Positions 1 through 36,067 of a stretch of 36,067 nt of DNA are shown in pieces; position 1 is the stretch's first letter; every line of letters begins with the position of its first letter. Where the stretch lies: NCBI GenBank assembly GCA_947463135.1, contig CANHTA010000012.1:1-36067 (forward strand), in the 5' to 3' direction. The notes under the pieces were generated by a model. That model did not search any database. It saw only the letters and a list, made by a program, of their open reading frames with translations, and was not told the origin of the DNA. This DNA is from Gemmatimonadota bacterium (lineage in GTDB: Bacteria; Gemmatimonadota; Gemmatimonadetes; Gemmatimonadales; Gemmatimonadaceae). The position numbers were made by a program, and so were the translations under genes.

Positions 1-807
1 CAACTCACTTCCGAAATCTCCCCGGTTCCGGGTTCGTCGTTCGGAGCTACGGCGGTCGGGGGTTCGCACGCCACATCGGCGTCGTACCTCGAGCGGCGGG
101 CCTGGATCGGGGAGTACTTTGACCGCACCGCGTCCACCGCGTGGAAGACCCTGACCTCGGATGCGCCGGTGTCGCGTGTGCGGGCCACGGTGCGCGCCGG
201 ACGCGACCAGATGCGGCACACGTTGCTCAACTGGCTCAACCCCAGCCTGCACGGGGTTCGTATTCTCGATGCGGGATGTGGGACCGGCGCGTTAGCCATC
301 GACCTCGCGAAGCGGGGCGCCGAGGTGGTGGCGATTGACCTGTCACCCACCCTCATTGCGCATGCGCGCGAGCGCGCCGATGAGGCCGGGGTATCCATCG
401 ACTTCCATGCGGGCGATATGCTCGACCCCGCCCTCGGCACGTTTGACCACGTCGTCGCCATGGATTCGCTGATCCACTACAACCTGCCGGAGATGATCAC
501 CGCGCTTGAAGCGTTGGCGCCGCGTGTGCGCGAGCGGATGCTGGTGACGGTGGTGCCCGGCACGCCCCTGCTGGTCGCGATGCGGGCGGTGGGGCGCCTA
601 TTCCCGAAGGCCGACCGCGCTCCCGCGATCGTGCCGATTTCGGAACGGGCGTTTCGCGCCGGTCTGCTCGGGTCGCGCGATCTGGATACGTGGGGGATGG
701 TGGCGACCCGATTGATTGAGCGCGGGTTCTATCGCTCCATGGCGATTGCGCTGCATCATAGTACGATGGGCGGTTCGTCGGGGGGCGTGGCCTCCCGCCG
801 CCGGTGA
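1..807 (+). CDS. bchM: Mg-protoporphyrin IX O-methyltransferase BchM, 5' end missing
   Basis: BchM transfers a methyl group from S-adenosylmethionine to the ring-C propionate of Mg-protoporphyrin IX, just before the cyclase step. The frame is open from base 1 with no ATG, GTG or TTG before codon 57, and the text upstream of that GTG (YFDRTAS.AW..LTSDAPVS) is typical BchM N-terminus. The true start is therefore left of the window and the GTG at 169 is internal. The SAM-binding glycine motif ILDAGCGTG lies at 271-297. The fold continues to a basic C-terminus ending at TGA 805-807. It heads a same-strand run leading into acsF, the next enzyme of the pathway. In purple bacteria bchL usually precedes it; that cannot be checked here. 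Confidence 0.93.
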   Translation, partial: QLTSEISPVPGSSFGATAVGGSHATSASYLERRAWIGEYFDRTASTAWKTLTSDAPVSRVRATVRAGRDQMRHTLLNWLNPSLHGVRILDAGCGTGALAIDLAKRGAEVVAIDLSPTLIAHARERADEAGVSIDFHAGDMLDPALGTFDHVVAMDSLIHYNLPEMITALEALAPRVRERMLVTVVPGTPLLVAMRAVGRLFPKADRAPAIVPISERAFRAGLLGSRDLDTWGMVATRLIERGFYRSMAIALHHSTMGGSSGGVASRRR

Positions 808-829
808 TGACTGGATTCGAGGACTAACC

Positions 830-1165
830 GTGATCGAAGGGATTGAGTGGGGTATCGCCGGCCTCGGGCTGGCGGCAACGGCGGGATGGTTTGTGATGCG
901 ACGTCGGGTGGACGTGGCGTGCACGATCGATCTCGAGTCAACGCATGATCACTTTCATGCCCACGTGGATCTCGACGGGGTTGATGTGTCCCCCGGTGAT
1001 CAGGTGCTGGTGCATGACACGCCGACACATATCCCATTCGGGACGCAGCGGATCTATGCCTCACGGGCCACGGTCCGACGCGCCAGTTGGTTGCGTCGGC
1101 AGTTTGTGAAGCTGACCGGTGGGACCGAGCTCTATGAACTGTACGATGTTGGCTTTGAAGGCTGA
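830..1165 (+). CDS. Small membrane-anchored protein between bchM and acsF (function unknown; possible cyclase accessory)
   Basis: The protein has 111 residues from GTG 830, chosen because GAGGA sits 7-11 bases upstream and the start follows the bchM stop by 22 bases. One N-terminal hydrophobic segment (about residues 4-20) is followed by a basic RRR and a soluble domain. That domain has a HDHFHAHVDLDGVDVSPGD stretch and ends in an ELYELYDVGFEG-like tail. The reading frame also extends upstream inside bchM, but that part looks like out-of-frame translation. I do not recognise a characterised domain with certainty. Its place directly before acsF recalls BciE, the extra subunit that alphaproteobacterial AcsF cyclases need. 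That link is inference from position and size only. A photosystem structural or assembly role is an alternative. Confidence 0.8.
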   Translation: MIEGIEWGIAGLGLAATAGWFVMRRRVDVACTIDLESTHDHFHAHVDLDGVDVSPGDQVLVHDTPTHIPFGTQRIYASRATVRRASWLRRQFVKLTGGTELYELYDVGFEG

Positions 1166-1182
1166 GGAGAGGCACACGACTT

Positions 1183-2268
1183 ATGTACCCAACGGCAACT
1201 GAGCTCCCCGTCCGCGCGTACGACAACGTGAACGAGAGCACCAAGAACGCCCAGCAGGATGCCATGCTGAATCCGCGCTTTTATACCACGGATTTCGCGA
1301 AGATTGACGCGCTCCAGATTACACCGGCGCACCAGCAGATGTGGGACGACATTCTCGCGGAGTTTCGCCGCGATCCGAACAAGAACCACTTTAAGCGCAA
1401 CGAGGACTTCGACGCGGATTTCTCCGCCATGGATCCGAAGCTGCGCGAGCAGTTTATCGAGTTCCTGGTGTCGTCGGTGACGGCGGAGTTCAGCGGCTGC
1501 ATTTTGTACGCCGAAATCAAGAAGCGCATTAAAAACCCAGAGGTGCGTGAGCTCTTCGGTTTCATGAGCCGCGATGAGGGTCGTCATGCGGGATTCATCA
1601 ACCACACGCTGAATGATTTCGATGTGGCGGTTGATCTGAGCTTTCTCACGAAGGCCAAGAAATACACCTTCTTTCAGCCCAAGTTCATCTATTACGCGAC
1701 GTACCTGTCGGAGAAGATCGGCTACGCCCGCTACATCACGATTTTCCGGAACTTTGAAAAGAATCCGGACAAACGCTTTCACCCGATCTTCAAGTGGTTT
1801 GAGAACTGGTGTCTCGATGAGTTCCGCCATGGCGAAGCCTTTGCCGTGTTGATGCGCTCCAACCCCGAGTTGCTGGAAGGGCGCAACAAACTCTGGATTC
1901 GGTTTTTCCTGTTGGCCGTGTTCTGCACGATGTATGTGCGTGACCACGCCCGGCGGCCGTTCTTTGAGTTCATGGGCATTGATGTGGATGACTACGACCG
2001 TCGGGTGATCACGCTCACCAATCTCATCAGCCGTCAGGTGTTTCCGGATACCATCGATACCGAGAGTGAGGGGTTCTGGGCCTTGATGGATCGTATGTGG
2101 AGAAACACCGACGCCATGCGTGAAGCGGAAGCGGCCGGTGGGGTGGTGTCGTCCATCAAGGTGGTGCTGCTGAAAGCAGCGAACGCGCTCACATTTGTGC
2201 AGCTGTTCCTGCGTCGTCCCCATCGGCAGCCGCTACCGGCGGATGTACGCATGCAGCCGGTCTGGTAG
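1183..2268 (+). CDS. acsF: Mg-protoporphyrin IX monomethyl ester oxidative cyclase AcsF (aerobic)
   Basis: AcsF is the membrane-associated diiron monooxygenase that uses O2 to form the fifth ring (ring E), giving divinyl protochlorophyllide. The 361-residue length is normal for the family. The diiron signature is clear: Glu in TAEFSG near residue 102, DEGRH at 131-135 and DEFRH at 212-216, i.e. two E-x-x-H motifs. ATG 1183 is preceded by GAGGAGAGG, 17 bases after the previous stop. Presence of acsF means bacteriochlorophyll can be made with oxygen present. No bchE-type anaerobic cyclase is seen in this window. It is co-transcribed with bchM upstream and lhaA downstream (7-base gap). Confidence 0.97.
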   Translation: MYPTATELPVRAYDNVNESTKNAQQDAMLNPRFYTTDFAKIDALQITPAHQQMWDDILAEFRRDPNKNHFKRNEDFDADFSAMDPKLREQFIEFLVSSVTAEFSGCILYAEIKKRIKNPEVRELFGFMSRDEGRHAGFINHTLNDFDVAVDLSFLTKAKKYTFFQPKFIYYATYLSEKIGYARYITIFRNFEKNPDKRFHPIFKWFENWCLDEFRHGEAFAVLMRSNPELLEGRNKLWIRFFLLAVFCTMYVRDHARRPFFEFMGIDVDDYDRRVITLTNLISRQVFPDTIDTESEGFWALMDRMWRNTDAMREAEAAGGVVSSIKVVLLKAANALTFVQLFLRRPHRQPLPADVRMQPVW

Positions 2269-2275
2269 GGACGCG

Positions 2276-3739
2276 ATGGCTGATTCTACGCGCCCATCCG
2301 CCTCGCGCTCGGTTCGCACCTGGCAGCGACTCGGCACACGGTTCCTGCCGTTTGCCGACGTGGCAACGGCCGAGATGCCGTTGAGCCGTCTGTTGCGTCT
2401 GTCGCTGTTCCAATTGTCGGTGGGTATGGTGCAGACGCTGTTTGTGGGCACCATGAATCGCGTCATGATCTTGGAGTTGAAGGTGCCCGCCTCGCTGGTG
2501 GCGATCATGTTGGCGATCCCACTGCTGGCGGCGCCTTTCCGCGCGCTGATTGGATTCCGGTCGGATACCCATCGGAGTATTCTCGGATGGCGGCGCGTGC
2601 CCTACCTGTGGGGCGGGACACTGCTCCAGTTTGTCGGGCTCTCCATCATGCCGTTTGCGCTCCTCGTGCTGTCTGATGGGCCACGCGTTGGCCCCTGGTG
2701 GACGGGCTATGTCGGTACCGCGCTGGCGTTTCTCTGTGTTGGCGCTGGCGCGCACACCACGCAAACCGCAGGGCTGGCACTGGCCACGGATATCGTCAGC
2801 GAGGACAAGCGCCCCCGGGTGATTGCCTTGATGTATCTGATGATGCTGCTGGGGACCCTCGTCAGTGCGCTCATTCTGGAGTTCATGCTGCGGGATTTCT
2901 CCCCGATGAAGCTCATTCAGGTCATTCAGGGAACCGCGCTATTCACCATTGTGGTGAATCTCATTTCGCTCTGGAAACAAGAGGCGCTGCAGCGCGGGGT
3001 GGTGGAGTACCGGAAGGGGGAACGGCGCCCGTTGTTCCGCGATGCATGGCGGACCTTCACGGAAGGTGGTCAGGCCGTGCGCCTCCTTGTGGGCTCGGGG
3101 CTCGGTTTCTTCGCCTTCAACCTGCAGGACGTGCTCCTCGAGCCATACGGTGGGGAGATTCTCGGTCTCACCGTATCCGAAACCACGATGCTTACCGGCA
3201 TTATGGCGTTCGGTGCCGTGGTGGCGTTCGGGCTCTCCTCAACCCTGCTACGTCGCCATCATGATCCCATTCGGCTGGCCGCGCTCGGGGTGATCGTTGG
3301 GGTGGTGGGCTTTGCCATGATCATCTTCGCCAGTCCGATGGAGTCTCCGCTGCTGTTCCGCGTGGGCACCGCGTTGATCGGCTTCGGCGAAGGATTTTTT
3401 GGCGTCGGCACGTTGTGCTTTGCGATGGACTTGCGCGACACGTCGCAACACGGCATTGCGCTTGGCGCCTGGGGGGCGGTGTTTGCGACCGCCGAGGGGC
3501 TGTCCTTCGCACTCAGCGGCGTGTTGAAGGATTGGTTGTCACATGTGGTAGCGCGCGGTACGCTGGGGCCAGGACTCAGTCTGCCGTCGGTGCCGTACTC
3601 CGTAGTGTATCACGTCGAAATCCTGGTGTTGTTTGCTACGCTGGTGGCTCTCGGTCCGCTCGTCGCCCGTCGTGCCGCCGGGCAGGTGGAGCGAGACCGC
3701 AGTCCGCGTCCGTTTGGGCTTGCTGATATTCCTTCCTGA
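2276..3739 (+). CDS. lhaA: LhaA/PucC-family light-harvesting complex assembly transporter-like protein
   Basis: This is a 487-residue polytopic membrane protein of the major facilitator-type BCH1/PUCC family, with about 12 hydrophobic segments. An N-terminal DVATAEMPLSRLLRLSLFQ stretch and RSDTHRSILGWRRVPY after the second helix are characteristic of the family. Members promote assembly of LH1 or LH2 rings, probably by handling pigment or antenna subunits. The neighbouring puhA favours LhaA (LH1) over PucC, but the family name alone cannot decide. The start is ATG 2276, eight bases past the acsF stop. An upstream in-frame extension to 2195 lies inside acsF and is cysteine/arginine-rich noise. 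Confidence 0.92.
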   Translation: MADSTRPSASRSVRTWQRLGTRFLPFADVATAEMPLSRLLRLSLFQLSVGMVQTLFVGTMNRVMILELKVPASLVAIMLAIPLLAAPFRALIGFRSDTHRSILGWRRVPYLWGGTLLQFVGLSIMPFALLVLSDGPRVGPWWTGYVGTALAFLCVGAGAHTTQTAGLALATDIVSEDKRPRVIALMYLMMLLGTLVSALILEFMLRDFSPMKLIQVIQGTALFTIVVNLISLWKQEALQRGVVEYRKGERRPLFRDAWRTFTEGGQAVRLLVGSGLGFFAFNLQDVLLEPYGGEILGLTVSETTMLTGIMAFGAVVAFGLSSTLLRRHHDPIRLAALGVIVGVVGFAMIIFASPMESPLLFRVGTALIGFGEGFFGVGTLCFAMDLRDTSQHGIALGAWGAVFATAEGLSFALSGVLKDWLSHVVARGTLGPGLSLPSVPYSVVYHVEILVLFATLVALGPLVARRAAGQVERDRSPRPFGLADIPS

Positions 3740-3766
3740 TCACCTTTTCACGCCGGAGCTGTTGGT

Positions 3767-3967
3767 ATGCAGTATGTCGATGGTGCACAGATTGCTCTTT
3801 ATGCGTTCTGGATCTTCTTCGCCGGACTCATCATCTACATCCGGCGCGAAGACAAGCGCGAAGGCTATCCCCTCGAATCACCGCAGGGCCCGCGTGAGGG
3901 GTGGCCGAAGTCAGCGGGTCCGAAGTCCTTCATCCATCGTCCTCATGACGGTGAGGGTTCACACTGA
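3767..3967 (+). CDS. puhA: Reaction-centre H subunit, membrane (N-terminal) piece of a split PuhA
   Basis: The 66-residue protein matches only the first quarter of PuhA. A short periplasmic start is followed by the single membrane helix ([16 protein letters not shown]), then the conserved [12 protein letters not shown] stretch and a PKSFIHRPH segment, where normal H subunits continue into the linker. Usual PuhA is about 250-260 residues in one chain. Here a TGA closes the frame and overlaps the ATG of the next gene in a TGATG junction, so the pair should be translationally coupled. A CGGAG ribosome site lies about 10 bases before ATG 3767. I read this as a real gene split rather than a sequencing frameshift, because both halves have proper ends and starts. 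Confidence 0.92.
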
Positions 3968-4509
3968 TGTCTGACATCAACGCGGTACCCGTCGACCATT
4001 TCAACGGCTCACCCCTCGTGCCTACGGGCAATCCGATGTTGGCTGGTGTCGGCCCCGGAGCGTGGGCCAATCGCGCCGACGAGCCAGACCGTACCATTCA
4101 TGGGACGGCGAAGATCGTTCCCATGCGACTCGACCCGACGTTCTCGGTGGCCAAGGGTGACCCCGATCCGCGAGGGCTTCCGGTGTATGCCCTCGATGAT
4201 CAGATCGCCGGCACGGTCATGGAGCTCTGGGTGGATCGCGCCGAACCGCAGGTGCGGTACTACCAAGTGGAGCTCGCCGGCGGTGGACGTCATGTGATGC
4301 TCCCGGTGGGATACGTACAGTGGCCGAATTTCGGACTGTGGGGCAACGATCGGCTGTTGGTGCGTGCGATCACCGCGGCGCAGTTTGCCGACGTGCCGGC
4401 GCTGTCGCGCGATGATCAGATTACGCTGCTGGAAGAGGATAAGGTCATGGCGTATTTCGCCGGCGGGCACTTGTATGCCACGCCCAGCCGGAGTGAGCCG
4501 CTCATATGA
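3967..4509 (+). CDS. puhA: Reaction-centre H subunit, cytoplasmic (C-terminal) piece of a split PuhA
   Basis: The 180 residues match the cytoplasmic beta-rich domain of PuhA that caps the L/M subunits and shapes the proton path to QB. Conserved text includes PTGNPMLAGVGPGAW, HGTAKIVPMR, DPDPRGLPVY, WVDRAEPQVRYY and the near-terminal LLEEDKVMAYFAGGHLYATP. It has no membrane helix, so it must be held by the separate helix piece and by L/M. Combined length of the two pieces (246) is close to a normal PuhA. ATG 3967 overlaps the preceding stop by one base, and its own stop overlaps the puhB start (ATGA). About 13-20 residues at its N-terminus lack an obvious equivalent. Confidence 0.93.
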   Translation: MSDINAVPVDHFNGSPLVPTGNPMLAGVGPGAWANRADEPDRTIHGTAKIVPMRLDPTFSVAKGDPDPRGLPVYALDDQIAGTVMELWVDRAEPQVRYYQVELAGGGRHVMLPVGYVQWPNFGLWGNDRLLVRAITAAQFADVPALSRDDQITLLEEDKVMAYFAGGHLYATPSRSEPLI

Positions 4510-5234
4510 CCGACCACGGCGGAGCACCGGCAGTGTACATCCGCGGCGTACCGCATCCATTACCCGAAGGAGAGCAGCTCCTGTGGGAGGGTGCCCCCGC
4601 TGCGGACGCGGTGGCAACGCATGTGTTTCATCGCCGTGCACTGGCGGTGTACTTCGCCGTGATCATCACATGGTGGATGGTGAGTACCACGCAGGCGTTC
4701 GGATCGTCGGCGTTCCTGGCTGGTCTCGCCGTACGCGTGGGACTTTCAGCCATTGCGCTTGGCGTGATTGAGGTACTGAGTCGGGTGACGGCACGGACTG
4801 CATGGTATGCCGTCACCAACCGACGCATTGTGCTCAAGCTTGGCATGGTGGTGCCCATGTCAATCAACCTGCCATTTAGCCGAGTGCAGTCGGTTGGCGT
4901 GGCCATGTTCCGTGACGGTACGGGACAGGTCCTGCTCACGCTACAGAAGTCCGATCGCCTCGCCTACATCGCGTTGTGGCCGCACTGTCGCGTGTTTCAC
5001 ATCAATCAGCCGCAGCCGCTGCTGCGTGGCCTCCGTGATGCGCAAGCCGTGGGCGCCCTGCTTGCGGCTGCGGTGGAGGCTGCCGCAGCGCCTGCCGCAA
5101 CGATGGAGACCGTCTCCGCGTCCGCGGGTGAGGTGACGGCACGTGAGGTGAGAGGAGCAGAGGGCACCGTGGGTGATATCGCCCCGGAACCCAGGGCGGT
5201 TGTGGAGCGCACGGATGCCATCGCGTTATGCTGA
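4506..5234 (+). CDS. puhB: Photosynthetic complex assembly protein PuhB
   Basis: PuhB helps assemble the reaction centre/LH1 complex at the membrane. The 242-residue protein has an N-terminal ...LPEGEQLLWEGAPA segment, two to three hydrophobic helices at about residues 43-100, then a YAVTNRRIVLKLG motif followed by INLPFSRVQSV. These are typical of the bacterial PH-like domain of PuhB. The start ATG overlaps the puhA stop as ATGA. After about residue 185 the sequence becomes an Ala/Glu-rich low-complexity tail, so conserved function probably lies in the first three quarters. Confidence 0.93.
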   Translation: MTDHGGAPAVYIRGVPHPLPEGEQLLWEGAPAADAVATHVFHRRALAVYFAVIITWWMVSTTQAFGSSAFLAGLAVRVGLSAIALGVIEVLSRVTARTAWYAVTNRRIVLKLGMVVPMSINLPFSRVQSVGVAMFRDGTGQVLLTLQKSDRLAYIALWPHCRVFHINQPQPLLRGLRDAQAVGALLAAAVEAAAAPAATMETVSASAGEVTAREVRGAEGTVGDIAPEPRAVVERTDAIALC

Positions 5235-5256
5235 GCGCTGACGTGGCGGGTGCGCA

Positions 5257-5763
5257 ATGAACAGCCCCATTCACTTTGAGCCGGAACCCGGAGCTCGCCC
5301 CGACGCGCCGGATGCGATGCGTATTCCCAAGCCGGCCCTCTATATGGCCGGCGCTCTTATTGTGATTGTCTTCGCTACCGCGATCTCCGCGAAGGTGTTC
5401 GGATTTGGCGCGTTCCGCGAAACACCGTCAGTGGTGCTCGCGGAGCGTCTCCTCAGCTTCTCCGACGCAGCCGATGGCGGCATTCTTGTGGATGACGCGC
5501 AGACGCGTACCGTGGTGGCGCACATTCCCCCCGCCTCGAATGGCTTTTTGCGCGGTGCGCTGCGCGCGCTCACGCGTGAACGCGCGTTGGCGAAAATCGG
5601 ACGGCAGCAGCCGTTCCGTTTGGTGCGCTACGCTGACGGCCGACTCGTGCTGCATGATCCTGCCACCAAACAGCAGGTGACGATTACGAGTTTCGGTCCA
5701 ACACAGATCGAAGCCTTTGACCGATTGCTGGTGGTCGGTCCCGCCGCGCCGCTGACGCCCTAG
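5257..5763 (+). CDS. puhC: Photosynthetic complex assembly protein PuhC
   Basis: This 168-residue protein has one N-terminal membrane anchor (about residues 27-46) and a periplasmic domain. Conserved PuhC features are the RIPK.AL start of the helix, an E..L.F.D..DGGI.V.DA segment and a GF.RG.LR.L.R.R.....PFRL..ADGRL.L.DP block. PuhC is known to assist reaction-centre/LH1 organisation in purple bacteria. It is the last gene of the + operon, 22 bases after puhB. It faces pufC across a 290-base gap. Confidence 0.92.
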   Translation: MNSPIHFEPEPGARPDAPDAMRIPKPALYMAGALIVIVFATAISAKVFGFGAFRETPSVVLAERLLSFSDAADGGILVDDAQTRTVVAHIPPASNGFLRGALRALTRERALAKIGRQQPFRLVRYADGRLVLHDPATKQQVTITSFGPTQIEAFDRLLVVGPAAPLTP

Positions 5764-5900
5764 TTGTCTCTCCGGCGCGCGGCTGCGGCCGTGGATGCGC
5801 CCTGTAGGGACCCCCGTGAATTGCGCGCTCCCGAATCCGGTTGATAACGCGCGCCCATAAGCTGCTCGACCATACGCGCTAAGCTGGGAAGATTAGGGGG

Positions 5901-5942
5901 TAGGGAGTAGGGAGTAGGGAGTAGGGAGTAGGGAGTAGGGGG
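5901..5942. repeat. Tandem TAGGGAG heptamer repeat
   Basis: Five perfect TAGGGAG units run from 5901 to 5935, followed by a sixth diverged unit (TAGGGGG). A GGGGG run lies just before. The + strand therefore carries seven evenly spaced GGG runs, enough in principle for a G-quadruplex. The repeat sits in the spacer between two converging photosynthesis operons. Confidence 0.95.
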
Positions 5943-5957
5943 GCGCGTTGTTGGGGG

Positions 5958-5993
5958 AAAAAGGAATCCCCGTGACGCCAAGGCGCCACGGGG
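5958..5993 (-). terminator. Probable rho-independent terminator of the puf operon
   Basis: The arms 5968-5979 and 5982-5993 (CCCCGTGACGCC / GGCGCCACGGGG) pair over 12 positions with one mismatch and a very small loop. On the - strand the hairpin is followed after five to six bases by TTTTT (5962-5958). It lies about 60 bases beyond the pufC stop. The tight loop and offset T-run make it a moderate rather than textbook terminator. Confidence 0.6.
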
Positions 5994-6053
5994 GGGTGCT
6001 GCGCGGTAGACCGATAGCCTGTTGCGCAGCGATTCCTTGACCGTCGTGACGAC

Positions 6054-7175
6054 TTAGCGCGTGCCTCCGACCGACACACCACTCACCGGCGCGGTGGTGG
6101 AGGCTTTGCTCATCGCTGCGGCCTTATTCACTGGTGCAGCCGGGGGGGTTGCTCCAGCACCTGGTGTTGACACGGCGGCGTTCGAGTCTACGGCCGTTGG
6201 GCCCAATCCCTTAAAGGGTACGCCGTCCCAGTCAGGTCGTCCCCACAGCGCCGGATAGTGCTTCACCATCTGGGCGCCATAGAGCGGCTTGTAATTCCCG
6301 TTGTGACAGGTGACACACTGGGCTTTCGGGGCGTCGCCGAGCTGTCCGAGGCGCACCGCCGGATAGACCGGTTGCAACGGAGCCAGGTAGGATTGATTGA
6401 CGTCGCGCAGCATCAGAATGCCGTGGTACGCTGTGACGCGCGCCGGTGGCGCTTCTTTCCAGCTGGCAAATTGCCGGCTGTTGTGGCAGTAGGTGCAGTT
6501 CACGCCCAATGACTTGGACTGGCTGATCATGAGCGAGTACGTCCACTCGGTCTGCTTCACCGAACTGCGATTCGCGTTGGACGGCGCCACCTGTTGGGTG
6601 ATGACGCGTGCGCCGTCGCGATCGAGATAGTGGCGCAGATAGTCGGTCTGGGAAGAGTAGAACCACAAGCCGTTGGGCAGTGGCTTTCCCAGGTGACAGG
6701 TATAGCAGGTCACGCCCGTATTCTTCACGTGCTGCGAGTACTGTCCATTGATCTGGCGAGTCATCTGCAGCATGCGTCGCGCCACCAGCTTGGTGTACAG
6801 CGGCTTCCCATTGGGAAGGGTGTCGGACGCCATGTTGGCGAGGTTGTGGCAGTAGGCGCAGTTGCCGGTGCCTGCAACCCAGGTGCTCATCGCCACCATG
6901 GTGCGGTTGAACTCTCCCACCGAGATGTCATTCAAGACCTGGACGTTCTTCCACGGCAAGGGTCCCGGTGGTGACTCCCCCGCCGGCGGCAGGGGATCGG
7001 GGATGCGTACCTGCTTGAAACTGGCCGTGACCTTGGCGCGGTCGTAGTTCTGTTCCATGGCCGTGCCACGATACCCGACTTGGACCGAGTCTGTGGTGTT
7101 CTCCCCGATGCACGCGTTGGCGGCGAGCAAGAGGGCCAGTGGGCTGGTACGGAGGGCCCATCGTGTCATCATCAT
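6054..7175 (-). CDS. pufC: Reaction-centre tetraheme cytochrome c subunit PufC
   Basis: PufC is the periplasmic cytochrome that re-reduces the photo-oxidised special pair. Four CxxCH haem sites are visible at about residues 106-110, 157-161, 227-231 and 287-291, the normal count for tetraheme PufC. The N-terminus is a short basic start, a hydrophobic stretch and Cys22 in an imperfect lipobox (AANAC), so a lipid-anchored precursor is likely. Residues after about 325 form an Ala/Ser/Pro-rich tail beyond the usual domain. The first of three consecutive ATG codons overlaps the pufM stop (ATGA). AGGGAGG lies seven to eight bases upstream inside pufM. Confidence 0.96.
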
Positions 7176-8326
7176 GGGACCCTCCCTACGCTGCCCTGCG
7201 CGACGGGCGGCACCGTGGAATCGGGCGCCGTTCGTGCGGTGGAATCCGTCACGGCCGCTGCGGAGTCGGCCGGTGCTGACATCGCGGTGCTATCGAGCAC
7301 CATGGGAGCCGCCTGAGGAGTGTAGGACGGGAACGTGTCGGGGGCCGTGCCCTGATACCGACCGCGCAGCAATTCCTGCTGCTCGGGGGTGAGGGTGTTC
7401 TGTGCGGGATACGGCGCCACGAGGCCGTGCTTCACGCCCCAGAGATACCAGTTGTCCACCACGGTGCCGGTGAGCAGGATACCGATGCCCCCGGTGAAGG
7501 TGGTGAGGACGGCAAACCACCAGGCCCAGCGGTGAATCGATTCCATGGTGGCGTTGAAGCCCATCGTCCAGCGCCAGAACAGCATGGACCGTTCGGCGGC
7601 GGTCCCCCGGTCGGTGATCTGCTCGATCTCGCGTTCGCCGCCGAGCCGCGCCACCGCCAGGATAGTGGCGGCATGCATGGCGAAGAGCACCGCGCTGCCA
7701 TAGAGGAACACAATGGAGAGCGCATGGAACGGATTGTAGTACAGATTCCCGTAGCGGATCGAGAAGGCCGAGGTCCAATCCAAGTGCGGAAAGAGACCGA
7801 ACGGGACCATCTCACTCCAGCTGCCAACGATCAGCGGCTGAAAGAAGAAGGCGAGGTACAGGAAGATCGCCGAGGCAAACGCCCATGGCAGATGCGTGCC
7901 CATGTTGAGCGCGCGTGCACGCCGGTAGACGCGGACCCACCACAGCAGAATCGAGACGGTGAGGAAGAACCCCGCCATGAGGTACCATCCCCCTTGATTC
8001 AGGGGAGGAACGCGCAGGCCGTATTGCGGTGGCGGTGGCTCAAGCGCCAGCCAGGGAAGCTGGCGGATGAACTCACCGGGGTCCCAGCCAACCGACGCCC
8101 ACATGTTGAGACCGATGATCTCGAAGGCGAGGAAGCCGAAGAGCAGGGAAAACAGTCCCGCGGTGCCGAGATAAATCGGGCCAAACTGCGCATCGCCGAA
8201 TTTGCCGGCCAGGTACGAAAAGGTACCCTTGCCGAGACGCGCGCCTGGAGAGTCAACCAGTGGCAGGCCGGGTTCAGGGACGGTCCGGACCTGAACGCGC
8301 GTAAAGAGGTTTTGGTATTCCAGCAT
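7172..8326 (-). CDS. pufM: Photosynthetic reaction-centre M subunit with long C-terminal extension
   Basis: PufM binds half of the special pair, an accessory bacteriochlorophyll, QA and the non-haem iron. Ligands are all present: His181 (PHLDW), His201 (NPFHALS), His218 (MHAAT), Glu233 and His265 (SIHRW), each one position below Rhodobacter sphaeroides numbering. Five membrane helices are evident. The protein has 384 residues against about 305-325 in most purple bacteria. The extra 70-80 residues after VKHGLVAP are Thr/Ser/Ala/Pro/Asp-rich with repeated DSTA/APDS-like units and should lie on the periplasmic side. ATG 8326 follows the pufL stop by 14 bases, with GAGGA upstream. Confidence 0.97.
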
Positions 8327-8340
8327 ATCCGTGAATATCC

Positions 8341-9165
8341 TCAGCGCCAGATCGGGAGATTAAGCCACCAGCTCCACCAGTCGGGCCAGCCCTGTGTCCA
8401 GAACGGACCGGAAATTACGATACAGATTGCACTCCAGATGCCGGCACTGACCGCCAGGAACAGGCCGAGTCGATGGATGCCGATGGCGCCGATGGAGTAG
8501 CCAACGAGGTCGCGGAAAAACACGTTCTCCGTTTCACTCGCGCCGACGGGGGTTCCCTTCTTCGGGTTCGTCACCGAGAGAATCAGCGAACCATGCATCG
8601 CGAGGGCGAGGCAGTTCGTGAAGAAGAAGGTGACGGCGATCATGTGCGCCGGATTGTAGTGAAAATGGAGATACTGGTATCCCACATTGGACACCCAATC
8701 GAGATGCGAGAAGATCCCGTACGGGAAGCCGTGTCCCCAAGCTCCCAACAACAGTGGCCGGATCACCACCAGCGTAACGTAGGCCAGCACGGCTGCGCCG
8801 TACGCCCACGGAATATGCATACCCATGCCGAGCTTGCGGCTGATCTCGGCTTGACGCAGCGCCCAACTGCCAAAGGCCCCGATGGCGCAGAGCGTAATGA
8901 TCTGCCATAACCCGCCTTCGCGCATGGGCGCGAAGCCCAGCCCGTACTTCAAATCGGGCGGTGCAATGGAAATCTGCCACAGGTTCCACGTCGGTCCCAT
9001 CGCTGCGCCCCATACGCAGAGCATCGTGCCGACGAGAATGAAGAAGATCGCGGACACCCCAAAAAACCCGACGTAAAACGGACCGAACCAGAAATCGAAG
9101 AGATCTCCGCCAATCAGCGTTCCACCGCGGACTCGATATTTCCGTTCAAAACTGAGCATCGCCAT
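8341..9165 (-). CDS. pufL: Photosynthetic reaction-centre L subunit
   Basis: PufL binds the other half of the special pair, the active-branch bacteriopheophytin and QB. The 274-residue product starts [20 protein letters not shown] 9165 is chosen because GGAG lies nine bases upstream; the TTG at 9180 overlaps that ribosome site. Ligand residues are visible at His154 (SHLDWVSN), His174 (NPAHMI), His191 (MHGS) and His231 (GIHRLG), one above Rhodobacter numbering. Five transmembrane helices are evident, and the length is normal. It is separated from pufA by 105 bases containing a long hairpin. Confidence 0.97.
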
Positions 9166-9211
9166 GGGCGATTTCTCCAAGCGTGCAAACGATGGGGGAG
9201 ACTGGCGTCGG

Positions 9212-9253
9212 CCGGGGATGGTTTCGCACCGACACGTGCGAATACCATCCCGG
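9212..9253 (-). promoter_or_regulatory. Long intercistronic hairpin between pufA and pufL
   Basis: Arms 9212-9229 and 9236-9253 pair over 17 positions with two single-base bulges and a six-base loop. In purple bacteria such a hairpin protects the pufBA part of the transcript from 3' decay, so antenna is made in excess over reaction centre. The position is the same here. The stabilising role is inferred. Confidence 0.75.
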
Positions 9254-9270
9254 CGGCGACGCGCGACGTG

Positions 9271-9486
9271 TTACCGACCCGGCGGAAGCGGCGACATTTC
9301 TGCCGCCATGGCCGGAGCCGACGCCCCGACGGGCGCCTGCGCGCTCGACAACGTACCGTTCTCAATCCACGAGTAACGCTGCGAGCTGAGCAGGATGAAG
9401 TGAATGACAAACGCGAGAGCGCCGATGAAGCCTGCTACGGCAACCATGACGCGGCGCGGGTCATACATCAGCCATATACGATGCAT
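9271..9486 (-). CDS. pufA: Light-harvesting antenna alpha subunit (LH1-type)
   Basis: The 71-residue membrane polypeptide begins MHRIWLMYDPRRVMVA, a standard LH1 alpha N-terminus. The bacteriochlorophyll ligand is His29 in FVIHFILLSS. Trp40 follows with the LH1 spacing of ten residues between His and Trp. After one membrane helix, an Ala/Pro-rich tail of about 25 residues continues, as in other LH1 alphas. GAGGA overlapping the previous stop serves as ribosome site. This is the alpha most likely to form the inner ring round the reaction centre. Confidence 0.94.
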   Translation of the reverse strand: MHRIWLMYDPRRVMVAVAGFIGALAFVIHFILLSSQRYSWIENGTLSSAQAPVGASAPAMAAEMSPLPPGR

Positions 9487-9495
9487 GATGATTCC

Positions 9496-9660
9496 TCAGC
9501 GCGTGGCTGCAGGCGGGGTGGCGTACGTAGCCTTAAGGGTGCCCGGCCAGTTCAGCTGGCTGAAGGCAAACAGGTGCATCACCAGCACTGCGCCGGCGAT
9601 AAAAGAGCCGATACCGCCCATAATCAGGTGGGGATCAAGCCCGATCCAGATACGATACAT
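9496..9660 (-). CDS. Second antenna alpha subunit, LH2-like Trp spacing
   Basis: This short gene encodes 54 residues starting MYRIWIGLDPHLIMGG. One hydrophobic helix holds His29 (VLVMHLFAF), at the same position as in the neighbouring alpha. The following Trp is residue 38, so only eight residues separate His and Trp, as in LH2 alpha subunits; a Pro follows it directly. Start ATG 9660 has TAGGAG eight bases upstream. The stop is part of the ribosome site of the next alpha gene. The gene sits between pufB and pufA in the operon. It is clearly an antenna alpha; assignment to an outer or peripheral ring is inference. Confidence 0.9.
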   Translation of the reverse strand: MYRIWIGLDPHLIMGGIGSFIAGAVLVMHLFAFSQLNWPGTLKATYATPPAATR

Positions 9661-9704
9661 GTTGCGCTCCTAGCTGCGCGAAGGTGAGTGAAGGGACGCC
9701 CAGG

Positions 9705-9839
9705 TTAGAACCAGGGACGCCAGCTCCACGCCAAGAGGTGAGCACCGACTGCGCCCAGAACCCACGTGCCTGTGCCCGCCACCCAGAACTTGTTGAAGCG
9801 AAGCGCTTCTTCCTCGGTCATTCCACCTTTTTCGAACAT
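9705..9839 (-). CDS. pufB: Light-harvesting antenna beta subunit PufB
   Basis: The beta subunit pairs with alpha subunits and ligates bacteriochlorophyll through His34 in GAHLLAWSWRPWF, the conserved C-terminal signature. ATG 9839 is chosen because GGAGG lies four bases upstream, giving 44 residues. An open frame extending to 9917 has no ribosome site and an implausible N-terminus. The usual EFH histidine in the N-terminal helix is Asn here (RFNKF, residue 16). Only one beta gene is present for two alpha genes, so both alphas may share it, or another beta lies elsewhere. First gene of the puf operon. Confidence 0.93.
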   Translation of the reverse strand: MFEKGGMTEEEALRFNKFWVAGTGTWVLGAVGAHLLAWSWRPWF

Positions 9840-9925
9840 CGAACCTCCGGGGACCTGCGAATTACCGCGCTCATCCCGCACGGCTGGGTGCCACCCGAGT
9901 ACTGGGTAGCCAGACACTCGCCTAC

Positions 9926-9961
9926 AAAGTGTAAACTGTGACTTACAGTCCGATGTGTCAA
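9926..9961 (-). promoter_or_regulatory. Probable puf operon promoter
   Basis: TTGACA (9961-9956) is followed after 17 bases by CAGTTT (9938-9933), a poor -10 that keeps the key A and final T. The predicted +1 is near 9926, giving a leader of about 87 bases before pufB. Confidence 0.5.
9930..9947. promoter_or_regulatory. PpsR/CrtJ-type box (puf/bchO, proximal to puf)
   Basis: An exact TGT-N12-ACA palindrome (TGTAAACTGTGACTTACA). It is separated by exactly 8 bp from a second box, the spacing known for cooperative CrtJ/PpsR binding. PpsR represses photosynthesis genes under oxygen or light in purple bacteria. The regulator itself is not in this window. Confidence 0.75.
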
Positions 9962-9973
9962 GAATTATTTACA
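9956..9973. promoter_or_regulatory. PpsR/CrtJ-type box (puf/bchO, distal to puf)
   Basis: A second exact TGT-N12-ACA (TGTCAAGAATTATTTACA). Its left half, read on the - strand, is TTGACA, so repressor binding would cover the -35 of the puf promoter. The same pair could also act on the divergent bchO. Confidence 0.75.
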
Positions 9974-10033
9974 TGACATCAGCATTTTCCTCACATCCAC
10001 GCGCAACTCGCCGGTTCACCCCTACATTTGCCC

Positions 10034-10906
10034 GTGCCATCCCTTTCCCAGCCTCCCCACGATTGGCCAGACTGGGCCTTCTCCCAGTTTCTGGATTGCG
10101 CAGGCATCCGGTGGCACTACCAGCGGCAGGGAACGGGGCCAGTGGTGCTCCTGCTCCATGGTACCGGCGGCAGCACGCACTCCTGGGCCGGCTGTGCCTC
10201 CGCGCTCGCCACGCGCTACACCGTGGTCTCGGTGGACCTGCCCGGGCACGGCTTTACGGTGGTGCCACCCAGCGTGGAACGTGCGCGCCAGGTGTATGCC
10301 ATCGATGGCATGGCCCAAGCGGTCCAACAGCTGCTCGACGCCCTCCAGCTCCAGCCTCATTTGGCCGCCGGCCATTCGGCCGGCGTGCCCGTCCTCCTGC
10401 GCATGGCGCTGCAGCGCGGCATCGCCCCCGTACGCATCGTTGGGCTCGCCCCAGCCTTGGTCGCCCCGCCTGCGTGGTACGTCACCCTGCTCGCCCCCCT
10501 GGTAGCCTCGGTGGTGGAACGCGAGGTCGTGGCGCTCAGCGCCGCCTCCCTCGCCGCGGGTACCCGTATCATCCGGGCCATGCTGGCCACCACCGGAAGC
10601 GTCCTCCGGCCGGAACAGCTGGCTCGCTACGAATGGCTCTGTCGCTCGCCCGCCCACGTGCATGCCGCCCTCGCCATGATGGCCCGATGGGATCTCCCCG
10701 CGCTGCTCCGCGATGTCACCACCCTGAACACGCCGCTCGAGGTGATCGCCGGTCGGCGCGATCGCTGGGTTCCCGAGGCACCGCTGCGCCGAGCCGTGGC
10801 GGGGGTGCACGGGGCCTCCTTCCGCGTGGAAGAGGCTGGGCACTTGCTCATCGAGGAAGACCCCGCGCGGGCAGCGGCATGGATCGCGGGGGCGGGAACG
10901 ACGTGA
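10034..10906 (+). CDS. bchO: Alpha/beta hydrolase BchO (Mg-chelatase accessory)
   Basis: BchO is an alpha/beta-hydrolase-fold protein found with Mg-chelatase genes; its exact reaction is not established. Motifs seen are HGTGGSTHSW (oxyanion region), DLPGHG, the nucleophile elbow GHSAG, an Asp in GRRDRWVP and the His in EEAGHLLIEEDP, which would complete a triad. The start is uncertain. GTG 10034 is used, TTG 10028 is equally in frame, and neither has a good ribosome site. In many purple bacteria bchO follows bchI-bchD. Here it stands alone, divergent from puf and convergent with bchZ. Confidence 0.9.
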   Translation: MPSLSQPPHDWPDWAFSQFLDCAGIRWHYQRQGTGPVVLLLHGTGGSTHSWAGCASALATRYTVVSVDLPGHGFTVVPPSVERARQVYAIDGMAQAVQQLLDALQLQPHLAAGHSAGVPVLLRMALQRGIAPVRIVGLAPALVAPPAWYVTLLAPLVASVVEREVVALSAASLAAGTRIIRAMLATTGSVLRPEQLARYEWLCRSPAHVHAALAMMARWDLPALLRDVTTLNTPLEVIAGRRDRWVPEAPLRRAVAGVHGASFRVEEAGHLLIEEDPARAAAWIAGAGTT

Positions 10907-10940
10907 ACCGCTAACAGCGTGAACACAGCATGGCGCAAAA

Positions 10941-10971
10941 GAGCCCGGGCGCGGTGAGGCGTCCCGGGCTC
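10941..10971. terminator. Bidirectional terminator between bchO and bchZ
   Basis: A perfect nine-pair GC stem (GAGCCCGGG at 10941-10949, CCCGGGCTC at 10963-10971) is followed by TTT on the + strand and by TTTT on the - strand. It sits between convergent bchO and bchZ and can end both transcripts. Confidence 0.85.
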
Positions 10972-10989
10972 TTTCGCCACCGCGTGGGG

Positions 10990-12441
10990 TTATCCGACGC
11001 CGACGAGGCTGCGGCGCGAGGCGAGCACGTGATCGCGCGTGACAATGGTGTCACCGAGGTCCCGCGCGTCCTTCTCGGACGCATCGCGCAACCGCTTGGC
11101 GGCACTGATACGGATCAAGATCGGGTACGTCTCCACGATCTCGTCAAAGGCGCTCTTCGCGTCGTCATCCCACGGCAACTCCTGGTGCAGTCGCGCCGGA
11201 GTGGCGTCGATCTTGTCCATATCGGTGCCCAGCGGCAGGATGTGAAACAGCGCGTCGAACAGCTGGTTGCACACTTCCTGAATGAGATACGTGGCGCCGG
11301 AGTAGCCCATGAACGGCGTGCCGAGATGCCGACGGATGATGGCACCCGGAAATGACGCCGGGATGTACATCGATCGCGCGCCCATCTCCGCCAGATACAT
11401 CCGCTCGTTATAACTGCCAAACATGATCAGTGGCGGTGTGGCACGGATCGCCTCACGCACGGCCTGATTGTCGGGCTTCACCCCGGGACGGCGTGAGAAG
11501 GCGAAGGTGCAGGGCAGCCCCATCTCGGTTTCCAGAAAATGGCGCACACCGCGGGCGTACGTTTCGTTGGCCACGATGGCGAAGCTGGCAGTGCCGAAGA
11601 AATCCTGCGTGACGCTGCGCCAGAGATCCCACAACGGCTTGATCGTGGTGTGCTTCTCCTGCTCGATGAACGGCTCGGGGTCGAGTCCCAGCATTTCGCC
11701 GAGCGTGCGCAAGAACTTCGTGGTGCTGTGCAAACCGATGGGCGCCTGCAGATACGGGCGATCCAGCGCTTCGCAGAGCATACGGCCGAATTCGCGGTAC
11801 ATGCACACGTTCACGTCGGCGTCCACCAGGCGCGGCACCTCCTCGAGATGGCTGCCCATCGGGAACACCATGTTGACCTCGGCGCCGATCCCTTCCACCA
11901 GCCGACGGATCTCCGCGAGGTCGCTTGGCGAATTGAAGGTACCGTAGATCGTGCCCACGATATTCACGCGCGGCTTGTCGCCTTCCTTTTTCTCACGCCG
12001 CTTCGGCGCGACGCCCTTCTTCAACCCGTACTCGGTCCACAGCCAGTACAACGCGCGCTCGGCGGCCTGCCACTGGTCTTCGTCGATCGTGCGCGGCAGG
12101 AATCGCTGAATGTTGGTGCCTTCCGGCGTGACACCACCGCCAATCATCTCGGCGATGCTGCCCGTGACCACTACTGCCGGCAGTTCCGGATCGAGCGTCT
12201 TGTGCGCGCGGCGCATGGCCCCTTCGGTGCCGTTGCGGCCGAGTTCCTCTTCGCCAAGTCCGGTGACAACAATGGGCAACTCATGTGGCGGCAACGCGTC
12301 GGTGTAGTGCAGCACCGACGTTACGGGGAGGTTTTCGCACCCTACCGGCCCGTCGATGACGACCTGTAAGCCCTTGATTGCCGTAAACACATAGACGGCA
12401 CCCCAGTACCCACCCGCGCGGTCATGGTCGAGCACGAGCAT
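10990..12441 (-). CDS. bchZ: Chlorophyllide a reductase subunit Z
   Basis: BchZ is a nitrogenase MoFe-like catalytic subunit. With BchY it receives electrons from BchX to reduce the C7=C8 bond of chlorophyllide a, creating the bacteriochlorin. The 483-residue protein opens with [16 protein letters not shown] and [21 protein letters not shown], which hold the conserved Cys and substrate-site text. [17 protein letters not shown] and the C-terminal W-D-D-D-A segment are typical. The start ATG overlaps the bchY stop by one base (TGATG). Length fits the family. Last gene of the bchCXYZ unit, ending 18 bases before the terminator hairpin. Confidence 0.96.
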
Positions 12442-14054
12442 CAGATCATCTCCTGCGCCTTGCGCGCCTTGGCCAGTTTGGCCAGGTGGCGCTTGTAGTG
12501 ATCGCGGAACTCCGGATGATCCTGCGGCACAGTCTCCCAGACGCCGCTGGCATACCCCGATCCAACGCCCTCGAAGAAGGTGCTCATGGTATCGAAGCGC
12601 GCCTTATTGCCGAGCGCGGCGTTCACCACCGTGGCCAATGATCCTGCACCGGCAGGTCCCATCAGGGGGCGCGCCGAAATCAGATTGGTGAAGTACAGCG
12701 ACGGGATGGAGAGCTCTTTGGCCTTCTGCACCACCGGCGTGGTGCCGATAGCCAGGTCCGGTGTGAACTCGTGCAGCGCCGCCAGATCCTGTTCGAGTGA
12801 GGCCCGGAACTGGACATGAATGCCACGCGCGGTGAGCCATTCGCGATCGGTGTCGCTGTGCACCGTACGCGGACAGGCCGTACCCACATAGCGCACATCG
12901 GCGCCGCTTTCCACCAGTAGTCGTGCCACGAGCAGCTCGGACCCTTCATAGCCCGACATGGTGATGCGCCCCTTGATGGGCATCCTGCTGAGGGCATCCT
13001 TGATCGCCGTCAGGACTTTGTTCTTTGCTACATCGATCTGATCCCGCGGCACGCCGGCCATCTGTCCGATCGATTCCAACCACCCTTCGGTGCCGTCGTA
13101 GCCCACCGGCGCAGAGCCGACAATCGGGCGGCCGGCTGCCGAGAATTCGCGATACGACGCGGTATAAAAGGGATGGATCGCCGCCACGCCTACGCAATCG
13201 AGCGCCGCATACAGTTCGCGCCACTCACGGGTGGGCACCACCGGTCCGGCAGCGAGACCCATGGGTTCGAGCATCATGGCAATGCCCATGGGATCGGCCG
13301 GGAACATCTCGCCAACGAGCGTCACGGTGGGTTTGCCGCTCACCCCACCGCGCGGTGCGGCCACTGGACCGAGTTCTGCCTCGGTGCGGGCATAGCGCAA
13401 CATGGCACCAGCCAACACGTCCTTGGCTTCGGCGTGCGTAGGCACACCAAACCCCGGCACGTCGATCCCGATGATGCGCACGCCGTTGATCTCTTTCGGC
13501 AGCAGCTGCAGCGGGACCCCCGACGCCGTGGGGACGCAGAGGTTGGTGATCACGATGGCATCGTACAACGCGGGATCGGCCATCTTGAACACCGCATCGC
13601 GGATGTCTTCGAACAGCTGTCCCGTGACGAGACTCTCGGAGTTGAACGGCACGTACCCCACCGTGCGTCGCGCGCCGTAGAAGTGCGACGTGAACGTGAG
13701 GCCGTACACGCAGCACGCCGAGCCTGACAGAATCGTGGCCGTGCGGCGCATGCGCAGTCCCACGCGCAGCGATCCGAACGCTGGGCACATGCTCTGCGGC
13801 TGATCGTGCGGTCCCTTGGGATAGTCGGCCGCGTAGCGGTCGAGGGTCTCGCTCTTGCCCGCCGCTTTCGCGGCCGCCAGCATTTCGTCGGCACCGGCGT
13901 GACATCCGAGTCCGTCGGCGGCGGTCGCGGCGGTGTTGATCGCGCTGCCGTCGATCACCGGCAACGCACGGGAGGTGGGCTGGTCGGCATCGTTCGCCGT
14001 GGGCGTGCTGCCCGCGCCGTCGTAGACGACTTCGCCGCTCGAGGGATGGCTCAT
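12441..14054 (-). CDS. bchY: Chlorophyllide a reductase subunit Y
   Basis: BchY forms the heterotetrameric catalytic core with BchZ. Candidate [4Fe-4S] ligands are Cys90 ([11 protein letters not shown]), Cys114/Cys115 ([12 protein letters not shown]) and Cys173 (NLCVPTASG), as in the family. At 537 residues it is somewhat longer than usual. The first 45 or so residues are a low-complexity Ala/Thr/Asp-rich N-terminal extension before the conserved GCHAG motif, and an internal start cannot be excluded. ATG 14054 lies 13 bases beyond the bchX stop. Confidence 0.95.
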
Positions 14055-14067
14055 CGCGATCTCGTGA

Positions 14068-15084
14068 TTAAACGGTGTCGTACACGACTTCGAGCGACGG
14101 CTTGGTCACATCTTCCCGTCCAACGAGATCGAACATGGTGGCGGGTTCGAGCACGACGTTGCCGCCCACCTGGCTGGCGGCAAACAACCCAAGCAGTTCG
14201 TCCTGCGTGAGCGGCTTCGGACGCACGGGCGGCGCGTCAGCCACGGCCTGCGCGAGTTCCCCGAACAACGGGCCCCACTCGCCACCGGGGAAGCCGATGA
14301 TTTCGTAGTTCGCGCTCTTTTTGCGGATGTCGTCGTTGGCCGGAACCTTCGCCAGAATCGGGATGCCCGCCTTGGCCGCGAATGCTTCGGCTTCGCCGGT
14401 GCCGTCATCCTTGTTGATGAGAATGCCGGCCACGCCCACGTTGCCGCCCAGCTTGCGGAAGTATTCCACGGCGGAGCACACGTTGTTCGCCACGTACAAC
14501 GACTGCAGGTCATTCGAGCCAACCACGATCACCTTCTGACACATGTCGCGCGCAATCGGCAAGCCGAATCCACCGCACACCACGTCGCCTAAGAAATCGA
14601 GGAGCACGAAATCAAAGCCCCACTCGTGAAAGCCTAACTTTTCGAGAATTTCAAAGCCGTGGATAATGCCGCGTCCGCCGCAACCACGTCCCACTTCGGG
14701 GCCGCCGAGCTCCATTGCAAACACGCCGTCGCGCTTAAAGCAGACATCGCTGATGGAGACCTGCTGCCCGGCGAGCTTGAGCCGCGATGACACTTCGATG
14801 ATGGTCGGGCAGGCCCGTCCGCCGAAGAGCAGCGAGGTGGTGTCGCTCTTGGGGTCACACCCAATCAGCAGCACCTTCTTCCCTTGCTGAGCCATCATGT
14901 AGGACAGATTCGCCAGCGAAAAGCTCTTGCCGATGCCGCCTTTCCCGTAAATCGCAATGATCTGCGTTTCCTTCGTGACGGGTCCGGTATGCACGGCATC
15001 GGGTGCGGCGGCCGCTTCGTCGCGGACACGCGAGTGCAGTTGATGCAGGGCGCCGTTAGCAGCGTTGGAACCGTTCTCACTCAT
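14068..15084 (-). CDS. bchX: Chlorophyllide a reductase iron protein BchX
   Basis: BchX is the NifH-like ATPase that feeds electrons to BchYZ. From ATG 15084 it has 338 residues. The P-loop GKGGIGKS is at 47-54. The cluster-bridging cysteines are Cys135 (VGRGCGGRG) and Cys170 (GDVVCGGFG), matching NifH Cys97 and Cys132. The start is set by the ATGA overlap with the bchC stop; a longer frame to 15120 lies wholly inside bchC. An N-terminal region of about 40 polar residues precedes the ATPase core, as in other BchX. Confidence 0.97.
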   Translation of the reverse strand: MSENGSNAANGALHQLHSRVRDEAAAAPDAVHTGPVTKETQIIAIYGKGGIGKSFSLANLSYMMAQQGKKVLLIGCDPKSDTTSLLFGGRACPTIIEVSSRLKLAGQQVSISDVCFKRDGVFAMELGGPEVGRGCGGRGIIHGFEILEKLGFHEWGFDFVLLDFLGDVVCGGFGLPIARDMCQKVIVVGSNDLQSLYVANNVCSAVEYFRKLGGNVGVAGILINKDDGTGEAEAFAAKAGIPILAKVPANDDIRKKSANYEIIGFPGGEWGPLFGELAQAVADAPPVRPKPLTQDELLGLFAASQVGGNVVLEPATMFDLVGREDVTKPSLEVVYDTV

Positions 15085-16034
15085 GCAGCCGTTCTCCAGT
15101 CGAGGATCATCTTGACGCAACGGGGATCACCGAACGCCGTGGCGTAGGCGTCGGCGGCACGCACCGCAGGCTCGCGGTGCGTAATGAGTCCATCTAGATC
15201 GAGCGTGCCACTGTTCGCGAAGGCCGCGACGGCGCGCAGGTCCTGCTCCTTCCACTGTGCCGCGATGCGAATGCGCACCTCGCGGAGAAATGCCGGTGGG
15301 AAGGTGAAATGCACCGGTTCACTGTAGAATCCCGCCAGGCAGATCTCGCCACCGGGTGCCAGTCGTTCAATGAGGGTGTCAAGCAGCCCCTCGGCACCAC
15401 TGACATCGCAGATCGTGCGGTAATTCCGACGTGGGTCGTGGTCGGGATGCACGACGGTGTAGCCGCGCGCGCCCTCCATCCGAATGGGGTTGGTTTCCCA
15501 CACGGTTGGGGCCGGCGCACCATACAACACCACCAGGCGCGCAATCAGGCGACCCAGCGCGCCGTGCCCCACAATTAGTTCGGGCAACTGCGCCGGATGC
15601 GCGACGGGGTCGTCGCCCAGCGCATGATGCGCGGTGGCCGCCAGGGCGAGCAGCGTCCCGCGCTCCCCCAAGTCGGGGCGAAGCACCATGGTTTTGGCGC
15701 CGGGGACCACCACATAGGCAGCCTGTCCACCGAACAGTCCGCGGGCTTCGACGAAGCCGCGCGATCCGGACACATACACCAGGTCGCCGACCTCGCGCCC
15801 CGATTCGGGGCCCGCCTCGAGAATGGTGCCAACCCCTTCGTAGCCCGGGACCAGCGGGTACCCCAATCCCGGAAACGGGGGCATCCGGCCGGTAAACAGC
15901 AGCTTTTCCGTGCCCGTACTGATGCCGGACCAGCACATCGCGACGATCACGTCCGCCGCCGTCGCGGGCACGAGCTCCAGCGACCGAACGGACAGCTGCT
16001 CAGGTTGTTCGAATACTACGGCGCTGGTCTTCAC
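15081..16034 (-). CDS. bchC: 3-hydroxyethyl bacteriochlorophyllide a dehydrogenase BchC
   Basis: BchC is an NAD-dependent, medium-chain dehydrogenase-like enzyme that oxidises the C3 hydroxyethyl group to the acetyl group of bacteriochlorophyll a. The 317-residue product shows GISTGTEKLLFTGRMPPFPG and GYPLVPGYEGVG, both typical of BchC. A Rossmann segment follows (VGHGALGRLIARL), then an HREPA..A..AYA..F.DPRCVK C-terminus. The start is GTG 16034, which coincides with the predicted transcription start of its own promoter. No ribosome site precedes it, suggesting a leaderless message. First gene of bchC-X-Y-Z, all overlapping or nearly so. Confidence 0.95.
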   Translation of the reverse strand: MKTSAVVFEQPEQLSVRSLELVPATAADVIVAMCWSGISTGTEKLLFTGRMPPFPGLGYPLVPGYEGVGTILEAGPESGREVGDLVYVSGSRGFVEARGLFGGQAAYVVVPGAKTMVLRPDLGERGTLLALAATAHHALGDDPVAHPAQLPELIVGHGALGRLIARLVVLYGAPAPTVWETNPIRMEGARGYTVVHPDHDPRRNYRTICDVSGAEGLLDTLIERLAPGGEICLAGFYSEPVHFTFPPAFLREVRIRIAAQWKEQDLRAVAAFANSGTLDLDGLITHREPAVRAADAYATAFGDPRCVKMILDWRTAA

Positions 16035-16069
16035 AACTGTAACGTGTGGTTGACACCACGTACTGTCAA
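16034..16069 (-). promoter_or_regulatory. bchC promoter, start codon at predicted +1
   Basis: A perfect TTGACA (16069-16064) lies 17 bases from CACGTT (16046-16041), a weak -10 retaining the important A and last T. The first base of bchC GTG is 35 bases downstream of the TTGACA start, i.e. at +1. Confidence 0.6.
16038..16055. promoter_or_regulatory. PpsR/CrtJ-type box at bchC
   Basis: An exact TGT-N12-ACA (TGTAACGTGTGGTTGACA) covers the -10 region. Eight bp upstream a TGT half-site (16064-16066, inside TTGACA) begins a second, degenerate box lacking the ACA half. Confidence 0.7.
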
Positions 16070-16100
16070 CATTCTCGGCGATCCTATTCGGGATTACAGC

Positions 16101-17330
16101 TCAGGCTTCAGCAACGATGAGCCCGGTTTGGACCGGAAAGCGGGTGGAGCGCTCGCGGCTGCGCCGGAATCCGGCCGCCTGCAGCATTTGGTGGAGCTCG
16201 TCGGCCCGCCGTGCGCGCCCTTTCCCCATCGCCATGAGATAGAACGAGAAGTAGGCGTCACCCACGGTTTCCGCCCCCCGCACGCCGGCCATCGCTTCGG
16301 CAATCAGCAGCACGCCCCCACTGGGAAGTGCGGCACGGACCCGCTTCAACAGGCGGAGCACCGAGGCATCGTCGTGGTCGAGCAAGACCCGCACTAAGGA
16401 GATCACGTCCGCCCCGGTGGGCAGCGCGTCGGCGTGGAAGTTGCCACCGTGGCAGTGCACGCGGTCGGCAAAGCCCGCCTGACTCAGCCGGGTTTTGGCC
16501 CGTGCCGCGACGGCCGGCAGGTCAAACAACCGGAGCTGCAGATGGGCGTGGCGCGCGCCAACCAAGGAGAGGAACACCCCCTCGCCGCCACCGACATCCA
16601 GCAGGCAGGAATGCCGAGACAGGTCATAGGCGTCGAGGACATCATTGGCCACCGGCGGGAGCGTATCGGCCATGATCTCCGAATAGGCCGCGACGCGGGT
16701 ATCGTCGATCTGCTGGGGGCGCGGGGCGTCGGCATACGACCAGTAGCGCGAAAGCTCCGTGCGGAAGTCCGCCCCCTGCCTCAACAGCGCGACCGGATCG
16801 CTGAGATCCTGATAGGCCAACCGATGGTGGCGAATCAACGCCAGCACGCCGGTGTTGCCAACGAGCGGGGCTCCCAGCGCCCCCAGGGCGTAGCGACCGT
16901 GCCGCCGCTTCATCAACAGGCGGAGCGACGCGGCGGCGTTTAACAACCGTTCCGTGCTGGCGCGTGACAGCTTGGCGTAGTCGGCGATTTCGTCGATCGT
17001 CCGCGCCCCCCCCGCCAGATAGGCGAAGAGGTCCAGCTCCACACAGGCCAGGAGCGTCTGGGTGTACACAAACCCGGACACCACATCAAACAGCGCCCGC
17101 GACCGGCGCAGCGTGATGGGTCTGGTCAGGGGGAAACGGGCGCTCCATCGCTGAAACCGGTCGGTCGCCACCAGCGCGTTGAACCGGTCGCGGATCCGCT
17201 CGAACCACGTGGGAGGGGGCACTACGGCATGGGCGTCGAGCCCAGTGGCGGACTGGGCGGTGTGCGCGGTCCGGGCACGATCGGGTGCCAGCGCCGGCGA
17301 AGACGTCAGGGCCTGTTCAGAAGGGTTCAC
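16101..17330 (-). CDS. crtF: Carotenoid O-methyltransferase CrtF (hydroxyneurosporene type)
   Basis: CrtF methylates the C1 hydroxyl of acyclic carotenoids with S-adenosylmethionine. The protein has an N-terminal dimerisation/winged-helix-like half (LFDVVSGFVYTQTLLACVELDLF..L) and a C-terminal SAM fold. The latter holds LLDVGGGEGVFL, an LFDLPAV acidic loop and an SLVRVLLDHDD segment, as in the O-methyltransferase family. GTG 17330 is chosen, giving 409 residues, because the predicted promoter places +1 there. Upstream in-frame codons to 17378 lie in the promoter and PpsR box. Its stop is 66 bases before bchC GTG, a gap that holds the bchC promoter, so crtF and bchC can be transcribed separately or together. 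Confidence 0.92.
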   Translation of the reverse strand: MNPSEQALTSSPALAPDRARTAHTAQSATGLDAHAVVPPPTWFERIRDRFNALVATDRFQRWSARFPLTRPITLRRSRALFDVVSGFVYTQTLLACVELDLFAYLAGGARTIDEIADYAKLSRASTERLLNAAASLRLLMKRRHGRYALGALGAPLVGNTGVLALIRHHRLAYQDLSDPVALLRQGADFRTELSRYWSYADAPRPQQIDDTRVAAYSEIMADTLPPVANDVLDAYDLSRHSCLLDVGGGEGVFLSLVGARHAHLQLRLFDLPAVAARAKTRLSQAGFADRVHCHGGNFHADALPTGADVISLVRVLLDHDDASVLRLLKRVRAALPSGGVLLIAEAMAGVRGAETVGDAYFSFYLMAMGKGRARRADELHQMLQAAGFRRSRERSTRFPVQTGLIVAEA

Positions 17331-17365
17331 GGGCCGACGATAAGCACGGGAATCGAGAGTGTCAA
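17330..17365 (-). promoter_or_regulatory. crtF promoter, start codon at predicted +1
   Basis: TTGACA (17365-17360), 17-base spacer, TATCGT (17342-17337), then GTG seven bases after the -10 end. This is the strongest sigma70-like promoter seen in the window. It implies a leaderless crtF mRNA. Confidence 0.7.
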
Positions 17366-17377
17366 GAAAAGTGTACA
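17360..17377. promoter_or_regulatory. PpsR/CrtJ-type box between crtF and bchI
   Basis: An exact TGT-N12-ACA (TGTCAAGAAAAGTGTACA) includes the crtF -35. A near-match (TGT at 17385-17387, ACG at 17400-17402) begins seven bp away and would overlap the bchI -35. Confidence 0.7.
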
Positions 17378-17394
17378 CATCAAGTGTCTAGCTC

Positions 17395-17430
17395 TTGCGA
17401 CGCTGTGCCCCCGATCCTATCGTCGGAGGT
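17395..17430 (+). promoter_or_regulatory. Probable bchI promoter
   Basis: TTGCGA (17395-17400), 17-base spacer, TATCGT (17418-17423). The -10 is identical to that of divergent crtF. The predicted +1 near 17430 leaves about 49 bases of leader before bchI. Confidence 0.5.
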
Positions 17431-17478
17431 AGTGGCGTGACCCCCAGGCGGTCCCATCATGAACCTTTTTGAATCCGC

Positions 17479-18522
17479 ATGCGACCGGTCTTTCCGTTTA
17501 GCGCAATCGTTGGACAGGACGAGATGAAGCTGGCGTTGTTGCTGGTAGCCGTCGACCCCACCATTGGGGGGGTGATGGTGTTCGGTGACCGCGGTACCGG
17601 CAAATCCACGGCGGTGCGTGCCCTCGCCGGCTTGCTCCCCCCCATGAAGGTCGTGGCGGGCTGTCGGTATGGCTGTGACCCGCAGGCCGGAAGCAGCCGG
17701 TGCGATGAATGCCTCGCCAGAGCCGCCGCCGGGCTCCCGGGCAAATCCACCACGGCCCCCGTGCCGGTGGTCGATCTCCCCTTGGGTGCCACCGAAGACC
17801 GTGTCGTTGGCGCCCTCGACCTCGAGAAGGCGCTCACCACCGGGGAAAAGGCCTTTGAGCCGGGGTTGCTGGCTCGCGCCCATCGTGGCTTCCTCTACGT
17901 TGACGAAGTCAATCTGCTGGAAGATCACTTGGTGGATTTGCTCCTCGACGCGGCCGCCACGGGGGAGAACGTGGTGGAGCGTGAGGGGGTGAGCATCCGC
18001 CACCCGTCGCGCTTCGTGTTGGTGGGGAGCGGGAACCCCGAAGAGGGGGAGTTGCGCCCACAGTTGCTCGATCGCTTCGGGCTGGCGGTGGACGTGCGCA
18101 CCCCCACGGTCATTGCCACCCGTATCGAGGTCATCAAGCGTCGCGATGCCTTCGATCGCGACCCCTCCGCTTTCCTCGCCCATTGGCAGAAGGCCGACGC
18201 CAAGGTGCGACGGCATCTGGAAAAGGCACGGACCCGGCTTGATGCCCTGGTCGTCTCGGACACGGTGCTTGAGCGTGCGGCAACGCTCTGCGCGCAGCTT
18301 GGCACCGATGGGTTGCGCGGGGAACTCACCCTGCTCCGTACTGCGCGTGCCATGGCGGCCTACGACGGGGACAGTGAGGTTACGCTATCGCATCTCCGTC
18401 GGATCGCCCCGATGGCGTTGCGTCATCGGTTGCGGCGTAATGTGCTCGACGATGCAGGGTCCACGACCCGCGTAGAGCGTGCGATTGGCGAGTTGTGGGG
18501 CGATGTCGTCGCGGCACGCTGA
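17479..18522 (+). CDS. bchI: Mg-chelatase AAA+ ATPase subunit BchI
   Basis: BchI forms a hexameric ATPase ring that, with BchD and BchH, inserts Mg2+ into protoporphyrin IX, the first committed step. The N-terminus PFSAIVGQDEMKLALLL is diagnostic. Walker A GDRGTGKS is at 36-43 and Walker B LYVDEVN around 139-145. A CRYGCDP...CDEC insertion lies between them, and the arginine-finger region is LRPQLLDRFGL. The 347-residue length is normal. ATG 17479 is 150 bases upstream-divergent from crtF GTG. The gene overlaps bchD by 20 bases. Confidence 0.97.
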   Translation: MRPVFPFSAIVGQDEMKLALLLVAVDPTIGGVMVFGDRGTGKSTAVRALAGLLPPMKVVAGCRYGCDPQAGSSRCDECLARAAAGLPGKSTTAPVPVVDLPLGATEDRVVGALDLEKALTTGEKAFEPGLLARAHRGFLYVDEVNLLEDHLVDLLLDAAATGENVVEREGVSIRHPSRFVLVGSGNPEEGELRPQLLDRFGLAVDVRTPTVIATRIEVIKRRDAFDRDPSAFLAHWQKADAKVRRHLEKARTRLDALVVSDTVLERAATLCAQLGTDGLRGELTLLRTARAMAAYDGDSEVTLSHLRRIAPMALRHRLRRNVLDDAGSTTRVERAIGELWGDVVAAR

Positions 18523-20380
18523 GCTGCCGCAGGGCCCCGCGCTCGCCGCGCTGCTGCTGGCGGTTGATGCGCGCGGGCTCGGCGGCGCGGTGTTGGATCA
18601 TCCGCTGCACGAGCAGGCCCGCGCGTTCACACACATCGTGCAGCAGGCGCTGCCGGTTGGTGCGCCCAGCCGGCGTGTGCCGTCGAGCGTCACGCCGGAC
18701 CGTCTTTATGGGGGAGTCGATCTGGCGGCCACCCTCGCGACGGGAGCGTTAGTCGCGGAGCGCGGCGTGCTGGCCGCAGCGGACGGCGGGGTGCTCACCG
18801 TGCCCATGGCCGAACGCTTATCCACAGCGGCACGCACCGCCTTGTGCGAGGTGCTCGATCATGGCGAGGTACAGGTTGCACGCGATGGCATCGGTGCACG
18901 GCATGCGGCACGCGTGTGTGTGGTGGTGATGGATGAGTCGGTCGATGATGAGATCGTGCATGAGGCGCTGCGCGACCGCTTGGCCTTTACGGTGCGCCTG
19001 CGTGGCGGTGCGACTGACGCGCTGTTGGCGGAGCCCGATGCGCACGCGCTGGCGTGGTGGGGGCAATGCGCACGCGACGCGCGCCATCGGCTCATGTCGG
19101 TGAGCATTGATGAATCGTGGATCGTGGCGCTCTGTGAAACGGCGGACGCCTTCGGGATTGCGTCGGTTCGGGCGCCGCTCTTGGCCTTGCGCTGCGCGCG
19201 TGCGCACGCGGCGCTTCAGGGCCGGTTGATGATCATCGAAGCGGACGCGGAGGTGGCTGCCGCGCTGGTGTTGGCGCCGCGCGCCACGCGGTTACCTCCG
19301 CCACCGGAACCTCCCCCGGAGCATGAGCCCGAAGATGGCGAGCAGGCCGACAGCCCGCCGCCGCCGCCTGAACCACCGCCGATGAATGGTGAGCCAACGT
19401 CGGACGCCGACGGCTCAGCGCCGGACACCGAGGCGCCGCACGATGATCGCCCGGCTCCGGCCGTGGATCAGATGGACCTCTTGCGGGACGCCGTCACGTC
19501 GGCGCTGCCGCCCGGGCTGTTGGCCCACCTGTTGGAGCGGGCCAATGGCGGTGCGATGCAGGGCCGGGTAGGCGCCGAACAGGCGAACATGCTGCGCGGT
19601 CGTCCGCGCGGGGCACGAACCGGGCTGCCGCGTGGTGGCGCACGGTTGCATCTCCTGGAAACCTTGCGGGCGGCGGCACCGTGGCAACGCGGACGGCGTC
19701 AACCGTTGGTCACCACGGCGGCCACGGCCCCGGCGGTGGCGCGGCCGCGCGTGAGTATCCGTCGCGAAGATTTTCGGATCCGTCGCTTCATCGAGAAAAC
19801 CGGCACTACCGTGCTCTTTGTGGTGGATGCGTCGGGCTCGTCTGCGTTACATCGATTGGCCGAAGCCAAGGGGGCCGTTGAACTGCTGCTCGCCGAGAGC
19901 TACTCGCGACGTGATCGCGTCAGCCTCCTGGCTTTCCGGGGATCGGGCACCGAGCTGCTCCTGCCGCCAACGCGCGCGCTCGCACGCGCGAAGAAAGTGC
20001 TGGCTGCGTTGCCGGGCGGTGGCGGTACCCCGTTAGCGCATGCCCTTGATGCGGCGCTTGAGCAGGCGATGGGTACGAAACGGTCGGGGAGTGCTCCACT
20101 GGTGGTGATGCTCACCGACGGTCGCGCCAACATTGCGCGTGACGGCACCCCAGGACGTCCGGGGGCGGAGCGCGATGCATTGCTCGCGGGGGCGCGTTTC
20201 GCGCAGCAGCAGATCCCGGCGTTGTTTGTGGATACGTCAACGCGTGGCGAACCGGTCGCGCGTCGGATCGCAGACGCGATGCGTGCGCGATATGTGCTGT
20301 TGCCGGCGGCGAATGCGAAGGCGTTGGGCGGACTGGTGCGCACGGCCATGCAGCTGGCAGACGGAGGGGAGCGTGCATAA
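18503..20380 (+). CDS. bchD: Mg-chelatase subunit BchD
   Basis: BchD is the scaffold subunit of Mg-chelatase. The 625-residue protein has a degenerate AAA-like N-terminal half, a Pro/Glu-rich linker at about residues 264-297 and a C-terminal von Willebrand A domain. The metal-ion site is Asp442-x-Ser444-x-Ser446 (DASGSS), with VVMLTDGRANIA later. The nucleotide motifs of BchI are not conserved here, as is usual. ATG 18503 is preferred (MSSRHAELPQGP...). GTG 18479 is also in frame, and both lie within bchI, indicating coupling. Confidence 0.95.
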   Translation: MSSRHAELPQGPALAALLLAVDARGLGGAVLDHPLHEQARAFTHIVQQALPVGAPSRRVPSSVTPDRLYGGVDLAATLATGALVAERGVLAAADGGVLTVPMAERLSTAARTALCEVLDHGEVQVARDGIGARHAARVCVVVMDESVDDEIVHEALRDRLAFTVRLRGGATDALLAEPDAHALAWWGQCARDARHRLMSVSIDESWIVALCETADAFGIASVRAPLLALRCARAHAALQGRLMIIEADAEVAAALVLAPRATRLPPPPEPPPEHEPEDGEQADSPPPPPEPPPMNGEPTSDADGSAPDTEAPHDDRPAPAVDQMDLLRDAVTSALPPGLLAHLLERANGGAMQGRVGAEQANMLRGRPRGARTGLPRGGARLHLLETLRAAAPWQRGRRQPLVTTAATAPAVARPRVSIRREDFRIRRFIEKTGTTVLFVVDASGSSALHRLAEAKGAVELLLAESYSRRDRVSLLAFRGSGTELLLPPTRALARAKKVLAALPGGGGTPLAHALDAALEQAMGTKRSGSAPLVVMLTDGRANIARDGTPGRPGAERDALLAGARFAQQQIPALFVDTSTRGEPVARRIADAMRARYVLLPAANAKALGGLVRTAMQLADGGERA

Positions 20381-21245
20381 CACGCCACTGGTGCACCGCA
20401 CGATCTGGCCGTGGCGGGCGCTGGTGCGCGTCCGACATCCGTCGCGGCTGCATGACACCGACATCGCCACACGTGAGACCTCACTGCGTGTGGCGCTGCG
20501 CTCGCTGATGGTGGTGGTGTGTTTCTGGTGGAGCGCCACCGGTATCATCTTTGCCCTCGAGCGGTCGCCCACCACGCGCCTGCTGGGCTTGGTGCTCGCC
20601 AGCGCGCTGGCGGTGTGGGGGGCGTGGTTGCTGTATCTCGAACGCGATCATGGAACCGCGTCCGGCGCACGCCGCACGTTTCTTGGTGCCGCGTTTTTGT
20701 GGACGTGGGTGCAGGTGGCGTTCTACGGCGGATGGCTGGTAGGGCCTGCGGCGTTGATGGTGCCGGTTCCGGCGGAGGCACCAAGTTGGGGGTTAGCGGT
20801 GCGCGCCGTTCTTGCCATGTTCTGGTATCAGCTCGCCATGCTGGCGGTGCTGGCCATTACCGGTATCCTCACGGCACGGCGCGCCAATCGCGCCGGCTGG
20901 TGGGCACTCATCCTTTTTTGGGTGACGCATCAAGCGGCCAGCATCAACATTTTCCTGGGCGTCGAAAACCCCGGACGCGGCTTCTTTCCGGAACCACTCA
21001 CCTATCTCGAGTCGTACTTCGGCCCCACGCGCAATAGCTGGGTGTTGCCGGTGTCCGTGGCGCTGTTGTTGGCCTTCACGCTGCGCACCATTCTGCATGC
21101 CCTGCGCGACCGGTCTCCACTGCGTCGCCAAGGCATGATGCTGCTCTCGGTGCTTGGGGTACTGGGGGTGCTCGAACTGGCGGTGCTTGGCATGCCCGTT
21201 TCGCTTCCCTTATGGGACGCGTTCCTGGCGCTCCGCGGCTACTGA
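20373..21245 (+). CDS. puhE: Photosynthetic complex assembly protein PuhE (DUF3623 type)
   Basis: This 290-residue polytopic protein has about seven to eight hydrophobic helices and carries the family text FWWSATGIIFALE near residue 50 and WVTHQAASINIFLG...PGRGFFPEPLTYLESYF in the middle. PuhE affects reaction-centre/pigment assembly in purple bacteria. GTG 20373 overlaps the bchD end by eight bases, with GGAGGGGA immediately upstream. In most purple bacteria puhE lies near acsF and puhC; here it follows bchID, where bchO is often found. It is the last photosynthesis gene before the unrelated flank. Confidence 0.93.
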   Translation: MHNTPLVHRTIWPWRALVRVRHPSRLHDTDIATRETSLRVALRSLMVVVCFWWSATGIIFALERSPTTRLLGLVLASALAVWGAWLLYLERDHGTASGARRTFLGAAFLWTWVQVAFYGGWLVGPAALMVPVPAEAPSWGLAVRAVLAMFWYQLAMLAVLAITGILTARRANRAGWWALILFWVTHQAASINIFLGVENPGRGFFPEPLTYLESYFGPTRNSWVLPVSVALLLAFTLRTILHALRDRSPLRRQGMMLLSVLGVLGVLELAVLGMPVSLPLWDAFLALRGY

Positions 21246-21266
21246 GTAGCGCGCGACGCGTTACTC
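21244..21266. terminator. Hairpin spanning the two convergent stop codons (puhE / permease 4)
   Basis: The arms 21244-21253 and 21257-21266 pair over ten positions (one G-T) around a three-base loop. The hairpin includes both the puhE TGA and the opposing TAA. No T-run follows on either strand, so termination is only a guess. Confidence 0.35.
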
Positions 21267-22508
21267 GTAGCGCAATGCCTCGATGGGGTCCAGCTTGGCC
21301 GCGCGGCGTGCCGGCACGAGTCCAAAAATGATGCCGATGCCCACCGACATGACAACGGCAATGATCGTCAGCGACACCGGTACCGGTGCGGAAATGTTGA
21401 GGGCCACCGACGCGACACGGCCCAGCACGAGGCCCACCAGCATCCCGAGCAGGCCACCAATACCGGTGAGCGTACAGGCCTCAATGAGGAACTGCAGCAA
21501 AATGTCCCGGCGCGTCGCGCCCAGCGCTTTCCGGACGCCGATTTCCCGTGTGCGACTGGTGACGGACACCGTCATAATGGCCATGACGCCGATGCCCCCC
21601 ACCAACAGCGCCACCCCCGAGAGCACGATCATCACCAAGAAGAACACATCGGTAATGCCGTTGAAGGTGTCGAGGATTTGATCTTGCGTGACGAGATCGA
21701 AACTGTTGCCTGCTCCCGGTCGCAGGCCGCGCATTTCGCGAAGCGCCATCACCGCCGCGCCCTGCGCATCTGACACACTCACCCCGGCACGCGGCTTCAC
21801 GGGAATCCACAGCGCGTTGGTTTTGTCGATCGCGTAGCCGCGTTCCATGAACTTGTAGGGCACGACCGCGCCCACCGCTTGTCCCGGTGGCGCAAAGATA
21901 TTCCCGGGTTCCTCCCACAGTCCAATAACGATTAACGGGCGGCCGCCAATCTGGACCTGTCGGCCCAACATGCGCTCGCGGCCGAACAGTTTGCGGGCGG
22001 TGACGTTTTGCAGCACCACCACCGGGGCACCGGCATTCAGCTCGTTGCGGGTGAACCACCGCCCCTCCACCAGCTCGCCCCCCTGAATGCGGGTAAACCC
22101 GTCATCAGCGCCGAAAATGGCCATCGACTGCGAGCGCACGCCATTGGACTCAATACGCGCGAGCGTCTGCGCCCAGAGCGAGGCGTAGGCAATCTCGGGA
22201 AGGCGCCGCAGGCGGTCAGCCTCTGCCGGCGACAGATCCGGCCGGATGCGCACGTCCTTCGGCAGATTGTCCGGATTGAGCGGGGTCTGCGAGAACTTCT
22301 TGAGCACGTAGAACGTGGTCGGTCCCGCCACTTCAATGGTCGTGACAATCTGCGATCGTATCCCCTCCACGATCGCCGCCATGGCCATGACGGTTGCCAC
22401 GCCAATCACCACACCAAGAATGGTGAGTGATGAGCGCAGCGTGTTCACGCGGATCGCGTCGAAGGCAATGAGGAGATTCTCCCGAAAGGCACCGACGCGA
22501 CGACTCAT
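21261..22508 (-). CDS. FtsX/MacB-type ABC permease, type B, copy 2
   Basis: This 415-residue permease has an N-terminal helix (LTILGVVIGVATVMAMAAIV), a large periplasmic MacB_PCD domain (about residues 45-280) and three C-terminal helices of the FtsX domain. The signature SVTSRTREIGVRKALGATRRDIL precedes the first of the last two helices, and the end reads PARRAAKLDPIEALRYE. It most resembles the permease encoded at 23767-25023 (TTF.V, LTI.GV.IGV text). MacB-like systems couple ATP hydrolysis to conformational change across the periplasm rather than to transport through the membrane. Last gene of the operon; ATG 22508 is four bases from the preceding stop. Confidence 0.92.
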   Translation of the reverse strand: MSRRVGAFRENLLIAFDAIRVNTLRSSLTILGVVIGVATVMAMAAIVEGIRSQIVTTIEVAGPTTFYVLKKFSQTPLNPDNLPKDVRIRPDLSPAEADRLRRLPEIAYASLWAQTLARIESNGVRSQSMAIFGADDGFTRIQGGELVEGRWFTRNELNAGAPVVVLQNVTARKLFGRERMLGRQVQIGGRPLIVIGLWEEPGNIFAPPGQAVGAVVPYKFMERGYAIDKTNALWIPVKPRAGVSVSDAQGAAVMALREMRGLRPGAGNSFDLVTQDQILDTFNGITDVFFLVMIVLSGVALLVGGIGVMAIMTVSVTSRTREIGVRKALGATRRDILLQFLIEACTLTGIGGLLGMLVGLVLGRVASVALNISAPVPVSLTIIAVVMSVGIGIIFGLVPARRAAKLDPIEALRYE

Positions 22509-22511
22509 GGC

Positions 22512-23756
22512 TTACACTTCGGCGCGCATGGCGGTGATGGGATCGAGCTTGGCCGCACGCGATGCGGGGTACACGCCGAAGAGCACGCCCACACCGGCGC
22601 CAAGGGACAACGCCAGTGCCACACTCCACGGCGAGACCGTGGCGGGGAGTGGCGAGAACGCCGCGATAGCGGTGGCCAGCCCCCATCCTGCAACGACACC
22701 AATCAGTCCACCGCAGACAGCCAACGTCACCGCTTCGGCGAGGAACTGCCGCCGCACGTCGGCGGCGGTGGCACCCACCGCCTTTCGGAGGCCGATCTCG
22801 TGCGTACGCTCGGTGACGCCCATCAACATGATATTCATGATGACGATGCCACCCACCAGAATGCCGATGGCCACCACCGCGGGCACCACGGCAAAGAGCA
22901 CCTGCGTGAGCTGTTTCCAGAAGTCGACCAGCGCATCGGCGGTGCCCACGTCAAAGTTGTCGCGCTCCGACGGTCGCAGCCGACGCGCCAGTCGCATTGC
23001 CTCCTGCGCGCGCGCCATGGCAGGGCCCACCTGCTGGGCCTCCCCCATTTTCACGGAGATCGTGGTGTTCCGCCGTCGCCCATAAATGGCTTCGAACGCG
23101 GAGATGGGCAGCAGGACAAAGCCGTCAAACGATTGCCCAAGCACTCGGCCTTTTCGCGCCACCACCCCCACGATGGTGTAGCGCTGCCCCATCACGCGCA
23201 CCTCTTGGTCGATGGCGGTGGCCCCCTGGAAGAGATTCTGCGCGACATCGGCTCCGATCACCATGACATGGCGCCGCTCGCGGACATCGGTATCACTGAG
23301 CGGGCGTCCCTCGGTGAAGCGATAGTCCTGCACAACCTGGTAGCCGGCGGTGACGCCGAAGATCAAGACGCTGCCAAGGGTGCGGTTGCGCCACACGACA
23401 TCGGCTTGCGGCGTGGGCCACCCTGATTGCAGCGCAATTGCCACGGCGTCGGGGAGCGCGTCGCGCACCGCGTCGGCATCGCGTTCGTCCACGCGCGGGC
23501 GGCGCTGCAGCATACGGAACTGCTCGTCGCTGAAGAGCCCGAGACTGATGGGTAAGCGTCGCACCTGGAAGGTGTTCATCCCGATCATGGCATCGGCGAT
23601 GTTCTCCTTCACATAGGCGTTCATCCCCTGAATGATGGCCACTACGGCCACCAGAAACCCGACCGACACCACAATCCCGAGTAGCGTGAACGCCGTGCGC
23701 ATGGGGTTCACGCGAAGCTGTAGCAAGGACAGCCGGATGATGTCGGAGAAGCGCAT
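22512..23756 (-). CDS. FtsX/MacB-type ABC permease, type A, copy 2
   Basis: The 414-residue protein shares the MacB layout: one N-terminal helix (AFTLLGIVVSVGFLVAVVAII), a periplasmic domain and three C-terminal helices. It carries the VTERTHEIGLRKAVGATAADVRRQFL motif and a YPASRAAKLDPITAMRAE end. It resembles the permease at 25028-26269 more than its direct neighbours: AFTLLG, YV.E..A...IG.NTF..RR and SPMPA-type C-terminal text recur. Start ATG 23756 is chosen over in-frame codons reaching into the preceding gene. Expected to work with a type B partner and the upstream ATPase. Confidence 0.92.
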   Translation of the reverse strand: MRFSDIIRLSLLQLRVNPMRTAFTLLGIVVSVGFLVAVVAIIQGMNAYVKENIADAMIGMNTFQVRRLPISLGLFSDEQFRMLQRRPRVDERDADAVRDALPDAVAIALQSGWPTPQADVVWRNRTLGSVLIFGVTAGYQVVQDYRFTEGRPLSDTDVRERRHVMVIGADVAQNLFQGATAIDQEVRVMGQRYTIVGVVARKGRVLGQSFDGFVLLPISAFEAIYGRRRNTTISVKMGEAQQVGPAMARAQEAMRLARRLRPSERDNFDVGTADALVDFWKQLTQVLFAVVPAVVAIGILVGGIVIMNIMLMGVTERTHEIGLRKAVGATAADVRRQFLAEAVTLAVCGGLIGVVAGWGLATAIAAFSPLPATVSPWSVALALSLGAGVGVLFGVYPASRAAKLDPITAMRAEV

Positions 23757-23766
23757 GGTGACCGGC

Positions 23767-25023
23767 TTACTCGTGCCGGAGTGCCTCGACCGGATCAAGC
23801 TTCGAGGCGCGCATGGCGGGAAGCATGCCAAACGCAACGCCGGTTACGGCACTCGCGATCAAGGCGGTGGCCACAATGCTGGCCGGTAACGTGGCGGGGA
23901 TGGAGGTATTGGTGCGGATGACCCAGGCGAGCAGGGCACCGATCGCGAGGCCGAGCAGGGCGCCGATGCTGGTCATGGTGGCGGCCTCCACGAGAAACTG
24001 CCAGCGAATGGTACCGGAGGTGGCACCGAGTGCTTTACGGACGCCGATTTCCCGTGTCCGCTCGGTTACGGAGATCATCATAATCGCGACGACCCCGACG
24101 CCACCAACCAGCAGCGCCACCGCCGACAACGCCAAGCCTACGGCAAAGATCGCGCCGAATAGCTGATCGAAGGTTTCCATGATGCGGTCCTGCTCAACCA
24201 GATAGAAATCGTTCCGGTCGCCCGGACGCAGGCCGCGTCGGGCCCGCATCGCCGCCATCACCTCATCCATCACCTCACCCTGACTGGCATCCACACGTGG
24301 CCGCACGAGCAGCGTGAGTCCTCCCTTGAACACGTCAAGCTGTCGCACGGCACTCAGGAGCGGGACGATGGCTCGCGGGGTATCCGGGCCCTTCCCCTCA
24401 AGAGACTTGAGAAAGCCGGCCTTCGGTGCGTAGATGCCAATGACGGTAAACTGCCGCCCGTTAATCGTGATTTGCTTGCCGATGGCTTCGGAATCGCCGA
24501 ACAGCTGTGACTTCAGGGTGTCGTTGACCAACACGACCGGCGTGCCGCCCTCGTACTCGGTGCGCGTAAAATTGCGGCCGGGGAAGATGTCCGACGCATC
24601 AACCTGCGGCCATTCCACGCTGTACGCATCAAAGCCGACGTTATCAACGCGACTGTTGCGGTAGCCGAAGTTGCCCTGACCGCCCAGCACGCCAATGGCA
24701 CCTTCCACGCCGGCAATGCGCTTCACCATGTCCCATTCGGCAAACGAAATGGCGGGATTCCGGCGGTCGGGGCACTTCTCGTCGGTGCCGTCGCAGGCAT
24801 TGATGCCACTGCCGCGACGCTGCACCAGGAAGGTGGTGGCGCCGATCTCCTCGAGATCTTTCTGAAATGACGCGCGGATGCCCGTGACCACGGCGCCCAT
24901 GGCCACCACCACGAAGACGCCGATGGCCACCCCGGCAATGGTGAGCGCAGCGCGCACCTTATTGGAGCGAATGGACTCGAGCGCCATACCAACGCCTTCC
25001 AACACCAAGAGGAACTTGTTCAT
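23767..25023 (-). CDS. FtsX/MacB-type ABC permease, type B, copy 1
   Basis: 418 residues from ATG 25023, which has GGAG eight to eleven bases upstream; the frame continues to 25149 but only inside the preceding gene. It starts MNKFLLVLEGVGMALESIRSNKVRAALTI, followed by an N-terminal helix, the periplasmic MacB_PCD domain with a short CDGTDEKCPD insertion (two cysteines that might pair), and three C-terminal helices. The SVTERTREIGVRKALGATSGTIRWQF motif and ASKLDPVEALRHE end are typical. Second permease of the four. Confidence 0.92.
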   Translation of the reverse strand: MNKFLLVLEGVGMALESIRSNKVRAALTIAGVAIGVFVVVAMGAVVTGIRASFQKDLEEIGATTFLVQRRGSGINACDGTDEKCPDRRNPAISFAEWDMVKRIAGVEGAIGVLGGQGNFGYRNSRVDNVGFDAYSVEWPQVDASDIFPGRNFTRTEYEGGTPVVLVNDTLKSQLFGDSEAIGKQITINGRQFTVIGIYAPKAGFLKSLEGKGPDTPRAIVPLLSAVRQLDVFKGGLTLLVRPRVDASQGEVMDEVMAAMRARRGLRPGDRNDFYLVEQDRIMETFDQLFGAIFAVGLALSAVALLVGGVGVVAIMMISVTERTREIGVRKALGATSGTIRWQFLVEAATMTSIGALLGLAIGALLAWVIRTNTSIPATLPASIVATALIASAVTGVAFGMLPAMRASKLDPVEALRHE

Positions 25024-25027
25024 CCCA

Positions 25028-26269
25028 TTACTCCTGGCGCAGCGCTGTGATGGGGTCGAGCCGCGACGCGCGGCTCGCCGGATACAAGCCGGCGGCGATC
25101 CCAACGCCGGCACCGGTGACGAGCGCGGCGGCGATCGACCACGGGGCAACGGCCGCGGGGAGGGGAGTGAGCGCGGCGATCAGCTCGGCTAAGCCAATCC
25201 CCAACGCGATCCCAACGGCCGCCCCGAGCGTACTCAGCGTGGCCGCCTCCACCAGAAACTGCGACAGAATGTCCTTTCGCTTGGCGCCCAGCGCTTTGCG
25301 CACGCCGATTTCACGCGTACGCTCGGCTACGGCAACGAGCATGATGTTCATAATGACCATCGCGCCAACCACCAGACTGATCGCGGGGAGTGCGGTACCA
25401 AAGAGCACCAGCCGTCCCTTGAGCTGCTTGATAAATCCGAACGCCGCGTCTTGGGTGACCAATCCGAAGTTGTCCGGTTCACCGGCCCGGAGACCGCGGA
25501 ACGCACGCAGCGCTCCACGGGCGGCTTCTATCCCTTCCGGCAGATCCGCCTGGCTTGGCGCCTGCACAATGAGTGAGGAAAAGTCGCGCTGCGGGCGGAT
25601 AATGCGACCCATGGGTGACGAATACGGGGCAATGGCCAGACGGTCGAGGGAAAACCCGAACACCGAGCCTTGCTTCTCAATGACGCCCACCACCGTAAAC
25701 GGGACGCCCGCGATGCGCAGCGATCGTCCTTCCGGATTCAGTCCGGGAAAGAAGTGTTCGGCCACCTCAACCCCAATCACCAACACGGGCGATCCGGCCC
25801 GGACTTCCTGATCGGTAAACGCCCGTCCCTGTGTTACCGCGAAGTTCTTGATGACGAAATAATTGGCGTCCGTAGCCACCGCTTGCACCTGACGCGGACG
25901 CGCGCCGGGTGCTGCGGCATACTTGAACGTCTCGCTGGCAATACTGGACTTCATGGTGGCGGGGATGGCGGAACGAACCGCCTCCACATCGGTCATGCGA
26001 ATCAGCGGACGACGCTGCGCCGTGCGGGCATCAAAGCCGCGGTTGCCACCGGGGCCAACGTTGCTGAAGCGGCGCAAGGTAAAGGTGTTGCTTCCAATGA
26101 GGCGCGCCGCGAAATCCTCCTCGACATAGCGCCCCATGCCCTCAACAATGGACACCACGGCGATGAGGAACATCACGCCAATCGTGACCCCGAGGAGGGT
26201 GAAGGCGCTCTTCAGCTTCTGCACCCGGATTTGCGACAGGGCCAGACCAATGGCGTCTCGTGTTTTCAC
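25028..26269 (-). CDS. FtsX/MacB-type ABC permease, type A, copy 1
   Basis: The 413-residue permease directly follows the ATPase: its GTG 26269 begins on the base after the ATPase TAA. Layout is the MacB one: N-terminal helix (AFTLLGVTIGVMFLIAVVSIV), a periplasmic domain with TDVEAVRSAIP and VTQGRAFTDQEV segments, then three C-terminal helices. The AERTREIGVRKALGAKRKDILSQFL motif precedes them. It ends YPASRASRLDPITALRQE. GC-rich codon use matches neighbours, and there is no sign of decay. Confidence 0.92.
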   Translation of the reverse strand: MKTRDAIGLALSQIRVQKLKSAFTLLGVTIGVMFLIAVVSIVEGMGRYVEEDFAARLIGSNTFTLRRFSNVGPGGNRGFDARTAQRRPLIRMTDVEAVRSAIPATMKSSIASETFKYAAAPGARPRQVQAVATDANYFVIKNFAVTQGRAFTDQEVRAGSPVLVIGVEVAEHFFPGLNPEGRSLRIAGVPFTVVGVIEKQGSVFGFSLDRLAIAPYSSPMGRIIRPQRDFSSLIVQAPSQADLPEGIEAARGALRAFRGLRAGEPDNFGLVTQDAAFGFIKQLKGRLVLFGTALPAISLVVGAMVIMNIMLVAVAERTREIGVRKALGAKRKDILSQFLVEAATLSTLGAAVGIALGIGLAELIAALTPLPAAVAPWSIAAALVTGAGVGIAAGLYPASRASRLDPITALRQE

Positions 26270-27076
26270 TTAGTGCACGCGCTCGCCACTGATTTTGACC
26301 GCATACTGCGCGCGTGTTTCGTCGCTCGAAATTACGCCGTCGCGCAGCACGATGATGCGCTTCGCATGCACCGCGATGTCCGGTTCGTGGGTCACCATCA
26401 CCACGGTTTGCCCCTGGGTTGCCAACTCCTCGAAGACGCGCATGATCTCCTCGGAGGTTTGCGAGTCCAGGTTTCCGGTAGGTTCGTCGGCCAGCAGAAT
26501 AGACGGCCGGTTCACCAAGGCGCGGGCAATGGCCACACGCTGACGCTGACCACCGGAGAGTTCGTTGGGGCGGTGGTGCATACGCTGTCCCAGCTGGACC
26601 CGCTCCAACGCCTCGGAGGCGCGCTTCTTCCGATCGTCGGCGGAGATGCCGGCATACACCAGCGGCAGCTCAACGTTCTGCAACGCGGAGGCCCGTGGCA
26701 ACAGGTTGAAGGTCTGGAACACGAAGCCGATTTCCTTGTTGCGTACCCGCGCGAGGGCATCGTCGGACATCTCGCTCACGAGCATGCCGTTGAGCCAGTA
26801 CTCGCCTTCGTTTGGCGTATCGAGACAGCCGATGAGATTCATGAGCGTCGATTTTCCCGACCCCGATGGCCCCATGATGGCCACATACTCGTTACGCCGG
26901 ATGGCGAGATCGACACCGCGCAGCGCGCGCACAATCTCACCGCCCATGTCGTACTGCCGTTTCAGCTGTCGGGTGACAATCACCCAATCCTGACCGGGGG
27001 CCGTACCCGCCACACTGGTGACCGCTTTGCGTTCGCCCGTGGTGCTGAGTCCGATCTCATCGACTGGGGTGCTCAC
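26270..27076 (-). CDS. ABC transporter ATPase, MacB/LolD family
   Basis: The 268-residue ATPase powers the neighbouring FtsX-type permeases. Motifs are intact: Walker A GPSGSGKS at 69-76, Q-loop FQTFNLLP near 121, signature LSGGQ at 173-177, Walker B ILLADEP with Asp197-Glu198, and H-loop His230. The [20 protein letters not shown] text after Walker A is typical of the MacB/LolD group. An N-terminal extension of about 30 polar residues is unusual. The GTG start overlaps the fusion-protein stop (GTGA). It is the only ATPase for four permeases. Confidence 0.95.
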
Positions 27077-28359
27077 GGTTTTTTCTCGGCAGTCGGCGCC
27101 TTCTTGTCCTCGACCTTGGCGGTCCGGATGGCGGCGCCGTCCTTGAGTTCGCGAATGGCCTGATACGTGCCAGCCACAATGGTCTCGCCAGTCTTCAGTC
27201 CATCAAGGACTTCGAAGTGTCGCTCGCCGGCGATGCCAACCTTCACCGGGCGGAAGCTGACCGTGTTGTCGGTGCCCACCACGAAGACGCCTTCGACATC
27301 GCGCTTGCCCACTTCCTTGGTTGGCTGACGGCCCACGGTGACGGCCGAATCGCCATTCGGGAGCTCTTCATTCTCCCGCACGGTGAGGGCAATGATGGGG
27401 ATGCTCAGCACCTTGGTGCGCGAGGCGGTGACGATTTTGGCGGTGGCCGAAAAGTCGGGGCGTGTGTCCTGTGGCGGGTTGACCAGTTCGACTCGCACTT
27501 CGTAGTCGATGGCCTGATCGCCAGTGTTGGCCGCCCCCGCCTTTGCCACGGAGCTGTTGGAGATTTCCACGACGCGTCCCACGAACGTGGTGTCGGGGAA
27601 CGCATCGATCTGGATGAGCGCCGAGTCGCCGACCGTGATGCGCGCCACGTCGGTTTCATCGACCTTCACTTTGGTCTCGAGCACGCTCATGTCACTGATG
27701 GTCATGAGGGTGGCGGCGTCCTTGTTGAGTGTGCCCATGATCGCCGTTTCCCCCTCCTCCACATTCAGGCGGGTGATCTTGCCGCTCATCGGGGCGATAA
27801 TGGTGGTGCGGTTGAGCGCCTGTCGTGCGTCACGCACCGAGGCCACCGCTTGATCGACGCTGAAGCCCGCGGCCTCCGCCAACGCCTTGTTCACTTCGGC
27901 TTGGGTTTTGAGCTGCTCGAGCTGTTCGTCGCTCACGAGCTCCGGCGATTGCTGCTTGATTTTTAACGACCGGTCGTAGTTGCGCTGCGCCTGCAGCAAG
28001 CTGGCACGCGACTGTGCTTCCTGGGCGCGCGAGGACGCGAGGAAGGCTTCGGCGCGCTGGAGCGCCGCCGTAACCTGTTCCGGGTCGATTTGCAGCAGGA
28101 ACTGCCCCTTCTTCACCAGGTCCCCTTCTTTCACCGACAGGCGCACGATCTTGCCGGTGACGTCAGCCGAGACATCAACCTTGGTGCGGGGCTGAATCTG
28201 TCCGCTGGCGGTGACCGAGGCGACCAAGTCACGCGACTCCACCGCTTCGGTTCGCACTTCCACCGGTTTGGTGCTGTTGCGCTTGGCACTGACCACACCG
28301 AGAGCGGCGACCGCAAGCACTACGGCACCACCAATTCCATATTTTACCGCGTTCGTCAT
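27073..28359 (-). CDS. Periplasmic membrane-fusion (adaptor) protein, HlyD/MacA family
   Basis: The 428-residue adaptor bridges the inner-membrane transporter and the TolC channel. One N-terminal membrane anchor (residues 7-25) precedes a barrel-sandwich start ([34 protein letters not shown], split by the hairpin). A coiled-coil hairpin follows at about 95-185, then the second sandwich half ([19 protein letters not shown]), beta-barrel and membrane-proximal domains. The C-terminus is Lys/Ala-rich. Placement between the TolC gene and the ATPase fits a MacAB-TolC-like machine. Confidence 0.94.
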
Positions 28360-28372
28360 GACTGGTCTCTAG

Positions 28373-29884
28373 TTAGCGAAGGGGACGGCCGGCGGCGTTT
28401 TCCAACGCCGCGAACGCCCGTTGTACATCGAATACGGCGGTGATGCGGTCGGTTTCGGCGCGCTCGTAATCCCCGCGCGCCTGAACTAAATCCACGATAC
28501 TGATGGCACCAACGCGATAGCGCTCCTGCGCCAGCGACAGGGCCGTGCGGGCCGTCCGCACATTCTCTTCCTGCAACACCACCGTCTGCTGCGCGGTGCT
28601 CAGCGACAGATACGCAGCGGTCACGTCTGCGGTGACGCGCAATTCCTGCGCCCGTACATCGTTCTCGGCATTGCGGCGCTGCACATTGGCCTGCTCAACC
28701 TGCTGCTCACGACGCCAGCCGTTGAAAATCGGCATGGAGAGTGAGGCGGACAACGAATACGGATTGCGCGTGAAGTCGAACGGATACTTGCTTTGGGCGG
28801 CGCGGATGGCGTCTTCCTGCGCGGCCGTGAAGGTGATGTTGTTGCACTGGGCGAGGTTGTTGGGGAATCCCAATCGGTCGCGGACCTCTTCGCTGCGAAT
28901 ACAGGAGGCCTTGGCGCTCATCGTACTCGCCTGACTCTGGCTGATGAGCTGTCCGGTGTTGGTGAACCGGTTGGTAAAGGCGGACACCCCGGCGGAGAGC
29001 GACAGCGACGGGAAGTAGGCGCTGCGTGCCGACGCTTGCGACTGTCGCGCCGCCTCTTCGCGGGCGCGGAAGGAGCCGAGCGCCGGATTGGAGCGCCGCG
29101 CCATGTCGAGGATGGCCGCCAGCTCAATCGTGGGCAGGGCGGCGAGGTTGGTATTCAGCGTGGCGTTCGGTACCGCTTCAATGCCGATGGTCTGGAAGAG
29201 ACGGACCACCTCGATGGCCGCCTGATTGCGCGCGTTCAACGACGCGACACGCTGCTGTCCATCGGCCACTTCCGCGCGTTGCACATCCAGCTGCGTGCCG
29301 GAGCCCACTTGTAAGCGGGCGCGGGCGAGTTGGAGCTGGGTCTGCGTGGTGGCCTGCAGGGTGTCCTGGAGCGAGGCCCGTGCCTGCGCCTGCAAGGCGG
29401 AGAGATACTGCGTAGTGACATCATTGCGCACCCGTTGCTCGGCCGTGGCGATGTCGGCTTCGGTGGCGTTTTGGTTGGCCTGTGCGGCGCGCCGGTCATT
29501 GAGGGTACCAAGCGACAGTTGCATGTTGGCGTTCACCGAGGCATCGGTGGACAACTGATCGTTGGTGGAGCCGAAGCCCTGACCCTGGAAGAACGTTTGG
29601 CGGCCTTCGCGATAACCGCCACCGAAGCTGCTGTTCACGCTTGGGAGGAAGGCGCCCTTGGCCGACCGGACGGCCGCGGCGGCGGCGCGGCGGGCGTTGG
29701 TGGCCGATTGCAGCGTTGGGTTGTTACGTCGGGCAAGCGCCAAGGCGTCCGTGAGCGTGATGACAGCCCCTGCAGCAGGGGCGGACTGTGCGGCGACGGA
29801 TGCCGGCGCCACCGCAGCGGTAGCCACGGCGAGCGCGAGCGCGAAAGCGTGAGATTTCATGGGGACACGGCGGGTGAAGGACAT
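28373..29884 (-). CDS. TolC-family outer-membrane channel protein
   Basis: This 503-residue protein has a signal peptide ending near AAQ. Two repeats of the outer-membrane efflux domain follow: the first starts ITLTDALALARRNNPTLQ, the second around AILDMARRSNPALGSFRAREEAAR. Long heptad-like helices rich in Ala/Gln, and a late ALSLAQERYRVGAISIVDLVQARGDYERAE motif, are classic for the family. ATG 29884 is taken. The internal ATG 29860 would give a shorter, equally good signal peptide. A Cys pair (CIRSEE..., QCNNITF) lies in the middle inserted loop. Confidence 0.94.
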   Translation of the reverse strand: MSFTRRVPMKSHAFALALAVATAAVAPASVAAQSAPAAGAVITLTDALALARRNNPTLQSATNARRAAAAAVRSAKGAFLPSVNSSFGGGYREGRQTFFQGQGFGSTNDQLSTDASVNANMQLSLGTLNDRRAAQANQNATEADIATAEQRVRNDVTTQYLSALQAQARASLQDTLQATTQTQLQLARARLQVGSGTQLDVQRAEVADGQQRVASLNARNQAAIEVVRLFQTIGIEAVPNATLNTNLAALPTIELAAILDMARRSNPALGSFRAREEAARQSQASARSAYFPSLSLSAGVSAFTNRFTNTGQLISQSQASTMSAKASCIRSEEVRDRLGFPNNLAQCNNITFTAAQEDAIRAAQSKYPFDFTRNPYSLSASLSMPIFNGWRREQQVEQANVQRRNAENDVRAQELRVTADVTAAYLSLSTAQQTVVLQEENVRTARTALSLAQERYRVGAISIVDLVQARGDYERAETDRITAVFDVQRAFAALENAAGRPLR

Positions 29885-29886
29885 AT

Positions 29887-30774
29887 TCAGAAAGCGTACG
29901 CCTTGCGGGGCGTGATGGTTTCAGGGAGGGCAGCGGCTGAGGCCGCCAGGGGGCGGCGTTGGCGTGGTGCATTGGCCGTGTTGGTGATTGCGGCGACCTC
30001 ACGCGGCACGTCATCGCGCAGCGCTTCAATGTGACGGTCGGGGATCAGCAGCCGGAGCAAGCGACCCTCGGCATCGGTCCACACCAAGCGGGTTTCACGG
30101 CTGTTGGCGATGATGCGCCAGCGCGTGGCCGCGAGCCGCACCCCGGCCACCACAATGCTGTCCGCGCGACTCTCAAGCATGAGACGGACCGCTCCCTGGG
30201 CATTCGCGATGGGGGTCAGGCTGGGGAGTGTGATCCCATCCCCTTCACGCAGCGTGCGCGATCGTACCAGCAGCGCGTATTGCACGACGCCATCCTCTTC
30301 CACCACAACCGCACCCGGGCGCAGGAGATATTCACGCGCCGCTTCACCGGTGGAACTCCGGGCGAGTGTGGCGAAGCGTCCGCGAACCCGCTGCCCGCCA
30401 AGCCGAAGCGTGACGTCGGCGCCGCGACGCTCTTCAACGGAGTACCGAACGGGTGTGCCTGCGGAGTCGGTCTCGAGACGCATGGCGACACGCCGGTCGT
30501 TGACGGCCGATTCGGAACGGACTTCGAGCGTTCCGCCATCCTGCGAGACCACGCGCTGCACCGAAAACTGTTCGCGCCCCGCGCGCTGCCCGTTGATGAG
30601 CAGCGTGAAGCTCCCCACGTCGAGGCGCGCCGATGCCGGCGGCTGGCGGTGCGCCACATCCATCGCGTTCCACGGTGATGCCGACGCCGGGAGCCACCCC
30701 GCCAGCAGCATTGGTGCGGCAAGGGCAATGGCAAGTAGCGGCAGGGCAGGCGGGACACGGCGGGGCACGGGCAT
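29887..30774 (-). CDS. Predicted secreted protein of unknown function heading the efflux operon
   Basis: The 295 residues begin with a Pro/Arg-rich start and a hydrophobic signal-like segment to about residue 33 (ASAS cut region). A beta-rich domain follows, with repeated short strands (GSFTLLINGQRAGREQFSVQR, RYSVEERRGADVTLRLGG). It resembles periplasmic proteins that carry an INGQ..G.E.. opening, possibly of a DUF3108/DUF6134-like type, which I cannot confirm. It lies two bases before the TolC start, so it is co-transcribed and may bind or process the exported substrate. ATG 30774 has no strong ribosome site. Confidence 0.8.
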   Translation of the reverse strand: MPVPRRVPPALPLLAIALAAPMLLAGWLPASASPWNAMDVAHRQPPASARLDVGSFTLLINGQRAGREQFSVQRVVSQDGGTLEVRSESAVNDRRVAMRLETDSAGTPVRYSVEERRGADVTLRLGGQRVRGRFATLARSSTGEAAREYLLRPGAVVVEEDGVVQYALLVRSRTLREGDGITLPSLTPIANAQGAVRLMLESRADSIVVAGVRLAATRWRIIANSRETRLVWTDAEGRLLRLLIPDRHIEALRDDVPREVAAITNTANAPRQRRPLAASAAALPETITPRKAYAF

Positions 30775-30852
30775 CCCCTAAACATAATCGGACCGGGTGG
30801 TCCCCAAGGCAGACCGGTCGCCTTCGACGGAGGAGTGGGGTATTCTGTGCCC

Positions 30853-33800
30853 ATGAGTTCCTCTCTCCGTGCAGCGCGCGCCGACTCGTGGCCCTGGGCG
30901 TGGGTCGTGGCAACCTGCACGGCGATTGTCGCGTGTGCCGTGTGGCAGCGGGCGCCCGCGTGGTCGGCGCTGGCCGTGGCCCTAATGGCCAGTGCCGCCG
31001 CCGCTTGGTGGTTGCCGCGCCTTCGACGGCCACGTGGTATACCGGTGATGACCGTTGTCTTGCTCGCGGTGACCGTCACCATCGCGATTGGCGAAACCGT
31101 GACACTCTCGTCGGTGCGCCAGGATTGGGCCACCTGGGCGGCTGGCGAACGGGAAAACCGCGCCGTGCGCGTGGCCACGCGCGTGGCCGACGTCGCGGCC
31201 ACCTTGCAACGCGCCGCCGGCACGGGAGCCAGCGAGGCGCGAGCCCTTGAGGCGCAAGCCAACGCGGCGCGCGCCATGGACGCGGCGGCGGGGGTACGCG
31301 CGCCGCTGGCGGATGACGTGGAGTCCGCGCTGCTGATTTTTGAAGACGGCGCGTTGGTGGCGCATGCCGGACAGACCCGCACCCCGATCGCGGCGGGTGC
31401 GCCGGTCGGCGTGCGCTTAGTGGATGGCGCGTTTCACACGTCGCTGGTGGCAACCGCGCGCTCGGCCGACGGGCGCCGTGAAGCCGTGGCGGTGGCGTTG
31501 GTGTCTTCGGCGCCGCCGGCTGATCGCTTCGCGAAGCCGCTGCTGGGCACGCTCTGGGGGCGTGTGGATGTGGCGCACACCATTGTCGAATCACCCGACT
31601 CGACGAGCGTCGCCCCTGGATCAACGGTGGTGATCGTGCCGGATGGGCGCAATCGGTTGGCCCGAGTCCGTGCCCTCGATTTTTCGGAGGGGGAGACGCA
31701 ACAGGCGCTGCTTCAGCGTGCACGAGCGCGGACCAATCTCTCGCTCGGGCTGGCGCTTCTTGGTCTGTTGATCAGTGCGTGGCGTCGGCCGGCGCGCACC
31801 GGTCATCGTGTCGCGGTGGCCGCGGCGGCCATCGTGGCGATCGCGGTGGCCCCGCTGACGGCGCTGTCGAACGTGTCATCGTTGTTCGATCCGGCGAGTT
31901 ACTTCGCGGCCATGGGCGGTCCGCTCACCTCCAACGTGGCCGCCCTGCTCATGACCACCGCCCTCGCGCTGGCGGTGCTGTTGTTGGTGCTACGCACCTC
32001 GTTGCACCGGCGGTCGCGGTGGCTGGCCGGCGGGGTGGTGATGGTGGTGGCGTCGGGGGGACCGTTTCTCTTACGCGATCTGGCGCGGGGCATTGCGCTG
32101 CCCGCTGCAGGCGCGGCGTTCCCGTTGTGGATTGGCTGGCAGCTCGCGCTTGCCCTGGCGGGTGTGTCGATTCTGCTCGCGGGCGCGGCCGCGGGGCGGG
32201 CCGTACTCGGCGCGCGACGTGGGTTGCCGTCCAACGTGGCGCCGGTGTTGGCAATCCTGGCTGGGGTGTTGGCGCCAATCCTGTGGCGTGCGCCTGGCGC
32301 GTGGCCATCGTGGTATCCCGCGCTCTGGGTGTCGGCCATCGGTGCCTTGGCGCTCACCCGACGCGGCCTCGCGCAGGTCGTGGCGGCGGCGATCGTGGCA
32401 GGCACCGGTGCGGCGACGCTCACGTGGGGAGCCACCGTCCGTGCGCGGATGGCATTGGCCCAGTATGACCTCGATCGCATTGCGTCGGTGGACGAAAATG
32501 CGTTTCGCTTGATGGAGCGATTGGCTATCGCGCTGCGCGATGAGACGCGTCCCGTACAGAGCACGGAGGCGTTGCTGCGGCGCTATGCGTCGAGTGAGCT
32601 GGCCCTTGCCGGTTACCCGGCGCGGTTGGCACGCTGGGTGCCGGAGGCGCCAACGACGCCGGTGTCCGATCTGTCGCTCGCTCCCGTGAACGACACCATC
32701 GGAGCGCAAGCGATCATTGCGCTCATGGCTCGCGAGAGTGGACTGGTGGAGATCCGCGCGGTTGGCGATGGTCCCGCCACGCTCCTCGTGGCCGCCGTGC
32801 CGGCACCCGATGGCGTGGTGACCACCATTGCGGTCCCCCCACGCACGCGGTTGCTCCCGCTCGATCCGTTTGCGTCATTCACGGGGGTCACCGGCGCCAG
32901 CGGGATCGTGGCGCCATACAAGTTGGCGTTGGCGCTGCCGCTGGCCGGCGACACGCTCGCGCATCCGCTGCAGTGGCGTCGGCGGGGTGATACGATGCAT
33001 GGCGATGGCGTGGCCGGGACCGGCGGGGACGTGCGGCACGTGCATGTGGAGGTTGATCTCCGGTCGCTTGATGTGTTGCTGCCGCGCGGCGCTCTGCTGG
33101 TGTTCCTTGATGTGATTGCGGTCCTGCTTATCTGGTCGGCCACCGCCCTCGGGGATGGCGTGCTAGGGCGATTATGGCGCCTGCGTCGGGCACGATGGGC
33201 TCGTTCGTATCGCGTGCGTTTGAGCGGGGCCTTGCTCACGTTCTTCATTGTGCCGGCCACAATCTTTACGGCGTGGGCCTGGTATCGCCTGCAAGATGAT
33301 GATCGTGCCGCGCGCGAACTGCTGGTGCGGGAAACGCTGCGTGTGGCGGCCGCGGAGCAGGAGCGACGTGCCCTCGGGACGTCACCGTCGAGCACCGGGG
33401 CCCCGCTGTTTCTCTATCGCGATGGACAGCTGGTCATGGCGAGTGATGCGCTCCTCGACGCGCTGGCGCCGTTAGGGCGGTTGTTGCCGGTGTCGCTGAA
33501 CGCCGATGATTATCGTGCCGACGATTTCGGAAGTGATGACGTGTTTACGACGCGCCGCATGGCGGTGGGTGATGCGCGTACGCTGGTCGGCTTCCGTCAT
33601 CTCTCTCCCACACGGCCGTGGGTCCTGGCCACGCCGGCGCGCGGCGATGAATTCGCGCTCGACGCGCGTCGGGAGGATCTCGGCGTGCTCCTGCTCTTCG
33701 CCACCATGCTCGGCGCGCTGAGCGCGCTGTGGCTCAGTGGACTGGCGGCGCGTTCGCTGGCGCGACCCGTTGGGGCGTTGCGGGAGGCGGCGTTGGCGAT

Positions 33801-34962
33801 TGCCGCCGGCGGACGTGCGCCTGCGCTTGGCACGGCGCCCGCCGCGGAATTTGCGCCGGTGTACCGCGCCTTCGGCCGCATGGCCGATGACCTCACAACC
33901 AGTCGCGCGGCGCTCGAGGCCGCACAACGCCGCACTGAGGCGGTCCTCCAGCACGTGGCCAGCGGTGTGCTCGCGTTCCGGTCAGCCTCGCCGGATGCCG
34001 CAAATCATGGCGAAATCCTCATCGCCAATCCGCGGGCCGAAACCATGCTCGGGGTCTCGTTGCGCACCCCCGGGATGTCGCTGCAGGCCCTTCCGGCCCC
34101 GCTTACCCCGCTGGTGGAGCGCGCCACGGCGTTTCTCTCCACCACCAACGATGAGGAGGCCTTCGAGCTGCGCGTGCTTGGCCGTCAGCTGCGCGCACGT
34201 CTGACGCGCCTGCCACGTGGCGCCGTGTTGACGCTTGACGATGTCACGGAGCTGGCATCGGCGCAGCGTGTGTTGGCTTGGGGTGAAATGGCCCGGCAGG
34301 TGGCGCATGAGATCAAGAATCCGCTCACCCCCATTCGTCTAGGGGTCCAGCATCTCCAACGGGCCTTCCGCGATCAGCGCCGTGACTTCGGTGCCATTCT
34401 CGATACCAATGTGTCGCGGGTGCTCGCGGAGATCGATCATCTCGACCAGATCGCGCGGGCATTCAGTCGATACGGCACCGCACCCGAGGACCGGACACCG
34501 GCGATCCCGGTGCAGGTCGCGGTCGTGGTCCATGACGTGGTGGCGCTGGAGCGGTTGGGCGAGGATGGGGAGCGCGAGGCTGGCGTGCGTTGGACCGTTG
34601 AGGGGGGAACCACCGGCGTCGATCCGTTGCTCGCGATGGCCCAGCCTGACGAGCTGAAGGACGTGTTACTGAACGTGCTCGAAAATGCACGGCTGGCCGA
34701 GGCGACGGCGGTGTCGGTACACCTCGACAGTACGGCCACCCATGTGGTGATCGACGTCACCGATGACGGGACGGGGATAGCCGCCGACGTGTTGCCTCAG
34801 GTGTTCGAGCCGCACTTTTCGACCCGAACCAGTGGCAGTGGACTGGGGCTGGCGATCAGCCGGCGATTGATCGAAGGCTGGGGCGGCACCATCGGCCTAA
34901 CCAGTACGCTCGGTGCTGGCACCACGGTGCGCCTCATGCTGCGGCGCGCGCCCAGTCCCTGA
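30853..34962 (+). CDS. Very large multi-pass membrane histidine kinase, NtrY-like core
   Basis: The protein is 1369 residues from ATG 30853; GTG 30847, closer to GGAGGAG at 30829-30835, is also possible. The N-terminal third has three helices (about 15-80), an extracytoplasmic stretch to about 270 and a further block of about seven helices to about 520. A second soluble segment (530-740), a helix pair near 750-810, another extracytoplasmic segment and a last helix near 940 follow. Then come a HAMP-like linker (ARSLARPVGALREAALAIA, near 967), a PAS-like domain and a kinase core. The core has the H-box VAHEIKNPLTPIRLGVQHL (His1152), N-box ENAR near 1277, DDGTGIA, and GSGLGLA. The core resembles NtrY. 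No response regulator gene is seen beside it. Confidence 0.92.
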   Translation: MSSSLRAARADSWPWAWVVATCTAIVACAVWQRAPAWSALAVALMASAAAAWWLPRLRRPRGIPVMTVVLLAVTVTIAIGETVTLSSVRQDWATWAAGERENRAVRVATRVADVAATLQRAAGTGASEARALEAQANAARAMDAAAGVRAPLADDVESALLIFEDGALVAHAGQTRTPIAAGAPVGVRLVDGAFHTSLVATARSADGRREAVAVALVSSAPPADRFAKPLLGTLWGRVDVAHTIVESPDSTSVAPGSTVVIVPDGRNRLARVRALDFSEGETQQALLQRARARTNLSLGLALLGLLISAWRRPARTGHRVAVAAAAIVAIAVAPLTALSNVSSLFDPASYFAAMGGPLTSNVAALLMTTALALAVLLLVLRTSLHRRSRWLAGGVVMVVASGGPFLLRDLARGIALPAAGAAFPLWIGWQLALALAGVSILLAGAAAGRAVLGARRGLPSNVAPVLAILAGVLAPILWRAPGAWPSWYPALWVSAIGALALTRRGLAQVVAAAIVAGTGAATLTWGATVRARMALAQYDLDRIASVDENAFRLMERLAIALRDETRPVQSTEALLRRYASSELALAGYPARLARWVPEAPTTPVSDLSLAPVNDTIGAQAIIALMARESGLVEIRAVGDGPATLLVAAVPAPDGVVTTIAVPPRTRLLPLDPFASFTGVTGASGIVAPYKLALALPLAGDTLAHPLQWRRRGDTMHGDGVAGTGGDVRHVHVEVDLRSLDVLLPRGALLVFLDVIAVLLIWSATALGDGVLGRLWRLRRARWARSYRVRLSGALLTFFIVPATIFTAWAWYRLQDDDRAARELLVRETLRVAAAEQERRALGTSPSSTGAPLFLYRDGQLVMASDALLDALAPLGRLLPVSLNADDYRADDFGSDDVFTTRRMAVGDARTLVGFRHLSPTRPWVLATPARGDEFALDARREDLGVLLLFATMLGALSALWLSGLAARSLARPVGALREAALAIAAGGRAPALGTAPAAEFAPVYRAFGRMADDLTTSRAALEAAQRRTEAVLQHVASGVLAFRSASPDAANHGEILIANPRAETMLGVSLRTPGMSLQALPAPLTPLVERATAFLSTTNDEEAFELRVLGRQLRARLTRLPRGAVLTLDDVTELASAQRVLAWGEMARQVAHEIKNPLTPIRLGVQHLQRAFRDQRRDFGAILDTNVSRVLAEIDHLDQIARAFSRYGTAPEDRTPAIPVQVAVVVHDVVALERLGEDGEREAGVRWTVEGGTTGVDPLLAMAQPDELKDVLLNVLENARLAEATAVSVHLDSTATHVVIDVTDDGTGIAADVLPQVFEPHFSTRTSGSGLGLAISRRLIEGWGGTIGLTSTLGAGTTVRLMLRRAPSP

Positions 34963-34990
34963 TGTTGCCCGGGTTGTTAAACTGCGTGCA

Positions 34991-36067
34991 ATGACTCCGT
35001 CCGCGCATCCTCCCGACCATCGGCTGACAACCTCACCGGCTCCGCATCTGGAGTCGTGGCAGTTGCCCCCGGGCTGGTCGTGGGGGCATGAGGCCATTCA
35101 GCGTGAGCATCGGCATTACCAGGAGGTCATCGATGCGCTCGGGCGATCCCTCGCGCTGGTGAGTGCGCCCGATCCCCGTCACAAGGAATGGCTGCGGTGT
35201 GAGGCGCGCGCGCTGGCACACCGGAATCATCCGTCCATCCCCACCACGTATCACTTTTGGGCGTCCTACGAGGAGAGCCGGCGAGGGCCCGGTTATCTCC
35301 GCCGCTGGATCGGTGGGGAAACGGTGTATTCCCGCGTGGCACGGCTGGGGCCGGAGGCAATTCCGTTTGCCTTGCAGGTGCTCCGTGAGGCTGGCAGCAC
35401 GCTGGCCTATCTCCATGACACGGGCTCGTCGCATGGCGCGATTTCGGCGAGTACCATCTGGCTCACGCCGGGTGGCCGCCTGTGGCTGTTGGGGTGGGAG
35501 TGGGTCTTGCCGCGCGACCAGCGTCCGCACGGCCTTGAGCCGGCGTCGGCCTACACGCCCTGGCCTCCGGAGTGGCAGGCGGCGGGCTGGCGCCCAACGC
35601 CTGCCTCCGACCAGTGGCAACTGGCGGCCATGCTGTTCACCATGTTGACCGGGGAGACTCCCCCGGAGCATGACGCGCCCCCCCTCTCGCTGCTTCGCCC
35701 GGATTGTCCGCAAGCGCTGGCGACGGTCATGGCGCGGGCGCTCGCGCCCGATCCGGATGATCGCTTCCCGTCCATTGCGGCGATGCTCCGCGACATGGAT
35801 CGCCATGTGTCCGTGCGGCAAGTGATGATCGCGCCAGAGGGCGACGAGTTGCCAACCGTGCTGAACTCCGCCGAGGCGCGTCTGCGCTGGGCCACGGCTG
35901 ATGACTATGAGATTTTGTCACCGCTGGGGAGTGGCATGTTCGGGAGTGTCTGGCGCGCCCGCGATCTGTCGCTGTCGCGCGAAGTGGCCATTAAGGTGCT
36001 CCATCCGCACATCGCGAAAGACGACACCGCCGTGGCGCGGTTTCGTCGTGAGGCGCGCCTCGCCGCG
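34991..36067 (+). CDS. Ser/Thr protein kinase with N-terminal pseudokinase domain, 3' end missing
   Basis: The frame is open from ATG 34991 to the right edge (359 codons seen). Residues 1-290 have a kinase-like layout with degraded motifs. GPGYLRRWIGGETV resembles the hinge region. LAYLHDTGSSHGAISASTIWLT stands where HRD...N would be, and LLGWEW stands where DFG would be. A later DQWQLAAMLFTMLTGETPP matches the F/G-helix region and RFPSIAAMLRDM its end. At Tyr306 a second, intact kinase domain starts, with glycine loop LGSGMFGSVW and ATP-binding Lys335 in VAIKVL; the window ends soon after. It follows the histidine kinase by 28 bases on the same strand. Confidence 0.88.
   Translation, partial: MTPSAHPPDHRLTTSPAPHLESWQLPPGWSWGHEAIQREHRHYQEVIDALGRSLALVSAPDPRHKEWLRCEARALAHRNHPSIPTTYHFWASYEESRRGPGYLRRWIGGETVYSRVARLGPEAIPFALQVLREAGSTLAYLHDTGSSHGAISASTIWLTPGGRLWLLGWEWVLPRDQRPHGLEPASAYTPWPPEWQAAGWRPTPASDQWQLAAMLFTMLTGETPPEHDAPPLSLLRPDCPQALATVMARALAPDPDDRFPSIAAMLRDMDRHVSVRQVMIAPEGDELPTVLNSAEARLRWATADDYEILSPLGSGMFGSVWRARDLSLSREVAIKVLHPHIAKDDTAVARFRREARLAA

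Follow-up and report, generated by a model that had tools for sequence, protein, structure and literature searches.

Sequence comparison identifies a 54-codon puf-operon gene of a Gemmatimonadaceae bacterium as pufA2, the outer-ring antenna alpha gene

The double-ring photosystem and the puf operon of the window

The closest described systems are the RC-dLH double-ring photosystems of phototrophic Gemmatimonas, solved for G. phototrophica (PDB 7o0u-7o0x) and G. groenlandica (9h19, 9h22). There, pufBA1 encodes the LH1 ring, and the outer ring combines the same beta chain with its own alpha chain from pufA2, whose His29 binds bacteriochlorophyll (PMC12817894). The same paper derives pufA2 from pufA1 by duplication, and places the rise of pufA2 and of a split puhA between the gene transfer and the divergence of Gemmatimonas from Pseudogemmatithrix.

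We analysed a 36,067-nucleotide stretch of a Gemmatimonadaceae genome (contig CANHTA010000012.1, assembly GCA_947463135.1), hereafter the window, for which an original prediction had placed a hidden 54-codon antenna alpha gene between pufB and pufA. The operon runs on the minus strand in the order pufB-pufA2-pufA1-hairpin-pufL-pufM-pufC:

9705 to 9839, minus strand: pufB, 44 residues, ligand His34; the sole antenna beta gene found in the genome
9496 to 9660, minus strand: pufA2, alpha chain of the outer ring (LHh-alpha), 54 residues, ATG start; PDB match 7o0u_AA, E 1.8e-24
9271 to 9486, minus strand: pufA1, LH1 alpha (inner ring), 71 residues; PDB matches 9h19_Aa, E 3.1e-38, and 7o0u_aa, E 2.1e-37
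9205 to 9262, minus strand: hairpin between pufA1 and pufL, from folding of a 111-base stretch
8341 to 9180, minus strand: pufL, reaction centre L, start codon putative; PF00124 match 8347-9078
7172 to 8326, minus strand: pufM, reaction centre M; PF00124 match 7421-8176
6054 to 7175, minus strand: pufC, cytochrome subunit, named by position and four CxxCH motifs in its translation

The predicted small gene holds up: its frame opens with ATG behind an upstream AGGAG motif, and in a PDB sequence search its product matches LHh-alpha of 7o0u over the full length (E 1.8e-24, 70% identity), as well as the corresponding G. groenlandica chain of 9h19, again full-length (E 5e-14). Genomes G039 and G074 encode PufA2 proteins with exactly the sequences of these two PDB chains. 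The translation carries Gly15, the bacteriochlorophyll ligand His29, Phe31 and Trp38-Pro39, so that the ligand at the same residue as in PufA1, the Trp at 38 instead of 40 and the Pro directly behind it are all as first read. Orthology to both solved outer-ring alphas, a place between pufB and pufA1, and ligand His29 were all found, and by sequence we identify the frame as pufA2, the outer-ring alpha gene of an RC-dLH photosystem of the phototrophic Gemmatimonas kind. This confirms a correctly interpreted, largely known gene, one already explained in its relatives. The epithet "hidden" is apt for profile searches, where PufA2 scores 20.6 bits against Pfam LHC (curated cut-off 23; PufA1 reaches 47.3 bits) and 23.2 bits against NCBIfam pufA (cut-off 35), but not for the record as a whole, since the gene is already named in the PDB and in PMC12817894.

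Compared residue by residue, the G. phototrophica protein aligns gaplessly over the same 54 residues, shares His29, Gln35 and Asn37-Trp38-Pro39 and occupies the same operon place; it differs in having Ser15, Trp31, Tyr33 and Phe36 where the window has Gly15, Phe31, Phe33 and Leu36. The G. groenlandica protein shares His29, Trp38-Pro39, the operon order and the role of outer-ring alpha, but is 44-50% identical and carries Ser15 and a hydrogen-bonded Trp31 (~860 nm).

The antenna genes detected in the genome, which is 91.5% complete and could lack another, are pufB, pufA1 and pufA2; no second beta gene was found. Because pufB is the only one, its product is presumably common to both rings, as in the published systems. 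PufB of the window has Asn16 where G. phototrophica has His16; Asn in place of His, 18 residues before the ligand His of PufB, occurs in 12 of 36 pufA2 genomes (the window's clade, G243 included). The stretch with the hairpin folds at -48 kcal/mol (z -2.74, 4 of 200 shuffles equally good), and we take the hairpin to be perhaps an mRNA-stabilising element, as in other puf operons. A Pfam scan of 9955-10911 gave no match, probably on account of the coding frame there, which is 10028-10906.

We consider it very likely that this antenna works as in the solved relatives. By analogy with them, PufA2 would pair with PufB, the beta chain of LH1 as well, His29 of the alpha and His34 of the beta would hold the bacteriochlorophyll ring of the outer ring LHh, and LHh (24 units in solved relatives) would encircle a 16-unit LH1 ring and pass excitation inward to the reaction centre. 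Going by residues only, Phe31 would bring no red shift of the Trp31 type and Gly15 no Ser15-B800 contact, giving a ring that absorbs near 816 nm and holds little B800 or none. This analysis itself observed the gene and its operon, the orthology and selection, the ligand residues and no beta gene besides pufB; position and copy number of the ring, the shared beta and energy transfer are carried over from the relatives. The two kinds of alpha encoded ahead of a single reaction centre, and the inner LH1 plus outer ring that had been predicted from them, agree with both solved complexes, in which the orthologue builds the outer ring.

Distribution and origin of pufA2

Our samples comprised 395 genomes of the phylum and 179 of the family. 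The PufA2 query matched in 32 of the 395, with PufA2-type alphas in 29 (the window's included) and LH1 alpha only in three. PufL/PufM (PF00124) were present in 44 of the 179 Gemmatimonadaceae, and 36 of these phototrophs carry pufA2; five have pufBALM without it (G244, G170, G393, G135, G281), and three were not classifiable at contig ends or in fragments (G145, G336, G423). Eight phototrophs from other families of the class have pufBA and pufLM and lack pufA2. In another class, genome G009 matched PF00124 weakly, with a score under the cut-off of that family. A further 26 loci served for names and range only; their titles read Gemmatimonadota, Gemmatimonadetes, Gemmatimonadaceae, Gemmatimonas or plain "bacterium", except for L127, a record titled Candidatus Kuenenia stuttgartiensis that carries a Gemmatimonas-type pufA2 and whose title is probably wrong.

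The order pufB-pufA2-pufA1-pufL is kept in all 36 pufA2 genomes, with extra copies in G419 (genus g142). Its locus (L148:3107-4172) reads pufB-A2b-B'-A2a-A1-L-M in open frames, with two betas and two PufA2-type alphas besides PufA1, copies that could allow separate betas per ring or a further antenna. Another unusual locus lies away from the puf operon of G244 (L147:1550-2092, minus strand), where a protein of 180 residues joins an LH1-type alpha (PF00556, E 3.8e-13) to an OmpA domain (PF00691, E 5.6e-14). Such a fusion might tether antenna to the cell wall; we found nothing on it in the open-licence literature.

In a PufL+PufM tree of 51 rows, from which the fragments G336 and G423 are omitted as they have no PufL, the 37 pufA2-labelled rows cluster with G145 in a single clade (support 100/100), and all 13 rows without pufA2 fall outside it. 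Among these 37, one row comes from another G385 contig, which starts inside pufA1, so that any pufA2 would lie beyond its end. The topology points to one origin of pufA2 inside Gemmatimonadaceae. Three bins warrant separate mention: G385 holds two different puf copies (L090, L104), by contamination or as a second operon; G404 (L097) has PufA2 and PufB of the window's type (PufA2 94% identical) and PufLM grouping with G. phototrophica-like rows (97/98), a discordance arising from recombination or a mixed bin; and G358 is taken up below.

The reaction-centre gene puhA is divided in the window:

3767 to 4509, plus strand: split puhA, frames 3767-3967 and 3967-4509 overlapping at TGATG

PF03967 matches it at 3770-3949 and 3925-4128. 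This feature of RC-dLH systems is present in the window, yet it is not specific to pufA2 genomes. Among 20 genomes tested (13 without and seven with pufA2), 19 gave a PRCH match, in two pieces in 15 and in one piece plus an in-frame stop in four; G243, which has pufA2, gave none. Split or interrupted puhA was thus found in all 19 matching genomes, including 13 of 13 without pufA2, and we reject a link between the two features. Because of those 13, the puhA split looks older than pufA2, unless the other families acquired their genes independently; PMC9426454 argues that photosynthesis in this phylum evolved by two routes.

Spacing of His and Trp, and alternative readings

LH2 alpha chains are encoded by separate pucBA genes. 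The original prediction had described the His-Trp spacing of PufA2 as LH2-like, and in part it is. Eight residues separate His29 from Trp38, against ten between His29 and Trp40 in PufA1, and eight also lie between His31 and Trp40 in the LH2 alpha of PDB 1kzu; the likeness fails at the next position, where 1kzu has one residue between Trp and Pro (Pro at +11 from His) and PufA2 none (Pro at +10). Beyond LHh, the PDB matches of PufA2 at E<=1 bear LH1 alpha, B-870/875/880 alpha or generic antenna names, apart from two matches to an unrelated protein that we attribute to chance. No chain named LH2 or B-800/850 is among them, and an LH2 origin of PufA2, as a member of the LH2 alphas (pucA), is rejected on these matches. 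Judged by its sequence relatives, which are LH1-type alphas, the spacing is a resemblance and not common descent. It reflects a segment two residues shorter after the ligand, displacing the Trp that presumably makes the hydrogen bond in LH1. Hydrogen bonding by Trp occurs in G. phototrophica LH1 (PMC12654162).

Separate pucBA-type pairs do occur in five of the 13 genomes without pufA2 (G135, G393, G093, G151, G288), identified by reading out the frames of profile hits:

L145, 1946 to 2353: LH2-type pucBA pair, followed by a PucC-like ORF
L146, 1870 to 2277: LH2-type pucBA pair, followed by a PucC-like ORF
L149, L150 and L151: LH2-type pucBA pairs

Their alphas are 52-68% identical to the 1kzu LH2 alpha over 42-53 residues, and for the one searched against the PDB, LH2 chains such as B-800/850 lead. 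The ORF after pucBA in G135 and G393 (467-468 residues) is putatively PucC-like, by position and look. In the 36 pufA2 genomes every LHC-family match at E<=0.001 lies on a puf-bearing contig, absence elsewhere being uncertain in draft genomes. A search of the open-licence literature, with passages of PMC10581226, PMC9426454 and PMC8779627, turned up no reference to LH2 in phototrophic Gemmatimonadota. Phototrophic relatives without pufA2 exist, and some have LH2-type genes instead.

These comparisons bear on what else the gene might be. An LH2-type alpha from purple bacteria, with the outer ring an LH2 derivative, would share the eight-residue spacing; against this stand the LH1 alphas and the missing LH2 names among the PDB matches (54 residues give little resolution), the Gemmatimonadota LH2-type alphas, which match the window's PufA2 weakly in two of five cases (E 0.001-0.004) and not at all in three, and the place of pufA2 inside pufBA, explained by duplication from pufA1 in PMC12817894. 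We hold this reading to be very improbable. It is also unlikely, if somewhat easier to entertain, that PufA2 is a minor alpha in a single heterogeneous LH1 ring, as with the multiple pufBA copies in certain purple sulfur bacteria. LH1 rings of mixed composition, encoded by more than one set of pufBA genes, occur in other organisms (PMC11764377), and an operon with one beta is compatible with a mixed ring; in two species, however, the orthologues (70% and 44-50% identical) assemble into a ring of their own with 24 units.

A decaying, functionless pufA1 duplicate is the reading we find hardly credible. Residues 15 and 31 vary widely, as decay would allow, but selection on the gene is strongly purifying, with a median pN/pS of 0.10 for the window's clade (54 of 55 pairs, first 46 codons; the remaining pair has fewer than three synonymous differences), and on this value a pseudogene is rejected. 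His29, Ala32 and Pro39 are invariant in 36 of 36 PufA2 proteins, the window's copy included, and the frames are open throughout the relatives that carry the gene. Together with the E value of 1.8e-24 to LHh-alpha, this conservation and selection put the gene well past coincidence. The conservation in relatives by which the prediction had proposed to be judged is accordingly there, and an outer-ring alpha on a shared PufB remains our preferred reading.

Residues 15 and 31 and the colour of the outer ring

In the solved complexes, B800 of G. phototrophica is hydrogen-bonded by Ser15 alone, and a Trp31 hydrogen bond, in G. groenlandica only, moves the outer ring to ~860 nm (PMC12817894). The 816 nm LHh band has been attributed to absence of hydrogen bonds (review PMC10214105). 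Ser15 is present in both species with B800 bound in one, and Trp31 in both with the bond made in one (PMC12817894); because the two share these residues yet differ in B800 and bond, single residues do not fix the spectrum. The predicted blue shift of the outer ring fails as a general rule, given the ~860 nm of G. groenlandica.

The window's PufA2 lacks both published tuning residues, with Gly15 for Ser15 and Phe31 for Trp31. Because Phe31 cannot donate the Trp31 hydrogen bond, we predict an outer ring of the 816-nm type in this organism. Because Gly15 lacks the Ser15 contact, the ring probably has little or no B800, a prediction that is less sure, given that G. groenlandica has Ser15 and yet binds no B800. 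The Phe31 observation may not be entirely new, because three PufA2 proteins, including the one from Pseudogemmatithrix, are aligned in figure 8b of PMC12817894.

Of the 36 PufA2 proteins, 19 carry Phe at residue 31 and 17 carry Trp. Position 15 is occupied by Gly (15), Ser (13), Ala (4), Met (2), Thr (1) or Leu (1), and residue 38 is Trp in 29 and Tyr in seven. On the PufLM tree, residue 31 switched between Trp and Phe at least six times (200 shuffles: mean 12.2, lowest 7), and residue 15 changed at least ten times. Co-variation of residue 31 with residues 15, 19, 33, 36 and 38 was in no case significant over six independent pairs on this tree. All informative pairs showed Phe31 together with Phe33 and opposed to Phe36, in numbers too small to weigh; Ser at residue 15 went both ways.

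G358 (L100) sits among Phe31 genomes in the PufLM tree, yet has Trp31, Tyr33 and Phe36. Its pufA2 differs from that of G289 at 18 positions, 16 of them within one 69-base stretch spanning residue 31 (p 0.00025 under random placement, with the window length picked after seeing the data), whereas pufA1, pufB, pufL and pufM of the two are 95-98% identical. A control scan of 45 pairs from ten other clade genomes (60-base window over bases 1-138, considering only pairs with at least five differences) gave one pair, G403/G405, at p<0.02. No donor of the stretch was found, the closest segment being that of G302 (87%). These data suggest that recombination can exchange the stretch around residue 31, although the bin might instead be a mosaic assembly.

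Tentatively, and with rather more doubt than conviction, we propose that the colour of the outer ring in double-ring Gemmatimonas could be set by an exchangeable segment around PufA2 residue 31: Phe31 forms, the window's among them, would be locked in the blue (816 nm) without B800, and lineages would change Trp31 to Phe31 and back through mutation and through recombination of short stretches within pufA2, as in G358. The window's pufA2 is itself an ordinary member of a remarkable known system, and the comparative set is the useful part. If the proposal is true, it would describe a natural, repeated spectral switch in one residue. The natural Trp31/Phe31 and Ser15/Gly15 variants are direct test material for the published explanation of spectral tuning.
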